Shown one piece after another: positions 1-64,000 of a DNA stretch of 64,000 nucleotides. A program made the translations under genes and the position numbers. Under the pieces are notes generated by a model. That model searched no databases. It was given only the letters and a program-made list of their open reading frames with translations, and had not been told where the DNA came from. The stretch lies in the NCBI RefSeq assembly GCF_027706745.1, contig NZ_JAQFWP010000014.1, forward strand, positions 62,001-126,000. Reading direction: 5' to 3'. Positions within the stretch are counted from its first letter, which is position 1, and each line of letters starts with the position of its first letter. This DNA comes from Nocardiopsis suaedae. Its GTDB lineage: Bacteria; Actinomycetota; Actinomycetes; Streptosporangiales; Streptosporangiaceae.

Positions 1-2
1 AG

Positions 3-245
3 CGCTTCGCCGCCCCCGCGGCGCCCGCCTCCACCGAGGCCGAGCGGCGCCTGGCGGTGCTCAGCGACCGGGAGAAGCAGGTGCTGGTGGCCGTCGCCCG
101 GGGCATGTCCAACGCCGAGGCCGGCAGGGAGCTGGGCATGCGCGAGGCGACGGTCAAGGCGCACGTGAGCCGCATCCTGGCCAAGATGGAGATGACCAAC
201 CGGGTGCAGGCGGCCATCCTGGCGCACGACGCCGGGTGGGTCTGA
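3..245 (+). CDS. LuxR/NarL-type response regulator, C-terminal part (cut by window edge)
   Basis: Only the last 80 codons are present; the frame is open to the left edge, so the receiver or sensor part lies outside. The visible part is a complete LuxR-type helix-turn-helix: it begins LSDREKQVLVAVARGMSN, continues with a recognition helix in REATVKAHVSRILAKM, and ends MTNRVQAAILAHDAGWV. This is the usual C-terminus of NarL/FixJ-family DNA-binding response regulators, which bind DNA as dimers after phosphorylation of the receiver domain. The alanine/proline-rich segment just before it looks like an interdomain linker. The partner kinase would be upstream and is not visible. Target genes are unknown. 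Confidence 0.9.
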   Translation, partial: RFAAPAAPASTEAERRLAVLSDREKQVLVAVARGMSNAEAGRELGMREATVKAHVSRILAKMEMTNRVQAAILAHDAGWV

Positions 246-281
246 CCGGCCCCTCCGCCCCTCGTCGCCCCTTCCCCTCCG

Positions 282-1670
282 TCACTCCGGCCGGGCGTGT
301 GCGCCCCGGCGCGGGCCCGGGGCGGCCGCCGAGGCCAGCGCCGAGACCGCGGCCTCCAACGGGCCCCGCCCGACCAGCCACCGCCACAGGAACGCGCCGA
401 TGAGCGAGGCGACGGAGAACACCTCGGCCATGTGCTCGTCGACCGCCCCGGCCAGCCCGACGAAGTGGTCGGGGAACCACGCCTGCCAGGCCATGGCGAG
501 CGCGTGCACGGCGTACACGGTGAGCGCCATCGCGCCCGCGGCGGTGAACGGCGCCAGCAGCCGCGGCAGGCGCTCGGCGGCCCACAGGCACCCGGCCAGG
601 ACGCACATGGCCACGCCCACGCCCCCGGCCGCTTCGACGGTGGTTGAGGTGTGGGGCATGCTGGTGAGCAGCCACCGGGCGTCGTCGGTGGGGATGGAGC
701 CGATGACCTCCTCCCGCGGGCCGACGGCGCCGTAGAGGCCGTAGTTGTACCAGGCGTGCCAGGACACGCGGTAGGCGACGGCGGCCAGGAGGGCCCCGCC
801 CAGCGCCAGCCGCAGGCGCACCACCCGCGAGCGCAGGTCGAGGCGGCCCACCGCGAGCCCGGCCAGCACCGCGCCCAGGCAGGCGAGGGCGGGGTAGTAG
901 CCGTAGACGCCCAGCTCCAGCAGGCCTTGGCCGAAGAACAGGTGGGCGGGGTCCCGGCCGTTCCAGGCGTCGGTGAAGGCGGCCATGGCGCCGCCGGTGT
1001 CGTTGGACCGGCGCAGCAGGAACAGCAGCTGCGGCCCGGCGGCCAGGGCGGCCGCGGCGGCGGTGGCGGCCCAGCGGGCGGGCAGCCGCAGGAACGGGAC
1101 GGCCAGCAGGAAGTACAGGCCGTAGTAGGTGATGATGACCGTCAGGTTGGAGCCGCTGACGGTGATGACCGCGTGCAGGAGCCAGCCGATCACCAGCAGG
1201 GCGGCGCCGCGCACGGCCACCCGGGCGGCGGCGGTGCGGGCGCGTCGGCCCCGGTGCGGCCGGGGGCCGCCGGACACCAGCGCGAGGGAGACCCCGGCCA
1301 GGAAGGCGAACAGGAGGGTGGAGCGGCCCCAGGCGTAGGTGAAGATGATCGCGGTGATCGGCCGGTCCGGGTCCAGGAACGGGACGCCGAAGTGGATGGC
1401 GAACATGCCCGCGATGGCGAGGTAGCGGGCGAGGTCGACACCGGCCAGCCGCCCGGAGGGCGGGGGATGGGGAGGCTCCTCGTCGGGCGGGGCCGCATCG
1501 GCGGCGGCCGGACCGCCCGGCGGTTCCGGCCCTGGGCCCCGGCCCCGCCCGGGGGCCGGGACGCGGACGGCACCGGTGGGCACGCCGACGGCCCGGACGG
1601 GCGGCCCGTCCGGTACCGGCGGCGAGGAGAGCAGGTTCGTCGCAGGCTGAGCGGGGTGAGGCTGCTTCAT
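282..1670 (-). CDS. Polytopic acyltransferase-like membrane protein (DUF418 / heparan-alpha-glucosaminide N-acetyltransferase-like)
   Basis: A 462-residue membrane protein. The first 70 residues are proline- and alanine-rich and probably disordered; then LAGVDLARYLAIAGMFAIHF marks the first membrane helix, the conserved start of the DUF1624/DUF418 acyltransferase-like fold. About ten hydrophobic segments follow, including AVHALAMAWQAWFP near the C-terminus. Family members acetylate sugars or are uncharacterised transporters; the substrate here cannot be inferred. The ATG at 1670 is preceded by GAGG at a good distance. The frame stays open upstream, but that extension lacks membrane helices and lies opposite the DUF1707 gene, so I reject it. 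Confidence 0.8.
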   Translation of the reverse strand: MKQPHPAQPATNLLSSPPVPDGPPVRAVGVPTGAVRVPAPGRGRGPGPEPPGGPAAADAAPPDEEPPHPPPSGRLAGVDLARYLAIAGMFAIHFGVPFLDPDRPITAIIFTYAWGRSTLLFAFLAGVSLALVSGGPRPHRGRRARTAAARVAVRGAALLVIGWLLHAVITVSGSNLTVIITYYGLYFLLAVPFLRLPARWAATAAAAALAAGPQLLFLLRRSNDTGGAMAAFTDAWNGRDPAHLFFGQGLLELGVYGYYPALACLGAVLAGLAVGRLDLRSRVVRLRLALGGALLAAVAYRVSWHAWYNYGLYGAVGPREEVIGSIPTDDARWLLTSMPHTSTTVEAAGGVGVAMCVLAGCLWAAERLPRLLAPFTAAGAMALTVYAVHALAMAWQAWFPDHFVGLAGAVDEHMAEVFSVASLIGAFLWRWLVGRGPLEAAVSALASAAAPGPRRGAHARPE

Positions 1671-1904
1671 GGTCCTCGTAGGTGCGGGGCGAGGGAGACG
1701 TGTGTGGGGATGTCTCCCTGAGCGTTCAGTACTAGCACCATGCGGCCCCGTGCTCCACCCGCCCTGCTGAGCGCCTGTGGATCGCTCGCCGACCGCCCTT
1801 AGGCCTCCCCGCGGTCCGGGAGGCAGGGGACGCCGGTGGGCCCGGCCGTGTGCGGCCGGTCGGCGCCGTGGGCGGGCAAGTGCGCGCTTGCTAACGTGGT
1901 CGGC

Positions 1905-2444
1905 ATGCCGAATGACACGCCCGAGATGCGGGTGTCGCACGCGGAGCGCGACCGCGTCGTGGAGGCCCTCCAGGCCGCCGCGGCCGCCGGCCGGCTCGGC
2001 GCCGAGGAGCTCGACGCCCGGGTGGAGCGGGCGCTGAGCGCCCTGACGCGCGGGGACCTGGCCGCCCTGACCACCGACCTGCCGGACATGCCCGAGGCCA
2101 AGGAGGTCCTCGCGATCAGGCAGTCCGGCGGCAAGTGGGTGCAGGACGGGCGTTGGCCGGTCCCCCCGAGGATCGATGTCCAGACGCAGATCTGCAGGGT
2201 GACCCTCGATTTCACCCGCGCCCTGATCACCTCGAACCCGGTGCGCATCAACGCCGAGATGATGCACGGACGCCTGCGCATCGTGACCCCGCCCGGAACG
2301 GTCGTCGACACGAGCGGCCTCAACCTCACCTTCTCCAGGGTCAAGGTCGCGTCCAAGGACTTCTCCCCCGACGCGCCACTGCGGTTGGAAGTCTCCGGAA
2401 GCCTCCTCCACGCCAAACTCATCGAACGCCGGGGGCGCGGCTGA
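1905..2444 (+). CDS. DUF1707 (SHOCT-like) domain protein
   Basis: A 179-residue protein. Residues 5-60 form the DUF1707 domain typical of actinobacteria: MRVSHAERDRVVEALQAA, then GRLGAEELDARVERALSA and a TDLP motif. Proteins of this family usually join this short helical domain to membrane helices or to a beta-rich C-terminus. Here no membrane segment follows; the rest looks like a beta-repeat LiaF/DUF2154-like domain, which is inferred only from alternating hydrophobic residues. There is no Shine-Dalgarno sequence; a TAACGT hexamer at 1892-1897 ends 7 nt before the ATG, suggesting a leaderless transcript. Role unknown. Confidence 0.75.
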   Translation: MPNDTPEMRVSHAERDRVVEALQAAAAAGRLGAEELDARVERALSALTRGDLAALTTDLPDMPEAKEVLAIRQSGGKWVQDGRWPVPPRIDVQTQICRVTLDFTRALITSNPVRINAEMMHGRLRIVTPPGTVVDTSGLNLTFSRVKVASKDFSPDAPLRLEVSGSLLHAKLIERRGRG

Positions 2445-2623
2445 CCGCGGCACGCGGCATGCCCGTCGGTCCCGGTCGGCCGCGGACGGGCGCCGTCAGT
2501 CGAAGACGACGGCCGTGTTCACGATGAACAGGTCCGGTTGGGCCGGGAACACTTCTACCGCGACGATCGCGAACACCTGTGCCGGCGAGCACGTCTTGGC
2601 CGGGGCGGAGGACTTTGCCGACA

Positions 2624-3304
2624 TCAGATGCGCTCCGGGACCGGTCCGTCGACCGATGCGTTCTCCTGGGCCTGCCGGGTGGCCGGGTTTCCGATGACGT
2701 TGATCGCCGAGATCAGGTGCAGGATGAGGGTGAGCGGGACACCGAAGGTCGGGATGAGCACCATCGGCAGTTCTTCCATCAGGTCGGTGTCGATGCCGGT
2801 GGCCAGCAACCCGATCGGATTGTCGGAGAACAGCACGCCCATGGCGACGGCATTGAGGAGATCGAGGACGCCGAACGCCGTCCATGCCAGGTAGATCCGT
2901 TGGCCGAGCCTCCCACGCCCGATCACGTACAGGGCCACCAATGGTGCGGTGACGCCGACGAACACGTCGCCGTAACCTGCGGGTAGGGCGAAACCCCCGG
3001 GAAGCGCGTCGATCGCGGCGAGCGCGATGAACGCGAGGCCGACGCACCGCCACGTCTGCAGCAGCGTGAGGAATCGCAGGTCAAGCGAGCGCGCCCAGTC
3101 GCGGAAGCGTTGCGAGGCGACCGCGGACCAGACCGCGACACCCGGTGGCACCGCGACTGCCAGCCCGATCGCGACCGGGGGGAAGTCGCCGGGGGTGGGG
3201 AAGGCGCCCGCGGCCGCAGCCGCGAGAACGGCCGCGAACCACGCGCCGGTGAGCAGCACGGCGGGCCTGAGCGCCCGAGCCGTTGGTGAGAGCGGTTGCG
3301 GCAT
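2624..3304 (-). CDS. Six-helix membrane protein, divergent from hxlR-type regulator
   Basis: A 226-residue integral membrane protein with about six hydrophobic segments, including AVLLTGAWFAAVLAAAAAGA, LIGLLATG and a final LTLILHLISAINVIG. I recognise no catalytic motif; similar proteins are annotated only as hypothetical membrane proteins, often next to MarR/HxlR/TetR regulators. The ATG at 3304 has a strong GGAGGGG upstream. It is transcribed away from the HxlR gene, and both promoters fall inside the shared 83-bp gap containing two operator-like repeats. It is therefore probably the main target of that regulator and may act in stress defence or small-molecule export, which is inference. 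Confidence 0.75.
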   Translation of the reverse strand: MPQPLSPTARALRPAVLLTGAWFAAVLAAAAAGAFPTPGDFPPVAIGLAVAVPPGVAVWSAVASQRFRDWARSLDLRFLTLLQTWRCVGLAFIALAAIDALPGGFALPAGYGDVFVGVTAPLVALYVIGRGRLGQRIYLAWTAFGVLDLLNAVAMGVLFSDNPIGLLATGIDTDLMEELPMVLIPTFGVPLTLILHLISAINVIGNPATRQAQENASVDGPVPERI

Positions 3305-3316
3305 GACCCCTCCTCG

Positions 3317-3370
3317 TCACTTGTACTTCGCAAGTGACTGTAGTAACAGTCTCTTGTATTGTGCAAGTGA
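3317..3370. promoter_or_regulatory. Twin operator for the HxlR-type regulator
   Basis: Two inverted repeats with the same layout lie between the divergent genes. Site 1 (3317-3337) is TCACTTG-N7-CAAGTGA, a perfect 7-bp repeat. Site 2 (3350-3370) is TCTCTTG-N7-CAAGTGA, one mismatch. Their centres are 33 bp apart, about three helical turns, so two dimers would sit on the same face. N7-spaced half sites are known for MarR/DUF24 (HxlR/YodB) regulators. On the minus strand TTGCAC and TACAGT, 18 bp apart, form a plausible promoter overlapped by both sites. Confidence 0.7.
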
Positions 3371-3386
3371 CCAGAAGGGGGACGTT

Positions 3387-3734
3387 GTGACCGACCGCGA
3401 GCTGAGGTCCGAATGTGCGATCGCGGCGACGCTGGACATCGTGGGCGACCGGTGGTCGCTGCTCGTCGTGCGCGATCTGTTCTTCCGCGACGAGCTGCGC
3501 TACGGCGACCTGGCCGCGTCCGCGGAGAGCATGCCGACCAACACGCTGGCCGACCGGCTGCGCAGACTGACCGACGCCGGGATCGTCGACCGCGAGCAGT
3601 ACAGCAGCAAACCGCCGCGCTTCAGCTACCGGCTCACCGACCGGGGCCGCGCCATGGCGCCCATCCTCGACGCCATGGCCACCTGGGGTACGACCCACAT
3701 CGCGGGAACTCGACGCCTCACCCGCGACCCGTAG
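3387..3734 (+). CDS. HxlR-family (DUF24) winged-helix transcriptional regulator
   Basis: A 115-residue winged-helix protein of the usual HxlR size. Diagnostic segments are CAIAATLDIVGDRWSLLVVR near residues 9-28, the recognition helix in PTNTLADRLRRLTDAGIVDR, and the wing and end FSYRLTDRGRAMAPILDAMA. A single N-terminal Cys (C9, in SECAIA) occupies the position of the redox-sensing Cys of YodB/HypR-type proteins, so oxidant or electrophile sensing is possible. The GTG start at 3387 has AAGGGGG upstream. Twin operators in the promoter gap suggest autoregulation plus control of the divergent membrane gene. Confidence 0.9.
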   Translation: MTDRELRSECAIAATLDIVGDRWSLLVVRDLFFRDELRYGDLAASAESMPTNTLADRLRRLTDAGIVDREQYSSKPPRFSYRLTDRGRAMAPILDAMATWGTTHIAGTRRLTRDP

Positions 3735-3902
3735 TTCCGAGGTCCGCTCATGAGGCCGAGCCGACAGTGTCGAACAAGGCGGCTGATCACCGAGGCCGGC
3801 CCGGCCAGCCGCCCGGGAGGCCGCACTCCGGCGTCCTGGGGGCGGGGGGTGTGTTGCCTCAGGTCACGGTCGGGTCCCGAACAGGGAAGGGGGCGTTGAC
3901 GT

Positions 3903-3912
3903 ACCGGCCGGT
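3903..3912. promoter_or_regulatory. TetR-like palindrome upstream of MHS transporter
   Basis: A perfect ACCGGCCGGT palindrome immediately follows TTGACG at 3896-3901, so a bound protein would cover a promoter. The same 12-bp core TACCGGCCGGTC occurs before the TetR gene near 13 kb. A common regulator is possible but unproven. Confidence 0.35.
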
Positions 3913-3997
3913 CGGTTCCATGGTCGGGGCCAGGTGCCGGGGCGGCCCGCATCGTCCCGGCGCCCACGGGTCCCATCCCCTGCCGAGGAGGACCGGC

Positions 3998-5329
3998 ATG
4001 ACCGCTGACCCCCCGACCCCTTCCTCCGCCCCCGGGCTCGACGTGCCCCTGCGCACGCGCCGGGTCGTCGCCGGTGCGGCGGCCGCCACCGCCACCGTCG
4101 AGTGGTACGAGTTCTTCGTCTTCAGCGTCGCCGCCGCCCTGGTGTTCGGCTCGCTCTTCTTCCCCGAGTTCAGCCCGGTCGCCGGGGTCCTCGCGTCCTT
4201 CGCCACCTTCGCCGTCGGCTTCCTCGCCCGCCCCCTGGGCGGGATCATCGGCGGCCAGCTGGGCGACACCTACGGCCGCAAGCCCGTCCTGGTGTGGGCG
4301 CTGGTGGGGATGGGCGCCGCCACCACCGCCATCGGGCTGCTTCCCTCCTACGAGGCCGTCGGCATCGCCGCCCCCGTGGCCCTGGTCGTGCTGCGCCTGG
4401 TCCAGGGCATCGCCGTGGGCATGCAGTGGGGCGGCGCCGCACTCCTGGCGACCGAGTACGCCCCCGAGGGCCGCCGCGGCCTGTACGGCAGCCTGGTCCA
4501 GATGGGCGTGCCGCTCGGGCTCGTCGCCGCCTACGGCGTCTACTTCACGGTCAGCTTCGCCACCGGCGACGGGTCCTTCGCAGCCTGGGGGTGGCGGATC
4601 CCGTTCCTGATCGGCGTCTTCGTCCTGGTCCTGGCCTGGCTGATCCACCGCAACGTCGAGGAGACGCCCGAGTTCCGCCGCTCCGCCGCCGAAAGGACCC
4701 GGCAGGGCTCGCCCCTGCGCGACGTCCTGCGCTCCCACAAGGCCACGGTGCTGCTGGCCGCGGGCAGTTTCGCTGTAAATACCGCTACGTTCTACATTTT
4801 GATCACCGGGATCCTGGACTACGCGACACGGGAACTCGGGATGGACCGGGTGCACGTGCTCGCGGTGGCCCTGGCGCTCAGCCTGTTCCAGCTCCCGTTG
4901 ATGCCGATCGCCGCGTCGGTGTCCGACCGGATCGGGCGCATCCGCGTCTACACGTTCGGGATCGTGGGGCTCTGCCTGTGGGCGGTGCCGCTGTTCCTCC
5001 TCGTGGACACCGGCGACATCGTGCTCATGGCGGTCGGGATGTTCGTCGCGGGAGTCTTCCTGAGCATCATGTACGCCCCGCAGGCCGCCCTGTTCGCCGA
5101 ACTGTTCTCCGCCGAGGTGCGCTACACCGGCGCCTCGCTCGGCTACCAGATCGCCTCGGTGGTCGGCGGCGGGTTCGCCCCGTTCGCGATGGTGGCCCTC
5201 CTCAGCACGGCGGGCACGTCGATGGCGGTGTCGGCCTACCTGATCGCCCTGGGCCTGGTGGCCCTGCTGTCGGTGGGCCTGCTGGTCCGCGGCCGCTGCG
5301 CCCGCGAAGAGGCCGGCGCCGAAGGATGA
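3998..5329 (+). CDS. MHS-family MFS transporter (metabolite:proton symporter)
   Basis: A 443-residue major-facilitator protein with 12 predicted helices. The N-terminal EWYEFFVFSVAAALVFG, the loop-2 motif GGIIGGQLGDTYGRKPVL and the helix-4/5 region LRLVQGIAVGMQWGGAALL are hallmarks of the metabolite:H+ symporter group (KgtP, ShiA, ProP), which imports dicarboxylates, shikimate or osmolytes. The substrate cannot be told. The ATG at 3998 has GAGGAGG at the correct distance. Codons around 4765-4805 are conspicuously A/T-ending in an otherwise GC-ending gene. The 263-bp leader contains a TetR-like palindrome. A hairpin-forming 35-bp repeat lies 40 bp after the stop and may terminate transcription. 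Confidence 0.9.
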   Translation: MTADPPTPSSAPGLDVPLRTRRVVAGAAAATATVEWYEFFVFSVAAALVFGSLFFPEFSPVAGVLASFATFAVGFLARPLGGIIGGQLGDTYGRKPVLVWALVGMGAATTAIGLLPSYEAVGIAAPVALVVLRLVQGIAVGMQWGGAALLATEYAPEGRRGLYGSLVQMGVPLGLVAAYGVYFTVSFATGDGSFAAWGWRIPFLIGVFVLVLAWLIHRNVEETPEFRRSAAERTRQGSPLRDVLRSHKATVLLAAGSFAVNTATFYILITGILDYATRELGMDRVHVLAVALALSLFQLPLMPIAASVSDRIGRIRVYTFGIVGLCLWAVPLFLLVDTGDIVLMAVGMFVAGVFLSIMYAPQAALFAELFSAEVRYTGASLGYQIASVVGGGFAPFAMVALLSTAGTSMAVSAYLIALGLVALLSVGLLVRGRCAREEAGAEG

Positions 5330-5368
5330 CCCGGGCGGATGCGGTCGGCACCCGGAAGGCCGCGCGTC

Positions 5369-5403
5369 AGGTGTTCCGCGTCCCGGCTCCGGCCGGGGCG
5401 CGG
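5369..5403 (+). repeat. 35-bp direct repeat, left copy (hairpin-forming)
   Basis: Matches 12403-12437 over 35 bp with one mismatch (position 5375). Within it CGCGTCCCGG and CCGGGGCGCG can pair around a 6-nt loop. The two copies are in the same orientation, each lies just downstream of a plus-strand gene, and they bracket the 7-kb peptide-biosynthesis island. Confidence 0.8.
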
Positions 5404-5474
5404 GACCGGCGGCCACGGCCGGGGCAGCGTGCTCTCCCATGAGCTGGAGTGGCTGGTGGTGGCCGGGCCGTGGT

Positions 5475-5503
5475 GGGAACGCTGACGGCGGCTTGGCGTT
5501 CCC
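5475..5503 (+). terminator. Putative intrinsic terminator
   Basis: GGGAACGC (5475-5482) pairs with GCGTTCCC (5496-5503), followed shortly by GGTTTT. It could back up termination of the MHS transporter gene. Confidence 0.45.
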
Positions 5504-5561
5504 GCAGGGGTTTTGCCTGGTCGGGACAGCAACCGTAGTCGTCCCCTTGAGATCAGGGGAT

Positions 5562-6686
5562 TCAGACCGTGGGGGCGAGGCGCCAGCGTCGCCCGGAAGT
5601 GGGGGAGCCGTGCCAGACATACTGCTCATCAGGGGTCACGGTCACACCGAAGCTCGACCAGGACGGCCGCCCCTGTTCAACCCACCAGCGGTACGAGTCC
5701 TCCAGATCGCTCCAAAGACGCCTCGGACCGACCTGGGAGCAGGTGAACCCTTCCCCGTCTGACTCGGTGTCCACTTCGGCCCTTGAGCCGTCCCGGTCCT
5801 CGATCAGGAGCAACGCGGAACCGTCCTCCCTCAGGATCCGGGCGACTCGGCTGGTGCCGAGGACGAGCTGGGCAAGGAAGGCGGACTTCTGATCGTCGAA
5901 GACTTCTGCCCCGAGGAACGACGTGTGGGTGTCGCCCTCCTCCTCGTCGTCGATCTCGGCCTGCTCCGGCTGCGCCTCATGGCGCGCCGGAATGAACCCC
6001 GCCCAGTCGTCCAGAAACCTGCCCTCGGCTCCGTCCGGACCCGTGTGAAGCTTCAGCATCGCCCCGCCGGCCATGCCCGCCAGGTTCGTCAAGATGATGC
6101 CCCCGTCGTTCACCTGGCCCAGCCAGGCCGCAGGCACGAAGGGGAAGGCCGTGGTGCCGATGATCCGGTCGTAGGGAGCCGACTCCGGGTAGCCCTTGTG
6201 CCCGTCGAATGCCGCGGTGGTGGGGGCGTAGCCGAGCGACTTCAGGCGGGCCGTGGCCCTGGATACGAGCCTGGGGGATACGTCGATCGACGTCAGGTGC
6301 ACCGAGCCGATCAGGTGGCTGAGCACGGCCGGGTTGTAGCCCGACCCGGTCCCGATCTCCAAGACCCGGGTGGACTCGCTCAGGTCGAACGCTTCGATCA
6401 TCCGCGCGATCAGGCCGGGCATGGTCGAGGAGCTGGTCCATCGTCCCCTTCCCGTGCCTTCGGGAAGGGCTTCATCGAGGGGGAGTCCGTTGATCTCGAT
6501 GATCAGCGACTCGTTGGAGTAGACGTGCTTCTCCCACTCGTCGCGCTGATCCCGGTCGTCCCTCGACACCCTCCTGTACCGGGTTCCCGATGGAGTGTTC
6601 TCGTGGAGCGCGAACTCCGGCACGAGGACTCCACGATCGATGCTCTGAAGCGCGTCTTCCAGTGGGCTCCCTGCCTCCACCTCCAA
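5562..6686 (-). CDS. Isoaspartyl-methyltransferase-like RiPP O-methyltransferase (TgmC/aspartimide-forming type)
   Basis: A 374-residue SAM-dependent methyltransferase of the L-isoaspartyl/PCMT fold. The family segment TSSSTMPGLIARMIE (84-98) is followed by the SAM motif VLEIGTGSGYN (108-118) and by DGHKGYPESAPYDRII. The extra C-terminal domain with DSYRWWVEQGRPSW distinguishes it from housekeeping PCMT (about 210 residues) and is seen in methyltransferases of ATP-grasp peptide (tgm/graspetide) and aspartimidylated lasso clusters, where the enzyme methylates a peptide Asp that then closes to an aspartimide. The TTG at 6686 has AAGGGG 5 nt upstream and sits inside the end of the ATP-grasp relic, preserving the usual ligase-methyltransferase coupling. 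Codon use is less GC-rich than in neighbouring genes. Confidence 0.8.
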   Translation of the reverse strand: MEVEAGSPLEDALQSIDRGVLVPEFALHENTPSGTRYRRVSRDDRDQRDEWEKHVYSNESLIIEINGLPLDEALPEGTGRGRWTSSSTMPGLIARMIEAFDLSESTRVLEIGTGSGYNPAVLSHLIGSVHLTSIDVSPRLVSRATARLKSLGYAPTTAAFDGHKGYPESAPYDRIIGTTAFPFVPAAWLGQVNDGGIILTNLAGMAGGAMLKLHTGPDGAEGRFLDDWAGFIPARHEAQPEQAEIDDEEEGDTHTSFLGAEVFDDQKSAFLAQLVLGTSRVARILREDGSALLLIEDRDGSRAEVDTESDGEGFTCSQVGPRRLWSDLEDSYRWWVEQGRPSWSSFGVTVTPDEQYVWHGSPTSGRRWRLAPTV

Positions 6687-6688
6687 GA

Positions 6689-6919
6689 CAGCCCCTTCTC
6701 AAGCAGGTCACCGATCGACTCAACGATCGGAAGTTCACAATGGTCGGCCAGCCAAGCCCATTGGCCGTTGGGATTCAGCTCCAGGAACGTCCACTCCCCG
6801 CCGGGGGACACGACGAAGTCGGCGGCCCCGAAGACAAGACCGAAAGCGGACATGTAACGCCCCAGGGCGGCGGATACGCGCTCCGGGACTTCGACGACTT
6901 CGTAGCGGTGTGAGGAGCC
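6689..6919 (-). pseudogene. ATP-grasp peptide ligase, C-terminal relic (TgmB/MvdD type)
   Basis: Reading the minus strand from 6919 gives HRYEVVEVPERVSAALGRYM, then AFGLVFGAADFVVSPGGEW, then FLELNPNGQWAWLAD and ESIGDLLEKGL. The FLE-x-NPNGQ-W metal-binding segment is the signature end of ATP-grasp ligases that make ester/amide cross-links in graspetides. The roughly 220 N-terminal residues of a normal enzyme are absent: only 147 bp separate this segment from the GNAT gene, and they do not continue the homology. The frame also fails to stop at the usual place and runs on to 6503 in overlap with the methyltransferase. The gene is therefore broken at both ends. Confidence 0.7.
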
Positions 6920-7066
6920 ATGTCGGGGGAGCCGCCGTGCAGGGGCACCAGCGCGACCTACAGGATCGCCTCGTGCTCCTTAGTCCTGGGCGCCGGTGTC
7001 TTCCAGGTCCACGGCCACCAGCGGCGCCCGGGTCCACGGCCGGCCCTGCACAGCGTCCCTCTTTCC

Positions 7067-7582
7067 TCAGGCCTCAGTCATCCCGAGCCGTCCCAGGTCG
7101 AGGCGTTCGGCCCTGCGCGCGAGCAGGTAGAGGCGTCCCGCACTTCGCTCCTGCTCCTTGACCAGGGCGAATCCCTGAGTCCTGTAGTACGTGACCAGCT
7201 CGGGGAAGAAACACCCCCGCCGGACCCACGTGCGGCCCTGCCGCGCCGCCCGGTCCACCGCCCACAGCGCGATCAACGTCCCGGGCCTGTGCTCCCGATA
7301 GGCGGGATCGGTCACGGTCGTGAACAGGTACAGCGCAGGCTCCGCGGCCTCCTCGGGGGTCCAGTCCTTGGGGGGTGCCTGGTCCATGACGGTGGTGCAG
7401 CCGACGATGCGCCCGCCGTTTTCGAGGACCCACATGGTGCCGCTTCCGGCCTGTCCGGCGAGGTCTTCGACCTCCTCGCGCCAGGACTCCAGTCCGCGCC
7501 GTTCCTGCCAGTCGCAGCGCGCGGCGATCATCTTCGCGACGTCGGCGGTGTCGGCCGCGGTGGCGGGGCGCATGGTGAACAT
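7067..7582 (-). CDS. GNAT-family N-acetyltransferase of the RiPP cassette
   Basis: A 171-residue GNAT protein. MFTMRPATAADTADVAKMI is a typical beta1-alpha1 start, TMWVLENGGRIVGCTTVMDQ covers beta2-beta3, the acetyl-CoA region is YREHRPGTLIALWAVDRAA, and the C-terminal strand is in YYRTQGFALVKEQ. It acetylates an amine using acetyl-CoA. Its ATG lies 11 nt after the stop of the asparagine-synthetase-like gene, with GAGAGG before it, so the two are very probably co-translated. In albusnodin-type lasso clusters a GNAT acetylates a core lysine; the candidate precursor here has lysines at positions 35, 36, 45 and 51, fitting that role, though the substrate is inferred from context only. Confidence 0.8.
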   Translation of the reverse strand: MFTMRPATAADTADVAKMIAARCDWQERRGLESWREEVEDLAGQAGSGTMWVLENGGRIVGCTTVMDQAPPKDWTPEEAAEPALYLFTTVTDPAYREHRPGTLIALWAVDRAARQGRTWVRRGCFFPELVTYYRTQGFALVKEQERSAGRLYLLARRAERLDLGRLGMTEA

Positions 7583-7593
7583 GGCGTGTCCTC

Positions 7594-9174
7594 TCAACGG
7601 CCGAGGAACGCCTCGGCGCTCATGTGCAGGCTCAGCACTTCCAGGATCTTCCCGTCCCGCTCTTCGCTGTAGGCCCCCGTGGTCAGGTCCTCCACCGCCG
7701 AGCGCAGCCCGTCCGGGTCGACCAACCCGTCCTCGAACAGCGGCGACCCGTCGGCCAGCATACGAGCGAACAGGTCCGGCGCGTGGCTCGTCAGCGCGTG
7801 CTCGACGACCTCGGCGAAGGACTCCCGCTCGACCGGGTGTACGACGTCCTCGCTCATGCCCAGCGACGCCAGGCGCCGCCGCTGCACCTGTTTCAACTCG
7901 CGCCAGGCGAACGGCAACTGCTCGCCGAGCTCGACCATCGCGGGGTCGGCGAACGGGTGCACCGGCCACAGCCCCTCCCGCAGCAGGATCGGCGCGGTGG
8001 TCTCCAACGACAGCAGCGTCATGGAGTTCACCCGCGCAGGGGGCGCGATCCCGTCGTCGGCGGACTCCAGCACCTCCCGTGCGCGCGGCCCGACCCAGGG
8101 CAGGATCAGGGCGTCGCCGATGTTTCCGGGCCCCTCGTGCGGCTCTTCGTCCTGGGTGAGGGCGACCATCTCGTCGCCGCCGAGGCCGGTCACGACCGTG
8201 CGGGCGCCGGCCTGGGCGACCGCACGCGCCATCACGGTGAACGGGTGGTGCAAGGGGTCCTCCGTCGGCGAGACCACGTCCCCGGCGCCCCACCGGCACC
8301 CGGGCGCCAACGGCGGATACTCCATGGCGTCGATGACGAGATCAGGGTCGGCGAACCGCACGCGCCTACGCATCTCGGCGCGGCGCCGGATCTGCTGCTT
8401 TCGCCCCGGCCCACCGATCAGCAGGGTCGCCGTGGGGAAAAGGCCGGGGTACCGCTCGGCCGCGCGGGTGGCCACAGTGCCCGAGTCGAACCCGCCGGTC
8501 AGGTGGAACAGGGTGGTGGACTCGGCCCAGGGGCGCCGGTCCAGCGCCGCGTCCATGGTCGCCATGAACGCCCCCACGACGTCGGCGTCCGGTGCCAGCC
8601 GACGAGGGGTCCGGTGTAAGGCGGGCTCGGGGTAGCTGATCCACAGGGCCCCGCCGAAGTGCGCGACGGCGCGCTCGGTGAGCCGGTGCACCCCCTTGAA
8701 CAGGGTGTCGGTGCTGTAGCGGGGCCGATAGATCAGCAGGCGGGCCGCCTCTTTCGGGTTGATCCCGGTGATGTGCTCGCGCAAGTCCGCCATGTCCCAG
8801 GACCCGACCAGGGACGTGCCGTCGGTGGCCAGATACAAGGGGGTCGTCCGGGCCGAGCCAGCGGTGACGCGCACCGGCTGGTCGGGCTCGGTCTCAACGA
8901 GCACGAAGTCGGTCGGCCAACCGGCGGCGGCGTCGCGCGCCTGGTCGTACTCGGCGCGGGTGACGTGGCGGACGCCGGGGGAACAGGCCGGGCGGTCCGC
9001 GACGCGCTCACGGACCATGAGCAGGGTCCGGCGCCCGTCCGTGGCGGCCAGGTGCTCGACCATCGGGTGGTCGACGGGGGTCAACCGGCTGTGCTGGTCG
9101 AGCGTGCTGAAGCACGCCCCGGACCAGGTCCACGCCGGGTTTTCGCTGTAGGGGGTCAACCTGATGCGCAACAT
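7594..9174 (-). CDS. Asparagine-synthetase-like macrolactam cyclase (lasso peptide C-protein type)
   Basis: A 526-residue asparagine-synthetase-fold protein. The ATP-pyrophosphatase loop is LTGGFDSGT (225-233), with Thr in place of the first Ser of the usual SGGxDS, and the later TGLGGDEMV (329-337) matches the G-GGDE element of lasso cyclases and AsnB. The N-terminus (MLRIRLTPYSE) has no Cys at position 2, so it cannot be a glutamine-hydrolysing AsnB; this fits a cyclase that adenylates a peptide carboxylate. It starts 42 bp after a 52-codon peptide gene and is coupled to a GNAT, an arrangement known from albusnodin-type lasso clusters. No leader-binding RRE protein or transglutaminase-like leader protease is visible nearby. 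GGAG precedes the ATG. Confidence 0.8.
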   Translation of the reverse strand: MLRIRLTPYSENPAWTWSGACFSTLDQHSRLTPVDHPMVEHLAATDGRRTLLMVRERVADRPACSPGVRHVTRAEYDQARDAAAGWPTDFVLVETEPDQPVRVTAGSARTTPLYLATDGTSLVGSWDMADLREHITGINPKEAARLLIYRPRYSTDTLFKGVHRLTERAVAHFGGALWISYPEPALHRTPRRLAPDADVVGAFMATMDAALDRRPWAESTTLFHLTGGFDSGTVATRAAERYPGLFPTATLLIGGPGRKQQIRRRAEMRRRVRFADPDLVIDAMEYPPLAPGCRWGAGDVVSPTEDPLHHPFTVMARAVAQAGARTVVTGLGGDEMVALTQDEEPHEGPGNIGDALILPWVGPRAREVLESADDGIAPPARVNSMTLLSLETTAPILLREGLWPVHPFADPAMVELGEQLPFAWRELKQVQRRRLASLGMSEDVVHPVERESFAEVVEHALTSHAPDLFARMLADGSPLFEDGLVDPDGLRSAVEDLTTGAYSEERDGKILEVLSLHMSAEAFLGR

Positions 9175-9216
9175 GGAGGGCTCCGGGGCGTGCGTCGGGT
9201 TCAGCGCTTCAGGTGG

Positions 9217-9375
9217 TCAGCGCTTCATGGTGTCGTAGGTCTTGGCGCCGTCGGAGGAGCCCGACGACTTCTTGTACTCGTGGCTCTGCTCGGCGCTCTG
9301 GATCACCGAGCGGGCGGCCGTGGCGAACAGGTCGACCGCTGGCGCGGTGTCGGGCGGGGGCGTGAAGTCGGGCAA
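9217..9375 (-). CDS. Candidate RiPP precursor peptide, 52 residues
   Basis: A short gene with a strong AGGAGGGACG ribosome site directly before a TTG start at 9375. The product begins MPDFTPPPDTAPAVDLF, a proline-rich then helical leader-like part, and ends in a polar stretch with SHEYKKSSGSS (31-41) followed by DGAKTYDTMKR (42-52). It sits immediately upstream of the cyclase and GNAT genes in the same direction. The tail has acidic residues E33, D42 and D48 for ring closure, four lysines for acetylation, and Asp-Gly (42-43) and Asp-Thr (48-49) pairs, the dipeptides at which aspartimides form in related RiPPs. I cannot place the leader/core boundary. The 11-bp sequence TGAAGCGCTGA at its end is repeated 6 bp downstream. 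Confidence 0.65.
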   Translation of the reverse strand: MPDFTPPPDTAPAVDLFATAARSVIQSAEQSHEYKKSSGSSDGAKTYDTMKR

Positions 9376-9496
9376 CGTCCCTCCTGTGGTGGTCGGTGTT
9401 CCGGTGTTCCTGCCCGGCGGTGCAGCCCGCCTGGCAGGTGTCGCCCGTCTACCTATCGGGGCGACGTTGGTCCCCGCGGGCCCCGGGCGGGGGATG

Positions 9497-10696
9497 TTAG
9501 GAGCCGCGCGGGTGGTCACGGGCTTTGGGCGACTCGGCGCGGCGGTAGTACCGGTGGGCGTGGTGGCGGTGGGCGGCCGTGCCGTTCGCGTCGCCGCTGT
9601 CGGTGGCGAGGTCGGCGAGCAGGGTGTAGGCGTCTCCGGCGACCTCCCATGCGCCGATCTGGTGGGCGTGGTCGGCGGCCCGCATGGCGGCCTCCTCGGC
9701 GGCCGATGTGGAGCCCGCGGACATGTGGGTGGCGGCGATGAGGTAGCGGGTGCGGGCGACCATGTACTCGTCGGCCCGGTGGTGGTGCCACGCGAGGACC
9801 TGCCCCAGCTCTTCGAGGGCGTCGCCGGGGCGGCCGAGCTGCCGGTAGCACTCCGCCAGGTGGCGCCGCATGACGATCTGCCCGCGCTCCCGGTCGAGCT
9901 GGTCCCACTTGGCCAGGCCGTGCAGGTAGAAGGTCTCGGCGAGGGCGGGCCGCGCCCGGTCCAAGGCGATGCTGCCCAGCGTTTCCAGGCACGAGGCGGC
10001 TTCGGCGTCCTGCCCGGCTGCGACGGCGTCCTCGTAGGCGTCCGTCGCTATGTCTTCGGCCTGGTCAACGTCGCCCATGACCACGAGCCCCGATGCGTGG
10101 GCGCGTGCCATCTTCACCGCCGATGCCGTGTTCCCGGTGTCGTGGGCGGCGCGGGCGGCGGTCTCGTACACCCGCACCCAGGTGGTGGGGTGGCGCCGGT
10201 GGATCAGCCATGCCCACATGGCCTCGGCGAGGTGCCAGCACTGGCTGTTGAGTCCGAGGCGGCGGGCGTGGTCCACCACCTCGGGGAGCGTGGGGCGCCG
10301 GTGGTCGAACCACTCCAGCGCCTCGGGGCGTGTGGGGGCGGGGCCGGGGTGCGGGTGCTGGTAGTGCGGGGACAGTACCGGCCGGTGGGGGTTCAGGACC
10401 CTGTCGTGGCGGGCGGCCCGCTGGGCGTAGTCATCGAGGACCCGGCCGAACACGGCGCGTTCATCGTCGCGGTCGAGGCCGCTTCGCGCCTGCTCGTATA
10501 CCTCCGGGCGGGTGAACATCCACCGCCCGTGGTCAAGTCGGTCGAGGGTGGACAAAGCTGTGAGCAGGTCCAGGGCCTCTGAGGCGTCGTCGAACCCGAT
10601 GCCGAGGGCGGCTGCGGCGGTGTGCCCGTCGAACGGGGTGTGCGGGTGGGCGGCCAGGCAGGTGAGCTGGGCGTGCTGCTCGGGGGTGAGATCCAT
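9497..10696 (-). CDS. Tetratricopeptide-repeat protein with N-terminal winged-helix-like domain
   Basis: A 399-residue protein. The start MDLTPEQHAQLTCLAAHPHT resembles the small winged-helix segment that follows the NTPase in AfsR/NB-ARC regulators, but no NTPase motif is present. From about residue 140 on there are successive helical TPR-like repeats rich in Ala, for example RRHLAECYRQLGRPGDALEE and AAMRAADHAHQIGAWEVAGD. Such proteins act as peptide- or partner-binding scaffolds or regulators. It lies 121 bp upstream of the precursor peptide gene in the same direction, so it may be the regulator or a handling factor of the cassette, or may belong to the XRE-associated genes upstream. The ATG at 10696 has only a weak ribosome site. 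Confidence 0.65.
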   Translation of the reverse strand: MDLTPEQHAQLTCLAAHPHTPFDGHTAAAALGIGFDDASEALDLLTALSTLDRLDHGRWMFTRPEVYEQARSGLDRDDERAVFGRVLDDYAQRAARHDRVLNPHRPVLSPHYQHPHPGPAPTRPEALEWFDHRRPTLPEVVDHARRLGLNSQCWHLAEAMWAWLIHRRHPTTWVRVYETAARAAHDTGNTASAVKMARAHASGLVVMGDVDQAEDIATDAYEDAVAAGQDAEAASCLETLGSIALDRARPALAETFYLHGLAKWDQLDRERGQIVMRRHLAECYRQLGRPGDALEELGQVLAWHHHRADEYMVARTRYLIAATHMSAGSTSAAEEAAMRAADHAHQIGAWEVAGDAYTLLADLATDSGDANGTAAHRHHAHRYYRRAESPKARDHPRGS

Positions 10697-10736
10697 GCGG
10701 GAGCTTTCTAGAGGTAGTGGCGGCGTGCGGGGCGGC

Positions 10737-10955
10737 CTATCGGTTTCCGAGCGGTGAGGAGCCCGGCACTCTGCGGGGAAGGGGCGGCCGGGTCGCTGGT
10801 GCGGGAGCCGGGGCGGGGTTGCGCCGGGGTGCCGTGAGCCGCGCCAGCTCCTCTGCCGCCCCCCGGACGGCAGAGGAAGGCGGGCGGGTGGGTTCGTTCG
10901 GGCACGCTGTGTGGGGTTTGGGCACCACGTGCCCACACCAGTGGCACCACTTCAC
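10737..10955 (-). CDS. Small CxxC zinc-ribbon-like protein
   Basis: A 72-residue product starting at GTG 10955, two bases after the stop of the upstream gene. It begins MKWCHWCGHVVPKPHTACP, where Cys4, Cys7 and Cys18 plus nearby His residues could bind zinc; the rest is proline/arginine-rich and probably disordered. Similar short CxxC proteins accompany XRE/DUF397 loci in actinomycetes. No function is known. The evidence is the Cys motif, the tight coupling and consistent frame use; no good ribosome site is visible, so confidence is modest. Confidence 0.45.
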   Translation of the reverse strand: MKWCHWCGHVVPKPHTACPNEPTRPPSSAVRGAAEELARLTAPRRNPAPAPAPATRPPLPRRVPGSSPLGNR

Positions 10956-10957
10956 GG

Positions 10958-11317
10958 TTACGCGGCGTCGGCGGGAGCCCCGGTGGGCCCCGCCGGTGGC
11001 TGGCTGGCGATGACCGGGGCGAGCATGGCGGCGGCCGTGTCCGGGTCGGTGGAGGGCACCCGGGTGAAGGTGAGGTCCGCCGGGGCGATCGGTCCCCGGT
11101 CGGCGGGGTCGTCCCACACCCACGCGAGGGTCGGCACGCTCCGGGCGTCGGGTGCCAGGGCGACGACGACGGCGGTGGAGGGGGTGGCTCCGGCGCGCAC
11201 GCACCACACGGGCGGGCCGGGGGAGAGGGTTCGGGTGTACACGCTGGTGTCCGTGGAGAGGCGGGCCGCGATTTCTCGGGCCGCTATCTCCGTCCACGGG
11301 TGTCCGTAGGCGTCCAT
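10958..11317 (-). CDS. Hypothetical protein, divergent from XRE regulator
   Basis: A 119-residue protein starting MDAYGHPWTEIAAREIAARL. A short central region VWCVRAGATPSTAVVVALAP and a following strand-rich part suggest a small alpha/beta fold, but I recognise no family. An upstream in-frame GTG at 11371 would add 18 residues; I prefer the ATG at 11317 because the longer form begins inside the divergent promoter region. It is transcribed away from the XRE gene and coupled to the small CxxC protein, as in many XRE/DUF397 neighbourhoods. Confidence 0.5.
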   Translation of the reverse strand: MDAYGHPWTEIAAREIAARLSTDTSVYTRTLSPGPPVWCVRAGATPSTAVVVALAPDARSVPTLAWVWDDPADRGPIAPADLTFTRVPSTDPDTAAAMLAPVIASQPPAGPTGAPADAA

Positions 11318-11394
11318 GCGCCCAGCGTTGCCGGGTGCGGCCACATCCCCTAGGAACCGCTGAGAAACCACAAGAGAATGACTACGCTTGGGAT

Positions 11395-12174
11395 ATGCAG
11401 CCCTCCTCTTTCCCGGAAACGCTCAAAAAGTTGCGTGGCGGTGCAGGGGTCACGCAAGAGGACCTCGCCAAACTGAGCACCGTTTCCTCTAGTGCCATAT
11501 GCCGGTGGGAAAAGGGGCAAAGCACCCCGAAGCGGCGCGATGACATCGAAAAAATCGACGCCGCACTGGGTGCCCAAGGCCAACTCATCAGGCTATGGTC
11601 GGCCTTGACCTCCGGCTCCACCCTCCCTCCCTGGATGCAAGGACCGGCAGAACTCGAAGAAGCGGCGTCCCGCATCGAATACCTGTCACCGGTACTCGTC
11701 CCAGGGCTACTGCAATGCCAGGAGTACGCGGAGCATGTCTTCCGCGAAGGGCAACCTCTCGGAGACGCCGCCGAGATCTCCCGGCTCGCCGTCGCGCGGT
11801 GCAACCGGTACGACCATCTTCGTCACGACCGGGACCCCTGGGTTACGGCGGTCTTCCCCGAATCGGCGCTGACAGGGATGCCGGAACAGACACGGCGAGC
11901 CCAGGCGAAGCACCTGCTCCAGCTCGCGGAACACCCCCGCACGTCACTCCACCTGGTTCCGAGCGGCACCCTGCTCGTAGGGATCACATCGCCAGTCCTC
12001 ATGGTGCGCCTGGCCAGCGGGGGGAGAGCAGCGTCGTCGGACCATATTTCCGGTAACGTCCCGCTGGACGAACAAGTCGACTGGGACAGGCTGGACGAGC
12101 TCTCGAAGCGGGCCTTCGCGTCAGCACTCCCAACTGACCAGTCGCTATCCCTCCTAGGAGACCTGGCGCAATGA
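11395..12174 (+). CDS. XRE-family regulator with DUF5753 (Scr1/WhiJ-type)
   Basis: A 259-residue protein. An N-terminal helix-turn-helix occupies about residues 8-62 (FPETLKKLRGGAGVTQEDLA, then SSSAICRWEKGQSTPKRRDD). The rest is a DUF5753 domain, recognisable by EAASRIEYLSPVLVPGLLQC and SLHLVPSGTLLVGITSPVL. Such proteins pair with a DUF397 partner in actinomycetes (WhiJ/BldB-type loci controlling development and antibiotics; sometimes called Scr1 toxin-antitoxin-like). Its stop overlaps the DUF397 start in an ATGA. No ribosome site is seen before the ATG; TACGCT ends 7 nt upstream, consistent with a leaderless transcript. Codon use is less GC-rich than in neighbouring core genes. Confidence 0.9.
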   Translation: MQPSSFPETLKKLRGGAGVTQEDLAKLSTVSSSAICRWEKGQSTPKRRDDIEKIDAALGAQGQLIRLWSALTSGSTLPPWMQGPAELEEAASRIEYLSPVLVPGLLQCQEYAEHVFREGQPLGDAAEISRLAVARCNRYDHLRHDRDPWVTAVFPESALTGMPEQTRRAQAKHLLQLAEHPRTSLHLVPSGTLLVGITSPVLMVRLASGGRAASSDHISGNVPLDEQVDWDRLDELSKRAFASALPTDQSLSLLGDLAQ

Positions 12175-12347
12175 ACGAGTGGCACAAGAGCACCTACAGC
12201 AACACCGGAGGTCAGTGTGTCGAGGTGCGGGAACGTCCCACAGGCGTCGATATGCGTGACACGCAGAACAGGGACGCCGGCCACCTGGCGCTCTCCGTCG
12301 CGGAGTGGGCAGCTCTGATTCAGGGAGCGCGCTCTGGCGAGCTGTAA
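12171..12347 (+). CDS. DUF397 protein, partner of the XRE regulator
   Basis: A 58-residue protein coupled by an ATGA overlap to the XRE gene. MNEWHKSTYSNTGGQCVEV is the typical start (W-x-K-S-S/T-Y-S-x-x-x-G-x-x-C-V-E-V), followed by VDMRDTQNRDAGHLALSV and EWAALIQGAR, the complete DUF397 domain. DUF397 proteins bind the partnering XRE/DUF5753 regulator and modulate its DNA binding. Full length for the family, so the pair is probably functional. Confidence 0.9.
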   Translation: MNEWHKSTYSNTGGQCVEVRERPTGVDMRDTQNRDAGHLALSVAEWAALIQGARSGEL

Positions 12348-12402
12348 CCACCAATCCCAACGATGTGAAGCAAGCCCCATACCCGTCGGAAGACCCCGCG
12401 GT

Positions 12403-12437
12403 AGGTGTCCCGCGTCCCGGCTCCGGCCGGGGCGCGG
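12403..12437 (+). repeat. 35-bp direct repeat, right copy (hairpin-forming)
   Basis: Second copy of the repeat at 5369-5403, same orientation, 7,034 bp away. It lies 56 bp after the DUF397 gene and before the convergent TetR gene. The sequence beyond the 35 bp is also partly similar (CACGG-y-GGGGCAG at 12449-12461 against 5414-5427). Confidence 0.8.
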
Positions 12438-12447
12438 AACGTTCCGG

Positions 12448-13140
12448 TCACGGCTGGGGCAGGTTTCCCACCGCCGCTGGGCCCGGGCCGTCGGGGCGGA
12501 GGGCGCTCAGTAGCAGATCGGCGTAGTGGTCGCCGATCTCGGCGGGGGCCAGTTCACCGTCGGGGCGGTACCAGGTGCTCAGGTGGTGCACCGACCCGAA
12601 GTAGAAGTCGACCACGATGTCGGCGGGCACCCGGTCGGTGAACACGCCCTCCCGCTGCCCCTCGGTGAGGAGCGAGCGGAACAGCTCGTGGTAGGTGCGG
12701 CGCTGGGACCGCACCTCGCGCTGCTTGCCCTCGCTGAGCTGGTGCAGGGACCGGAAGAAGATCGTGGCGTCGTCCAGGTTGGCGATGGTGGTCACCACGA
12801 CGTCGGCCGCCGCGCGCCGCACCCGCTCGGCCACGGGGCCGCCCTCGGCGGCGATGGCCTCCAGGCGCTCCATCTGCATGCGCAGGACGCGGGAGTAGAC
12901 CTCCGCCAGCAGATCGTCCTTGGAGTCGAAGTAGTGGTACATCGCGCCCTTGGTGACCCGGGCGGTCTCCACGATCTCCTGGACGGAGGTGCGGTCGAAC
13001 CCTTTGTCGGCGAACAGGCGGGTCGCCACCGCCAGCAGCCGCTGCGGGACCGGGTTGTCGGGTGAGGCGGCGGCGATCAGCGCGGTGTCGGGCGCGGTCG
13101 CGGTCGGCTTGGCCCGACCGCCGCGGGTACGCACGGCCAC
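12448..13140 (-). CDS. TetR-family regulator (acyl-CoA-metabolism type)
   Basis: A 230-residue TetR protein. The helix-turn-helix covers LLAVATRLFADKGFDRTSVQ, then EIVETARVTKGAMYHYFDSK. The C-terminal ligand domain, with FFRSLHQLSEGKQREVRSQR and DFYFGSVHHLSTWYRPDG, resembles the KstR2/FadR-like group that senses acyl-CoA thioesters. GTG at 13140 is chosen because AGAAAGG precedes it by 6 nt; the longer upstream frame lacks a ribosome site. A pair of palindromic motifs in the promoter (13219-13247) suggests autorepression. Nearby acyl-chain genes and the similar motif before the MHS transporter are candidate targets. Confidence 0.85.
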   Translation of the reverse strand: MAVRTRGGRAKPTATAPDTALIAAASPDNPVPQRLLAVATRLFADKGFDRTSVQEIVETARVTKGAMYHYFDSKDDLLAEVYSRVLRMQMERLEAIAAEGGPVAERVRRAAADVVVTTIANLDDATIFFRSLHQLSEGKQREVRSQRRTYHELFRSLLTEGQREGVFTDRVPADIVVDFYFGSVHHLSTWYRPDGELAPAEIGDHYADLLLSALRPDGPGPAAVGNLPQP

Positions 13141-13218
13141 GGCACGGCCTTTCTGTCGGGGGCGCGGACCGGGTGGTCCGACGGGCTGGTGGGCCTCGGG
13201 AAGGCTTGGGAACACAAT

Positions 13219-13247
13219 AGACCGGTTGGATTGTTACCGGCCGGTCT
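13219..13247. promoter_or_regulatory. TetR operator candidate
   Basis: AGACCGG (13219-13225) and CCGGTCT (13241-13247) form a long inverted repeat that includes the perfect palindrome ACCGGCCGGT at 13236-13245. It lies about 80-105 bp upstream of the TetR start in an AT-richer stretch, as expected for autoregulation. Confidence 0.55.
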
Positions 13248-13300
13248 GTTCGGTGGGATCCGTCACCGGAGGGGGCGGGAAGGCGCGGCAGGGGGCGGAA

Positions 13301-13334
13301 GGGGCCGTCACCCCCCCGGGCGGGTGACGGCCCC
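13301..13334 (-). terminator. Terminator hairpin after the glycoside-hydrolase-like gene
   Basis: GGGGCCGTCACCC (13301-13313) pairs with GGGTGACGGCCCC (13322-13334) across an 8-nt loop, 19 bp beyond the stop of the minus-strand gene. No T-run follows, which is common in high-GC actinomycetes. Confidence 0.65.
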
Positions 13335-13352
13335 CGGGCTCGCGCCGTCCGG

Positions 13353-14999
13353 TCAGCGCACGTAGCGCAGCGTCGGGTGGCTCTCGTGGTGCAGGCGGTC
13401 CAGCGCCGTCACGTAGTACGTCCGGTCGCCGCCGCCCTGCGGGTCGGTGAACACCGTCTCCCCGTCGCCGGAGGCCCGAACGGTGCCGATCATGTTCCGC
13501 GGGTCCTTGAGGCCGCACCACCGGTCGCGGGGGTCCGGCTTCCCGTCGAACCCGTAGACCGCGTAGTAGGCCGGCGAGGAGCGCCCGTAGGAGCGGATCG
13601 TCAGCGCGGTGCCGTCCTCACCGGCCTCGGCGTCCGACACGTGCGGCGGCCACGGTGCCCGGCCGCCCAGGTCCTCCTTGACCGGGACCAGCGCCGGGGA
13701 GGAGTAGTGGTCCTCGACCACCCTCGCCATCGCCTCGCTCGCGTTGGTGCGCAGCGAGGTCGCGCTGAAGTAGACGTCCCCGCGGACGTTCGGGTACCGC
13801 CGGTTGAGGTCCAGGTGGCGGGAGAGCTCCCGCGGGTCGGACCAGGCCCCGTCCCGGCCCGCCTTGTAGGCCGCCTGCCCGATGTACAGGTGCACCCCGG
13901 TGCCGTCGACGGTCTCGGCCCACCAGGGGACCAGCTTCGCGTAGTCGGCGACCGGCAGCCCGATCTCCCAGTACACCTGCGGGTTGATGTAGTCCACCCA
14001 GCCCTCGCGCACCCACCTGCGGCTGTCGGCGAAGATGCCGCTGTAGGACTCGAAGCCGGAGGTGTCTGAGCCCTCGGGGTCGCTGGAGGCGTTGCGCCAG
14101 ATCCCGAACGGGCTGATCCCGAACTTCACGTGCGGTTTGGCGGCGTGGACGGCCTCGTCCATCTCCTCGACCAGCCGGTTCACGTTGTCGCGCCGCCAGT
14201 CGCCGATGTCCTCGAAGCCGCCCCCGTACTCGGCGAAGGTGTCCTGGTCGGGGACCTCCTCACCGCCCGAGGGGTAGGGGTAGAAGTAGTCGTCGAAGTG
14301 GACGCCGTCCAGGTCGTAGTTCTCGACCGCGTCCATCATCGCGTCGATGACGAACGCGCGGACCTCGGGCACGCCCGGGTCGTAGTACAGGCGCCCGCCG
14401 TAGGAGAACACCCAGTCCGGGTTCCGCCGCGCCGGGTGGTCCCCGGCCAGCCGCTCGGGGTCGTCGTGCATGGCCACCCGGTAGGGGTTGAACCAGCCGT
14501 GGAACTCCAGGTTGCGCGCGTGCGCCTGCTCGACGGCGTAGGCGAGCGGGTCGTAGCCGGGGTCGCGCCCCTGCTCACCGGTCAGCCACTCGGACCAGGG
14601 CTCGTGCGGGGAGGGCCAGAACGCGTCGGCGGTCGGCCGGATCTGCACGAACACGGCGTTGAGCCCGTTCTCCTCGGCCTCGTCGTAGAGCGCGTCGAGC
14701 TCGTCGCGCTGCTCCTGCGGGCTGAGGCCGGGTTCGCTGGGCCAGTCGATGTTGACGACGCTCGCGATCCACTCGGCGCGCATCTGGCGCTTGGGCGGGG
14801 CGGCGGCCGGGGGTTCGCACCCGGCGCCGGGCGCTCCGGCGCCGTCGGCGGGTCCGGGGGAGGCCGACGCCGGGGGCGCGGCCGTGAGCGCTGCGGTCAG
14901 GAGGAAGGCGAGCGCGCCGCACACGGCGGCGGTTCGGGGGATGGGGGCCGCGGCCGCGTCGCGGGGCGACGGGCGGGCGGTCCGGTCGGGGCGGGCCAA
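13353..14999 (-). CDS. Secreted family-10-like glycoside hydrolase (GHL10/DUF187)
   Basis: A 548-residue exported protein. The N-terminus is basic, then has a hydrophobic segment AVCGALAFLLTAALTA and an Ala-Ser-Ala cleavage region, a Sec signal. The catalytic part starts at about residue 70 with MRAEWIASVVNIDWPS, followed by NAVFVQIRPTADAFWPS, then NLEFHGWFNPYRVA, LDGVHFDDYFYPYP and VKFGISPFGIWRN, the ordered motifs of GHL10 TIM-barrel proteins proposed to act on peptidoglycan or other wall glycans. A C-terminal beta domain covers about 450-548. The TTG start at 14999 is chosen for its AAGGAG. A perfect 20-bp palindrome lies 33 bp upstream, so a dimeric, GntR-like repressor probably controls it. 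Confidence 0.85.
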   Translation of the reverse strand: MARPDRTARPSPRDAAAAPIPRTAAVCGALAFLLTAALTAAPPASASPGPADGAGAPGAGCEPPAAAPPKRQMRAEWIASVVNIDWPSEPGLSPQEQRDELDALYDEAEENGLNAVFVQIRPTADAFWPSPHEPWSEWLTGEQGRDPGYDPLAYAVEQAHARNLEFHGWFNPYRVAMHDDPERLAGDHPARRNPDWVFSYGGRLYYDPGVPEVRAFVIDAMMDAVENYDLDGVHFDDYFYPYPSGGEEVPDQDTFAEYGGGFEDIGDWRRDNVNRLVEEMDEAVHAAKPHVKFGISPFGIWRNASSDPEGSDTSGFESYSGIFADSRRWVREGWVDYINPQVYWEIGLPVADYAKLVPWWAETVDGTGVHLYIGQAAYKAGRDGAWSDPRELSRHLDLNRRYPNVRGDVYFSATSLRTNASEAMARVVEDHYSSPALVPVKEDLGGRAPWPPHVSDAEAGEDGTALTIRSYGRSSPAYYAVYGFDGKPDPRDRWCGLKDPRNMIGTVRASGDGETVFTDPQGGGDRTYYVTALDRLHHESHPTLRYVR

Positions 15000-15032
15000 C
15001 GGGGGCTCCTTCCGCTCAGCGGTATGTGCAAA

Positions 15033-15052
15033 GTGTAGTGAATTCACTACAC
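15033..15052. promoter_or_regulatory. Perfect 20-bp palindrome, repressor operator
   Basis: GTGTAGTGAATTCACTACAC is fully symmetric and AT-richer than its surroundings. It lies 33 bp upstream of the glycoside-hydrolase-like gene start. The form, with two TAGTG half sites, resembles operators of GntR/LacI-type repressors; the cognate regulator is not in this window. Confidence 0.65.
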
Positions 15053-15241
15053 AGTGCGCGTGAGGTCGGGCGCCGCCCCTCGTGCGTGTCCGGCGCGGGG
15101 GAGACGCCGCGACTCCCTGCCGAACAGGGGTTAGTAAGAAACCTTCACGATCGTCGCCACGAACGCAATCCTTCTACAGCAGTTCGGGGCGGGTGGGGCG
15201 GATGGGGGAGGGGAGGTGCGGGGGCGGCGGCCCAGGACACA

Positions 15242-15261
15242 AACCAAGTGGTATGTTGGTT
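15242..15261. promoter_or_regulatory. Inverted repeat before the phosphotransferase-fold gene
   Basis: AACCAA (15242-15247) and TTGGTT (15256-15261) are separated by 8 bp and lie 33 bp before the GTG start of the next gene. The layout fits a TetR-type operator overlapping a promoter. Confidence 0.45.
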
Positions 15262-15293
15262 CGCCGACCGCCCACACCGAACGAGGAGCACGC

Positions 15294-16331
15294 GTGGACG
15301 ACCGCGGCATGCCCCCGCCTGGACTGGACCCCGAACGCCTCCGCGCGCACCTGGACGCCGAGCGGCCGGGTCTGGCCGCCGGGCCGCTGACCGCACGGCT
15401 CATCGCCGGGGGCCGCTCCAACCTCACCTATGAGGTCTCCGACGGCTCCCGCCGGTTCGTCGTGCGCCGCCCCCCGCTCGGCCACGTCCTGCCCACCGCC
15501 CACGACATGGCGCGCGAGCACCGCGTGGTCAGCGCCCTGGCCCCCACCCCCGTGCCGGTCCCGCGCACCGAGCTGCTGTGCACCGACACCGACGTGCTCG
15601 GCGCCCCCTTCTACGTCATGGAGTACGTGGAGGGCACCCCCTACCGGACGGCCGACCAGCTGACCGAACTGGGCCCCGAGCGCACCCGGGCCGTCGTGCT
15701 CGACCTGGTCGACACCCTCGTGGCGCTGCACGCCGTCGACCCCGCCGGGGTGGGCCTGGAGGACTTCGGCCGCCCCGACGGGTTCCTGGAGCGCCAGGTC
15801 CGCCGGTGGGGCAAGCAGCTCGACGCCTCCCGCAGCCGCGACCTGCCCGGCGTCGACGAGCTGCGCTCGGGCCTGGCCGCCCGCATCCCCGCCTCGCCCG
15901 CCCCCGCCGTGGTGCACGGCGACTACCGGCTGGACAACGTCCTGGTCGCCTCCGAGGGCGGCGCCGACCGCATCACCGCCGTGCTGGACTGGGAGATGTC
16001 CACCCTCGGCGACCCGCTGACCGACCTGGCGCTGATCGCCGTCTACAGCGGAACCGAGGTGCCCTCGGTCCCGGGCGTGGGCGACGCCGCGGCCGCCGAG
16101 GGCTTCCCCGCCGTGGAGGAGCTGGTGGCCCGGTACGCCGAGCGCTCCGGGCGGGACGTGTCCGACTTCGACTGGTACGTCTCCTTCGCCTTCTTCAAGC
16201 TGGCGGTGATCCTGGAGGGCATCCACTTCCGCTTCACCCAGGGCAAGACCGTCGGGGGCGACTTCGCGCACATCGGCGAGGCCGTCCCCGGGCTGGTCGG
16301 CGCCGGGCTCAAGCGCCTGGGCGCGGGCTGA
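15294..16331 (+). CDS. Aminoglycoside-phosphotransferase-fold protein (ACAD10/11-like kinase domain)
   Basis: A 345-residue protein of the APH/choline-kinase fold. LIAGGRSNLTYEVSDG is the nucleotide-binding loop, VVRRPPLGHVLPTAHDMARE is the ACAD10/11-specific stretch containing the conserved basic residues, VVHGDYRLDNVLV is the catalytic loop (Brenner-type HGDxxxxN), and AVLDWEMSTLGDPLTDLA is the metal-binding segment. Members phosphorylate small molecules; the mammalian homologue handles 4-hydroxy-acyl-CoAs, so a role in acyl-CoA metabolism is likely given the fab/fadD neighbours. The GTG at 15294 has GAGGAG upstream. Its 3' end overlaps the convergent GST-like gene by 23 bp. Confidence 0.85.
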   Translation: MDDRGMPPPGLDPERLRAHLDAERPGLAAGPLTARLIAGGRSNLTYEVSDGSRRFVVRRPPLGHVLPTAHDMAREHRVVSALAPTPVPVPRTELLCTDTDVLGAPFYVMEYVEGTPYRTADQLTELGPERTRAVVLDLVDTLVALHAVDPAGVGLEDFGRPDGFLERQVRRWGKQLDASRSRDLPGVDELRSGLAARIPASPAPAVVHGDYRLDNVLVASEGGADRITAVLDWEMSTLGDPLTDLALIAVYSGTEVPSVPGVGDAAAAEGFPAVEELVARYAERSGRDVSDFDWYVSFAFFKLAVILEGIHFRFTQGKTVGGDFAHIGEAVPGLVGAGLKRLGAG

Positions 16332-17352
16332 CCACCCGCGGCCCCGCTCCGCCCCCGTCCCCCGCGCCCGTCCCGGCCCCGCCCAGGCGGGCGCGGCCGT
16401 GCGGGGCCGCGAAGTCGGGCAGCGGCCCTGCAGGCACGATGCGGCGCGGGTTCAGCGCCCCGTGGGTGATGTAGTAGTGCCGCCGGATGTGGTCGAAGTC
16501 GGTGGTGGAGCCGAACGCCGGGTGCGCGTACAGGTCCCGGGCGTAGCCCCACAGGTGCGGGTAGTCCTGCAGCCGCCGCAGGTTGGCCTTGAAGTGGGTG
16601 CCGTAGACGGTGTCGAAGCGCGCCAGCGTCGGCCACAGCCGCACATCGGCCATGGTGATCCGGTCCCCGGTCAGGTAGCGCCGGTCGGACAACCGCTCCT
16701 CCAGCCCGTCGAGCGCCTCGAAGAGCGCCGCCACCGCCTCGTCGTAAGCCTCCTGGGAGGGGGCGAAACCGCACTTGTACACCCCGTTGTTCACGGCGGC
16801 GTACAGGTGGCGGTCGAGCGCGTCGATCTCGTCCCGCAGCCCCGCCGGGTAGAGGTCGGTGCGGTCGCGCGCCCAGGCGTTGAAGCAGCCGTTCAGGTCC
16901 AGCGCGACCTCGTCGAACCGGTTGGAGACGATGCGCCGGGTGTCGGTGTCCCACAGCACCGGCACCGACACGTGCCCGTCGTACCCCGGCTCTGTGGCCT
17001 CGTACAGGTCGCGCAGCAGCGCGAAGTGCCCGACGGTGTCCGGGCCGTGCCCCGGCCCCTCGCGGAACGCCCACCCCCGGCCGTCCCGGACCGGGTCGAC
17101 GACGGCGACGGAGAGCACGTCCTCGAGCCCCTTGAGCGCGCGCACGATGAGCGTGCGGTGCGCCCACGGGCAGGCGTAGGAGACGTACAGCCGGTAGCGC
17201 CCCGCCTCGGCGGGGAAGCGCTCGGAGCCGATCCGGCCGCCGAATCGGTAGGCAGGGCGCTCGAACGCGGCGCCCTTCGGGGCGGTCATGGAGCTTCCGT
17301 AGTCGCCGTAGCGGTCGAAGTCGACGGGGGCAGCGGTCGTGACGGTCGTCAT
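16309..17352 (-). CDS. Xi-class GST-like (glutathionyl-hydroquinone reductase-like) protein
   Basis: A 347-residue two-domain protein. The thioredoxin-like N-domain has the Xi-class catalytic segment YVSYACPWAHRTLIVRALKG, with the Cys of CPWAHR as nucleophile, and the helical C-domain contains NNGVYKCGFAPSQEAYDEAV and TMADVRLWPTLARFDTVY. Xi enzymes such as YqjG and Ecm4 remove glutathione from glutathionyl-hydroquinones. Actinomycetes make mycothiol instead (see mshC in this window), so the natural thiol is probably different. The last 35 residues are a Gly/Ala/Pro tail beyond the usual family end. The ATG at 17352 has GGGGAGGA. Confidence 0.85.
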   Translation of the reverse strand: MTTVTTAAPVDFDRYGDYGSSMTAPKGAAFERPAYRFGGRIGSERFPAEAGRYRLYVSYACPWAHRTLIVRALKGLEDVLSVAVVDPVRDGRGWAFREGPGHGPDTVGHFALLRDLYEATEPGYDGHVSVPVLWDTDTRRIVSNRFDEVALDLNGCFNAWARDRTDLYPAGLRDEIDALDRHLYAAVNNGVYKCGFAPSQEAYDEAVAALFEALDGLEERLSDRRYLTGDRITMADVRLWPTLARFDTVYGTHFKANLRRLQDYPHLWGYARDLYAHPAFGSTTDFDHIRRHYYITHGALNPRRIVPAGPLPDFAAPHGRARLGGAGTGAGDGGGAGPRVVSPRPGA

Positions 17353-17543
17353 CGTGGTCCTCCCCGGGGAACGCCTGGCTCCGCCCGGTGGCCGGCACCG
17401 GTGCGCGCCAGTCCCCCCATACCCGCTCTCCGCTGGGGCGACGCTGCGGGGACGCCCGGTACCCGCCCTGGGGACGGGCCGGAACGCGCCTTGGGGCCGA
17501 CGGCGGCGGCCGCGGCGCCCGCGGTTCATATACCGGGCGGTAG

Positions 17544-18448
<905 letters not shown>

Positions 18449-18492
18449 CCGCCCCCCCCGGCCGCACGCCCGAACACCTGACAAGGACTCAC

Positions 18493-19257
18493 ATGGGAAT
18501 TCTCGAAGGCAAGCGCATCCTGGTCACCGGGGTGATCACGGACTCCTCGATCGCCTACCACGTCGCCCGGCTGTGCCAGGAGCAGGGCGCCACCGTCGTG
18601 CTCACCGGCTACGGCCGGCTGAGCCTGGTCGAGCGCATCGCCCAGCGCCTGCCCGACGCGCCGCCGGTGCTGGAGCTCGACGTCAATGACGAGGGGCACC
18701 TGGCCAGCCTCGCCGACCGGGTGCGCGAGCACGTGGACGGGATCGACGGCGTCGTGCACGCCATCGGCTTCACCCCGCAGTCCGGGCTGGGCGGCAACTT
18801 CCTCAACACCCCGTGGGAGGACGTGGCCAACGCCATGCACACCTCCGCCTTCTCCCTCAAGGCGCTCACCACCGCGGTGCTGCCCCTGATGAAGGACGGC
18901 GGGTCCGTCGTGGCCATGGACTTCGACAACAGCGTGTCCTACCCCATCTACGACTGGATGGGCGTGGCCAAGTCGGCGCTCACCTCCACCGCCCGCTACC
19001 TGGCCCGCTACCTGGGCGAGCACAAGGTGCGGGTGAACCTGGTCTCGGCCGGTCCGCTGCGCACCATGGCCGCGCGCAGCATCCCCGGCTTCGACGAGCT
19101 GGCCTCGCACTGGCCCGAGCGCGCCCCGCTGGGCTGGGACACCAACGACCCCGAGCCGGCCGCCCGCGCCGTGGTGGGGCTGCTGTCGGACTGGTTCCCC
19201 GCCACCACCGGCGAGATCGTGCACGTCGACGGCGGGTTCCACTCCACCGGGGCCTGA
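18493..19257 (+). CDS. fabI: Enoyl-[acyl-carrier-protein] reductase (NADH), InhA type
   Basis: A 254-residue SDR-type enoyl reductase. The start MGILEGKRILVTGVITDSSI is the FabI/InhA form with the modified glycine loop, VVHAIGFTPQSGLGGNF follows, and YDWMGVAK supplies the catalytic Tyr-x6-Lys. It reduces trans-2-enoyl-ACP in FAS-II and is the target of isoniazid/triclosan-type inhibitors. The start is supported by AAGGA before the ATG. Co-transcription with fabG is expected, but the MITE in the 175-bp gap may weaken it or supply a new promoter. Confidence 0.95.
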   Translation: MGILEGKRILVTGVITDSSIAYHVARLCQEQGATVVLTGYGRLSLVERIAQRLPDAPPVLELDVNDEGHLASLADRVREHVDGIDGVVHAIGFTPQSGLGGNFLNTPWEDVANAMHTSAFSLKALTTAVLPLMKDGGSVVAMDFDNSVSYPIYDWMGVAKSALTSTARYLARYLGEHKVRVNLVSAGPLRTMAARSIPGFDELASHWPERAPLGWDTNDPEPAARAVVGLLSDWFPATTGEIVHVDGGFHSTGA

Positions 19258-19364
19258 CGCGCCCGGCCCGGTGTGGCGCGGCCCGGTGCGGTGCGGGTGC
19301 GGGACCGGAGGCTCCGTGCCCGGCGCGGTGACCCGGCGTAGCCTGGGGAAAGCCGGACTTCCAC

Positions 19365-19400
19365 GCGGTGGGCGCCCCTCTGCAGAGGGGCGCCCACCGC
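19365..19400 (+). terminator. Perfect 36-nt palindromic terminator after fabI
   Basis: A 16-bp perfect stem (19365-19380 with 19385-19400) closes on TGCA. It lies 108 bp beyond fabI and 56 bp before the next gene; it should separate fabG-fabI from the following SDR gene. Confidence 0.7.
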
Positions 19401-19455
19401 CGCTTTCGCGGCCCTGACGGCGCCGCGGGACGACGAGGGGACGAGGAGAGGACAC

Positions 19456-20208
19456 ATGGATCTGGGACTCAAGGGCGCTCGCGCCGTGGTGACCGGCGCC
19501 AGCCGGGGCATCGGCCGCGCCATCGCGGGGGTCCTCGCCGAGGAGGGCGCCGACCTGGCGGTGTGCGCGCGCTCGGCCGGGCCGCTGGCCGAGGCGGCCG
19601 AAGACCTGCGCGCCACCGGCGCCACCGTGGTCGAGGGCGCGATCGACGTGGCCGACCCCGGCGCCCTGCGCGCCTTCCTGGACCGGGCCGCCGACGGGCT
19701 CGGCGGGATCGACGTGCTGGTGTCCAACGTCTCGGCGGGCGGTTCGGCCGACTGGGAGGCGGGGTTCGCCACCGACGTGATGCCGTTCGTGACCATGGCC
19801 GAGCACGCCCGCCCGTACCTGGCCGCCTCCGAGCGCGGCGGGTCGGTGGTCCTGGTGTCCACCACCTCGGCCCTGCACAGCGGGCCGCCGTCGGGCCCGA
19901 ACGCCTACGGCGCCCTGAAGGCCGCCCTCAACCACCACGCCGCCGCGCTCGCGCGCACCCTGCCCGCCGAGGGCGTCCGGGTGAACACGGTCTCCCCGGG
20001 GCCGATCGAGTTCCCGGGCGGGAGCTGGGCGCGGCGCAAGGAGGACGCGCCCGCGTTCTACGACTCCATCCGCGACGCGATCCCGATGGGGCGCTTGGGC
20101 GCCCCCGAGGAGGTGGCGCGCGCCGTGGCGTTCCTGGCGAGCCCGGCCTCCTCCTTCACCTCCGGCGCCAACCTGGTGGTCGACGGAGGCTTCGTGGACC
20201 GGGTGTGA
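19456..20208 (+). CDS. SDR-family oxidoreductase
   Basis: A 250-residue classical short-chain dehydrogenase: VTGASRGIGRAIAGVLAEEG (cofactor loop), the active-site serines in VLVSTTSALH, and YGALK as the Tyr-x3-Lys pair; the end ANLVVDGGFVDRV is also typical. The Asn-Ala-Gly motif is altered to SNVSAGG, as in some 3-oxoacyl-reductase-like SDRs acting on bulky substrates. Substrate is unknown. GAGGAGAGGA precedes the ATG. It is convergent with an acyl-CoA ligase gene, sharing a bidirectional terminator. Confidence 0.85.
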   Translation: MDLGLKGARAVVTGASRGIGRAIAGVLAEEGADLAVCARSAGPLAEAAEDLRATGATVVEGAIDVADPGALRAFLDRAADGLGGIDVLVSNVSAGGSADWEAGFATDVMPFVTMAEHARPYLAASERGGSVVLVSTTSALHSGPPSGPNAYGALKAALNHHAAALARTLPAEGVRVNTVSPGPIEFPGGSWARRKEDAPAFYDSIRDAIPMGRLGAPEEVARAVAFLASPASSFTSGANLVVDGGFVDRV

Positions 20209-20217
20209 CCGGTGCTG

Positions 20218-20276
20218 GGCCGGGGCGCGGCCGCCCCGCCCCCGTGCGGAAAGCGGGGGGCGGCCGCGCCCCGGCC
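20218..20276. terminator. Bidirectional terminator between convergent genes
   Basis: A long stem (20218-20239 with 20253-20276, one extra G on the right arm) lies between the stops of the SDR and acyl-CoA ligase genes. Confidence 0.75.
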
Positions 20277-20278
20277 GG

Positions 20279-21898
20279 TCAGGCGACCCCCAGCTCCCGG
20301 GCGGCCCACTCGCGGAGTTCGACCTTGCGGACCTTGCCGCTGACGGTCATGGGGAAGGACTCCACGGCCCGCACGTGGCGCGGGACCTTGTAGTGGGCCA
20401 GCCGCCCCTCGCAGAAGGCGGCGATCTCCTCCCGCGTGGGCGGATCGGCGGGGTCGGCCGGCAGCACGCACGCCGCCAGCTCCTCGCCGTACTTGGCGTC
20501 GGGGACGCCCACCACCTGCACGTCGGCCACCTTGGGGTGGGTGTGCAGGAACTCCTCGATCTCGCGCGGGTAGACGTTCTCCCCGCCGCGGATCACCATG
20601 TCCTTGATCCGCCCGACGATGGACACGTAGCCGTCCTCGCGCATCACCGCCAGGTCGCCGGTGTGCATCCACCGGGCCGCGTCGATGACCTCGGCGGTGC
20701 GCTCGGGCTCGTCCCAGTAGCCCAGCATCACCGAGTAGCCGCGGGTGCACAGCTCCCCGGCCTGGCCGCGGGGCAGCACGGTGCCGGTGGCCGGGTCCAC
20801 CACCTTGACCTCCACGTGCGGCATCACCCGGCCGACCGTCCCGGTGCGGCGCTCCAGGTCGTCGTCGACCCGGGTCTGGGTGGACACCGGCGAGGTCTCG
20901 GTCATGCCGTAGCAGATGGCCACCTCGGACATGTTCATCTCCGCCACCACCCGCTTCATGATCTCCACCGGGCAGGGCGACCCCGCCATGATGCCGGTGC
21001 GCAGGCTCGACAGGTCGTACCCGGCGAAGCCGGGGTCGCCCAGCTCGGCGACGAACATGGTGGGCACCCCGTACAGCGAGGTGGCGCGCTCGGCCGCGAC
21101 CGCGGACAGCGTCGCCGCCGGGTCGAATGCCGGGGCCGGGATGATCGTGCAGGCCCCGTGGCTGGTCGCCGCCAGGTTGCCCATGACCATGCCGAAGCAG
21201 TGGTAGAAGGGCACCGGCAGGCAGATCCGGTCGTGCTCGGTGTAGCCCAGCAGCTCGCCGACGAAGAACCCGTTGTTGACGATGTTGTGGTGGGAGAGCG
21301 TCGCACCCTTGGGGAACCCGGTCGTGCCCGAGGTGTACTGGATGTTGATCGGGTCGTCGGCGGACAGCACGGCGGCCCGCTCGGTCAGCTCCTGCGGGGC
21401 CACGTAGTCGGCCCCGGCCAGCAGCTCGTCCCATGTGGGGTCGTCGAAGAAGACGAGCTCGCGCAGTGCGGGCGCGGAGGAGCGGGCCTCCTCGGCCATG
21501 GCCCTGTAGTCGCTGCCCTTGTGCTCCTGGGCCGAGACCAGCATGCGCACGCCCGCCTGGCGCAGGACGAACTCCAGTTCGCTGCGCCTGTAGGCCGGGT
21601 TGATGTTGACCAGGACGGCACCCATCTTGGCGGTGGCGTACTGCACGAGGGTCCACTCGGCGCGGTTGGGAGCCCAGATGCCGACCCGCTCTCCCACGGC
21701 CACCCCGGCGGCCATCAGCGCGCGGGCGGCGCGGTCCACCTGGGCGCCGAACTCGGCGTAGGTCCACCGCAGGCCCTGGGCGACGTCGACGACCGCCTCA
21801 CGGTCGGGGTGCGCGGCGACCGCACGGTCGAGGTTCTCCCCGATGGTGTCGCCCAACAGCGGGGTCTGCGCTATTCCGCAGGCGTAGGACTTCGACAT
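20279..21898 (-). CDS. Long-chain acyl-CoA synthetase / AMP-binding ligase (FadD-like)
   Basis: A 539-residue acyl-adenylate ligase. The P-loop IQYTSGTTGFPKGATLSH (186-203), the A5 motif CYGMTETSPVS, the A7/A8 region MHTGDLAVMREDGYVSIVGR, and the C-terminal lysine segment MTVSGKVRK are all intact. It activates a carboxylic acid to acyl-AMP and then acyl-CoA; the family includes medium/long-chain fatty acyl-CoA synthetases (FadD35-like). GAGGAGCGGAGC precedes the ATG at 21898. It is divergent from a GAF-LuxR regulator, a likely controller. Confidence 0.9.
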   Translation of the reverse strand: MSKSYACGIAQTPLLGDTIGENLDRAVAAHPDREAVVDVAQGLRWTYAEFGAQVDRAARALMAAGVAVGERVGIWAPNRAEWTLVQYATAKMGAVLVNINPAYRRSELEFVLRQAGVRMLVSAQEHKGSDYRAMAEEARSSAPALRELVFFDDPTWDELLAGADYVAPQELTERAAVLSADDPINIQYTSGTTGFPKGATLSHHNIVNNGFFVGELLGYTEHDRICLPVPFYHCFGMVMGNLAATSHGACTIIPAPAFDPAATLSAVAAERATSLYGVPTMFVAELGDPGFAGYDLSSLRTGIMAGSPCPVEIMKRVVAEMNMSEVAICYGMTETSPVSTQTRVDDDLERRTGTVGRVMPHVEVKVVDPATGTVLPRGQAGELCTRGYSVMLGYWDEPERTAEVIDAARWMHTGDLAVMREDGYVSIVGRIKDMVIRGGENVYPREIEEFLHTHPKVADVQVVGVPDAKYGEELAACVLPADPADPPTREEIAAFCEGRLAHYKVPRHVRAVESFPMTVSGKVRKVELREWAARELGVA

Positions 21899-22147
21899 GC
21901 TCCGCTCCTCAACGCGTTTGCCGCCGCCACGCGGTTCCGCGGCCGACCGCCACGATGGTGCTCCATGTGAGGCAGGTCTCAGTACCCCCGAACGGGGGTA
22001 TGCCGGGACCGGCCAGGGCGGGCGCAGAGGGCCTTCGGATGCGGGGCCTTTGCGCACCGGCGCGCGATCGTGTTGCATGTGACCCACCTCTCGCAGGCCG
22101 ACGGCCCCTGGACGACCGCTGGGACGGCACCCACTTGGAGACACGCC

Positions 22148-23005
22148 ATGAGGTCCCACTCCGACCGCGACGCCACCACCGAGATCGGCTCCGCCCTGCC
22201 GGGACTGCGCCGTTCCAGCGGCCTCCCGGTGGTGTTCGGGGGAGCGGTGCGCGCCAGTGAGCGCGTGCACTACACCGAGCTGTTCGGGGCGGGGACCGAC
22301 GCGATCCGCGGCCTGGTCGTTCAGCCCGGGCGCGGGCTGGGCGGCAAGGCCGCGGCGATGCGCCGCCCGCTGTGGGTCCCCGACTACCTGCACGCCGAGC
22401 AGATCAGCCACGACTACGACGCGGCGGTGCGGGCCGAGGGCCTCAAGGCGCTGGTGGCGACCCCGATCGTGGTGGGCGGCCGCACCCGCGGCGTGCTCCT
22501 GGGCGGGCTGCGCCGGTCGCTGACCCTGGGCGACCGCACGGTGGCCGCCTTCGAGGAGGCAGCGCGCGAGGCGGGCCAGCGCATCGCCGTCCGGGACGAG
22601 GCGCGCCGCCGCGCCGCCGAGGCCGAGCGCGCGCGGGCCGCCGCCGACGAGCCCGGTCCGGGATCGCCCCGGTGGGCGGAGGTGCGGGCTCTCAACGCCG
22701 AGCTCCGTTCCCTGGCCGCCGACGTGGACGACGAGGACATGCGGACCCGGCTGCTGGAGGTGTGCGCCCGCATGGACGCCGCGGCGTCCGACGGTACCCG
22801 CCCGGACGCTCCGCGCATGGCCCCGCGCGAGATCGACGTGCTGGCGTGCGTGGCCCAAGGGTGTACCAACGCCGACGCCGCCCGGCGCCTGGGCCTGCGC
22901 CCGGAGACGGTCAAGGCCTACCTGCGCACCGCGATGCGCCGACTGGAGGCGCACACCCGCGTCGAGGCCGTGACGGAGGCGAGAAGGTACGGCCTTCTGG
23001 CGTGA
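22148..23005 (+). CDS. GAF-domain LuxR-type transcriptional regulator
   Basis: A 285-residue regulator. An N-terminal GAF-like sensor (about 15-155) includes GLVVQPGRGLGGKAAAMRRP and LKALVATPIVVGGRTRGVLL; a charged coiled linker follows; the C-terminal LuxR helix-turn-helix covers LAPREIDVLACVAQGC-like residues and NADAARRLGLRPETVKAYLR. Similar proteins in actinomycetes sit beside acyl-CoA ligase and dehydrogenase genes. The ATG at 22148 has GGAG. Divergent from the acyl-CoA ligase over a 249-bp gap, which it probably controls. Confidence 0.85.
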   Translation: MRSHSDRDATTEIGSALPGLRRSSGLPVVFGGAVRASERVHYTELFGAGTDAIRGLVVQPGRGLGGKAAAMRRPLWVPDYLHAEQISHDYDAAVRAEGLKALVATPIVVGGRTRGVLLGGLRRSLTLGDRTVAAFEEAAREAGQRIAVRDEARRRAAEAERARAAADEPGPGSPRWAEVRALNAELRSLAADVDDEDMRTRLLEVCARMDAAASDGTRPDAPRMAPREIDVLACVAQGCTNADAARRLGLRPETVKAYLRTAMRRLEAHTRVEAVTEARRYGLLA

Positions 23006-23044
23006 GGGGCGGGCCTCCCCGCGCGGGGGGGGGATTCCATCGGT

Positions 23045-23240
23045 GGGTGCCACACCGGGTGGGTTCGAAGGGTCCGCGTCGGCTGACGGCATCACGCCGC
23101 CAGGGCGGTGGAACCACTGCCGGGCCCACGGGCGCGGCGCACCGACGGCTGCTGCGGCCTCCTCGATCGTTCGGCCTTGCCGCAGGGCTGTCCAGAGTGC
23201 GCGCTCGCGCTCGTTGGGCAGGCGGAGGCGTCCGGAGGGG
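23045..23240 (-). pseudogene. IS30-family transposase relic (N-terminal part)
   Basis: In the 510-bp gap before the siderophore genes, one minus-strand frame reads RLRLPNERERALWTALRQGR, then TIEEAAAAVGAPRPWARQWF and HRPGGVMPS, resembling the N-terminal helix-turn-helix of IS30-type transposases. No catalytic part remains. The rest of 23006-23450 shows no gene. Confidence 0.4.
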
Positions 23241-23450
23241 CCGCTCCGCCCGGGTGATGCCCCCTCAGGCCGATCCGGTCAAGGCGGCACTCCTCCGGAC
23301 GGGACCGGACTTCGCGAGTCCTGATCGGGCGCCGAAGGTACCGCGGGCGTCATCCCGGAGCGGCCCGCGCGTCCGTCCTCCGGTCGGCTGACGCCGTTCT
23401 CCCGCGGTCCCGTGCGTGTTCTGGGCGCGCTCCCAGGCGCCCCTGGTGTC

Positions 23451-23469
23451 GTAGCGAAGCCTTGCCTAA
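23451..23469. promoter_or_regulatory. Iron box (DmdR/IdeR-type operator)
   Basis: Read on the minus strand the 19 bp are TTAGGCAAGGCTTCGCTAC, close to the actinobacterial iron-regulator consensus with TTAGG and CTA half sites around AGGC. It lies 45 bp upstream of the siderophore ABC operon. Confidence 0.7.
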
Positions 23470-23513
23470 GTTACGCTTGCCCGCGTTGACCAGTGCCGGA
23501 GGAGAGGGCAGGC

Positions 23514-24365
23514 ATGACCGTCCCGTTGCGCGCCGAGGGCGTGGAACTCGCCCACGGGGGCGCGCCGATCTGCCGGGATGTGACCCTGGAGCTCGCCCGC
23601 GCCGAGGTGACCGCGCTGGTCGGCCCGAACGGGTCGGGCAAGTCGACCCTCCTGCGCACCATGGCCCGGCTGCACCGCCCCGAAAGCGGGCGGGTGCTCC
23701 TGGAAGGCGCCGACATCGCCTCCTACTCCCCGCGCGGGCTCGCCCGGAACCTGGCCTTCCTCACCCAGGCCCCGACCGTGCCCTCGGGCATCACCGTCGC
23801 CGAGCTCGCCGCCTACGGCCGCCACCCGCACCGGGGCCTGCTCACCGGCCGCTCCGGCAGGGAGGACCGGGACGCCGTCGCGTGGGCCCTGGAGGCCACC
23901 GGCACCGGGCCGCTGCGCGACCGCCAGATCGACCACCTGTCCGGGGGCGAGCGCCAGCGGGCCTGGATCGCCATGGCGCTGGCGCAGCGCGCCCCCGTCC
24001 TGCTCCTCGACGAGCCCACCACCTACCTGGACATCCGCTACCAGGTGGAGGTGCTCCGGCTGGTCCGCTCGCTCGCCGACGACCACGGCATCACCGTCGC
24101 CGTGGTCCTGCACGACCTCAACCAGGCGGCGGCCTTCGCCGACACCATGGCCGTGCTCGCCGGGGGCCGGATCATCGCCGACGGACGCCCCGCCGACGTG
24201 CTCACCGAGGACGTCGTCCGGACCGCCTTCGGCATCGACACCACCGTCATCACCGACCCGGACACCGGGCTGCCCACCTGCCTGCCCTACCGGCGCGACG
24301 CGGAGCCCGCACCGGCTCCCGGCCCCCTGTCCGGCACCGGCGCCGGACACGTCGCCGTCGACTGA
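23514..24365 (+). CDS. Siderophore ABC transporter, ATP-binding protein (FepC/FecE type)
   Basis: A 283-residue ABC ATPase. Walker A GPNGSGKST (37-45), signature LSGGERQRAWIAMAL, Walker B VLLLDEPTTYLD and the H-loop VVLHDLNQAA are complete. The TYLDI segment after Walker B is typical of ferric siderophore and cobalamin importers. It energises uptake of an iron-siderophore complex with the binding protein and double permease that follow. GGAGGAGAGGG precedes the ATG. An iron box upstream implies repression by iron. The Pro/Ala-rich last 25 residues are beyond the core domain. Confidence 0.9.
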   Translation: MTVPLRAEGVELAHGGAPICRDVTLELARAEVTALVGPNGSGKSTLLRTMARLHRPESGRVLLEGADIASYSPRGLARNLAFLTQAPTVPSGITVAELAAYGRHPHRGLLTGRSGREDRDAVAWALEATGTGPLRDRQIDHLSGGERQRAWIAMALAQRAPVLLLDEPTTYLDIRYQVEVLRLVRSLADDHGITVAVVLHDLNQAAAFADTMAVLAGGRIIADGRPADVLTEDVVRTAFGIDTTVITDPDTGLPTCLPYRRDAEPAPAPGPLSGTGAGHVAVD

Positions 24366-24470
24366 CCCGGCCGACGGCACCGCACCACCATCACCCGCCC
24401 CCCCGGTCCGCTCGACCGTGCCCGGACCACCCCCCACTCCCATCACCGAGAAGAAGGAACGGCGTCCCCC

Positions 24471-25454
24471 ATGACCAGAGCGCTCATCGCGGTACCGGCC
24501 GCGGCCCTCGCCCTCGCACTGACCACCGCCGGATGCGGAGCCGCGGGCGACCAGGCCGGAACCGCCGACGGCGACGGAGGCCAGAACGGCGGCGGCGCCG
24601 TCACCCTCGAGCACACCCTCGGCGAGCTGGAGCTGGACGCGCCCGCCGCCGACGTCGTCGCCCTGGAGTGGACCTACGCCGAGGACCTCCAGGCGCTCGG
24701 GGTCACTCCCGCCGGGGTCGCCGACATCGGGGGCTACGACAAGTGGGTCACCGCCGGACCGCGCTTCGACGAGGGCGTGAAGGACGTCGGCACCCGCGGC
24801 GCGCCCAGCCTGGAGTCGATCCGCGCGCTCGACCCGGACCTGATCATCACCTCCGAGCTGCGCTCCGGGGAGAACCTCGAACAGCTCCAGGACATCGCCC
24901 CCACGCTCGTCTTCGACCCCTACTCCGCCGACAGCGAGTACGCCGAGATGCGGTCCACCTTCGCGACCATCGGCACCGCCGTCGGCAAGGAGGACGAGGC
25001 CGAGAAGGTGCTCGGCGACCTCGACACCCGCCTGGAGGAGCTCAAGGGCGAACTCGCCGACGCCGGGGCCGACGGGGCCGAGGTCACCGTCGCCCGGGGC
25101 TACACCGCCGACGGCGCCGCCGTGGTGGAGGTCCTGACCGGCTCCACCGTCCCCGGGGCGCTCCTGGGCGAGCTGGGGCTGGCCAATGCCTGGACGGCGG
25201 ACGCCGACGCCTATGGCATGAGCAAGGTCGACGTGGAGGGCCTGACCGAGGTGCAGGACTCGCACCTGGTCTACGTCGCGGCCGAGGACGACAACGTCTT
25301 CACCGGCGAACTCGACGGCAACGCGCTCTGGCAGGACCTGGAGTTCGTCATGGAGGACCGGGTCCACGCCCTGGACCCGGGCACCTGGTACTTCGGTGGG
25401 CCCCTCTCGTCGCGGCAGGTGGCCGAGGAGATCACCGCCGCCCTCACCGCGTGA
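24471..25454 (+). CDS. Siderophore-binding lipoprotein (FhuD/FepB type)
   Basis: A 327-residue exported lipoprotein. The signal peptide ends in the lipobox LTTAGC with the acylated Cys at 22; a Gly/Asp-rich linker follows. The mature part is a class III binding protein: VVALEWTYAEDLQALGVTPA, then SLESIRALDPDLIITSE and a long bridging helix, ending LDPGTWYFGGPLSSRQ. It captures ferric siderophore at the membrane surface and passes it to the permease. It starts 105 bp after the ATPase gene with AAGAAGGAA, and its stop overlaps the permease start (GTGA). Confidence 0.9.
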   Translation: MTRALIAVPAAALALALTTAGCGAAGDQAGTADGDGGQNGGGAVTLEHTLGELELDAPAADVVALEWTYAEDLQALGVTPAGVADIGGYDKWVTAGPRFDEGVKDVGTRGAPSLESIRALDPDLIITSELRSGENLEQLQDIAPTLVFDPYSADSEYAEMRSTFATIGTAVGKEDEAEKVLGDLDTRLEELKGELADAGADGAEVTVARGYTADGAAVVEVLTGSTVPGALLGELGLANAWTADADAYGMSKVDVEGLTEVQDSHLVYVAAEDDNVFTGELDGNALWQDLEFVMEDRVHALDPGTWYFGGPLSSRQVAEEITAALTA

Positions 25455-27538
25455 GCGCCTCCGCACCCCCGGCCGGGCCGCGCCCCTCCGGCGGTCCGGC
25501 CGCCGCCTCCGCGGCCCCCGCCGCCCGCCCCGGGCGCCGGGGGCCGTCCGCCGCGATCGCGGTCGGCGGCGGCGCGCTGGCGCTGGCCGCCGTCGTGCTG
25601 CTTCACCTGGCCCACGGCCGGGGCGGGGTCGGCCTGGGCGACCTGCCCGCGCTGATCGCCGGGGACGAGCACGTGCGCGCCGTGCTGCTGGGCGGGCGGC
25701 TGCCGCGCACCCTGGCCGGGGTCGTTGCCGGGGCGGCCTTCGCCGTCTCCGGCGCCCTGCTGCAGTCGGCGGTGCGCAACCCGCTCGCCGCCCCCGACAC
25801 CCTGGGCGTGACGGCGGGCGGCTACCTCGCGATGGTGGCCGCGACCGTCACCGGGCTGTCCTTCGGCGACCTGCCGCGCGGCGCGATCGCGTTCCTGGGC
25901 GGCCTGGCGGCGGCCGCCGTGGTGCACGCCGTGGCGGGCGGCCGCAACGACTCCTCGCACCTGGTGCTGGCCGGTGTGTCGGTGTCGCTGGCGCTCTCCA
26001 GTGTCAGCGCCCTGCTGGTGATGCTTTTCGAGGCGGAGACCGGGGCGGTCTTCTTCTGGGGCCACGGGTCACTGGCCGTCGCCGACACCGACCGGTCGCT
26101 GACGGCGCTGCCGCTGCTGGCGGTCGGCCTGGCCGGAGGGCTGCTCCTGGCCCGGGGGCTGGACATCCTCGGCACCGGCGACGACACCGCGCGCGGGCTG
26201 GGCGTGCCCGTGGGCAGGCTGCGGGCGGGCGCCGTGCTGCTGTCGGTGCTGCTGGCCGCGGGCGCGGTCGCGGTCACCGGGCCGATCGGGTTCATCGGGC
26301 TGGCCGCGCCGCACATCGTCCGGCTCTGCGGGGTCCGCCGCCACCTGCTCCTGCTGCCCGCCGCCGCGCTATGGGGCGCCGGCCTGCTGCTCGCGGCCGA
26401 CCTGCTGGCCCGCGTCACCTCGCCCACCGGGAACGAGGTCCCGGCCGGGGTGGTGGCGGCGCTGTTCGGCGCACCGCTCTTCCTGGTCCTGGCGCGCAGG
26501 CTGCCGGTGGAGCCCGTGGCGCCGGGCACCGCCGCGCCGACGCGGCGCGGGCGCCGCGTCCCCCTGGGGCCCGTGGTGGCCGGGGGTGCGATCCTGCTGG
26601 GTGTGCTGCTGGCCGCCGGGCTGCTGGCGGGGGACGTGGCAGTGCCGCCGGGCGAGCTGGTCGCGCTGGCCACGGGGAACGGCGGAGACCTGGCGCGGAC
26701 GGTGGTGGCCGAGTACCGGCTGCCGCGGCTGCTGGTCGCCGCGCTCGCCGGGGCGATGCTGGCCGTGGCGGGCGGCATCGTGCAGACGGTGGCCCGCAAC
26801 CCGATGGCGGACCTGACCGTGATGGGCGTCAGCGGCGGGGCGGGCTTCGGCGCCGCCCTGGTGCTGGTGGCGCTGCCGATGGTGCCCTACGCGGTGCTGC
26901 CGGTGGCGGCCTTCGCCGGGGCGGCCGCCGCCTTCGCCACCGCCTACGGGCTGTCCCGGCGCGGCGGCTCGGTGGCGCCGGAGCGGCTGGTGCTGGTGGG
27001 CATCGGCATGTTCGCGCTCACCACGGCGGCCACGAACTACCTCGTCACGGGGGCGCAGTTCCGTACCGCCCAGGCGCTGCGCTGGCTGTCGGGGAGCACC
27101 TATGCCCGCGACACCACCGACCTGCTGGTGCTGGGGGTGACGACCGCGCTGGCGGCGGTGCCGCTGGCCGTGGCGCTGCGCAGGATCGACCTGCTGGCCC
27201 TGGGCGAGGACACGCCCCGCACGCTGGGGCTTCCGTTGGAGCGGACGAGGCTGTGGGTGCTGGCGCTGGCCGTGGCCCTGGCGGCGAGCGCGGTGGCGAT
27301 GGTGGGCACGGTGGCCTTCGTCGGCCTGGTGGCCCCGCACGCGGCCCGCATGCTGACGGGCTCGCGGGCGCACCGGCTGCTGCCGGTCGCGGGGCTGTTC
27401 GGGGCGGCGCTGATGGTGGTGGCCGACACGGTGGGAAGAACGGTGATCGCCCCGGCCGAGATCCCGTCCGGCCTGTTGGCCGCGGTGATCGGCACCCCGT
27501 ACTTCGCCTGGCGCCTCCGCCGCGACCGGAAGGGGTGA
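25451..27538 (+). CDS. Fused double FecCD-type siderophore permease
   Basis: A 695-residue permease consisting of two tandem FecCD units (about 40-345 and 350-695), each with the FecCD landmarks: LRLPRTLAGVVAGAAFAVSG-like then LLQSAVRNPLAAPDTLGV in the first, and RLPRLLVAALAGAMLAVAGG with NPMADLTVMGVSGGAGFGA in the second. Each half also has its own FIGLAAPH or FVGLVAPH coupling segment. Normally two genes, here one polypeptide, as in FhuB of enterobacteria, so a single chain forms the whole membrane channel. GTG start at 25451 overlaps the preceding stop. The first 30 residues are a Pro/Ala-rich cytoplasmic tail. Confidence 0.9.
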   Translation: MSASAPPAGPRPSGGPAAASAAPAARPGRRGPSAAIAVGGGALALAAVVLLHLAHGRGGVGLGDLPALIAGDEHVRAVLLGGRLPRTLAGVVAGAAFAVSGALLQSAVRNPLAAPDTLGVTAGGYLAMVAATVTGLSFGDLPRGAIAFLGGLAAAAVVHAVAGGRNDSSHLVLAGVSVSLALSSVSALLVMLFEAETGAVFFWGHGSLAVADTDRSLTALPLLAVGLAGGLLLARGLDILGTGDDTARGLGVPVGRLRAGAVLLSVLLAAGAVAVTGPIGFIGLAAPHIVRLCGVRRHLLLLPAAALWGAGLLLAADLLARVTSPTGNEVPAGVVAALFGAPLFLVLARRLPVEPVAPGTAAPTRRGRRVPLGPVVAGGAILLGVLLAAGLLAGDVAVPPGELVALATGNGGDLARTVVAEYRLPRLLVAALAGAMLAVAGGIVQTVARNPMADLTVMGVSGGAGFGAALVLVALPMVPYAVLPVAAFAGAAAAFATAYGLSRRGGSVAPERLVLVGIGMFALTTAATNYLVTGAQFRTAQALRWLSGSTYARDTTDLLVLGVTTALAAVPLAVALRRIDLLALGEDTPRTLGLPLERTRLWVLALAVALAASAVAMVGTVAFVGLVAPHAARMLTGSRAHRLLPVAGLFGAALMVVADTVGRTVIAPAEIPSGLLAAVIGTPYFAWRLRRDRKG

Positions 27539-27768
27539 GAAGGGACGGCCGCGTGTACGAACTCTGGGGCGGGCCCGGCGCTGCGAGCACGGCGGGTGTC
27601 GTTCGACGGTGCCAGGTGCCCGTTCCGGGGCCGCGCCCCTGAATCAAGGGCGGTTACGGGACATCGCGGGCGCCGCTGTGGTCGTCCGGCTAGCCTCGCT
27701 CCAGGGAAAAGGCACGTCCTCTGGAGTTGTGCGGATTCCAGCGGACGCCATCGGAAAGGGGCGGCCGC

Positions 27769-28353
27769 ATGTCCGCGGATCTCGACAGGGCGCGTGCCAC
27801 ACTCCGCCCCCTCGGGGACGGTGTTCGGGGCTACAAAGCGGAGGTCGTGCGCGGGCGCATCGTGTTGAGTCCGGTGCGGCCGTTCCATAAGCGAACGGCA
27901 TTTTCCCTCTGGGGCATGCTCGAAAGGCGACTCGGAGCCGAGCGGCGCTGTATCGGCGGCGTCGGCATCTCCTCCGTCGGCGGGGCGACCGAGCTCTGCC
28001 CTGATGTCGCCGTGATCCCCGCTGCGGAGCAGGAGAGGAACCTCGAAACCCGCCCTCCCGGGATCGTCGATCCCGCCATCGATGTCGTGAGCCCAGGCGG
28101 CGCGATTCGCGATCACGTCGACAAGGGACGCACGTACGCGGAGGCCGGGGTTCCCGTCTAGGGGGTATTCGACCCGTACGCGGCGCGCTGTGAATTCATG
28201 TCGGAGCCCCGGGAGGGCGCCTATCGGGCGGAAAGGGAGCTCGAATACGGCGGGCAGGCGTCGATTCCCGGCCCGCTCGGAGACCCGGCGATCGACGCGT
28301 CCGAACTCCCCGTCGACCCCGGGGGGAGACCGGGCCCTACCCCTCCCGGATGA
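27769..28353 (+). pseudogene. Uma2-family endonuclease-like gene with internal stop
   Basis: The frame from the ATG at 27769 (GGAAAGGGG upstream) encodes a Uma2/DUF820 protein (restriction-endonuclease fold): VRGYKAEVVRGRIVLSPV, ELCPDVAVIPA and DHVDKGRTYAEAGVPV. It is interrupted by TAG at 28159-28161 exactly where family members read VPVYWLVDP or similar; the same frame then continues FDPYAARCEFMSEPREGAYR and IPGPLG up to TGA at 28351. Total length 194 codons is normal for the family, so a single nonsense change probably inactivated it. The usual catalytic Glu before VVSP is Asp here (AIDVVSP), another possible sign of decay. Confidence 0.75.
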
Positions 28354-30205
28354 CGTCGCGCAGGCGGGTGGTGCGCGGTAGGGACGTCTTCACCTTCACC
28401 GCCTCGGCCAGCTCCGGGCCCGCCGCGTGCACGATGGACACGTGGCGCACGCCCCGGGTCAGGGCCGTGTACACCTGCGGGCGCGACCCCCGTGTCTCCG
28501 GGCCGAACACCGCCACCGCCGCCGGCCAGCGCGACCCGTGCGCGGCCGCCACCGTCACCGCCCACCCCGGGCGCAGGTGCTCCGGGTCCACGGGCACGGG
28601 CGCGCCGCCGTCCGCGAGCTCCACGTGCGGGCGGCCGTCGCCCTCTGGGCCGGTGCGCAGGTACCCCACGTCGCCGGCCGAATAGCCGGGGCCGCCGCCC
28701 GCCAGCAGGACCCGGTCGCCCGCGTCCAGCCCGCCGAGCGCGCCCGGGCCCGGGTTGAACCGCTCCTTGCAGGCCCTGTTGAGCGCGTCGGCGCCCGCCT
28801 CGCCGCCGCGCGTGGCGGCCACGATCTGCACCTGCTCGGCCGGGATGCCCAGGGCCCGGGGGATGGAGTCGCCCACCAGCTGCACCGCCCGGTGCGCCGC
28901 CTCGCCGCCCGACGACGCGGGCACCAGCACGACCTCCCGGTCGGGCGCCTCCACCCGCGCCAGGTCGCCACCGGCGACGGCGGCGGCCAGCTCCCCCAGC
29001 GGCCCGGGGGAGGGGGCGTCGGGAAGGGCGGCGACGGCGGCCATCCGCGACTCGGCCACGTCGTGCACCACCTGGCCGGGGCGGGCCGACGGGGCCTCCG
29101 CCGGGTCGGCCAGCAGCACCAGGTGGGTGCCGTCCTCGCAGGCCTCGACCAGGGCGGCCGCCCGCTCCACGTCCAGGGCCATGGCGTCGGAGACCACGAC
29201 GATCCCGGCGGGCACCGGGACGCCGGCCTGCAGCAGCCGCCCGAGCGGGACCGCTTCGAGGGCGACGGCGGGGGAGGGGGCCGCCCCTTCTTCGGGGGCC
29301 TCCCCGTCGGATCCGGCGGCTCCCTCGGCCTGCTCCGCCTCCGGCGCGCCCGTCCCGGGCACGGCGTTCGCCCCGGGTACGGCGCTCGGCGCGGCGGCGG
29401 CCAAGGCGCCGTCCAGCAGCCCGTTGAGCGCCGCCGCCGACTGCGCGGTGGGGCAGGCGACCGCCAGCCCGACCCCGCTGTCCTCGGCCGTCGCGGCCAG
29501 GCACGCCAGGGTGCGGCGCACCGCCGCGCCCGCCGCGGGGCCGTGCCGCAGCACCGTCACCCCGCGCATGATCGCGGCGATCGCCGCCGCGGACGTCTCC
29601 GCCTCCACGTCCTCGCCGATGCGCTCGGCGGCGGCCTCGGCGGTCTCCGAGGCGGTCGCGGGGTCCATGATGGGCTCGCTGGTGCCGATCAGCCGCGCCA
29701 GCCCCTCGCCCAGCTCCTGCTCGGCCAGGCCCACGCGGGTGGGGGCGAGGAAGCGGTCGGGGTCGGGCATCTCCGGCGCCTCGCCGTCCTCGAAGCCGTC
29801 GTCGGCGTCCTCCGGGAAGACCTCGAACACCATGGCCGAGCCGTCGTCCAGCGCCGCCTCGACGGCCGCGCCGGGGTCGGCGATCCGCATGCCGCGCAGG
29901 GCCCGGCCCAGCTCGCGCTCCTCCACCGCCGTGGAGCCCTCCCGGACCGCGGCGGCCAGCGCCCGCCCGACCAGGGCCCGGCCGCGCCGGGGGTCGTCGG
30001 GGGCGGCGGCGCCGCCCAGGGCGCGGCGGGCGCAGAAGTCGGCCTGCTCGGGCGTGACCGCGGGCAGCGCCAGCAGCCGCCAGGGGTCGGCGGCCAGCTC
30101 CTCGGCGGCGCCGGGGCCCAGAGCACCGACCAGCGGCCCGGCCAGGGACTCCGGTGCGCCCATCCCCGCCAGCACGGCGGCGGTGCGCTCGGGGGCGTCT
30201 GACAT
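28337..30205 (-). CDS. RecD2-like protein with degenerate ATPase motifs
   Basis: A 622-residue protein laid out like a RecD2/TraA helicase: an N-terminal helix-hairpin-helix region (ALGPGAAEELAADPWRLLAL, then AVTPEQADFCARRALGG), a RecA-like core and a C-terminal UvrD_C_2 segment (WAVTVAAAHGSRWPA then VYTALTRGVRHVSIVHAAG). The key residues are missing: the Walker A position reads RHGPAAGAAVRR (about 220-231), without GKS/T, and Walker B reads VVVSDAMALDVERAA (about 332-346), with Ala for the catalytic Glu. It probably binds DNA or a partner without hydrolysing ATP. An in-frame GTG at 30433 with AGGAG would add 76 residues of non-conserved sequence. Confidence 0.7.
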   Translation of the reverse strand: MSDAPERTAAVLAGMGAPESLAGPLVGALGPGAAEELAADPWRLLALPAVTPEQADFCARRALGGAAAPDDPRRGRALVGRALAAAVREGSTAVEERELGRALRGMRIADPGAAVEAALDDGSAMVFEVFPEDADDGFEDGEAPEMPDPDRFLAPTRVGLAEQELGEGLARLIGTSEPIMDPATASETAEAAAERIGEDVEAETSAAAIAAIMRGVTVLRHGPAAGAAVRRTLACLAATAEDSGVGLAVACPTAQSAAALNGLLDGALAAAAPSAVPGANAVPGTGAPEAEQAEGAAGSDGEAPEEGAAPSPAVALEAVPLGRLLQAGVPVPAGIVVVSDAMALDVERAAALVEACEDGTHLVLLADPAEAPSARPGQVVHDVAESRMAAVAALPDAPSPGPLGELAAAVAGGDLARVEAPDREVVLVPASSGGEAAHRAVQLVGDSIPRALGIPAEQVQIVAATRGGEAGADALNRACKERFNPGPGALGGLDAGDRVLLAGGGPGYSAGDVGYLRTGPEGDGRPHVELADGGAPVPVDPEHLRPGWAVTVAAAHGSRWPAAVAVFGPETRGSRPQVYTALTRGVRHVSIVHAAGPELAEAVKVKTSLPRTTRLRDVIREG

Positions 30206-30547
30206 GCGGGAAGCGTCCTCTCCACGGGGCGGTCGACGAGAGAGCAGCCTAGCGAGGAACACCGACGTCGGCGTCCCCGACGCCGCCGCCGGTGGATGGA
30301 CGAGCGCGTTCTCGTTGACCTCGGGAGAATCGACGCTACCGGTCCCGGCGATGGCGGCCAGGGACGCGCCCTGGGCCCACATGTTCTCCAGCACCTGGCG
30401 GTGCCCCGGCGTCAGAACCCCTGGTCGGGCCACGATCTGCTCCTAGCGTCCAGCACACCCACGAACAGTTGCACTGAACACGAGAAACCACCCCCGTTCT
30501 AGCGGCGCTTTCCCGAGATCAGCGACGGGGAGCCGGGGAGCGGCCGT
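30206..30547. other. Gap upstream of the RecD2-like gene
   Basis: 342 bp without a confident gene. It may encode an N-terminal extension of the RecD2-like protein (minus strand, GTG 30433). The AT-richer stretch 30450-30500 probably holds its promoter. Confidence 0.3.
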
Positions 30548-31498
30548 TCACCGCTTGCGGGACGCGTCGTCCAGGGCCTCGCGGATCTCCTCGGGCAGCC
30601 GCACGTCGTCGGTGCCCAAGACCTCGTCCAACTGCGCGGCCGTGCGCGGGCCGATGGCCACCGACACCACCCCCGGGCGGTCGCGCACCCAGCTCAGCGC
30701 CACCGCCAGCGGCGACACCCCCAGCCCCTCGGCGGCCGTGCACACCGACTCCACCACCCGGCGGCTGGGCTCGCCCAGGTAGGGCTCCACGTACGGCGCC
30801 ATCTGCGGCCGGGAGGCCCGCGAACCCTGCGGGACGCCGCGCCGGTACTTGCCGCTCAGCACCCCGCGCCCCAGCGACGCCCAGGCGATCACTCCGGCGC
30901 CCAGCGCCGCGGCCGCGGGCAGCAGGTCGCGTTCGGGCTCCCGGCACAGCAGCGAGTACTCGGCCGCCGCCGTCACCACCGGGTTGCGCCCGGAGGCCCC
31001 CGCGCGCTGCCAGGCCGCGTACGCGGCGAACTGCCAGGCCGTGGTGTTGCCCACGCCCACGTAGCGCGCCTTGCCCGACTCCACCGCCGCGTCCAGCGCC
31101 GACAGCGTCTCCTCGAACGGCGTGGCCGGGTCGTGGGCGTGCAGCTGCCACAGGTCCACGTGGTCGGTCTGCAACCGCCGCAGCGAGGCCTCCAGGGAGG
31201 CCAGCAGGTGCCGCCGGGAGGTGTCCACCGGCCGGTGCCCGTCGGTGGCGTGCCCCGTCTTGGTGGCGATGATCACATCGCTGCGCCGCACCACCCCGTT
31301 GAGCAGGCGTCCCAGGATGCGCTCGCCCTCGCCGCCGTTGTACACGTCGGCGGTGTCGACCAGCGTCCCCCCGGCGTCGACGAAGGCGGTCAGCAGATCC
31401 GAGGCCTCGGCCTGGTCGGTGTCGTTGCCCCAGGTCATGGTCCCCAGAGCGGTGGACGACACCCACAGCCCCGAGCCGCCCGCCTGTCGCTGTTCCAT
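30548..31498 (-). CDS. Aldo/keto reductase
   Basis: A 316-residue NADPH-dependent TIM-barrel reductase. LVDTADVYNGGEGERILGRL carries the Asp and catalytic Tyr, ATKTG the Lys, and VDLWQLHAHDP the His; SWVRDRPGVVSVAIGPRTAA is the cofactor-phosphate site. It reduces carbonyl compounds; substrate unknown. Best match in type to the YajO/IolS-like group. No ribosome site is seen before the ATG at 31498, so translation may be leaderless. It is divergent from uppP across 298 bp. Confidence 0.9.
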   Translation of the reverse strand: MEQRQAGGSGLWVSSTALGTMTWGNDTDQAEASDLLTAFVDAGGTLVDTADVYNGGEGERILGRLLNGVVRRSDVIIATKTGHATDGHRPVDTSRRHLLASLEASLRRLQTDHVDLWQLHAHDPATPFEETLSALDAAVESGKARYVGVGNTTAWQFAAYAAWQRAGASGRNPVVTAAAEYSLLCREPERDLLPAAAALGAGVIAWASLGRGVLSGKYRRGVPQGSRASRPQMAPYVEPYLGEPSRRVVESVCTAAEGLGVSPLAVALSWVRDRPGVVSVAIGPRTAAQLDEVLGTDDVRLPEEIREALDDASRKR

Positions 31499-31796
31499 GG
31501 CGTGCGAGGTTACCCGGTCGGCGGGCGGGCGGCCGAGGCCCGCCGGGAGAACCCCAGTTCGGGCGGGATGCGCCGGTCCGGCCGGAAGGCGGTGGGGGAC
31601 CGTCCGGAACGCCCGGAGCGCGCGCGGACCCTGCTCGCGTGCGCGGAACGGGGTAGTAAGCTGCCCGCGTCGCCGCCGGACGGGACGGACGGGGCACCGC
31701 GACCGGCCCCACCCCGCGGCGGCGGACCGCCCAGACTTCCGCCGCGTCCCCCGCCGCGGCCCTTCGCCGAACCTGCCGACTGGAGCCGAGCCCGCC

Positions 31797-33020
31797 GTGT
31801 CGATCATCGAGGCCATCATCCTTGGACTCGTCCAAGGGCTGACCGAAATGCTGCCGATCTCGTCCAGCGGGCACGTACGCGTGATCTCCGCGTTCTTCGG
31901 GTGGCCCGACCCGGGGGCGGCGTTCACCGCGGTCAGCCAGATCGGCACCGAGCTCGCGGTGCTGGTCTACTTCCGCAACCGCATCTGGGCGATCCTGTCG
32001 ACCTGGACCCGCTCCCTGTTCGACAAGGAGCTGCGCCGCGACATCAACGCCCGGATGGGCTGGTACGTCATCCTGGGCACCCTGCCCATCGGCGTGCTGG
32101 GGCTGCTCCTGGAGGAGCAGATCGACACGGTCTTCCGGGACCTGCGGCTGATCGCGCTCACCCTGATCGTGTTCGGCGTCATCCTCGGCGCCACCGACCG
32201 CTACACCCGCAAGCACCGGGTGCTGGCCGACCTGACCATCACCCGCGGCGTCACCTTCGGCCTCTTCCAGTGCCTGGCGCTCATCCCCGGCGTCTCCCGC
32301 TCCGGCGGCACCATCACCGGCGGGATGCTGATGGGCTTCAAGCGCAAGGACGCCGCCGAGTTCTCCTTCCTGCTGGCCATGCCCGCGGTGTTCGCGTCGG
32401 GCCTGTACAAGATGACCGACATCGGCGGCAACGAGTACGCGGGCTGGCTGGCCACCGCCGTGGGCACCGTCGTGGCGGGCCTCGTCGGCTACGTCGTCGT
32501 GGCGTGGCTGATGAAGTTCATCTCCACCCACAGCTTCATGCCCTTCGTCTACTACCGCATCGGCCTGGGCGTGCTGGTGCTGACGCTGGTCAGCTTCGGC
32601 GTCCTGGACCCCCGGGGCGGCGCCGAGGAGCGCCCCGACAAGGGCGAGGTCGTCGCCGACGCCTCCCCGGAGCCGAGCGAGGAGCCCTCCCCGTCGCCCT
32701 CGCAGGAGCCGTCCCCCTCGCCGAGCACCGACCCGGCCACCGGCTGGGAGATCGACCCCGAGGTGGGGCTCCCGGTCAACCCCGAGTCGGGGCTGCACCA
32801 CGACCCCGAGCTGCGGATGGACGTGTCCCTCGACCCGGAGACCGGGCTCCCGGTCAACCCCCTCACCGGCGAGACCTACGACCCGAAGGAGCGCGACGCC
32901 GCGCAGGACGGCGCCGGGACCGGCCAGGGCACGGGCGAGGGCGCCGCGGGCGGGCAGACCGGCCAGGACGGCGCCGGGCAGCAGCAGGGCACCGGGCAGG
33001 AGGGCGTTCCCGCCGGCTGA
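31797..33020 (+). CDS. uppP: Undecaprenyl-diphosphatase with long disordered C-terminal tail
   Basis: A 407-residue protein. Residues 1-270 are a full BacA/UppP membrane enzyme: LVQGLTEMLPISSSGHVRVI (11-30) and the second signature LIPGVSRSGGTITGGMLMGF are both intact. It dephosphorylates undecaprenyl diphosphate, recycling the lipid carrier for cell-wall synthesis and conferring bacitracin tolerance. Ordinary UppP proteins stop near 275; here about 135 residues follow, first SPSPSQEPSPSPSTD-like, then two copies of a D-P-E-x-G-L-P-V-N-P repeat, then a Gly/Gln-rich end. GTG at 31797 is preceded by GGAG at long spacing. It heads the conserved uppP-phosphatase-DUF3090-SCO1664 gene set. Confidence 0.9.
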   Translation: MSIIEAIILGLVQGLTEMLPISSSGHVRVISAFFGWPDPGAAFTAVSQIGTELAVLVYFRNRIWAILSTWTRSLFDKELRRDINARMGWYVILGTLPIGVLGLLLEEQIDTVFRDLRLIALTLIVFGVILGATDRYTRKHRVLADLTITRGVTFGLFQCLALIPGVSRSGGTITGGMLMGFKRKDAAEFSFLLAMPAVFASGLYKMTDIGGNEYAGWLATAVGTVVAGLVGYVVVAWLMKFISTHSFMPFVYYRIGLGVLVLTLVSFGVLDPRGGAEERPDKGEVVADASPEPSEEPSPSPSQEPSPSPSTDPATGWEIDPEVGLPVNPESGLHHDPELRMDVSLDPETGLPVNPLTGETYDPKERDAAQDGAGTGQGTGEGAAGGQTGQDGAGQQQGTGQEGVPAG

Positions 33021-33064
33021 CCGGGACGCGCCGTCCCACCCCTCAGCGGGCACCATGCACCACC

Positions 33065-33100
33065 CGGCGCCGGGCCGCCCCTCGGGGGGGCCCGGCGCCG
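33065..33100 (+). terminator. Hairpin between uppP and the phosphatase gene
   Basis: CGGCGCCGGGCC (33065-33076) pairs with GGCCCGGCGCCG (33089-33100). It ends 20 bp before the next ATG. It can terminate uppP transcripts; the next gene has its own promoter at 33107. Confidence 0.65.
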
Positions 33101-33106
33101 TTGCAC

Positions 33107-33112
33107 TACCCT
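33107..33112 (+). promoter_or_regulatory. -10 element of a leaderless promoter (phosphatase gene)
   Basis: TACCCT ends 8 nt before the ATG at 33121 and no ribosome site is present, so the transcript probably begins at or next to the start codon. Confidence 0.45.
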
Positions 33113-33120
33113 GGACGGCC

Positions 33121-33846
33121 ATGGGCACCCCAGAGCACGCCTCCGCCACCCTCATCCTGCTCCGCCACGGCCTCACCGCCGTCACCGGCAGCATCCTGGC
33201 GGGCCGCAGCCCCGGCATCGACCTGGACGAACGCGGTCGGCTCCAGGCCGAGGACACGGCCCGCCGCCTGGCCGGACTGCACTTGGACGCGATCGTCACC
33301 AGCCCGCTGGAGCGGTGCCGCCGGACCGCCGAACCGCTCGCCGGCGCCCTGGGCCTGGAGCCCGTCGTCGACGAGCGCTTCAGCGAGTGCGACTACGGCA
33401 CCTGGACGGGGCGGACCCTGGAGGAGCTCAAGGACGAGCCCGAGTGGCCCGTCGTCCAGCAGCACCCCTCGGCGGCCCGCTTCCCCGGCGGCGAGTCCCT
33501 CGCCCAGGTCTCCGCGCGCGCCGTGGAGGCCGTGCGCGACTGGAACGCGCGCCTGGCCGCCGCCTCCACCACCGGCCACCCCCGCTACCTGGTCTGCGCC
33601 CACGGGGACGTCATCAAGGCGGTCGCCGCCGACGCCCTGGGCATGCACCTGGACCTGTTCCAGCGCATCCAGGTCGACCCGTGCTCGGTCACCGCCGTCC
33701 GCTACACGGCCGCCCGCCCGTTCCTGCTGCGCCTCAACGACGTCGGGGCGACCGCCGACGGGCTCGCCCCGCCCCCGCAGGAGGAGGGCCGGCACGGGAG
33801 CGGGGACGCCGTCGTCGGCGGCGGCGCGGGCGCCGCCCGCCCGTGA
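33121..33846 (+). CDS. Histidine phosphatase (MSMEG_4193-type phosphoglycerate-mutase-like)
   Basis: A 241-residue phosphatase of the histidine-phosphatase superfamily. ILLRHGLTAVTGS carries the catalytic RHG, SPLERCRRTAEPLAGALG the second Arg, SECDYGTWTGRTLEELK the acid region and LVCAHGDVIKAVAAD the second His. The family is a fixed member of the actinobacterial uppP-DUF3090-SCO1664 neighbourhood; the substrate is unknown. The last 30 residues are a Gly/Ala-rich tail. Apparent leaderless start with a -10 hexamer 8 nt upstream. Confidence 0.9.
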   Translation: MGTPEHASATLILLRHGLTAVTGSILAGRSPGIDLDERGRLQAEDTARRLAGLHLDAIVTSPLERCRRTAEPLAGALGLEPVVDERFSECDYGTWTGRTLEELKDEPEWPVVQQHPSAARFPGGESLAQVSARAVEAVRDWNARLAAASTTGHPRYLVCAHGDVIKAVAADALGMHLDLFQRIQVDPCSVTAVRYTAARPFLLRLNDVGATADGLAPPPQEEGRHGSGDAVVGGGAGAARP

Positions 33847-33884
33847 CCGGGGCGGTCCCGATCGCTCCGGAGCCCGTGATCCTC

Positions 33885-33890
33885 TAGGGT
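33885..33890 (+). promoter_or_regulatory. -10 element of a leaderless promoter (DUF3090 gene)
   Basis: TAGGGT ends 7 nt before the ATG at 33898; no ribosome site is visible. Confidence 0.45.
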
Positions 33891-33897
33891 TCTTGGC

Positions 33898-34479
33898 ATG
33901 TCGCTGTACTTGTACGACCCGCCGAACCGCTTCGTGGCCGGCACCGTCGGCCAGCCTGGGGAGCGGACCTTCTTCCTCCAGGCGAGCGGAGGCGGCCGCA
34001 TCACCTCCGTCGTGCTGGAGAAGGCCCAGGTGTCCGCGCTCGCCGAGCGTGTGGAGGAGCTGTTGGAGGAGGTGCGGGTGCGCTTCGGCGACCCGCTGCC
34101 CGAGGCCTCGGAGAACGGGGGCGACGTCGACGACGCCCCCTTGGAGCAGCCGATCGACGAGGATTTCCGGGTGGGGACTCTGGCCCTGGCCTGGGACGCC
34201 GAGGCCTCCCGCGTGATCATAGAGGCCCAGGAGGCCGTGCAGGAGGCGGACGGGGAGTCCGAGGAGCAGGGCGAGGTGGAGGTCTTCAGCGAGACCGAGC
34301 CCACCGACCGCGACGTGCTGCGGGTCCACCTGACCCCGTCGGCCGCGCGCGCCTTCGCCGGGCGCGCCATGCGGGTCGTCGCCGCCGGGCGGCCCAACTG
34401 CCCGCTGTGCGGGCGGCCGCTGGACCCCGCGGGGCACATCTGCCCCCGGCAGAACGGCTACCGGCCCTCGGGCGCGTGA
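33898..34479 (+). CDS. DUF3090 family protein
   Basis: A 193-residue protein conserved across actinobacteria. It begins MSLYLYDPPNRFVAGTVGQP and contains RTFFLQA, both typical of DUF3090, and ends with a zinc-ribbon-like CPLCGRPLDPAGHICP (C-x2-C ... H-x-C). Acidic central segment. Function unknown; invariably next to the SCO1664-type gene with which it overlaps (GTGA), implying a shared complex or pathway. Confidence 0.9.
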   Translation: MSLYLYDPPNRFVAGTVGQPGERTFFLQASGGGRITSVVLEKAQVSALAERVEELLEEVRVRFGDPLPEASENGGDVDDAPLEQPIDEDFRVGTLALAWDAEASRVIIEAQEAVQEADGESEEQGEVEVFSETEPTDRDVLRVHLTPSAARAFAGRAMRVVAAGRPNCPLCGRPLDPAGHICPRQNGYRPSGA

Positions 34480-35240
34480 CCGGGCAGCGGGGCGTGCCGG
34501 GCCCAGGCGCCGGGGGGATGTCCGGCGCCGCGGCCGCGGAGCTGCTGCGCACCGGAACACTGGAGGTCGTCGGGCGGCTGACCGCCGCCTCCAACGCCAC
34601 GTTCTACGCGGCCGTCTCCTCCCCGGAGGGGGAGGCGGCCTGCGTGTACAAGCCGGTGGCGGGGGAGCGGCCGCTGTGGGACTTCCCGGACGGCACCCTG
34701 GCCGGGCGGGAGGTGGCGGCCTTCGCCGTCTCCGAAGCGCTGGGGTGGGGCGTGGTCCCGCCCACCGTGCACCGGGACGGGCCCTTCGGCGAGGGCATGG
34801 TGCAGCTGTGGGTCGACGCCGACCCCGAGGCGGACCTCGTCGCGCTGGCCCAGGACGGGGAGAGCGCGCCGCTGCGCCGGATGGCGGTCTTCGACGCGGT
34901 CATCAACAACTCCGACCGCAAGATCGGGCACCTGCTGCCGCTGCCCGGCGGACACCTGTACGGGTGCGACCACGGGGTGGCCTTCGCCGAGGAGTACAAG
35001 CTGCGCACGGTGCTGTGGCAGTGGCAGGGCGAGCCTTTGACGGAGGAGGCGCTGGCGGGCTTGGAGTCCCTGGCCGGACGCCTGGAGGAACGCGACGGGG
35101 ACCTGCCGGGGGAATTGGACCGCCACCTGACCCCTCCCGAGCGCTACGCCCTGCGCAGGCGGGTCGAGCTGCTGCTGGAGCACAAGGTGCACCCCTACCC
35201 GTCCCCGGCCTGGCCCGCCGTCCCCTGGCCGCCGGTGTGA
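34476..35240 (+). CDS. SCO1664 family protein (PI3/PI4-kinase-like fold)
   Basis: A 254-residue protein of the actinobacterial SCO1664 family, with a reduced phosphoinositide-kinase-like fold. ACVYKPVAGERPLWDFPDGT is the N-lobe Lys-containing segment; FDAVINNSDRKIGHLLPL is the catalytic-loop-like motif and YGCDHGVAFAEEYKLRTVLW the metal-binding segment. Activity is unknown; a kinase or AMPylating reaction on a small molecule is plausible. I take GTG 34476, overlapping the preceding stop; ATG 34518 is an alternative (240 residues). In other actinomycetes this gene is directly followed by mshC; here 6.7 kb intervene, beginning with an IS relic 100 bp downstream. Confidence 0.85.
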   Translation: MTGQRGVPGPGAGGMSGAAAAELLRTGTLEVVGRLTAASNATFYAAVSSPEGEAACVYKPVAGERPLWDFPDGTLAGREVAAFAVSEALGWGVVPPTVHRDGPFGEGMVQLWVDADPEADLVALAQDGESAPLRRMAVFDAVINNSDRKIGHLLPLPGGHLYGCDHGVAFAEEYKLRTVLWQWQGEPLTEEALAGLESLAGRLEERDGDLPGELDRHLTPPERYALRRRVELLLEHKVHPYPSPAWPAVPWPPV

Positions 35241-35339
35241 GGGGTCCACGGTACGCCCAGCGCGGCGCCGCCGACCGACCCTGACGGCGCCCGCGGAACC
35301 CCCTCGGCCGAACCGGTCCGGCCTTCGCCGGTCCCGACC

Positions 35340-35618
35340 GAATCCGGCATCGGTCAATTCCAGCCCCAGTAGGTACTTCCAGTCGATGCGCCCGCGCACC
35401 GCCGCCGCGGCCCGGCGGTCCGACAGGTTCTCCAAGAACTGCAGCACGCACACCGCGGCCAGATGGGCGGGCGACCACGCCGGCCGGCCGCGAGCGGGGT
35501 AGAGGCCGGTGAACTCCTCATCGCGGAACAGCGGGACCAGCGCATCACACATGCGCATGCACAGGTAACCGTCGGGAAACGCCTGGCGGGCGACCTCGGC
35601 GGTCAGGGCGGGGGGACA
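35340..35618 (-). pseudogene. IS1182-family transposase relic (N-terminal domain only)
   Basis: A minus-strand frame reads LTAEVARQAFPDGYLCMRMC, then DEEFTGLYPARGRPAWSPAH, then VLQFLENLSDRRAAAAVRGR and IDWKYLLGLELTDAGF. This is the conserved N-terminal domain of IS1182-type (DUF772) transposases. It stops matching after GF at 35340, so the DDE catalytic part is gone; an in-frame TGA at 35619-35621 limits the other side. It marks the left edge of the segment inserted in the mshC locus. Confidence 0.8.
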
Positions 35619-35871
35619 TCACCCGGGGCACGGGGATGCAGCGACACGGCAACCACCTCGACGTTGATCCCCCCGTACTTCGCCTCATCGTCCCGCTACG
35701 ACAAGATCAACGACACCCACCCCACCGAATTCGCCGACAGTGTCCTCGGCGGGACGTCCATCGACGATCTCGCCGGAAGTGACGGACGCGCCGTCAGGAC
35801 CTCTGGCTTGACGGCACGCTCGCCGAGGCCGTCGCGGGCGTGATCGTGCCCCTCGCAGTCCTGGTGCGGTC
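35619..35871. other. Unassigned debris between IS relic and TetR gene
   Basis: About 250 bp with no assignable gene. A plus-strand frame contains SRYDKINDTHPTEFADSVLG, which looks like protein-coding debris, but I cannot name its source. Confidence 0.3.
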
Positions 35872-36474
35872 TCAGTCCGGCCGAGGGGCCGCGGCGGCGA
35901 TGACGCCGTGGACCGCCGCCTCCACCCGCAGGTGCGCGGTCTCCGGGTCGGGACCGCCCGCGTCCAGCCACGCGATCACCGCCTCGATCGCCACCACCGG
36001 CACCAGGCGGCACGCCCACTCGTTCCAGGCCCCCTCGGGCAGCCGCCCCGCCAGACCCGCGCGTGTGGCGGCGGTCGAGGCCGCGGCCAGGGAGTCGACC
36101 ACGTCGCGGAACTCCGGTTCGCGGGCCGCGTGGCGGAACAGCAGCCGGAAGCCGTCGGGGTCGGATGCGGCGGCGCGCAGCAGGGCCGGGAGCGTGGTGT
36201 CGTCGAAGCCCTCCGTGCCGGCCCGTCCCGCGAGGCGCTCGCTCGACCGGTCCAGGACCGCCCGGTACAGCGCGTTCTTGGACTCGAAGTGCCGGTACAG
36301 CAGCACCCGGGTGATGCCCGCCTCGGCCGCGACCTCGTCCAGGCCGGTGGCCGCGTAGCCGCTGCGGGCGAAGGCGCTCGCGGCGGCGTCGAGGATCTGG
36401 TCGCGCCGCTGCGCCCGGGGGAGTCGGCGCGCGGCGCCGGTGCGCGTCCGCGTGCGCTCGTCGGTCCCGCCCAT
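35872..36474 (-). CDS. TetR-family regulator, divergent from P450
   Basis: A 200-residue TetR protein. The DNA-binding domain is RRDQILDAAASAFARSGYAA with TGLDEVAAEAGITRVLLYRH; the C-terminal ligand domain includes FRLLFRHAAREPEFRDVV. GGAAGGGGG precedes the ATG at 36474. It is divergently transcribed from a cytochrome P450 with only 51 bp between start codons; this gap is AT-rich and carries TACAC-N4-GTGTA near the P450 start, so it most likely represses the P450. Confidence 0.88.
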   Translation of the reverse strand: MGGTDERTRTRTGAARRLPRAQRRDQILDAAASAFARSGYAATGLDEVAAEAGITRVLLYRHFESKNALYRAVLDRSSERLAGRAGTEGFDDTTLPALLRAAASDPDGFRLLFRHAAREPEFRDVVDSLAAASTAATRAGLAGRLPEGAWNEWACRLVPVVAIEAVIAWLDAGGPDPETAHLRVEAAVHGVIAAAAPRPD

Positions 36475-36525
36475 GCGCCCCCTTCCGATGTTGACTCCAA
36501 AGTATACATATGCTGTTGTTTCCTT

Positions 36526-37722
36526 ATGGATGTACACACTGGTGTAAACAAAGGCTCCGCCGCCCAACTGCCGTTCGACCGGCCCCACCCGCTGCACACC
36601 CCGCCCGAGCAGCGGCGGCTCCTCGCCCAGGGCCCCGTCCACCGGGTGCGGACCGCCGTGGGGCACGCCGCGTGGCTGGTCACCGACCACGCCCTGGTGC
36701 GCGCCCTGCTCGACGACGCCCGCCTCGGACGCGCCCACCCCGACCCCGACAACGCGGCCCGGACCGGCGCCTCGGCGCTCTTCGGCGGCCCCGTCGGCGA
36801 CCCCGCCACCGAGGACGCCGACCACGCGCGCATGCGCGCCCTGCTGCGGCCGCACTTCACCCCCGGGCGCATGCGGGCCCTGCGCCCGCGGGTCGCGCGG
36901 ATCACCGCCGGGCTCCTCGACGGCCTGGCCCGCCGCGACCCGCCCGCCGACCTGGTCACCGCCCTCGCGCTGCCGCTGCCCGTCACCGTGATCTGCGAGC
37001 TGCTGGGCGTGCCCGGCGCCGACCGCGACCGCTTCGGCGCCTGGGCCCGGGCCGCCGCCGACGTGACCGACCGCGCCCGCTCCGAACAGGGCCTGGCCGA
37101 CCTCTTCGGCTACGGACGCGAACTGGTGGAGCGCAAGCGCGCCGAACCCGGCGACGACGTCCTGTCCCGCCTGGCGGCCGCCGAGGGCGTCAGCGGCGAC
37201 GAGGCCGCGATGCTCGCGATGTCCCTGCTGTTCGCCGGGTACGAGACCACCACCGCCGCCATCGGGCTGGGCGCCCTCCTGCTGCTGGACCGGCCCGTCC
37301 ACTGGCGGCGCCTGCGGGAGTCCCCCGACCTGACGGCCTCGGCGGTCGAGGAGGTGCTCAGGGCCCCCGCCAGGGGCGGCGGCATCCCCCGGTACGCCCG
37401 CACCGACCTCGACATCGCCGGGGCCCACGTGCGCGCGGGTGAACTCGTCCTCCTGGACACCGGCGCGGCCAACCACGACCCCGCGGTGTTCACCGATCCC
37501 GACCGGTTCGACCCCGCCCGCCGCGAGGGGGCCCACATGTCCTTCGGCCACGGCGCCCGGTACTGCATCGGCGCGCCCCTGGCCCGGATCGAGCTGCAGG
37601 AGGCCCTGACCGCACTCGTGTCCCGGTTCCCGGGGATGCGCCTGGCCGTGCCGACCGAAGACCTCTCACTCGACCGGGACGTCCTCGTGGCGGGCCTGAC
37701 CTCGCTGCCCGTCACCTGGTGA
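36526..37722 (+). CDS. Cytochrome P450
   Basis: A 398-residue bacterial class I P450. The I-helix reads AGYETTTAAIG (from about 237), the K-helix ExxR is in AVEEVLRAPA, and the heme loop FGHGARYCIGAPLARIE puts the axial thiolate at Cys347. It hydroxylates or otherwise oxidises a small molecule and needs ferredoxin and reductase encoded elsewhere. It resembles the CYP105/107-type soluble actinomycete enzymes of secondary metabolism and detoxification. The ATG at 36526 is chosen by the frame and promoter position; no strong ribosome site. Confidence 0.92.
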   Translation: MDVHTGVNKGSAAQLPFDRPHPLHTPPEQRRLLAQGPVHRVRTAVGHAAWLVTDHALVRALLDDARLGRAHPDPDNAARTGASALFGGPVGDPATEDADHARMRALLRPHFTPGRMRALRPRVARITAGLLDGLARRDPPADLVTALALPLPVTVICELLGVPGADRDRFGAWARAAADVTDRARSEQGLADLFGYGRELVERKRAEPGDDVLSRLAAAEGVSGDEAAMLAMSLLFAGYETTTAAIGLGALLLLDRPVHWRRLRESPDLTASAVEEVLRAPARGGGIPRYARTDLDIAGAHVRAGELVLLDTGAANHDPAVFTDPDRFDPARREGAHMSFGHGARYCIGAPLARIELQEALTALVSRFPGMRLAVPTEDLSLDRDVLVAGLTSLPVTW

Positions 37723-37745
37723 CGGGGCGGCGGGCGGCCCGTCAC
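37719..37745. terminator. Bidirectional hairpin between convergent P450 and ATPase genes
   Basis: GTGACGGG (37719-37726) and CCCGTCAC (37738-37745) pair over the adjacent stop codons of the two convergent genes. Confidence 0.5.
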
Positions 37746-40228
37746 ACCGCCGTGCTCTCCCGGCTCGGCTCCCCGACCCCTCCGGCCTCCTCGCGGCGGG
37801 CCTCCTCCTTGGCCATCAGGCGGTCGTCGACCAGCCGCACCACGGTGATCAGCGCCATCGCCGCGGCCGCCACGCCCAGGCCGGTCCAGAGCTTGCCCGG
37901 CTCGCTCACGTCCAAGGCGAAGAACGCCTGCCCCGCCGGCGTCAGCATCGCCGTCAGCAGCAGCCCCACCATCGCCCCGACCAGCAGGGCCTTCCACCAC
38001 ACGTACGGCTTGGCCACCAGCAGCAGCACCCACAGCGTGGTGGCGCACAGGGTGACCACCACCGCCGTCCGGTCGGCCGGGTCCGGGACCGACCGGCCGC
38101 CCAGCACCAGCAGGTAGGTCGTCACCGCCGCCGCCCCCGCGATCAGCCCCGACGGGACGGCCAGCCGCAGCGTCCGCCGCACGAACCCCGGCCGCGCCCG
38201 CTCGGTGTTGGGCGCCAGCGCCAGGAAGAACGACGGGATGCCGAACGTCACCGCGTTGATCAGCGTCGCGTGCCGCGGGAAGAACGGGTAGGCCACCGCC
38301 AGCACGCTCACCATCGTGGCCATCGTCATCGAGTACACGGTCTTGGTGAGGAACAGGTTGGCGACCCGCTCGATGTTGCCGATGACCCGCCGCCCCTCGG
38401 CCACCACCGCCGGGAGCGCCGAGAAGCGGTCGCCCAGCAGCACGATCTGCGCCACCGCGCGCGAGGCCGGGCTGCCCGCCCCCATGGCCACCCCGATGTC
38501 GGCCTCCTTGAGCGCCAGCACGTCGTTGACGCCGTCGCCGGTCATCGCGACCGTGCGGCCGCGCGCCCGCAACCCCCGCACCAGGTCCCGCTTCTGCTCG
38601 GGCGTGACCCGCCCGAACACCGTGGCGCGGTCGGCCTCCGCGGCGAACCCGTCCGGGTCGGCGGGCAGCTCGCGCGCGTCCCGGGGCTCATCGGCGCCCG
38701 GAAGCTCCACCGCCCGGGCCACCGCCCCCACCGACGCCGCGTTGTCCCCGGAGACGATCTTGACCTGCACGTCCTGCTCGGCGAAGAAGTCCAGGGCGTC
38801 CTTGGCGTCGCCGCGCAGCCGCTGGTCGAGCACGACCAGCGCCGCCGGACGCACCGGGCCCGGCGCCTCGGGTGCGTCCACCCGCTCGGCGGCCCGCCCC
38901 AGCAGCAGCACCCGGAGCCCGGTGCCGCCGATCCGCTCGGCCTCGGCCGCCTCCGGGCCGCCCGCGGGCGCCAGCACGTCGGGCGCGCCGAGCACCCAGT
39001 GCCGCTCGCCGTCCGGGGTGGCGAACGAGGCGCCGCTCCACTTGCGGGCCGAGGAGAACGCGGCCCGCGCCATGACCGTCCAGTCCTCCGGCGGCGCCCC
39101 CAGGGCCTCGGCGATCGCCGCGACGCTCGGGTTGGGGCGCGGGTCGGCCCCGGCCAGGGCCGCCAGCGCCGCCCGCGCCGGGGCGCCCCCGGAGCCGCCC
39201 ATCTCGCGCACCTCGGCCAGGCGCATGCCGTTCTCGGTCAGGGTGCCGGTCTTGTCGGTGCACACCACGTCCACCCGGGCCAGCCCTTCGATGGCGGGCA
39301 GCTCCTGCACCAGGCACTTGCGCCGGCCCAGCCGGACGACCCCCACTGCGAAGGCGATGCTCACCAGCAGCACCAGCCCTTCGGGCACCATCGAGACCAG
39401 GGCGGCCACCATGCCGCGCAGCGCGTCCGCCAGCGGGCCGCTGATCTGCCCCCCGCCGACCGCGCCGTCGCCGGTGACCCGGCCGTTGAGGGCGAGCTGG
39501 CTGAACACCAGCAGCCCGCCGATGGGGAACAGCGCCCAGGTGATGAACCGCAGGATGCGGTCGATGCCCGAGCGCAGCTCGGAGTGGACCAGGCTGAACC
39601 GGCTCGCCTCCTCGGCGAGGCGGGCGGCGTAGGCGTGCCGCCCCACCTTCGCGGCGCGGTAGCGGCCGGCGCCGGCGACGATGAAGCTGCCCGACATGAC
39701 GGTGTCCCCGGGCCGCTTGAACACGGGGTCGGCCTCGCCCGTCAGCAGCGACTCGTCGACCTCCAGCGCCTCGGCGAAGACCACGGTCCCGTCCACCACG
39801 ACCTGGTCGCCCTGGGCGCACTCGACCACGTCGTCCAGCACGATCTCCTGGGCGGTGACCGGGGTGGCCGCGCCGTCGCGCACCACCCGCGGGCGGGCGG
39901 CGTTCACGATCGCCAGCTTGTCCAGCGTGCGCTTGGCGCGCAGCTCCTGGGCGATGCCGATGAGCGTGTTCACCACGATCACCATCGCGAACAGGCCGTC
40001 CTGGACCGGGCCGATCACCGCGATGATCGCGAACAGCACCGCCACCATGGCGTTGATGCGGGTCAGCACGTTGCCGCGGATGATCGCGCCGATACTGCGG
40101 CTGGCCCGCACCGGCACGTCGTTGGTCCGCCCGTCGGCCACCCGCGCGGCGACCTCGGCCGCGGTCAGCCCCTGCCCGGCGTCGGACACGGGGACGGGCG
40201 GGTCCTGCTGTTCGCCAGGGGCGGGCAT
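37742..40228 (-). CDS. Cation-transporting P-type ATPase (CtpE-like, calcium)
   Basis: An 828-residue P-type ATPase. TGEAD (163-167) is the actuator loop, VSMVPEGLVLLVS (278-290) the M4 ion-binding helix, DKTGTLT (325-331) the phosphorylation site, and MTGDGVNDVLALKEADIGVA the hinge. The VPEGL core and QELPAIEGLARVDVVC region match mycobacterial CtpE, a Ca2+ importer needed for cell-surface integrity; the assignment to calcium is by family. About eight to ten helices including the C-terminal set. GGAG precedes the ATG. It belongs to the segment inserted between the SCO1664-type gene and mshC. Confidence 0.9.
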   Translation of the reverse strand: MPAPGEQQDPPVPVSDAGQGLTAAEVAARVADGRTNDVPVRASRSIGAIIRGNVLTRINAMVAVLFAIIAVIGPVQDGLFAMVIVVNTLIGIAQELRAKRTLDKLAIVNAARPRVVRDGAATPVTAQEIVLDDVVECAQGDQVVVDGTVVFAEALEVDESLLTGEADPVFKRPGDTVMSGSFIVAGAGRYRAAKVGRHAYAARLAEEASRFSLVHSELRSGIDRILRFITWALFPIGGLLVFSQLALNGRVTGDGAVGGGQISGPLADALRGMVAALVSMVPEGLVLLVSIAFAVGVVRLGRRKCLVQELPAIEGLARVDVVCTDKTGTLTENGMRLAEVREMGGSGGAPARAALAALAGADPRPNPSVAAIAEALGAPPEDWTVMARAAFSSARKWSGASFATPDGERHWVLGAPDVLAPAGGPEAAEAERIGGTGLRVLLLGRAAERVDAPEAPGPVRPAALVVLDQRLRGDAKDALDFFAEQDVQVKIVSGDNAASVGAVARAVELPGADEPRDARELPADPDGFAAEADRATVFGRVTPEQKRDLVRGLRARGRTVAMTGDGVNDVLALKEADIGVAMGAGSPASRAVAQIVLLGDRFSALPAVVAEGRRVIGNIERVANLFLTKTVYSMTMATMVSVLAVAYPFFPRHATLINAVTFGIPSFFLALAPNTERARPGFVRRTLRLAVPSGLIAGAAAVTTYLLVLGGRSVPDPADRTAVVVTLCATTLWVLLLVAKPYVWWKALLVGAMVGLLLTAMLTPAGQAFFALDVSEPGKLWTGLGVAAAAMALITVVRLVDDRLMAKEEARREEAGGVGEPSRESTAV

Positions 40229-40354
40229 GCGCGCTCCAGATCGTCGGTCGCGGGGCGGCCGGAGCCGAGGGGGCAGGCGGGTCTCCCGGGCGGTCTTCGG
40301 CCCGTGGCCGCCGGAACGGTGCCCGTTGCGCCGGGAGGCCCGAAGGGGCCGCCC

Positions 40355-40396
40355 GGGACGGGCTCCGCGCCCCGGCCTGCGAGCGGAGCCCGTCCC
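40355..40396. repeat. Perfect 14-bp inverted repeat in a divergent gap
   Basis: GGGACGGGCTCCGC (40355-40368) and GCGGAGCCCGTCCC (40383-40396) flank a 14-nt loop. It sits in the 405-bp gap between the divergent ATPase and NRDE genes, where no terminator is needed. The remaining gap shows no gene. Confidence 0.5.
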
Positions 40397-40633
40397 CCGC
40401 TCCGCCGACCGGTCGGCGCCGGCGCATCGGGGGGCGGTGGCCGCTCGTGTCCCGAGAAGCATCCGGGAAACACGCCGTAGCAGAGCTTAGGGGACGCCCA
40501 GGGCACACCGCGGTCGGGCAGGCGCGCCGGTCGCGGGTGGTGCCCGCCCCCCGCCGCAGGGGCGGGGTGGCCGGGGCGCCATAGTTGGGGCAGCGCCGCC
40601 GACGGCGGCACGGACGAGCCGCGGGAGGCGCCG

Positions 40634-41452
40634 ATGTGCACGGTCATCACCGGATTCGATCCGTCGGCGCCGGTACCGCTGGTGTTGGCCGCGGTCCGCG
40701 ACGAGCTGCTGCTGCGGCCGTGGGAGCCGCCCGCGCGGCACTGGCCCGACCGCCCCGGCCTGGTGGGCGGACGCGACACCGAGGCGGGCGGCACCTGGCT
40801 CGCGGTGCGCACCGGGCCCGGTGCGCGGGTGTGCGCGGTGCTCAACGCGGCCCCGCGCGGCGGGTCGGAGGGGGAGCCGCCCGTGCCGACGGTCCCGCCC
40901 GGGGCCCGGCTGAGCCGCGGCCGCCTGCCGCTGCTCGGTGCCGACGGCGGTACCGACGCGGCCGAGGGCGAGGACCTGGAACGCTACGAGCCCTTCCACC
41001 TGGTCGTCGCGGACCCGTCGGGCGGCGCCGTGCTCACCTGGGACGGCCGGGAGGAGCGCCGGGAGGCGCTGCCCGCCGGGGTGAGCGTGGTCACCAACTC
41101 CGGGCTGGACGCGGGCGCGCCGCGCGCGGTGCGGCACACGCCGGTGTTCGGCGCCGCCCGGCCCGGCCCCGGGGCGGGGGAGCTGGAGGCCGCCCGCACG
41201 CCCGAGGAGGTGTGGGGCGAGTGGCCGCGCCTGCTCGACGAGGGGGTGCGCGGCCCGGCCCGCACCGGAGGCTATGGGACGGGGGAGGACGACCCGGCGT
41301 CCCTGGCGGCCCACGTCGAACTGGGCCCGGACCGCGTGTGGGCGACCTCGTCCATGGCGCTGGCGGCCGTGGCGCCGGAGGGGGCGCGGATGGCGTTCAG
41401 CGCCGAGCCGGGCACCCCGGAGGCGTGGCGGATGGTCGGCGAGGTGCGCTGA
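40634..41452 (+). CDS. NRDE/TANGO2-family protein
   Basis: A 272-residue protein with the family start MCTVITGF: after Met removal Cys2 becomes the N-terminal residue, as in Ntn-hydrolase-fold proteins. RDELLLRPWEPPARHW is the NRDE-like motif, here RDEL, followed by GGTWLAV (G-x-WL) and VVTNSGLDA. TANGO2 relatives affect heme or lipid handling; bacterial function is unknown. GGGAGG precedes the ATG. The gene lies within the inserted segment upstream of mshC. Confidence 0.8.
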   Translation: MCTVITGFDPSAPVPLVLAAVRDELLLRPWEPPARHWPDRPGLVGGRDTEAGGTWLAVRTGPGARVCAVLNAAPRGGSEGEPPVPTVPPGARLSRGRLPLLGADGGTDAAEGEDLERYEPFHLVVADPSGGAVLTWDGREERREALPAGVSVVTNSGLDAGAPRAVRHTPVFGAARPGPGAGELEAARTPEEVWGEWPRLLDEGVRGPARTGGYGTGEDDPASLAAHVELGPDRVWATSSMALAAVAPEGARMAFSAEPGTPEAWRMVGEVR

Positions 41453-41579
41453 GGGGGCGGGGGTGCGCGCCGGGCGAGGGACGGGCCACACCGTGTCAAC
41501 CTCGAAACCGCGTTCAACGTCTGAAAGGGGACAGTGGGGCTGACGCCCCCCGGGCCGAGATCGGGAACGGGAAGGCCGT

Positions 41580-41861
41580 ATGAACCGCCACGGTATCCGG
41601 CGGACACTGACCCGCCTGCGCGAGCTGCGCGGGTGGGGAACGAGCGGGCCCGCCGCGGAGCGGACCTCCACACGTACCGAACGGGCCTCCTACTGGCTTC
41701 TGTACGTGGTGGCGTTCGCGGCGGCCCTGACGCACTGGAACGCGGGCAACACCCTGATCGCGGTCGTGTGCGCCCTGGCGGCAGCCGCGGCCGTGTGCGC
41801 CATCGTGCGCTCGTCGCGCGGGGCCGGCCAGGGCGGCGGACCTGAACAACGTTCGGTCTGA
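41580..41861 (+). CDS. Small two-helix membrane protein
   Basis: A 93-residue protein: a basic N-terminal 35 residues, two hydrophobic helices (YWLLYVVAFAAALTHW and LIAVVCALAAAAAVCAIV), and a short polar tail. No family recognised. GGAACGGGAAGG before the ATG supports the start. It lies 91 bp before mshC. Confidence 0.6.
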   Translation: MNRHGIRRTLTRLRELRGWGTSGPAAERTSTRTERASYWLLYVVAFAAALTHWNAGNTLIAVVCALAAAAAVCAIVRSSRGAGQGGGPEQRSV

Positions 41862-41937
41862 GTTATTCCCGCACGGAATCGGCGAATGATCTCGTCCGGC
41901 GCGCCCTGGGGCCGGGAGGATTCGCCGTACATGGCCG

Positions 41938-41943
41938 GATAAT
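41938..41943 (+). promoter_or_regulatory. -10 element of a leaderless mshC promoter
   Basis: GATAAT ends 9 nt before the mshC ATG, with no ribosome site between. Confidence 0.5.
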
Positions 41944-41952
41944 CTCGGTGTC

Positions 41953-43182
41953 ATGCGTTCTTGGTCTGCGCCCGACATCGTCCGCCTGCCCGGCAGCGGC
42001 GGACCGCTCCGCATCCACGACACCGTCACGGGGGGCCCGCGCGCCACCGCCCCCGGGCCGACGGCCCGCATGTACGTCTGCGGAATCACCCCCTACGACG
42101 CCGCGCACATCGGCCACGCCTTCACCTACCTGACCTTCGACCTGGTGAACCGGGTGTGGCGGGACGCGGGGCACGCCGTGGACTACGTGCAGAACACCAC
42201 GGACGTGGACGACCCGCTGCTGGAGCGCGCCGAGGCCACCGGCGAGGGGTGGCGGGACCTGGCGTCCCGCGAGATCCAGGTGTTCCGCGAGGACATGGAG
42301 GCGCTGCGGGTGCTCCCGCCCCGCGCCTACGTGGGCGTCGTGGAGTCGGTCGGCCTCATCGCCGACTTCGTCGAGCGGCTGCGGGCCGCGGGCGCCGCCT
42401 ACGACCTGGAGGGCGACATCTATTTCGCGGTCGAGGCGGCCGACCGCTTCGGCGAGATCGGCGGGATGGACCGCGCCGAGATGCTCGGCCTGTTCGGCGA
42501 GCGCGGCGGCGACCCCGACCGGCCCGGCAAGAAGGACCCCCTGGACTGGCTGCTGTGGCGGGCCGAGCGCCCGGGCGAGCCCTCCTGGGACGGCGGCCCC
42601 CTGGGGCGGGGCCGCCCCGGGTGGCACGTGGAGTGCAGCGCCATCTCCCTGCACGAGCTGGGGATGGGCTTCGACCTCAACGGCGGCGGGAGCGACCTGG
42701 TCTTCCCGCACCACGAGATGGGGGCCGCCGAGGCCTGCAAGGCGACCGGCGCGCACCCGCACGCGCAGAACTACATGCACGTGGGCATGGTCGGGCTCGA
42801 CGGCGAGAAGATGTCCAAGTCGCGCGGCAACCTGGTGTTCGTCTCCGGGCTCCGCGAGGAGGGCGCCGACCCGATGGCGGTGCGCCTGGCGATGCTGCCG
42901 CACCACTACCGCACCGACTGGGAGTGGACCGCGAAGGGGCTGGAGGAGGCCGGTGAGCGCCTGGCGCGCTGGCGCTCGGCCGCCGCCCGGGAGTCGGGCC
43001 CGGACGCCGCCCCGGTGCTGGCCGTGGTGCGCAGGGCGCTCGCGGACGACCTGGACACCCCGGCCGCCCTGGCCGCCGTCGACGCGTGGGCCGAGGAGGC
43101 GAACGCGGGCGCGGGCGACGACCCGTCGGCCCCGGCCCTGGTGCGCGACACGGTCGACACGCTGCTGGGCGTGGAGCTGTAA
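41953..43182 (+). CDS. mshC: L-cysteine:1D-myo-inositol 2-amino-2-deoxy-alpha-D-glucopyranoside ligase
   Basis: A 409-residue ATP-dependent ligase of mycothiol biosynthesis, evolved from cysteinyl-tRNA synthetase. [20 protein letters not shown] holds the zinc Cys43 and the HIGH motif; [18 protein letters not shown] carries further zinc and cysteine-binding residues; [10 protein letters not shown] is the KMSKS loop. It lacks the anticodon-binding domain of CysS, and the length fits MshC. It joins cysteine to GlcN-inositol with ATP use, giving Cys-GlcN-Ins in the cytosol. Probable leaderless transcript. In related genomes its upstream neighbour is the SCO1664-type gene, here displaced by 6.7 kb. 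Confidence 0.95.
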
Positions 43183-43208
43183 GCGGAGCCGGAACAGGAA
43201 GCGGCGAC

Positions 43209-43268
43209 CGTGCGCGCGGAGCGCGCACGAGGACGCGGGGCGGGCACCCTCCGGGCTGCCCGCCCCGC
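43209..43268 (+). terminator. Two tandem hairpins after mshC
   Basis: CGTGCGCGC-GGA-GCGCGCACG (43209-43229) is followed by GCGGGGCGGGCA (43235-43246) pairing with TGCCCGCCCCGC (43257-43268). Together a strong terminator for mshC. Confidence 0.7.
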
Positions 43269-43651
43269 ATCGTTGATCGGGGGCGGCGCTCGGCCCCTCC
43301 GTCACCGGTCTCGCATCGGCTTCGGGTGAGCCGACGATGAGGGGCGTACCAGGGCCGGGTCGGGGGTGATGAGGGCGGTGGCTCCACCGCCTCATCACCC
43401 TTGGGGCGGTCGAGCCACCACGCGGGATGCGCGATGCCCCCTCGGGCGTTCGCGGGCCGGATCGCGATGGCCGTGAGCGGCGTGCGGCGGCCGGGGCGCC
43501 GGGAGGCCGTGGGGCCGCCGTGCCGTCCCGGTGTCCAGGGGCGCCGCGCAGAATAAGGGGAGGATGTTCCCCTACGTGACAAACGGCCGATTGTGGTCGG
43601 GAACCTGCGGAACGCCATCGTGCCATGGCATTCCGTGGTGGGATGGCACCC
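43269..43651. other. Non-coding gap with a large hairpin
   Basis: About 380 bp without a gene. A long stem, GGGTGATGAGG... at 43364-43381 with its complement at 43384-43400, closes on a 2-nt gap; near-perfect over 17 bp. It is an isolated palindrome rather than an obvious terminator. GTGCCAT (43620-43626) and ATGGCAC (43643-43649) lie just before the next gene. Confidence 0.4.
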
Positions 43652-44065
43652 ATGACGACCACGACCCGACCGACCTCCGCCGCCGAGCTCGTCTCCGCGT
43701 TCGCCGGACCCCGCGGCGACCTGGCCGACCGCGCCGACCTCGCCCGCTTCCTGCGCGAGCACGGGCTGGTGAACGCCGGGGCCATCCCCATCACGCTGGC
43801 CGACTTCGACGAGGCCCTCTCCCTGCGCGACGGCATCCGCGCCCTGCTCTTCCAGGCCGCGGGCCGGGCCACCGACGAGGACGCCCTCGCGCGCGGGCAG
43901 CGGGTCCTGGACGGCCTGCGGGTCACCGTCCGGCTCGACCCGCAGGAGCAGCAGGGGGTGCTGGCCCCGGCGGTCGTCGACGAGGTCCGGCGCGGCCTGG
44001 CGCGCATCGCGGGCGCCTGGGCGGCCGTCGCCCTCACCGGGGAGTGGCGCGGCATCGACCTCTGA
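43652..44065 (+). CDS. ABATE-domain protein lacking the CGNR zinc finger
   Basis: A 137-residue protein matching the N-terminal ABATE domain of CGNR-type regulators: LREHGLVNAGAIPITLADFD, LSLRDGIRALLFQAAG and a final LARIAGAWAAVALTGEW. Normal members continue for about 50 residues with a CxxC...CGNR zinc finger that is thought to bind nucleic acid; here the frame ends at WRGIDL. Either a stand-alone sensor or a truncated gene. ATG 43652 chosen; an in-frame ATG at 43625 adds nine residues. It lies between mshC and PAC2, which are usually neighbours. Confidence 0.65.
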   Translation: MTTTTRPTSAAELVSAFAGPRGDLADRADLARFLREHGLVNAGAIPITLADFDEALSLRDGIRALLFQAAGRATDEDALARGQRVLDGLRVTVRLDPQEQQGVLAPAVVDEVRRGLARIAGAWAAVALTGEWRGIDL

Positions 44066-44227
44066 GCGCGCGCCGCAGGGCGTGGCGGACGGGCGCGGTG
44101 AACGAGGCGGGCGGGTGGCGGACGGAGCGGCGCGTCGGACTACCGGCGGTCATGCGGTCACCGGCCGCCGGCGGGAGCGCGGCGGCCCGCCCCGGCCGCC
44201 CGGCGCAGACCGCCCGGCGCCGGCCGT

Positions 44228-45070
44228 TCAGCCGTGGTCGCGGCGGCGCAGGTAGCGCTGGAACTCGCGGGCGATCGACTCGCCGCTGGCCTCCGGCAGC
44301 TCCGCGGCGTCCTTGGCCTCCTCCAGGCTGCGCACGTACCCGGCGATGTCCTCGTCCTCCGAGGCCAGCTCGTCCACGCCCGCCTCCCATGCGCGGGCGT
44401 CCTCGGGCAGCTCGCCCATGGGCACCGGGCGGTCCAGCACGTCCTCCACCCGCCGCAGCAGCGCCAGCGCGGCCTTGGGGCTCGGCGGCTGGGCCACGTA
44501 GTGCGGCACGGCCGCCCACAGCGACACCGTCTCGATGCCGGCCTCGGCGAACACGTCGTGCAGCACCCCCACGATCCCGGTGGGGCCCTCGTACTCGGTC
44601 GGCTCCAGGCTCAGGTCCGTGCCCAGCTCGGGCGGGGAGGCCACGCCGGTGACCGGCACCGGCCGGGTGTGCGGGGAGTCGGCCAGCAGCGCCCCCAGCA
44701 TCACCGCGCGGCGCACGCCCAGCTCCCGGGCGACCGCCAGCAGGTCGGCGCAGAAGCCGCGCCAGCGCATGTTCGGCTCCGTGCCGCTCACCAGCACCAC
44801 GTCCACGCCGTCCGCGCGGGCCGTGCGCACCCGGGTCGAGGGCCACTCCAGCCCCACGTGCCTGCCGTCGGCCACGGTGATCCGGGGCCGGGAGACCTGG
44901 AAGTCGTAGTAGTCGTCGGTGTCCAGGCGGGTCAGGTCCTCGGCCTTCCAGGCCGAGGCCAGCTGCTCCAGCGCGGCGCTGGCGGCCTCTCCGGCGTCGT
45001 TCCAGCCCTCGAAGGCGGCCACCAGGACGGGCTCGACGAGATCGGGGGCGCCGTCGTCGAGCTCAGGCAC
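44228..45070 (-). CDS. PAC2 family protein
   Basis: A 280-residue protein of the PAC2 (proteasome assembly chaperone 2-like) family. PVLVAAFEGWNDAGEAASAA is the standard start, followed by RRAVMLGALLADSPHTRPVP and PTGIVGVLHDVFAEAGIETV. Actinobacterial members accompany mshC and metH; a role in protein assembly has been proposed but not shown. The GTG at 45070 has GAGGAGG; the longer upstream frame lacks family similarity. Divergent from metH over 258 bp. Confidence 0.9.
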   Translation of the reverse strand: MPELDDGAPDLVEPVLVAAFEGWNDAGEAASAALEQLASAWKAEDLTRLDTDDYYDFQVSRPRITVADGRHVGLEWPSTRVRTARADGVDVVLVSGTEPNMRWRGFCADLLAVARELGVRRAVMLGALLADSPHTRPVPVTGVASPPELGTDLSLEPTEYEGPTGIVGVLHDVFAEAGIETVSLWAAVPHYVAQPPSPKAALALLRRVEDVLDRPVPMGELPEDARAWEAGVDELASEDEDIAGYVRSLEEAKDAAELPEASGESIAREFQRYLRRRDHG

Positions 45071-45314
45071 AGGCTGCCTCCTCACCGCGCCCGCCGTCCG
45101 GGCGGGCCCATCGCTTACTCCTCGCACGGACACGCACAACCCTACGGGGTCCCGGCCGCGCAGGGGAACGCCGTGCGGTATCGTTCCGTCCAGCGAAACG
45201 CGTAGCGCGGACAGAATCATTCCGGACGAAGATGTCCCGGCTGTCTGACCTGCTGAAACGTAGGTACTTGCCAGTCGGTGACCCCCGTATGCGCAACTCT
45301 CGCCCGGTCGTCAC

Positions 45315-45320
45315 TACAGT
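45315..45320 (+). promoter_or_regulatory. -10 element of a leaderless metH promoter
   Basis: TACAGT ends 8 nt before the metH ATG with no ribosome site. No B12-box or SAM-riboswitch-like structure is visible in the upstream gap. Confidence 0.5.
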
Positions 45321-45328
45321 AAAGGGTC

Positions 45329-48802
<3,474 letters not shown>

Positions 48803-48844
48803 CGGGCACCGGGGCCCGCAGGCACCCGACGACCGAAGGAGGAA

Positions 48845-48880
48845 GGGCGCCCGCCCCCGCGCACGCGGGGGCGGGCGCCC
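48845..48880 (+). terminator. Strong hairpin after metH
   Basis: A perfect 16-bp stem (48845-48860 with 48865-48880) around GCAC, 42 bp after metH. It ends only 7 nt before the next ATG, replacing a ribosome site. Confidence 0.75.
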
Positions 48881-48887
48881 CACCGCG

Positions 48888-49583
48888 ATGAGCAGTACAC
48901 CGACCCGCGTCCTGCCCGACGCCGTCCTGTTCGACATGGACGGCACCCTCATCGACAGCGAGGGGCTGTGGGGGGAGGCCGAGGCCGAGGTCGTCGCCGA
49001 GCTGGGCGGCGTCTGGACCGAGGAGGACCACCGCCGCAACGTGGGCGGGGCCGCGGAGAAGGTGGGCCGCTACGTCGCCGACCTGCCCGGGGTCCGGGCC
49101 GAGCCGCGGGAGGTGATCGCCCGGATGCAGGCGGCGTTCGGGCGCCGCCTGGCCGAGGGCGCCGACCCGCGCCCCGGCGCCAAGGAGCTGGTGGCCGCGG
49201 TGGCGGCCTCGCCGGTCCGCTCGGCGCTGGTCACCTCCACCGAGCGGCACCTGATCTCCTCGGCGATCGGCGCCATCGGGCTGGAGTCGTTCGACCTGTC
49301 GGTCGGCGGCGACGAGGTGGAGGCCAACAAGCCGCACCCGGAGCCGTACCTGAAGGCCGCCCGCCTGCTCGGGGCCGACCCGGCGCGGTGCGTGGCGGTG
49401 GAGGACTCGGCGGTGGGCGTGGCCTCGGCGCTGGCCGCGGGCTGCGCCACGGTGGCGGTGCCGATGATGGTCCCGATCGAGCCCGCGGAGGGCCTGACGG
49501 TGGTCGACACCCTGGAGGGCGTCGACCTGGAGTGGCTGGCCGACCTGGTCGGACGCCACACCGCCCGCTCCGCCGGGGTCTGA
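48888..49583 (+). CDS. HAD-family hydrolase (beta-phosphoglucomutase-like)
   Basis: A 231-residue HAD phosphatase. LFDMDGTLIDSEGLWGEAE is motif I with both catalytic Asp residues, SALVTSTERHLI motif II, NKPHPEPYLKAARLLGADP motif III, and CVAVEDSAVGVASALAAGC motif IV. Cap of the helical type. HAD genes directly after metH are common in actinobacteria; the substrate is unknown. The start follows a strong hairpin with no ribosome site, so initiation is uncertain. Confidence 0.88.
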   Translation: MSSTPTRVLPDAVLFDMDGTLIDSEGLWGEAEAEVVAELGGVWTEEDHRRNVGGAAEKVGRYVADLPGVRAEPREVIARMQAAFGRRLAEGADPRPGAKELVAAVAASPVRSALVTSTERHLISSAIGAIGLESFDLSVGGDEVEANKPHPEPYLKAARLLGADPARCVAVEDSAVGVASALAAGCATVAVPMMVPIEPAEGLTVVDTLEGVDLEWLADLVGRHTARSAGV

Positions 49584-49600
49584 GCCCGGAGGACACCGAA

Positions 49601-49629
49601 GCGGGGCCGGGCACCACGCCCGGCCCCGC
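49601..49629 (+). terminator. Terminator after the HAD gene
   Basis: GCGGGGCCGGGC (49601-49612) pairs with GCCCGGCCCCGC (49618-49629) across a 5-nt loop. Confidence 0.7.
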
Positions 49630-49715
49630 ACGTGTGTCGTCCCCCCGCCCGGAGCCGCGACGCCGTCGGTTGCGTCGAATGCAGGGGAATGTCGGAAATA
49701 GACAAGAGGTCAGAA

Positions 49716-50108
49716 ATGTCCTACGAGTGGTTCTTGTGGGGGCTGGCCGCCGTGTCGGCGGCGGCCGTCTCGCTGGCACTGGCCTCCATGACACGCGGAT
49801 GGAAGGCCAAGGTCTTCGCCTTGGGGGTCTTCCCGCTGGCCATCAGCGCCGTGATGGTGCTCAGGTCCACGGCACGGGGCATCGATCCGGTGGAGGCGCT
49901 GCACATCTTCATCCTGTGTACGCTCGACCTCGCGCTCATGCGCCTCGTCTTCGCCGGGTGGATACGGCGCCAATGGGAGCTCTACGACCGCGAGGGGCGC
50001 TGGGCGCAGACGTCGGCGGGGCAGCTGGCCGTCTTCTTCGCGGCGTTCATCACGGGTCTCGCGGTCTTGGGAGCCAGCCTGTGGGGGGTCGAGGAAGCCC
50101 TGTACTGA
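49716..50108 (+). CDS. Small membrane protein, first of a tandem paralogous pair
   Basis: A 130-residue protein with about four hydrophobic helices: WFLWGLAAVSAAAVSLALAS, then VFALGVFPLAISAVMVL, a third around LHIFILCTLDLALMRLVFAG, a basic loop WIRRQWELYDREGR, and a last helix near VFFAAFITGLAVLGASLWG. It is homologous throughout to the next gene. No family recognised. ATG 49716 is chosen for AAGAGG six bases before; an ATG at 49689 would add nine residues. Confidence 0.7.
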   Translation: MSYEWFLWGLAAVSAAAVSLALASMTRGWKAKVFALGVFPLAISAVMVLRSTARGIDPVEALHIFILCTLDLALMRLVFAGWIRRQWELYDREGRWAQTSAGQLAVFFAAFITGLAVLGASLWGVEEALY

Positions 50109-50171
50109 CCTCCTGACGCTCTCCCCCTTCCCACCACTCTCGACCGACGATGAAGGACAGGCGGCACTCCG

Positions 50172-50564
50172 GTGACCCATGAAGAGTTCCAGTGGATCAT
50201 GGCCGTGGTGTGGGGCGTCGCGTTCGCGGCCGCCATGGCGAGCATGGCCTACGGCTGGAAGCGTGTGCTCTTCGCCGTGGTGTTCCCTCTGATCATCGGC
50301 GGGTCCCTGTTTCTGAAGACGGTCGGCGGCGAGGTGCAGGACGGCGGGACGGCCCTGCGGATCTTCATCACGCTGTCGATGGTCGTGGTGCTGGTCCGTC
50401 TGGTGTTCGCGCGCTGGCTCCGCGAGCAGCGGGAGCGGTACAACGCCGGGTACCCGCCGCCGTCGGCGACGTTCCTCAACCTCACCGTGGTCATGACGGT
50501 CGTCCTCGGCGGAGGGGCTCTGTCCTGGGCCCTTCTCTGGTGGCTCGAGGTCACCTACTTCTGA
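50172..50564 (+). CDS. Small membrane protein, second of a tandem paralogous pair
   Basis: Also 130 residues with the same helix layout and shared residues: ASMAYGWKRVLFAVVFPL compares with ASMTRGWKAKVFALGVFPL, and RLVFARWLREQRERY with RLVFAGWIRRQWELY in the first copy. GTG start at 50172. It lies 63 bp after its paralogue; co-expression is likely. Function unknown; the pair may form a heteromeric membrane complex. Confidence 0.7.
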   Translation: MTHEEFQWIMAVVWGVAFAAAMASMAYGWKRVLFAVVFPLIIGGSLFLKTVGGEVQDGGTALRIFITLSMVVVLVRLVFARWLREQRERYNAGYPPPSATFLNLTVVMTVVLGGGALSWALLWWLEVTYF

Positions 50565-50708
50565 ACGGCGGGTTTCCAGGACCTCGCGCAGCTCTTTCGA
50601 CACACGGGTCAACTCGTCCAGGTCGCCCGCGCTCTCCGCGGCGTTCTCCGGCTCTCTTACACGGGCGAGGGTCGGCGGGTCGGATGAACGCGGGAAGCTC
50701 GCCTGGCG

Positions 50709-51560
50709 CTACCCCCACTCGCCGCGGTTCGGGTCGGCGGGGAGGATGGGGCGTAGGCCCACCTCCGGGTGGCGGGGGCGCTTCCATTCGCGCGGGTATC
50801 CGACCGACACCTCCTCGAAGCGGACGCCGTCGTACCACGTCGTCCTCGGGATGTGCAGGTGGCCGTAGACCACGCACTTCGCGCGGAACCGTAGGTGCCA
50901 GTCGGCCGTGCGGTCGGTGCCGCACCACTGGGCGAACTGCGGGTAGCGCAGGATGTCGGTCGGCGCCCGCACCAGCGGGTAGTGGTTGACCAGCACCGTC
51001 GGCAGATCCTGCGGGATCTCCTCCAGGCGGCGCTCGGTCTCCTCCACCCGCGCCGCGCACCAGGACTCGCGGTCGGGGTAGGGGTCGGGGAACAGCAGGT
51101 GCTCGTCCGTGCAGACGATCCCGGTGTCGTAGGCGACCTTCAGCGACTCCTCCTTGGTGTCCGTGCCCGGGGCGCGGAAGGAGTAGTCGTAGAGGAGGAA
51201 GAGCGGGGCCACCGCCACCGGCCCCCCGGCGCCCTCCCAGACCGGGTAGGGGTCCTCGGGCGTGAGCACGTCCAGCTCCCGGCAGACCTTGACGAGGTGC
51301 TCGTAGCGCTCCACCCCGCGCAGGTCCACCGTGTCGCGCTTGGACGTCCACAGCTCATGGTTGCCGGGCGTCCAGAGGACCTTGGCGAACCGCTCCCTGA
51401 GCACTCCGAGCGCCCAGGCGATGCGGTCCGTGGTTTCGGCCACGTCTCCGGCGACGATCAGCCAGTCGTCGGGGGACTCGGGCCGCAGCCCCTCGACCAG
51501 CGCGCGGTTGTCCGGGTGGGCGGCGTGCAGGTCGCTCACCGCGAGCAGGGAGCCGGTCAT
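50709..51560 (-). CDS. Metallophosphoesterase
   Basis: A 283-residue calcineurin-like phosphoesterase. The metal motifs appear in order: LLAVSDLHAAHPDN (D-x-H), LIVAGDVAETTD (GD), VLWTPGNHELW (GNHE), VLVNHYPLVRAP (NH) and VVYGHLHIPRTTW (GHxH). Substrate unknown. In many actinomycetes this gene type is next to a phosphopantetheinyl transferase; no such gene follows here. GGGAGG precedes the ATG at 51560. Confidence 0.9.
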   Translation of the reverse strand: MTGSLLAVSDLHAAHPDNRALVEGLRPESPDDWLIVAGDVAETTDRIAWALGVLRERFAKVLWTPGNHELWTSKRDTVDLRGVERYEHLVKVCRELDVLTPEDPYPVWEGAGGPVAVAPLFLLYDYSFRAPGTDTKEESLKVAYDTGIVCTDEHLLFPDPYPDRESWCAARVEETERRLEEIPQDLPTVLVNHYPLVRAPTDILRYPQFAQWCGTDRTADWHLRFRAKCVVYGHLHIPRTTWYDGVRFEEVSVGYPREWKRPRHPEVGLRPILPADPNRGEWG

Positions 51561-51758
51561 GCCCGGCCTCCCGCGCGGTCGCCGGGCAACGGAGGAGAAA
51601 GGCGGCGGAGGCCGGTCGCTCCGCCGCCGCGGCTGGTCGTCATGGTCGAGGGCCGCCCTTCCCACGGGGTCCTGTCACAGCGGTCCCCATTCAACCCGGT
51701 ACCGTCCCGGGTCCGCAGCCCGGGGCCCCGCGGGCGCAAGGGGCCCAGGCCCGGTGCG

Positions 51759-52733
51759 TCAGCCCATCGGCGCCGGTTCGAGGGTGCGCAGGGGCTCGTT
51801 GAGCTCCTCTCGGAAGAAGTCGAAGAACCCGTCGGGGTCGGGGCCCGCGTTGACCAGGGCCAGACGGTCGAACCCGGCGTCGGCGAAGCGGCGCGCCGCC
51901 TCCAGGTGCCGCTCCGGGCCGGGGCCGTAGCCGAACGCCGCGGCCATGTCCTCCTTGCCGACGGCCTCCGTGGCCGCGTCGAAGTTGGCCGGGTTGGGCA
52001 GCTCGGCCATCACCTTCCAGCCGGTCACACCGAACCGGAACATCCGCCGGGCCGACTCCAGGGCGGAGTCCTCGTCGCGCGCCCACGCCAGCGGCACCTC
52101 GGTGTAGGCGGGCCCGCTTCCGCCCGCCTCGCGGTAGGCCTCCAGCAGCTCCCGGCGCGGCTCGGTGGTGAACAGGGCATCGCCCAGCTCGGCCGCCATC
52201 CGCGCCGCGGACGGACCGCCCGCCGCCACGGCGATCGGAGGCGGCGGGTCGGGAAGGTCGAACACGCGCGCGTCGGCGATGCTCAGGTGGCGGCCGCAGT
52301 AGGAGCGGTAGCCGCCGCGCCACAGCAGCCGGATGATCTCCAGGGCCTCCTGGAGCATCTCCTGGCGCACCGCGGGGGCCGGCCAGCCGCCGCCGACCAC
52401 GTGCTCGTTGAGCCGCTCGCCCGACCCGGCCCCCAGGGTGAAACGGCCCCCGGACAGCAGGCCCGTGGTGGCCGCGGCCTGGGCGACGATGGCGGGGTGG
52501 TAGCGGCGCGTCGGGCAGGTGACCCCGGTCGCCAACCCGATGCGCTCGGTGCGCGCGGCGATCGCGCCGAGCACCGTCCACACGAACGCCGAATGCCCGT
52601 GGTCGCTCAGCCAGGGGTGGTAGTGGTCGCTCACCTCGACGAAGTCGAACCCGGCCGCTTCGGCGGCGGCCGCCTGCCGTACCAGCTCTCCGGGGCCGTA
52701 GCCCTCGGCGAAGAGTTTGTAACCGATCTGCAT
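51759..52733 (-). CDS. LLM-class F420-dependent oxidoreductase
   Basis: A 324-residue luciferase-like TIM-barrel protein. It begins MQIGYKLFAEGYGPGELVRQ, and SDHYHPWLSDHGHSAFVW plus LATGVTCPTRRYHPAIVAQA mark the F420-dependent glucose-6-phosphate-dehydrogenase-like subfamily (TIGR03557 type); RFTLGAGSGERLNEHVVGG is the cofactor-phosphate loop. Substrate unknown. AGAGGGGG precedes the ATG. A short hairpin around 51720-51750 may terminate it. Confidence 0.88.
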   Translation of the reverse strand: MQIGYKLFAEGYGPGELVRQAAAAEAAGFDFVEVSDHYHPWLSDHGHSAFVWTVLGAIAARTERIGLATGVTCPTRRYHPAIVAQAAATTGLLSGGRFTLGAGSGERLNEHVVGGGWPAPAVRQEMLQEALEIIRLLWRGGYRSYCGRHLSIADARVFDLPDPPPPIAVAAGGPSAARMAAELGDALFTTEPRRELLEAYREAGGSGPAYTEVPLAWARDEDSALESARRMFRFGVTGWKVMAELPNPANFDAATEAVGKEDMAAAFGYGPGPERHLEAARRFADAGFDRLALVNAGPDPDGFFDFFREELNEPLRTLEPAPMG

Positions 52734-52847
52734 GGGACCCCCTCTGCGACACCCCTCCGGACGGCCGCCAGACGGCTACCCGCCGCGCCGCGCGCGGACA
52801 CCTGGGCGACCGGAGGTTGACGAGGGCTTTGACCGCCAGGGAGACAC

Positions 52848-53045
52848 ATGCCCACACCACCCACGGAGAACGGCGCCGGAGACCGCCTGCGCGCCCCTGG
52901 AAGGCTGCACGCCTGCGACCGCTGCGAGATCGAATACCTCGTTCCGCAGTCCCTCGTGCCACAGGTGCGGGCGGAACCCAAGGCGGGTGGCTCCGGAGGG
53001 TGCCGGGCGCCGGGCGCCCGAAGGGGCGCCCCGGTGAAAAAGTGA
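52848..53045 (+). CDS. Possible small CxxC protein
   Basis: A 65-residue reading frame with AGGGAG five bases before its ATG. It contains LHACDRCEIEYLVPQSL, a single CxxC plus one earlier Cys-free arm, and ends in a basic tail. No family recognised. Its stop is immediately followed by a long hairpin (53048-53104), as for a real transcription unit. Could also be chance. Confidence 0.3.
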   Translation: MPTPPTENGAGDRLRAPGRLHACDRCEIEYLVPQSLVPQVRAEPKAGGSGGCRAPGARRGAPVKK

Positions 53046-53047
53046 TC

Positions 53048-53104
53048 CCCTGTGGGGAGGTCGGCAGGGTACGCAGCGAAAGGGCCACCGACCTCCCCGC
53101 AGGG
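53048..53104. terminator. Long stem-loop
   Basis: A 17-bp stem (53048-53064 with 53088-53104, one G-T pair) around a 23-nt loop. It may terminate the small upstream frame or be a structured RNA element. Confidence 0.45.
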
Positions 53105-53196
53105 AAGGACCCTACTCTCACGTGCGAGGAGCATTCCAATCGGCGGGATCGGCCGGACGGGTCGGTGCACGGGCGACGGCCCGGCTCCGGTGCGGC

Positions 53197-53378
53197 CTAG
53201 GGGGTGTTGTGTGGATCATGGCCGTAGCGAGCGGCGTCCAGGTGCGTTCGTCGCGAGAACGCTGTGTTTCCCGAAAAGCAGGGGAGTCAGCCTGGGTGCG
53301 CTGTCGACCGATGAGGACGCAGCGAGGGGCGTGCCCGGGCGTCGCGCAGTAGGTCGTGATCCACACAACACCCCCTAG
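53197..53378. mobile_element. MITE with perfect terminal repeats
   Basis: A 174-bp element (53201-53374) flanked by CTAG on both sides. The 18-bp ends GGGGTGTTGTGTGGATCA are perfectly inverted. It has no transposase; internal frames are not gene-like. Flanks and end sequence (GGxGTGTT...TGGATC) relate it to the element between fabG and fabI; IS5/IS427-type ends are the likely origin. Confidence 0.8.
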
Positions 53379-53401
53379 TGCGAACGGGGCCGCTCCGTGC
53401 C

Positions 53402-53803
53402 TCAGGGAGAGCGGTAGTGGGCCCGCTGCTCGCCCAAACGCTCCGCGAACTCCTCGGCGGCCATCAGCTTCTTGCGCAGATCGGCGCTGCGTTCGGCCGC
53501 CGAGGTGTAGTACTCGTCCAGGCGCCGCAGCAGCTCGGCCCGCGTGCGCTCATCGTCGGGCGACGCGTCGAGCTCGTCCAGGACGGAGAGGAGGTCCTTG
53601 ATCTCCTCCAAGGAGAAGTCCAGCGGCTTCATCCGTTTGATGAGCAGGAGCCTGTCCACGTCCGCCTCCGTGTAGAGGCGGAAGCCGCCCTGCGACCGCG
53701 CCGAGGGGCGCACCACGCCCACGTCGTCGTAGTGGCGGATCGTGCGCAGCGACAACCCCGTGCGCTCGGCGACCTCGCCGATGCGCATGAGCGCGTCGCC
53801 CAT
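53402..53803 (-). CDS. MerR-family transcriptional regulator
   Basis: A 133-residue MerR protein. The DNA-binding domain is MRIGEVAERTGLSLRTIRHY with the wing GGFRLYTEADVDRLLLIKRM; a coiled-coil dimerisation helix follows (LDEYYTSAAERSADLRKK). No Cys-rich metal site is present, so an organic effector is more likely. GGGGGAGGG precedes the ATG at 53803. It lies 218 bp downstream of the NmrA-like gene, which may be a target. Confidence 0.9.
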   Translation of the reverse strand: MGDALMRIGEVAERTGLSLRTIRHYDDVGVVRPSARSQGGFRLYTEADVDRLLLIKRMKPLDFSLEEIKDLLSVLDELDASPDDERTRAELLRRLDEYYTSAAERSADLRKKLMAAEEFAERLGEQRAHYRSP

Positions 53804-54021
53804 CGAAGCCCTCCCCCTGTTCTCCTTCCGGCCCCGGTTGCGCACGTGCACACCCGTTCCGGAGCCGGTATCCGTGCTGGAGAGTCTGCCATGCGGACGC
53901 GCCACCCGGCGCATAGGGCGGGGAGTGGCGGCCGAGGACGCGTCGGACGGGGCATCGTCAACGAGGCCGCCGCCCACAGGGCTGCGCCGGTCCCGGCTCC
54001 CGTCCTCAGCGGCCCCCGGGT

Positions 54022-54819
54022 TCAGCGGAACGCGTCCGCGTGCTCGCGCGCCCACTCCGCGAAGGACCTCGCGGGCCTCCCGGCCACCTCCTGCACGGTC
54101 GCCGCGGGCGCGGGCGCGTCGTACCCGCAGACCCCGTGCGGCGTGCGCCCGCCCCGCTCCCCACCGGTCGCGTCGAACTTGACCTCCCGGCCGACCGCCT
54201 CCCCGATCGCGCGCGCCTTGTCGTAAGGCGTCAGCGCCTCGGGCCCGGTGAGCGGGTAGTACCGGCCTCCGTGCCCCTCCTCGGTCAGTGCCCGGGCCGC
54301 CACCGCCGCGATGTCGCCCGGGTCCACCACCGGGGAGGGCACCCCCGCCGTCGGCACGGCCACCACCCCGGTTCCCCGGACCGCCGGGGCCCACGCCAGC
54401 GTGTTCGAGGCGAACTCCCAGGGGCGCAGCACGGTCCAGGCCAACCGGCTGCCGAGCACCGCCCGCTCCGTGCGCAGGGCCGCCCGGCCCATGGCCGAGG
54501 ACGGATGGGTGGCGGCCAGCAGTGACGACACCGCGACCACCCGCTCCACGCCGGCGTCGGCCGCGGCTCGCAGCACCCCGGGCGCGTCCTCCCGCCCGGT
54601 GGGCAGGAGGAACAGGGCGCGTACCCCGTCGAGTGCGGCCCGCAGTGTCGTGGGCCGCTCCAGGTCGCCCTCGGCGGCGACGGCGGGGCCGGGGACGGCG
54701 CCGTCGGCGGCGGCGCGGACGGCGTCCCGGGTCAGGGCGCGCACGGGAGCCCCTTCCCGGAGGAGCGTCCGGACCAGGGGGCGCCCGATGTTCCCCGTCG
54801 CCCCGGTCACCAGGATCAT
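54022..54819 (-). CDS. NmrA-like/atypical SDR NAD(P)-binding protein
   Basis: A 265-residue Rossmann protein beginning MILVTGATGNIGRPLVRTLL, the NmrA/SDR_a5 cofactor loop, with VERVVAVSSLLAA in place of the normal serine region and WTVLRPWEFASN typical of the QOR2/NmrA group. The usual Tyr-x3-Lys is not evident, so it may be a redox sensor or quinone reductase. ATG 54819 chosen because GGAGG precedes it by six; the ATG at 54831 has none. Confidence 0.85.
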   Translation of the reverse strand: MILVTGATGNIGRPLVRTLLREGAPVRALTRDAVRAAADGAVPGPAVAAEGDLERPTTLRAALDGVRALFLLPTGREDAPGVLRAAADAGVERVVAVSSLLAATHPSSAMGRAALRTERAVLGSRLAWTVLRPWEFASNTLAWAPAVRGTGVVAVPTAGVPSPVVDPGDIAAVAARALTEEGHGGRYYPLTGPEALTPYDKARAIGEAVGREVKFDATGGERGGRTPHGVCGYDAPAPAATVQEVAGRPARSFAEWAREHADAFR

Positions 54820-55226
54820 GCGTGCCTCCATCGCGGCGGGAGGGTGCGGTGGGAGGGGCCGCGCCGCTCCCGCCGGGCGCCCGCGGCCGTCCACGATCCT
54901 GCGACCTCAAGTGCGCTCGAGGTCAACGTGGGGGCCGTGTGACCTGGCGCACCGGTCCCGGGAGGCGGCCGGGCAGGGATGAAGCGGGGCTTCGGTCACG
55001 CGTGAAGCCGCCGTGAATGCAGGGGGTCACCACCCGTGGTGGGGCGTAGTAGTTACCTGTTCTTAGACGAACTGTGATTTAACTCCTCCTAAATTGGCCG
55101 CAGCGTGCATCAGAGGCCGAATCCGAATCACGCCTGTCGAGGCGCCGGTGCTCTGACCGGGCACGGCCTCGCGGGGTGTGCCGCTCGCTGATGCGTACGA
55201 CCGTTGCTTTCGAGAGAGGCGAGACA
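54820..55226. other. Promoter region of the first binding-protein gene
   Basis: 407 bp without a gene. The stretch 55040-55100 is clearly AT-richer than the surroundings and probably holds the promoter of the substrate-binding protein gene that follows. Confidence 0.4.
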
Positions 55227-56996
55227 TTGAAGAGAACAGCGCTGGGCACGATCGCGGCCACAGCCGCGACGGCCCTCCTGCTGTCGGCCTGCGGCGGTGG
55301 CGGAGGCGACGGCACGGGCGCCTCCGACGCGGAGTTCGACCAGGGGCAGACGGAGATCGTCAACGCCTCCGACGAGAAGGGCGGCACCCTCCGGTTCGCC
55401 ATCTCGGCCAACATGGAGAACGCGGACCCGGGCAACATGTACTACGGGTACATGTGGAACTTCTCCCGGCTGTACGCGCGGACGCTCTACACCTATGACG
55501 CGCAGCCGGGCGAGGCGGGCCAGGAGGTCGTGCCGGACCTCGCCGAGGGTGAGCCCGAGGTGAGCGAGGACGGCAAGACCTGGACGGTCAAGCTCAAGGA
55601 GGGCCTGAAGTACGAGGACGGCTCGGACATCATCGCCGAGGACGTCAAGTACGCCATCGCCCGCAGCAACTTCGGCCCCGAGGCCCTGCCGAACGGCCCC
55701 AAGTACTACAAGGAGCACCTCGCCGAGTCCGACGACTACGAGGGCCCCTACGAGGACACCGACGAGCCGCTCAAGGGCTTCGGCGGCATCGAGACCCCGG
55801 ACGACCACACCCTGGTCTTCCACCTCAAGGAGCCGTTCTACGACTTCCAGTACGTGCTGGTGCAGCCGCAGTCCGCGCCGGTCCCGGCCGACAAGGACAA
55901 GGGCGAGCAGTACCAGCAGCACGTGCTCTCGTCCGGGCCGTACAAGTTCGACGGCGACTACACCCCGGGCAACGGACTGAAGCTGGTCCGCAACGACCAG
56001 TGGGACCAGGAGTCGGACCCGGTCCGCACCGCCCTTCCGGACAACATCACCGTCCAGGAAGGCGTGGAGCAGAACGAGATCGACCAGCGCCTGGAGAGCG
56101 GCGACCTCGACGTCGACCTGGGCGGCACCGGGCTGGGCCCGGCCAAGAAGGGCGAGCTGCTCCAGGACGAGGACGCCAAGACGCGCATCGACAACCCGAC
56201 CAACGGCGGGCACTACTACCTGACCGTCAACACCCAGGTCGAGCCGTTCGACAAGCTGGAGTGCCGCCAGGCCGTCGAGTACGGGGTCGACAAGAGCGCC
56301 GTGCACCGCGCCTGGGGCGGTTCGGCCGGCGGCGACATCGCCAACACCATCCTGCCGCCCGTGGTCCCCGGCCACGACCCGGAGAGCGACGTCTACCCGG
56401 CCGAGGACCCGGAGGCCCAGAAGGGCAACCCGCCCGAGGCCGAGGCCATGCTCGAGGAGTGCGGTGAGGACGGCATCGAGACCAACCTGGGCGTGCGCAG
56501 CGACCGCCCGGCCGAGGTCTCCGCGGCCGAGGCCATCCAGGAGAGCCTGGACAAGGTCGGCATCACGGTGAACATCAAGCAGTACCCGTCGGACACGTTC
56601 ACCAACACCCAGGCGGGCTCCCCGAGCTTCGTGCACAAGGAGGAGCTGGGCCTGAACATCTACGGCTGGCTGCCCGACTGGAACACCGGCTACGGCTACA
56701 TGAGCCAGATCCTCGACGGCGGCGCCATCAAGGACGCGGGCAACTCCAACATCTCCGAGCTCGACAACGACGAGGTCAACGAGCTCCTCGACGAGGTCAC
56801 CAAGATCGAGGACACGGAGAAGCGCGACGAGATGTCGAAGGAGATCGACAAGCTCGCCATGGAGCAGGCCGTGATCGTTCCGATGGTCTACAGCAAGGCC
56901 GTGCTCTACCGGCCCGACAACGTCACCAACGTCTTCTTCAACCGCAGTTGGAAGATGTACGACTACGCCACCCTCGGGACCACCAACACCGGCTGA
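55227..56996 (+). CDS. Peptide/nickel-type ABC transporter substrate-binding lipoprotein, copy 1
   Basis: A 589-residue class C (SBP_bac_5/OppA-DppA) binding lipoprotein. Signal peptide with lipobox LLSAC and acylated Cys22, then a Gly-rich linker. Typical SBP_bac_5 elements are LRFAISANMENADPGN, DGKTWTVKLKEGLKYEDGSD and DVKYAIARSNFG; near the end YPSDTFTNTQAGSPSFVH is shared with copy 2. It binds oligopeptides or a related solute outside the membrane. TTG start at 55227 with GAGAGGCGAG. A terminator follows, so it is a separate unit from the permease genes. Confidence 0.92.
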   Translation: MKRTALGTIAATAATALLLSACGGGGGDGTGASDAEFDQGQTEIVNASDEKGGTLRFAISANMENADPGNMYYGYMWNFSRLYARTLYTYDAQPGEAGQEVVPDLAEGEPEVSEDGKTWTVKLKEGLKYEDGSDIIAEDVKYAIARSNFGPEALPNGPKYYKEHLAESDDYEGPYEDTDEPLKGFGGIETPDDHTLVFHLKEPFYDFQYVLVQPQSAPVPADKDKGEQYQQHVLSSGPYKFDGDYTPGNGLKLVRNDQWDQESDPVRTALPDNITVQEGVEQNEIDQRLESGDLDVDLGGTGLGPAKKGELLQDEDAKTRIDNPTNGGHYYLTVNTQVEPFDKLECRQAVEYGVDKSAVHRAWGGSAGGDIANTILPPVVPGHDPESDVYPAEDPEAQKGNPPEAEAMLEECGEDGIETNLGVRSDRPAEVSAAEAIQESLDKVGITVNIKQYPSDTFTNTQAGSPSFVHKEELGLNIYGWLPDWNTGYGYMSQILDGGAIKDAGNSNISELDNDEVNELLDEVTKIEDTEKRDEMSKEIDKLAMEQAVIVPMVYSKAVLYRPDNVTNVFFNRSWKMYDYATLGTTNTG

Positions 56997-57045
56997 TCCC
57001 GGGACCGGCGCCTGATGCGGCGGATCCCCGACAGGGGGCCGCCGC

Positions 57046-57084
57046 GGCCCGGGGCGCGGTGCCGACGGCGCCGCGCCCCGGGCC
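57046..57084 (+). terminator. Terminator after binding-protein copy 1
   Basis: GGCCCGGGGCGCGG (57046-57059) pairs with CCGCGCCCCGGGCC (57071-57084), followed by CTCCTTTT. Confidence 0.75.
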
Positions 57085-57193
57085 CACTCCTTTTCCGGCC
57101 CCCAGAGGCCTCCCGCGCCACCGCCCCCTCAGGGGGCACCACCTAGGGAGCGACCCCGATGCGCGCGGCGGGCCCCGGTGCGAGACTGGGGGC

Positions 57194-57712
57194 ATGCCGG
57201 AAACATTGCCGATCGCAGGTCCGATGCTCGGGGCGGCCATCACGATCGTGGGGCTGCTGATCTCATGGGTGGTCTGGCGCCGCCGGGGCGCGGCGGCGGG
57301 GCTGCGCGGCGTGGCCTGGTCGCTGGTTCCGCTGGCCGCCGGCCTGCTGGGGCTGATGGCCACGGTGTGGCGGGCGGTGGCCGACATCTTCGGGATCCTC
57401 GCCGGGCTGCTGTTCAACCCGATGGTGTGGGCCGGTGTCGCGATCGCCGCGCTGGCCGCGGTGCTCTTCGTGGTCTCCGGCGTCATGCGCGCCAAGGGCA
57501 AGGGGGTGCGCACCGCCCAGGGAGGCGGCGAGCCCAAGCGCGGGAAGAAGGCCGCCGAGGGCGGCGCGGCCCCCGGCCTGGAAGGTGGCGGCGCGGCCCA
57601 GGATCCCGCGGCGCAGTCCGCGGGCGGCGGCCGCGGCAAGAAGGCCAAGGCCGGCGGCGACGACGACATGGGCGATATCGAAGACCTGCTGCGCAAGCAC
57701 GGGATCGAGTAG
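57194..57712 (+). CDS. Conserved actinobacterial membrane protein with charged tail
   Basis: A 172-residue protein with three hydrophobic helices (around MLGAAITIVGLLISWVVW, WSLVPLAAGLLGLMATVW and VAIAALAAVLFVVSGVM), then a Gly/Ala/Lys-rich flexible segment, ending MGDIEDLLRKHGIE. The final IE-x-LL-x-KHGI motif recurs in actinobacterial membrane proteins of unknown function. No ribosome site; GAGACT ends 6 nt before the ATG, suggesting a leaderless transcript. It separates the two parts of the peptide transporter locus. Confidence 0.75.
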   Translation: MPETLPIAGPMLGAAITIVGLLISWVVWRRRGAAAGLRGVAWSLVPLAAGLLGLMATVWRAVADIFGILAGLLFNPMVWAGVAIAALAAVLFVVSGVMRAKGKGVRTAQGGGEPKRGKKAAEGGAAPGLEGGGAAQDPAAQSAGGGRGKKAKAGGDDDMGDIEDLLRKHGIE

Positions 57713-57766
57713 GCGGGGCCGAGCCCCCGCGCGCGGCGCCCCCGGCGGGTCGGCCGCTCGGCACAC

Positions 57767-57794
57767 GCGCGCCCCGGACCGGTCCGGGGCGCGC
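57767..57794 (+). terminator. Perfect palindromic terminator with T-run
   Basis: A 28-bp perfect palindrome (57767-57794) followed by TGTTTAAT; a convincing intrinsic terminator. Confidence 0.8.
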
Positions 57795-58278
57795 TGTTTA
57801 ATGTCCGCTTCATGGTGTTCTATACCTTTTCTTGTCGTATGATGTGCGCCATGGAGCGGCCGCCCCCGCCGCGCCCCGGTGCGGGCGCGGCATCCGGGGC
57901 GGCGGCCCTGTTTCGTGCAGACTGGGTGGCACCAGGTGAGTGCCTGCCGACGTGTCGTGACATGACGGATTCGTTGGTGAGCAGTCACGATTCAGCCACA
58001 AGAGTGTGATTTGGACGGTCCGCGATGTGAGCGGGCGTACATTGATCGCGGTGCAAACTGATCTGCACGAATCCTGTTAGCCACGTCGAGCTTCGGTGTT
58101 AAGCCGACGGGCGGGCTGGCAGATCCGGCGGCGGCCCACGCGCCGCGCCGGACACGACCGGCCAGCCCGGAGCCGGCCCACCGGCCGGACCCGAGCCGGC
58201 CCGGTCGACCCATCACCGGCCTGCCGCCGGTGCCGAAGCCGCGACACCAAGCGGAAGTAGTGGGGGAGTAGTGGTGCC
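57795..58278. other. Leader region of the oppC-type gene
   Basis: About 480 bp. AT-rich 57809-57845 contains TTGTCG/TATGAT promoter-like elements; a 53-codon frame starts at ATG 57851 with TATGAT ending 9 nt upstream, possibly a leader peptide, but it shows no recognisable sequence. A second AT-richer part at 57985-58075 may be the operon promoter. Confidence 0.35.
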
Positions 58279-59310
58279 ATGAGCGCGCCTTCGGACGCAC
58301 CTGAGAAGCAGGTGGAGGAAAGCGGCGCAGCGGCCGAGGCCGCCGCCAAGGCACCCGCCGCCGCCGAACGGTCCCTCCGCCAGATCGCCTGGCAGCGCTT
58401 CCGCCGCGACAAGGTCGCCATGGGCGGCGCCGTCGTCGTGGTGCTGCTCATCGCCATGGCGGTGCTGGCCCCGCTTCTCACCAAGCTCTTCGGGTTCCCG
58501 CCCAACGAGTTCCACCAGGACCTGATGGACCCGCTCACCGGCGGCGCCCTCAACGACCCGGCCGACCCCGCCTCGGGCATCGACCCCTGGGGCGGCATGT
58601 CCTCGGAGCACCTGCTGGGGCTGGAGCCGGTCACCGGCCGCGACATGTTCAGCCGCATCGTCTACGGTGCGCAGATCTCCCTGCTGGTCGCCTTCGGCGC
58701 CACCGTGCTGTGCGTGGCCATCGGCACGGTCCTCGGCATCGTCGCCGGGTACTTCGGCGGGATCACCGACACCATCATCAGCCGGGCCATGGACATCTTC
58801 CTGGCCTTCCCGCTGCTGCTGTTCGCCATCGCCCTGGCCGGGGTCGTCCCCGACGGCGCCTTCGGACTGCAGGGCAACGCGCTGAGGGTCGGCCTGCTGA
58901 TCTTCATCATCGGCTTCTTCAACTGGCCCTATATCGGCCGTATCGTGCGGGGCCAGACCCTCATGCTCAAGGAGCGCGAGTTCGTCGAGGCGGCGCGCAG
59001 CCTCGGTGCCGGGAGCGGGCACATCCTCTTCCGCGAGCTGCTGCCCAACCTCATCACGCCGATCCTCGTCTACTCGACGCTGCTCATCCCGACGAACATC
59101 ATCTTCGAGGCCTCCCTCTCCTTCCTCGGCGTCGGGATCAACCCCCCCACCCCGAGCTGGGGCGGCATGCTGTCCGACTCTCTGGACTTCTACACCACGT
59201 CGCCCCATTTCGTGATCATCCCGGGCCTGGCCATCTTCATCACCGTTCTCGCGTTCAACCTGTTCGGTGACGGCCTGCGGGACGCCTTCGACCCCCGCTC
59301 GTCCGACTGA
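58279..59310 (+). CDS. Peptide/nickel-type ABC transporter permease (DppC/OppC type)
   Basis: A 343-residue permease. A polar cytoplasmic N-terminus including RSLRQIAWQRFRRDKVAMGG-like residues precedes helix 1; the large extracytoplasmic loop follows, with PVTGRDMFSRIVYGAQISLL; the coupling EAA motif is EFVEAARSLGAGSGHILFRE; it ends with the usual NLFGDGLRDAFDPRSSD. Five to six helices. Works with the OppB-type permease downstream. Start supported by GGGGGAG. Confidence 0.92.
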   Translation: MSAPSDAPEKQVEESGAAAEAAAKAPAAAERSLRQIAWQRFRRDKVAMGGAVVVVLLIAMAVLAPLLTKLFGFPPNEFHQDLMDPLTGGALNDPADPASGIDPWGGMSSEHLLGLEPVTGRDMFSRIVYGAQISLLVAFGATVLCVAIGTVLGIVAGYFGGITDTIISRAMDIFLAFPLLLFAIALAGVVPDGAFGLQGNALRVGLLIFIIGFFNWPYIGRIVRGQTLMLKEREFVEAARSLGAGSGHILFRELLPNLITPILVYSTLLIPTNIIFEASLSFLGVGINPPTPSWGGMLSDSLDFYTTSPHFVIIPGLAIFITVLAFNLFGDGLRDAFDPRSSD

Positions 59311-59384
59311 GCGCACGGGGGCGGCCGCCCGGGGCGGGCCGGGGGCCGCGGCGCACGATCACGCCTACCGAGAAAGGCAGGGAA

Positions 59385-61139
59385 TTGAGCAAGTCATCAC
59401 TGGGGCTGGCCGCACTGGGGGTGTCGTCGGTGCTGCTGCTGAGCGCATGCGGCGGCGGTGGCGGCTCCGAAGGCGGCGCGGCGGGGTCCTTCGACCAGGC
59501 CACCACCGAGGTCGTCAACGCCTCCGAAGAGCAGGGCGGCACGCTGCGGTACGCCATCTCGGCGAACATCGAGAGCACCGACCCGGGCAACACCTACTAC
59601 GGGTACGTCTGGAACTTCAGCCGGTACTACGCCCGGACGCTGCTGACCTACAACGCCGAACCGGGCAAGACCACCGAGACGGTCCCGGACATGGCCGCCG
59701 AGATGCCGGAGATCAGCGACGACGGCAAGTCCTACACCGTCAAGCTGCGCGACGGCCTCACCTACGAGGACGGCTCGGCGATCACCAGCGAGGACATCAA
59801 GTACGGCATCGCGCGCAGCAACTTCGGCGACGACGCGCTGCCCAACGGTCCGCGCTACTTCAAGGAGCTGCTGGCCGACAGCGAGGACTACGAGGGCGTC
59901 AACGCCAACCCCTCCGACCCGCTGGCCGGGTTCGACGGCATCGAGACGCCGGACGACCAGACCCTGGTGTTCCACCTCAAGAAGCCCTTCGCGGACTTCC
60001 CGTACGTGCTGGTGCAGCCGCAGACCGCGCCGGTCCCGGCCGACGCCGACAAGGGCCAGCAGTACCAGGAGCACGTCGTCTCCTCCGGCCCCTACAAGTT
60101 CGAGGGCGACTGGACCCCCGGCAGCGGCCTGACCCTGGTGCGCAACGAGGAGTGGAACCCCGACTCCGACCCGGTCCGCCCGGCCCTGCCGGACAAGATC
60201 ACCGTCGAGGAGGGCGTCGACCAGAACGAGATCGACCAGCGCCTCATCAACGGCGAGCTCGACGTCGACCTGGGCGGCACCGGTCTGGGCCCGGCCCAGA
60301 AGGGCGACATCCTCACCGACGAGGACGCCAAGGCCAACGCGGACAACCCGGAGAACGGGTCGCTGCGCTACGTCGCGGTCAACACCGTCGTCGAGCCGCT
60401 GGACAACGAGGCCTGCCGGCAGGCGGTCATGTACGCGGCCGACCACAACTCGCTCCAGCGCGCCTGGGGCGGCGCCGCCGGCGGTGAGATCCCCAACGAC
60501 GTCATCCCGCCGGCCATCCCCGGCCACGACCCCAAGCTCGACCTGTACCCCTCCGAGGGCGACAAGGGCGACCTGGACAAGGCCGAGGCCAAGCTGGAGG
60601 AGTGCGGCGAGGAGGACGGCTTCTCCACCAACCTCGGCGTGCGCAGCGACCGCCCCACCGAGGTCGCCGCGGCCGAGGCGCTGCAGGCCAGCCTGGAGCG
60701 GGTCGGCATCAAGGTGAACATCAAGCAGTACCCCTCGGACACCTTCACCAACACCCAGGCGGGCTCGCCGGACTTCGTCCACGAGAACGAGCTGGGGCTG
60801 AACATCTACGGCTGGATCCCGGACTGGCCCACCGGCTACGGGTTCCTCAGCTACATCGCCCACGGCGACAACATCAAGAAGGCCGGCAACTCCAACATCT
60901 CCGAGCTCGACGACGAGGAGATCAACGAGATGCTGGACGAGGCCGTCGCCACGGAGGACGCCAGCGAGCAGGAGCGCCTCTACAAGGAGATCGACCGCCG
61001 GATCATGGAGACCGGCGCCATCCTGCCCATCGTCTTCGAGAAGTCGGTGCTGTACCGGCCCGAGAACCTGACGAACGTGCGGTTCAGCGCCGGGTACGCG
61101 ATGTACGACTACATGCCGCTCGGTACCACGAACACCTAG
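59385..61139 (+). CDS. Peptide/nickel-type ABC transporter substrate-binding lipoprotein, copy 2
   Basis: A 584-residue paralogue of the protein at 55227-56996, alignable over its whole length. Lipobox LLSAC with Cys22; LRYAISANIESTDPGNTYYG, DGKSYTVKLRDGLTYEDGSA and a C-terminal QYPSDTFTNTQAGSPDFVHE closely match copy 1. TTG start at 59385 with AGAAAGGCAGGGAA. It is placed between the two permease genes, so it is the more likely operon-bound receptor; copy 1 would extend the substrate range. Confidence 0.92.
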   Translation: MSKSSLGLAALGVSSVLLLSACGGGGGSEGGAAGSFDQATTEVVNASEEQGGTLRYAISANIESTDPGNTYYGYVWNFSRYYARTLLTYNAEPGKTTETVPDMAAEMPEISDDGKSYTVKLRDGLTYEDGSAITSEDIKYGIARSNFGDDALPNGPRYFKELLADSEDYEGVNANPSDPLAGFDGIETPDDQTLVFHLKKPFADFPYVLVQPQTAPVPADADKGQQYQEHVVSSGPYKFEGDWTPGSGLTLVRNEEWNPDSDPVRPALPDKITVEEGVDQNEIDQRLINGELDVDLGGTGLGPAQKGDILTDEDAKANADNPENGSLRYVAVNTVVEPLDNEACRQAVMYAADHNSLQRAWGGAAGGEIPNDVIPPAIPGHDPKLDLYPSEGDKGDLDKAEAKLEECGEEDGFSTNLGVRSDRPTEVAAAEALQASLERVGIKVNIKQYPSDTFTNTQAGSPDFVHENELGLNIYGWIPDWPTGYGFLSYIAHGDNIKKAGNSNISELDDEEINEMLDEAVATEDASEQERLYKEIDRRIMETGAILPIVFEKSVLYRPENLTNVRFSAGYAMYDYMPLGTTNT

Positions 61140-61198
61140 CGGCTCCCGGAACCCCGACCCTTCGACCTGAGAGTTAGGCAGGTGAAGGCCGCGGGGGC

Positions 61199-61223
61199 GG
61201 CCGGGCCCACACCGGGCCCGGCC
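61199..61223 (+). terminator. Hairpin between binding-protein copy 2 and OppB-type permease
   Basis: GGCCGGGCCC (61199-61208) and GGGCCCGGCC (61214-61223) around ACACC. It may attenuate read-through so that binding protein is made in excess over permease. Confidence 0.55.
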
Positions 61224-61243
61224 GGCCTCCACGGCCGGATACG

Positions 61244-62257
61244 TTGGTCACTTATCTTCTTCGTCGCCTCGGCGCCGGCGTCCTGCTGCTCGCCATCGTC
61301 ACCCTGGTGACCTTCCTGATCTTCTACGTGGTGCCCCGGATGGCCGGGCAGACCGTCCAGCAGCTCGCCACGATGTACGTCGGCAAGGCCCCCACCGAGG
61401 AGGCCATCCAGGCCACCATCGACCGGCTCAACCTGGACCAGCCCATCGCGCTGCAGTTCTGGGAGTTCATCAAGGGCATCTTCGTCGGCGCCACCTACAC
61501 CTTCGGCGGGCGCGAGGTCGTGTGCTCCGCGCCCTGCTTCGGCTACTCCTTCCAGAACTACACCGAGGTCTTCCCCGAGATCGTGTCCCGGCTCCCGGTG
61601 ACCTTCTCCATGGCCATCGGCGCCGGCATCATCTGGCTGGTCGGCGGCGTGTCCGTGGGCGTCATCTCGGCCATCAAGAAGGGCAGCGTCTTCGACCGCG
61701 TCAGCATGGGCCTGGCCCTGGCGGGCGTGTCCCTGCCGGTGTTCTTCACCGGCCTGCTGTCGCTGGCCTTCCTGGTCCACTCCTGGGAGTGGTTCGACAC
61801 CCCGCGCTACGTCCCCTTCTTCGAGGACCCGATCGGCTGGGCGACCGCGCTGTTCCTGCCCTGGCTCACCCTGGCCTTCCTGCACGCCGCCCAGTACGCC
61901 CGGCAGACCCGGGCCGGCATGCTCGAGACGATGGGCGAGGACTACATCCGCACCGCGCGGGCCAAGGGCCTGCCCGAGTGGAAGGTGATCCTCAAGCACG
62001 GGCTGCGCCCCACCCTCACCCCGATCGTCACCATCTTCGGGCTGGACATCGGCCTGGTGCTGGGCGGCGCGGTGCTCACCGAGACCGTGTTCTCGCTCAA
62101 CGGCATCGGCCGCTACGCGGTGCAGGCGATCATCTCCCAGGACCTCCCCGTCATCCTGGGCGTCACCCTGTTCGGCGCCTTCTTCGTGGTGGTCGCGAAC
62201 CTCATCGTCGACCTGCTCTACGCCTGGGTCGACCCCCGCGTGCGCGTGGCCGGCTGA
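61244..62257 (+). CDS. Peptide/nickel-type ABC transporter permease (DppB/OppB type)
   Basis: A 337-residue permease starting with the OppB form VTYLLRRLGAGVLLLAIVTL, with a long extracytoplasmic loop that includes CSAPCFGYSFQNYTEVFP, the EAA coupling loop EDYIRTARAKGLPEWKVILK, and the final LLYAWVDPRVRVAG. A pair of Cys in the loop (CSAPC) could form a disulphide. TTG start assigned at 61244; the ribosome site is weak and follows a hairpin. Confidence 0.92.
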   Translation: MVTYLLRRLGAGVLLLAIVTLVTFLIFYVVPRMAGQTVQQLATMYVGKAPTEEAIQATIDRLNLDQPIALQFWEFIKGIFVGATYTFGGREVVCSAPCFGYSFQNYTEVFPEIVSRLPVTFSMAIGAGIIWLVGGVSVGVISAIKKGSVFDRVSMGLALAGVSLPVFFTGLLSLAFLVHSWEWFDTPRYVPFFEDPIGWATALFLPWLTLAFLHAAQYARQTRAGMLETMGEDYIRTARAKGLPEWKVILKHGLRPTLTPIVTIFGLDIGLVLGGAVLTETVFSLNGIGRYAVQAIISQDLPVILGVTLFGAFFVVVANLIVDLLYAWVDPRVRVAG

Positions 62258-62330
62258 GGACCTGGACAACGAACTCCCGCTCCCCGCGCCGCCCCGGCGG
62301 CCGGGGCCCGATCCGAAGGAAAGACCGGCA

Positions 62331-64000
<1,670 letters not shown>

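Follow-up and report, generated by a model that had tools for sequence, protein, structure and literature searches.

A conserved pair of precursor peptide and glutaminase-dead AsnB-family enzyme with an invariant Lys-x5-Asp motif, a candidate route to a Lys-Asp macrolactam

In the stretch of DNA analysed here, 64,000 nucleotides of the Nocardiopsis suaedae genome (the window), a small precursor peptide gene is located directly upstream of a gene for an AsnB-family enzyme, and this pair is conserved in both Actinomycetota and Proteobacteria. Among the precursors, only a Lys-x5-Asp motif followed by a short tail is invariant. We assign a probability of about 0.6 to the reading that the cassette makes a RiPP with a single Lys-Asp side-chain macrolactam, which would be closed with no leader cleavage and then be acted upon by a lineage-specific partner.

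The three genes of the window cassette are all on the minus strand. The precursor gene (9217..9375) encodes 52 aa, read from the window as MPDFTPPPDTAPAVDLFATAARSVIQSAEQSHEYKKSSGSSDGAKTYDTMKR; it starts with TTG at 9375, its stop ends at 9217, and a strong ribosome site, AGGAGGGACG, is found directly 5' of the TTG. A gap of 42 nt separates the precursor stop from the start of the enzyme gene (526 aa, 7594..9174, ATG at 9174 and stop at 7594), the product of which is a proposed Lys-Asp macrolactam synthetase with Leu as residue 2, i.e., without the glutaminase Cys. The GNAT acetyltransferase gene (171 aa, 7067..7582, ATG at 7582 and stop at 7067, with matches to PF13480 and PF00583) starts 11 nt past the end of the enzyme gene. 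A preliminary description of this DNA had reported the same arrangement, i.e., a short gene with a very good ribosome site, an AsnB-like protein lacking the glutaminase Cys and a GNAT 11 nt behind it, and had taken it for a RiPP cassette with no leader-processing genes nearby; all of this holds, and the cassette is conserved. According to the alignment of relatives, residues 1–35 of the precursor are leader-like and residues 36–52 core-like. Motif and tail read KSSGSSD-GAKTYDTMKR in the window. Lys36 (codon 9268..9270), the proposed amine donor, is invariant both in the near-clade alignment and in all independent peptide clades compared, and the equally invariant Asp42 six residues further on (codon 9250..9252), the proposed activated acid, is not replaced by Glu in any peptide of the set.

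A scan of genome contigs gave 22 loci with the enzyme, in Nocardiopsis, Streptomyces, and Frankia. In the nearest clade the peptide frame lies 43–78 nt upstream of the enzyme at all 17 loci with a complete upstream region, and the second half of the aligned peptides is nearly invariant (EYKKxxGSSDxxxTYDT). Pooled over the last 20 peptide codons pS is 0.42 and pN 0.18, which indicates purifying selection on the C-terminal codons of the peptide. The precursor reading frame is real and not a product of chance. The GNAT adjoins the enzyme in all near relatives, in inverted orientation at two loci (L015 and L019), and besides these two no gene is consistently kept within 7 kb at the nearest-clade loci. 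The suggestion that peptide, cyclase and GNAT might recur together in relatives is thus borne out by a triplet in every near relative, and homologues of the peptide are clearly conserved beside the cyclase. Among 395 Streptomycetaceae genomes, 29 encode the cassette enzyme, and among 395 genomes drawn from the class Actinomycetes, 12 do. More divergent homologues are located on Streptomyces plasmids, in a second order of Actinomycetes, and in Rhizobium, Bradyrhizobium, Mesorhizobium, and Xanthomonas sacchari, the Proteobacteria side of the survey consisting of plasmid records; each has its own small upstream gene, and the peptide sequences are otherwise dissimilar. Two cassettes with an intact peptide carry a probable lesion in the enzyme gene, a frameshift in N. 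kunsanensis (L008) and an in-frame TGA in a Streptomycetaceae genome (L040 in G270) that also has an intact second cassette.

The Lys-x5-Asp motif had not been pointed out in the preliminary description and was found here by comparing the divergent peptides. Together with a tail of 6–10 residues it is present in 13 of 13 independent peptide clades. These span Actinomycetota, rhizobia, and Xanthomonas, and their enzymes are as little as 21% identical. Its versions are KSSGSSD (window), KIPGSSD, KEEGDSD, KVDGDSD, KFSGNSD, KPAGTED, KAAETSD, KMPGGGD, KGGKPGD, KAPFPND, KVRLPGD, KPYLGDD, and KFLVRGD. In 2000 shuffles of the same residues K-x5-D was present in 1.8 clades on average and in 7 at most, against 13 real clades; the next best real motif was found in 8 of the 13, and the best of any motif in the shuffles in 10. 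Some of the divergent peptides, which are conserved in sister species, had been chosen with knowledge of the motif. A blind test was therefore also run, in which an ORF ending in K-x5-D-x(4-10)-stop was located just upstream of the enzyme at 61 of 64 loci compared to 13 of 699 (1.9%) other long-ORF starts in the same DNA. Three loci were missed. L049 has the motif with a longer tail, L069 is apparently a relic with no visible peptide upstream of the enzyme, and at L058 the gene upstream of the enzyme encodes an ACP extended by a leader-like segment instead of a Lys-x5-Asp peptide. Actinobacterial precursors have a further motif in their N-terminal part, [D/E]-[L/V]-F-x-[T/G].

The window enzyme is a member of the Asn_synthase superfamily (PF00733, 31.7 bits with a gathering cut-off of 21); its PPi loop TGGFDSG and GGDE motif are intact. 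Among 17 diverse members aligned, down to 21% identity, the GGxDS loop, the GGD motif and a C-terminal Glu are kept, and residue 2 is the glutaminase Cys in none of the 17. The lack of this Cys, which would supply ammonia, speaks against the idea that the enzyme activates Asp or the C-terminus for another nucleophile, be it ammonia or a small amine (amidation), an acyl carrier or a partner molecule, and that Lys serves for recognition only. The exact Lys-Asp spacing held across phyla also argues against it. In its favor, AsnB-like enzymes do amidate or nitrilate peptide C-termini (PMC13060819), and the enzyme at L058 is paired with an ACP that bears a leader-like motif but no Lys-x5-Asp. On balance we consider it improbable. 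With L058 and L069 lacking a motif peptide, the enzyme clade may nevertheless hold other reactions. At L058 and L145 the leader-like motif of the C-terminal ACP extension reads EGVFAGEPVLAVPALADRY, the enzyme-ACP pair is located near two ABC transporters, and the same recruiting tag has possibly been put to use on a carrier protein.

The AF2 model of the window enzyme (pLDDT 86.6, pTM 0.89) has full-length matches to TsnB9, AsnB, carbapenam synthetase and beta-lactam synthetase (Z 18–21). The best PDB sequence match is 1jgt, which is distant; a lasso cyclase is absent among the PDB matches listed, and this has no bearing on fold relations. Besides the cassette enzymes, the ML tree took in lasso cyclases, identified through a neighbouring B2 gene, and AsnB from six genomes. 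All 20 cassette enzymes group together (99/98), as do nine lasso cyclases (99/99) and the AsnB proteins (98/99), each in a separate clade; the lasso cyclase L135 has a very long branch and an unsure place in the tree. The cassette enzymes are thus a clade of their own. Grouping with beta-lactam or primary AsnB enzymes had been named beforehand as a sign against a peptide cyclase, and in this tree, with beta-lactam synthetases outside it, no grouping with AsnB is found.

The preliminary description went on to read the cassette as one for an albusnodin-type acetylated lasso peptide, and this part finds no support. The search against the albusnodin/ikarugamycin cyclase profile that it proposed gave 28.5 bits for the window enzyme, far below the curated cut-off of 300 (NF033561, NCBIfam), the enzyme lies outside the lasso clade, and a lasso leader/core junction is absent from the peptides of the 13 independent clades compared. 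B1 and B2, said to be unrecognisable near the cassette, are indeed not found there with the PF13471 and PqqD (PF05402) profiles, and the only matches to either in this genome belong to a canonical lasso cluster elsewhere, which has its own cyclase, RRE and B2, lies on a different contig (G000 contig C3; L001, L120) and accounts for the B1/B2 of the genome. No PqqD-like match is located near any of these cassettes with PF05402, a profile that may miss divergent RREs. This canonical cluster, together with the GNAT, would allow for an acetylated lasso peptide of the albusnodin type, with processing in trans by the genome's own B1/B2. Genome data contradict this: 13 of the 34 genomes with a cassette, each at least 99% complete and among them single-contig genomes and one with a window-type cassette (G089), have no PF13471 (B2) protein at all, and 14 of the 34 have no PqqD/RRE match (PF05402), 9 of these also being without B2. 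Given also the NF033561 score and the lack of lasso leader features, processing in trans by canonical B1/B2 is highly improbable. Nor is the TPR product (9497–10936, minus strand) a likely stand-in processor, as had been suggested, since its gene is not conserved with the cassette; for the same reason it was rejected as a cassette member. It has weak similarity to HaaT (cyclophane RiPP TPR protein, NF041717) and to AfsR.

A lasso-like ring might still arise if an unlinked protease were to cleave directly ahead of the invariant Lys; the enzyme would then link the alpha-amine of this Lys1 to Asp7, and the GNAT would cap the side chain of Lys1, as happens in albusnodin and triculamin. Lasso maturation requires the B2 peptidase and joins the N-terminal amine to Asp or Glu at position 7–9, normally with Thr(-2) (PMC10368454), and Asp at position 7 is within this range. 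The enzyme superfamily is the same, and a 7-residue ring with a short tail of 6–10 residues, often with an aromatic residue after the ring, resembles a lasso peptide. Lys acetylation is known from lasso peptides and has been shown to serve self-resistance in the case of triculamin and lariocidin (PMC13352647), and the L037 core has the invariant Lys only, which would suit its acetylation with the ring closed via the alpha-amine. On the other hand, lasso cores begin with Gly, Cys, Ser or Ala, in one case with Asn (PMC12670498), whereas Lys occupies the corresponding position, six residues ahead of the acid, in 13 of 13 clades. The residues ahead of this Lys vary, with Thr(-2) in 1 of the 13. 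B2 is, as described above, missing from 13 of 34 genomes and the enzyme is outside the lasso clade. A ring through the alpha-amine would further have 22 atoms, fewer than in any lasso ring known to us. Cleavage before Lys with a lasso-like ring is the main rival reading, although an unlikely one. Streptomyces triculaminicus bears a cassette (L010); a link to triculamin was considered and rejected, the triculamin core (PMC13192320) being unrelated to the L010 peptide.

We favor a side-chain lactam over a lasso-like ring on the basis of the invariance of the motif, the missing proteases and the phylogeny, which together make it the more probable structure. Probably, the precursor is bound by the enzyme through its N-terminal part, perhaps at the catalytically dead Ntn domain, and Asp42 is adenylated at its beta-carboxylate, in the way that AsnB activates free Asp. 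Ammonia would then be replaced as nucleophile by the epsilon-amine of Lys36, the attack of which would result in a 7-residue (26-atom) Lys-Asp isopeptide ring and a loss of 18 Da, with the ring closed on the uncleaved precursor. As a free N-terminus would not be needed, this proposal would explain why no pair of RRE and leader peptidase is encoded. In the window lineage the GNAT may then acetylate the peptide, either to protect the producer or to complete the product, which is the weakest step of the proposal; trimming, if any, would be left to a housekeeping protease. The Lys-Asp bond is inferred from several features of the sequences. The acid is always Asp and never Glu, which fits AsnB chemistry. 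Lys is invariant also in the clades with no nearby GNAT (the ABC, methyltransferase and R. leguminosarum clades) and is thus not kept merely as an acetylation site, for which reason a role as mere GNAT substrate was rejected. That it is kept although a lasso ring needs no side chain at position 1 counts for the side-chain reading, and so do the modelled AsnB-like two-domain fold and the clade apart from lasso cyclases.

The second gene of the cassette varies by clade. It is the GNAT in the window-like clades, an ABC protein in the clade with the peptide tail QGRFED, a SAM methyltransferase in the KMPGGGDNNGDHCSK-type clade, and an APH-fold kinase, in some cases accompanied by an unrelated GNAT, in Mesorhizobium and some Rhizobium and Bradyrhizobium. 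On the plasmids of L044, L047, L049, L084, and L085 the kinase comes after the pair, often with a GNAT unrelated to that of the window; an APH-fold kinase and a GNAT beside one small peptide are two potential self-resistance enzymes. The R. leguminosarum pair, with a 52-aa peptide containing KGGKPGD, has none of GNAT, ABC protein, methyltransferase or kinase alongside and follows an acyl-homoserine-lactone synthase gene on the plasmids. At L041, L048, and L050 (Rhizobium plasmids) a peptide-enzyme pair is directly downstream of such a synthase gene, and at the latter two it is also next to nif genes. For R. johnstonii 3841 and Rhizobium sp. SU303 the annotation gives a shorter enzyme gene. A study of the quorum-sensing context describes rhiI-rhiABCD-rhiR, with asparagine synthase unmentioned (PMC13133039).

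Directly past the GNAT, the window contains the remnant of a graspetide-type cluster (5562–7060, minus strand) that is not conserved with the cassette. It consists of a broken ATP-grasp gene, the C-terminal part of which matches TIGR04187, and an intact-looking PIMT-like methyltransferase that scores 359.5 bits, just below the cut-off of 380, with the model for the 'ATP-grasp peptide maturase system methyltransferase' (TIGR04188). The methyltransferase (5562–6686) was not accepted as a cassette member since it is not conserved with it. A defence-system reading was also dropped, as PADLOC gave no match to the enzyme, the GNAT or the TPR protein.

The known roles of AsnB-like enzymes on ribosomal peptides are those of lasso cyclases, which need B1/B2, and of enzymes that amidate or nitrilate C-termini; a protease-independent Lys-Asp cyclase would, if the reading is true, add a third chemistry. 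With only two genes, it would also offer a simple means of stapling peptides at a K-x5-D tag. A rule would be at hand for mining genomes for products that lasso or RRE searches miss, and the quorum-sensing rhiI neighbourhood of Rhizobium symbiotic plasmids would gain a candidate product. About 300 RiPP-linked AsnB-like enzymes are uncharacterised and might form lactams (2026 preprint, PMC13060819), and a description of the present family was not found in the open literature, subscription papers being outside the search. We regard it as a variant of RiPP macrolactam biosynthesis, and probably as a class of its own if the bond is confirmed. The odds are about even that it represents an undescribed RiPP class, in which a stand-alone glutaminase-dead AsnB homologue makes a Lys-Asp macrolactam on an uncleaved precursor, spread over Actinomycetota, rhizobial symbiosis plasmids, and Xanthomonas and with interchangeable second-step genes.

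Several known systems share parts of this arrangement. Albusnodin, triculamin, and lariocidin have the short precursor, the AsnB-family cyclase and the GNAT in common with it. Their clusters differ in that B genes are present for lariocidin (LrcB1B2, PMC11451635) and albusnodin (albB, PMC9266682) and absent near this cassette, their rings close on the N-terminal alpha-amine, the triculamin core SKKSKPGDGIRGKGVRG (PMC13192320) is unlike the cores of the present cassettes, and the cassette enzyme is in another clade than lasso cyclases. Beta-lactam and carbapenam synthetases share the fold, adenylation, intramolecular lactam closure and a dead glutaminase domain, but at roughly 20% identity or less, and they form four- or five-membered rings on small-molecule substrates. 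TsrC, ScdTA, and PesC are likewise AsnB-family enzymes that act on ribosomal peptides; they amidate or nitrilate C-termini, PesC with glutamine or ammonia as nitrogen source (PMC13060819), whereas in the cassette an internal Lys-Asp pair is invariant and the glutaminase Cys is gone. Graspetides with Lys-Asp isopeptides such as corallotide share a leader-bearing precursor, the lack of B1/B2 and the proposed side-chain bond, for which the KxxxD repeats of corallotide, with Lys-Asp isopeptides made by an ATP-grasp enzyme, are a precedent (PMC13097080). The cassette spacing is instead i,i+6 with one ring, and an acyl-adenylate is expected from its AsnB-family enzyme as opposed to the acyl phosphate of the ATP-grasp ligases, of which no intact copy is found in the cassette and only the broken remnant near that of the window. 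The graspetide-like feature of a Lys donor and an Asp acceptor at fixed spacing is present in all 13 clades, and the bond between them would be the same as in corallotide.
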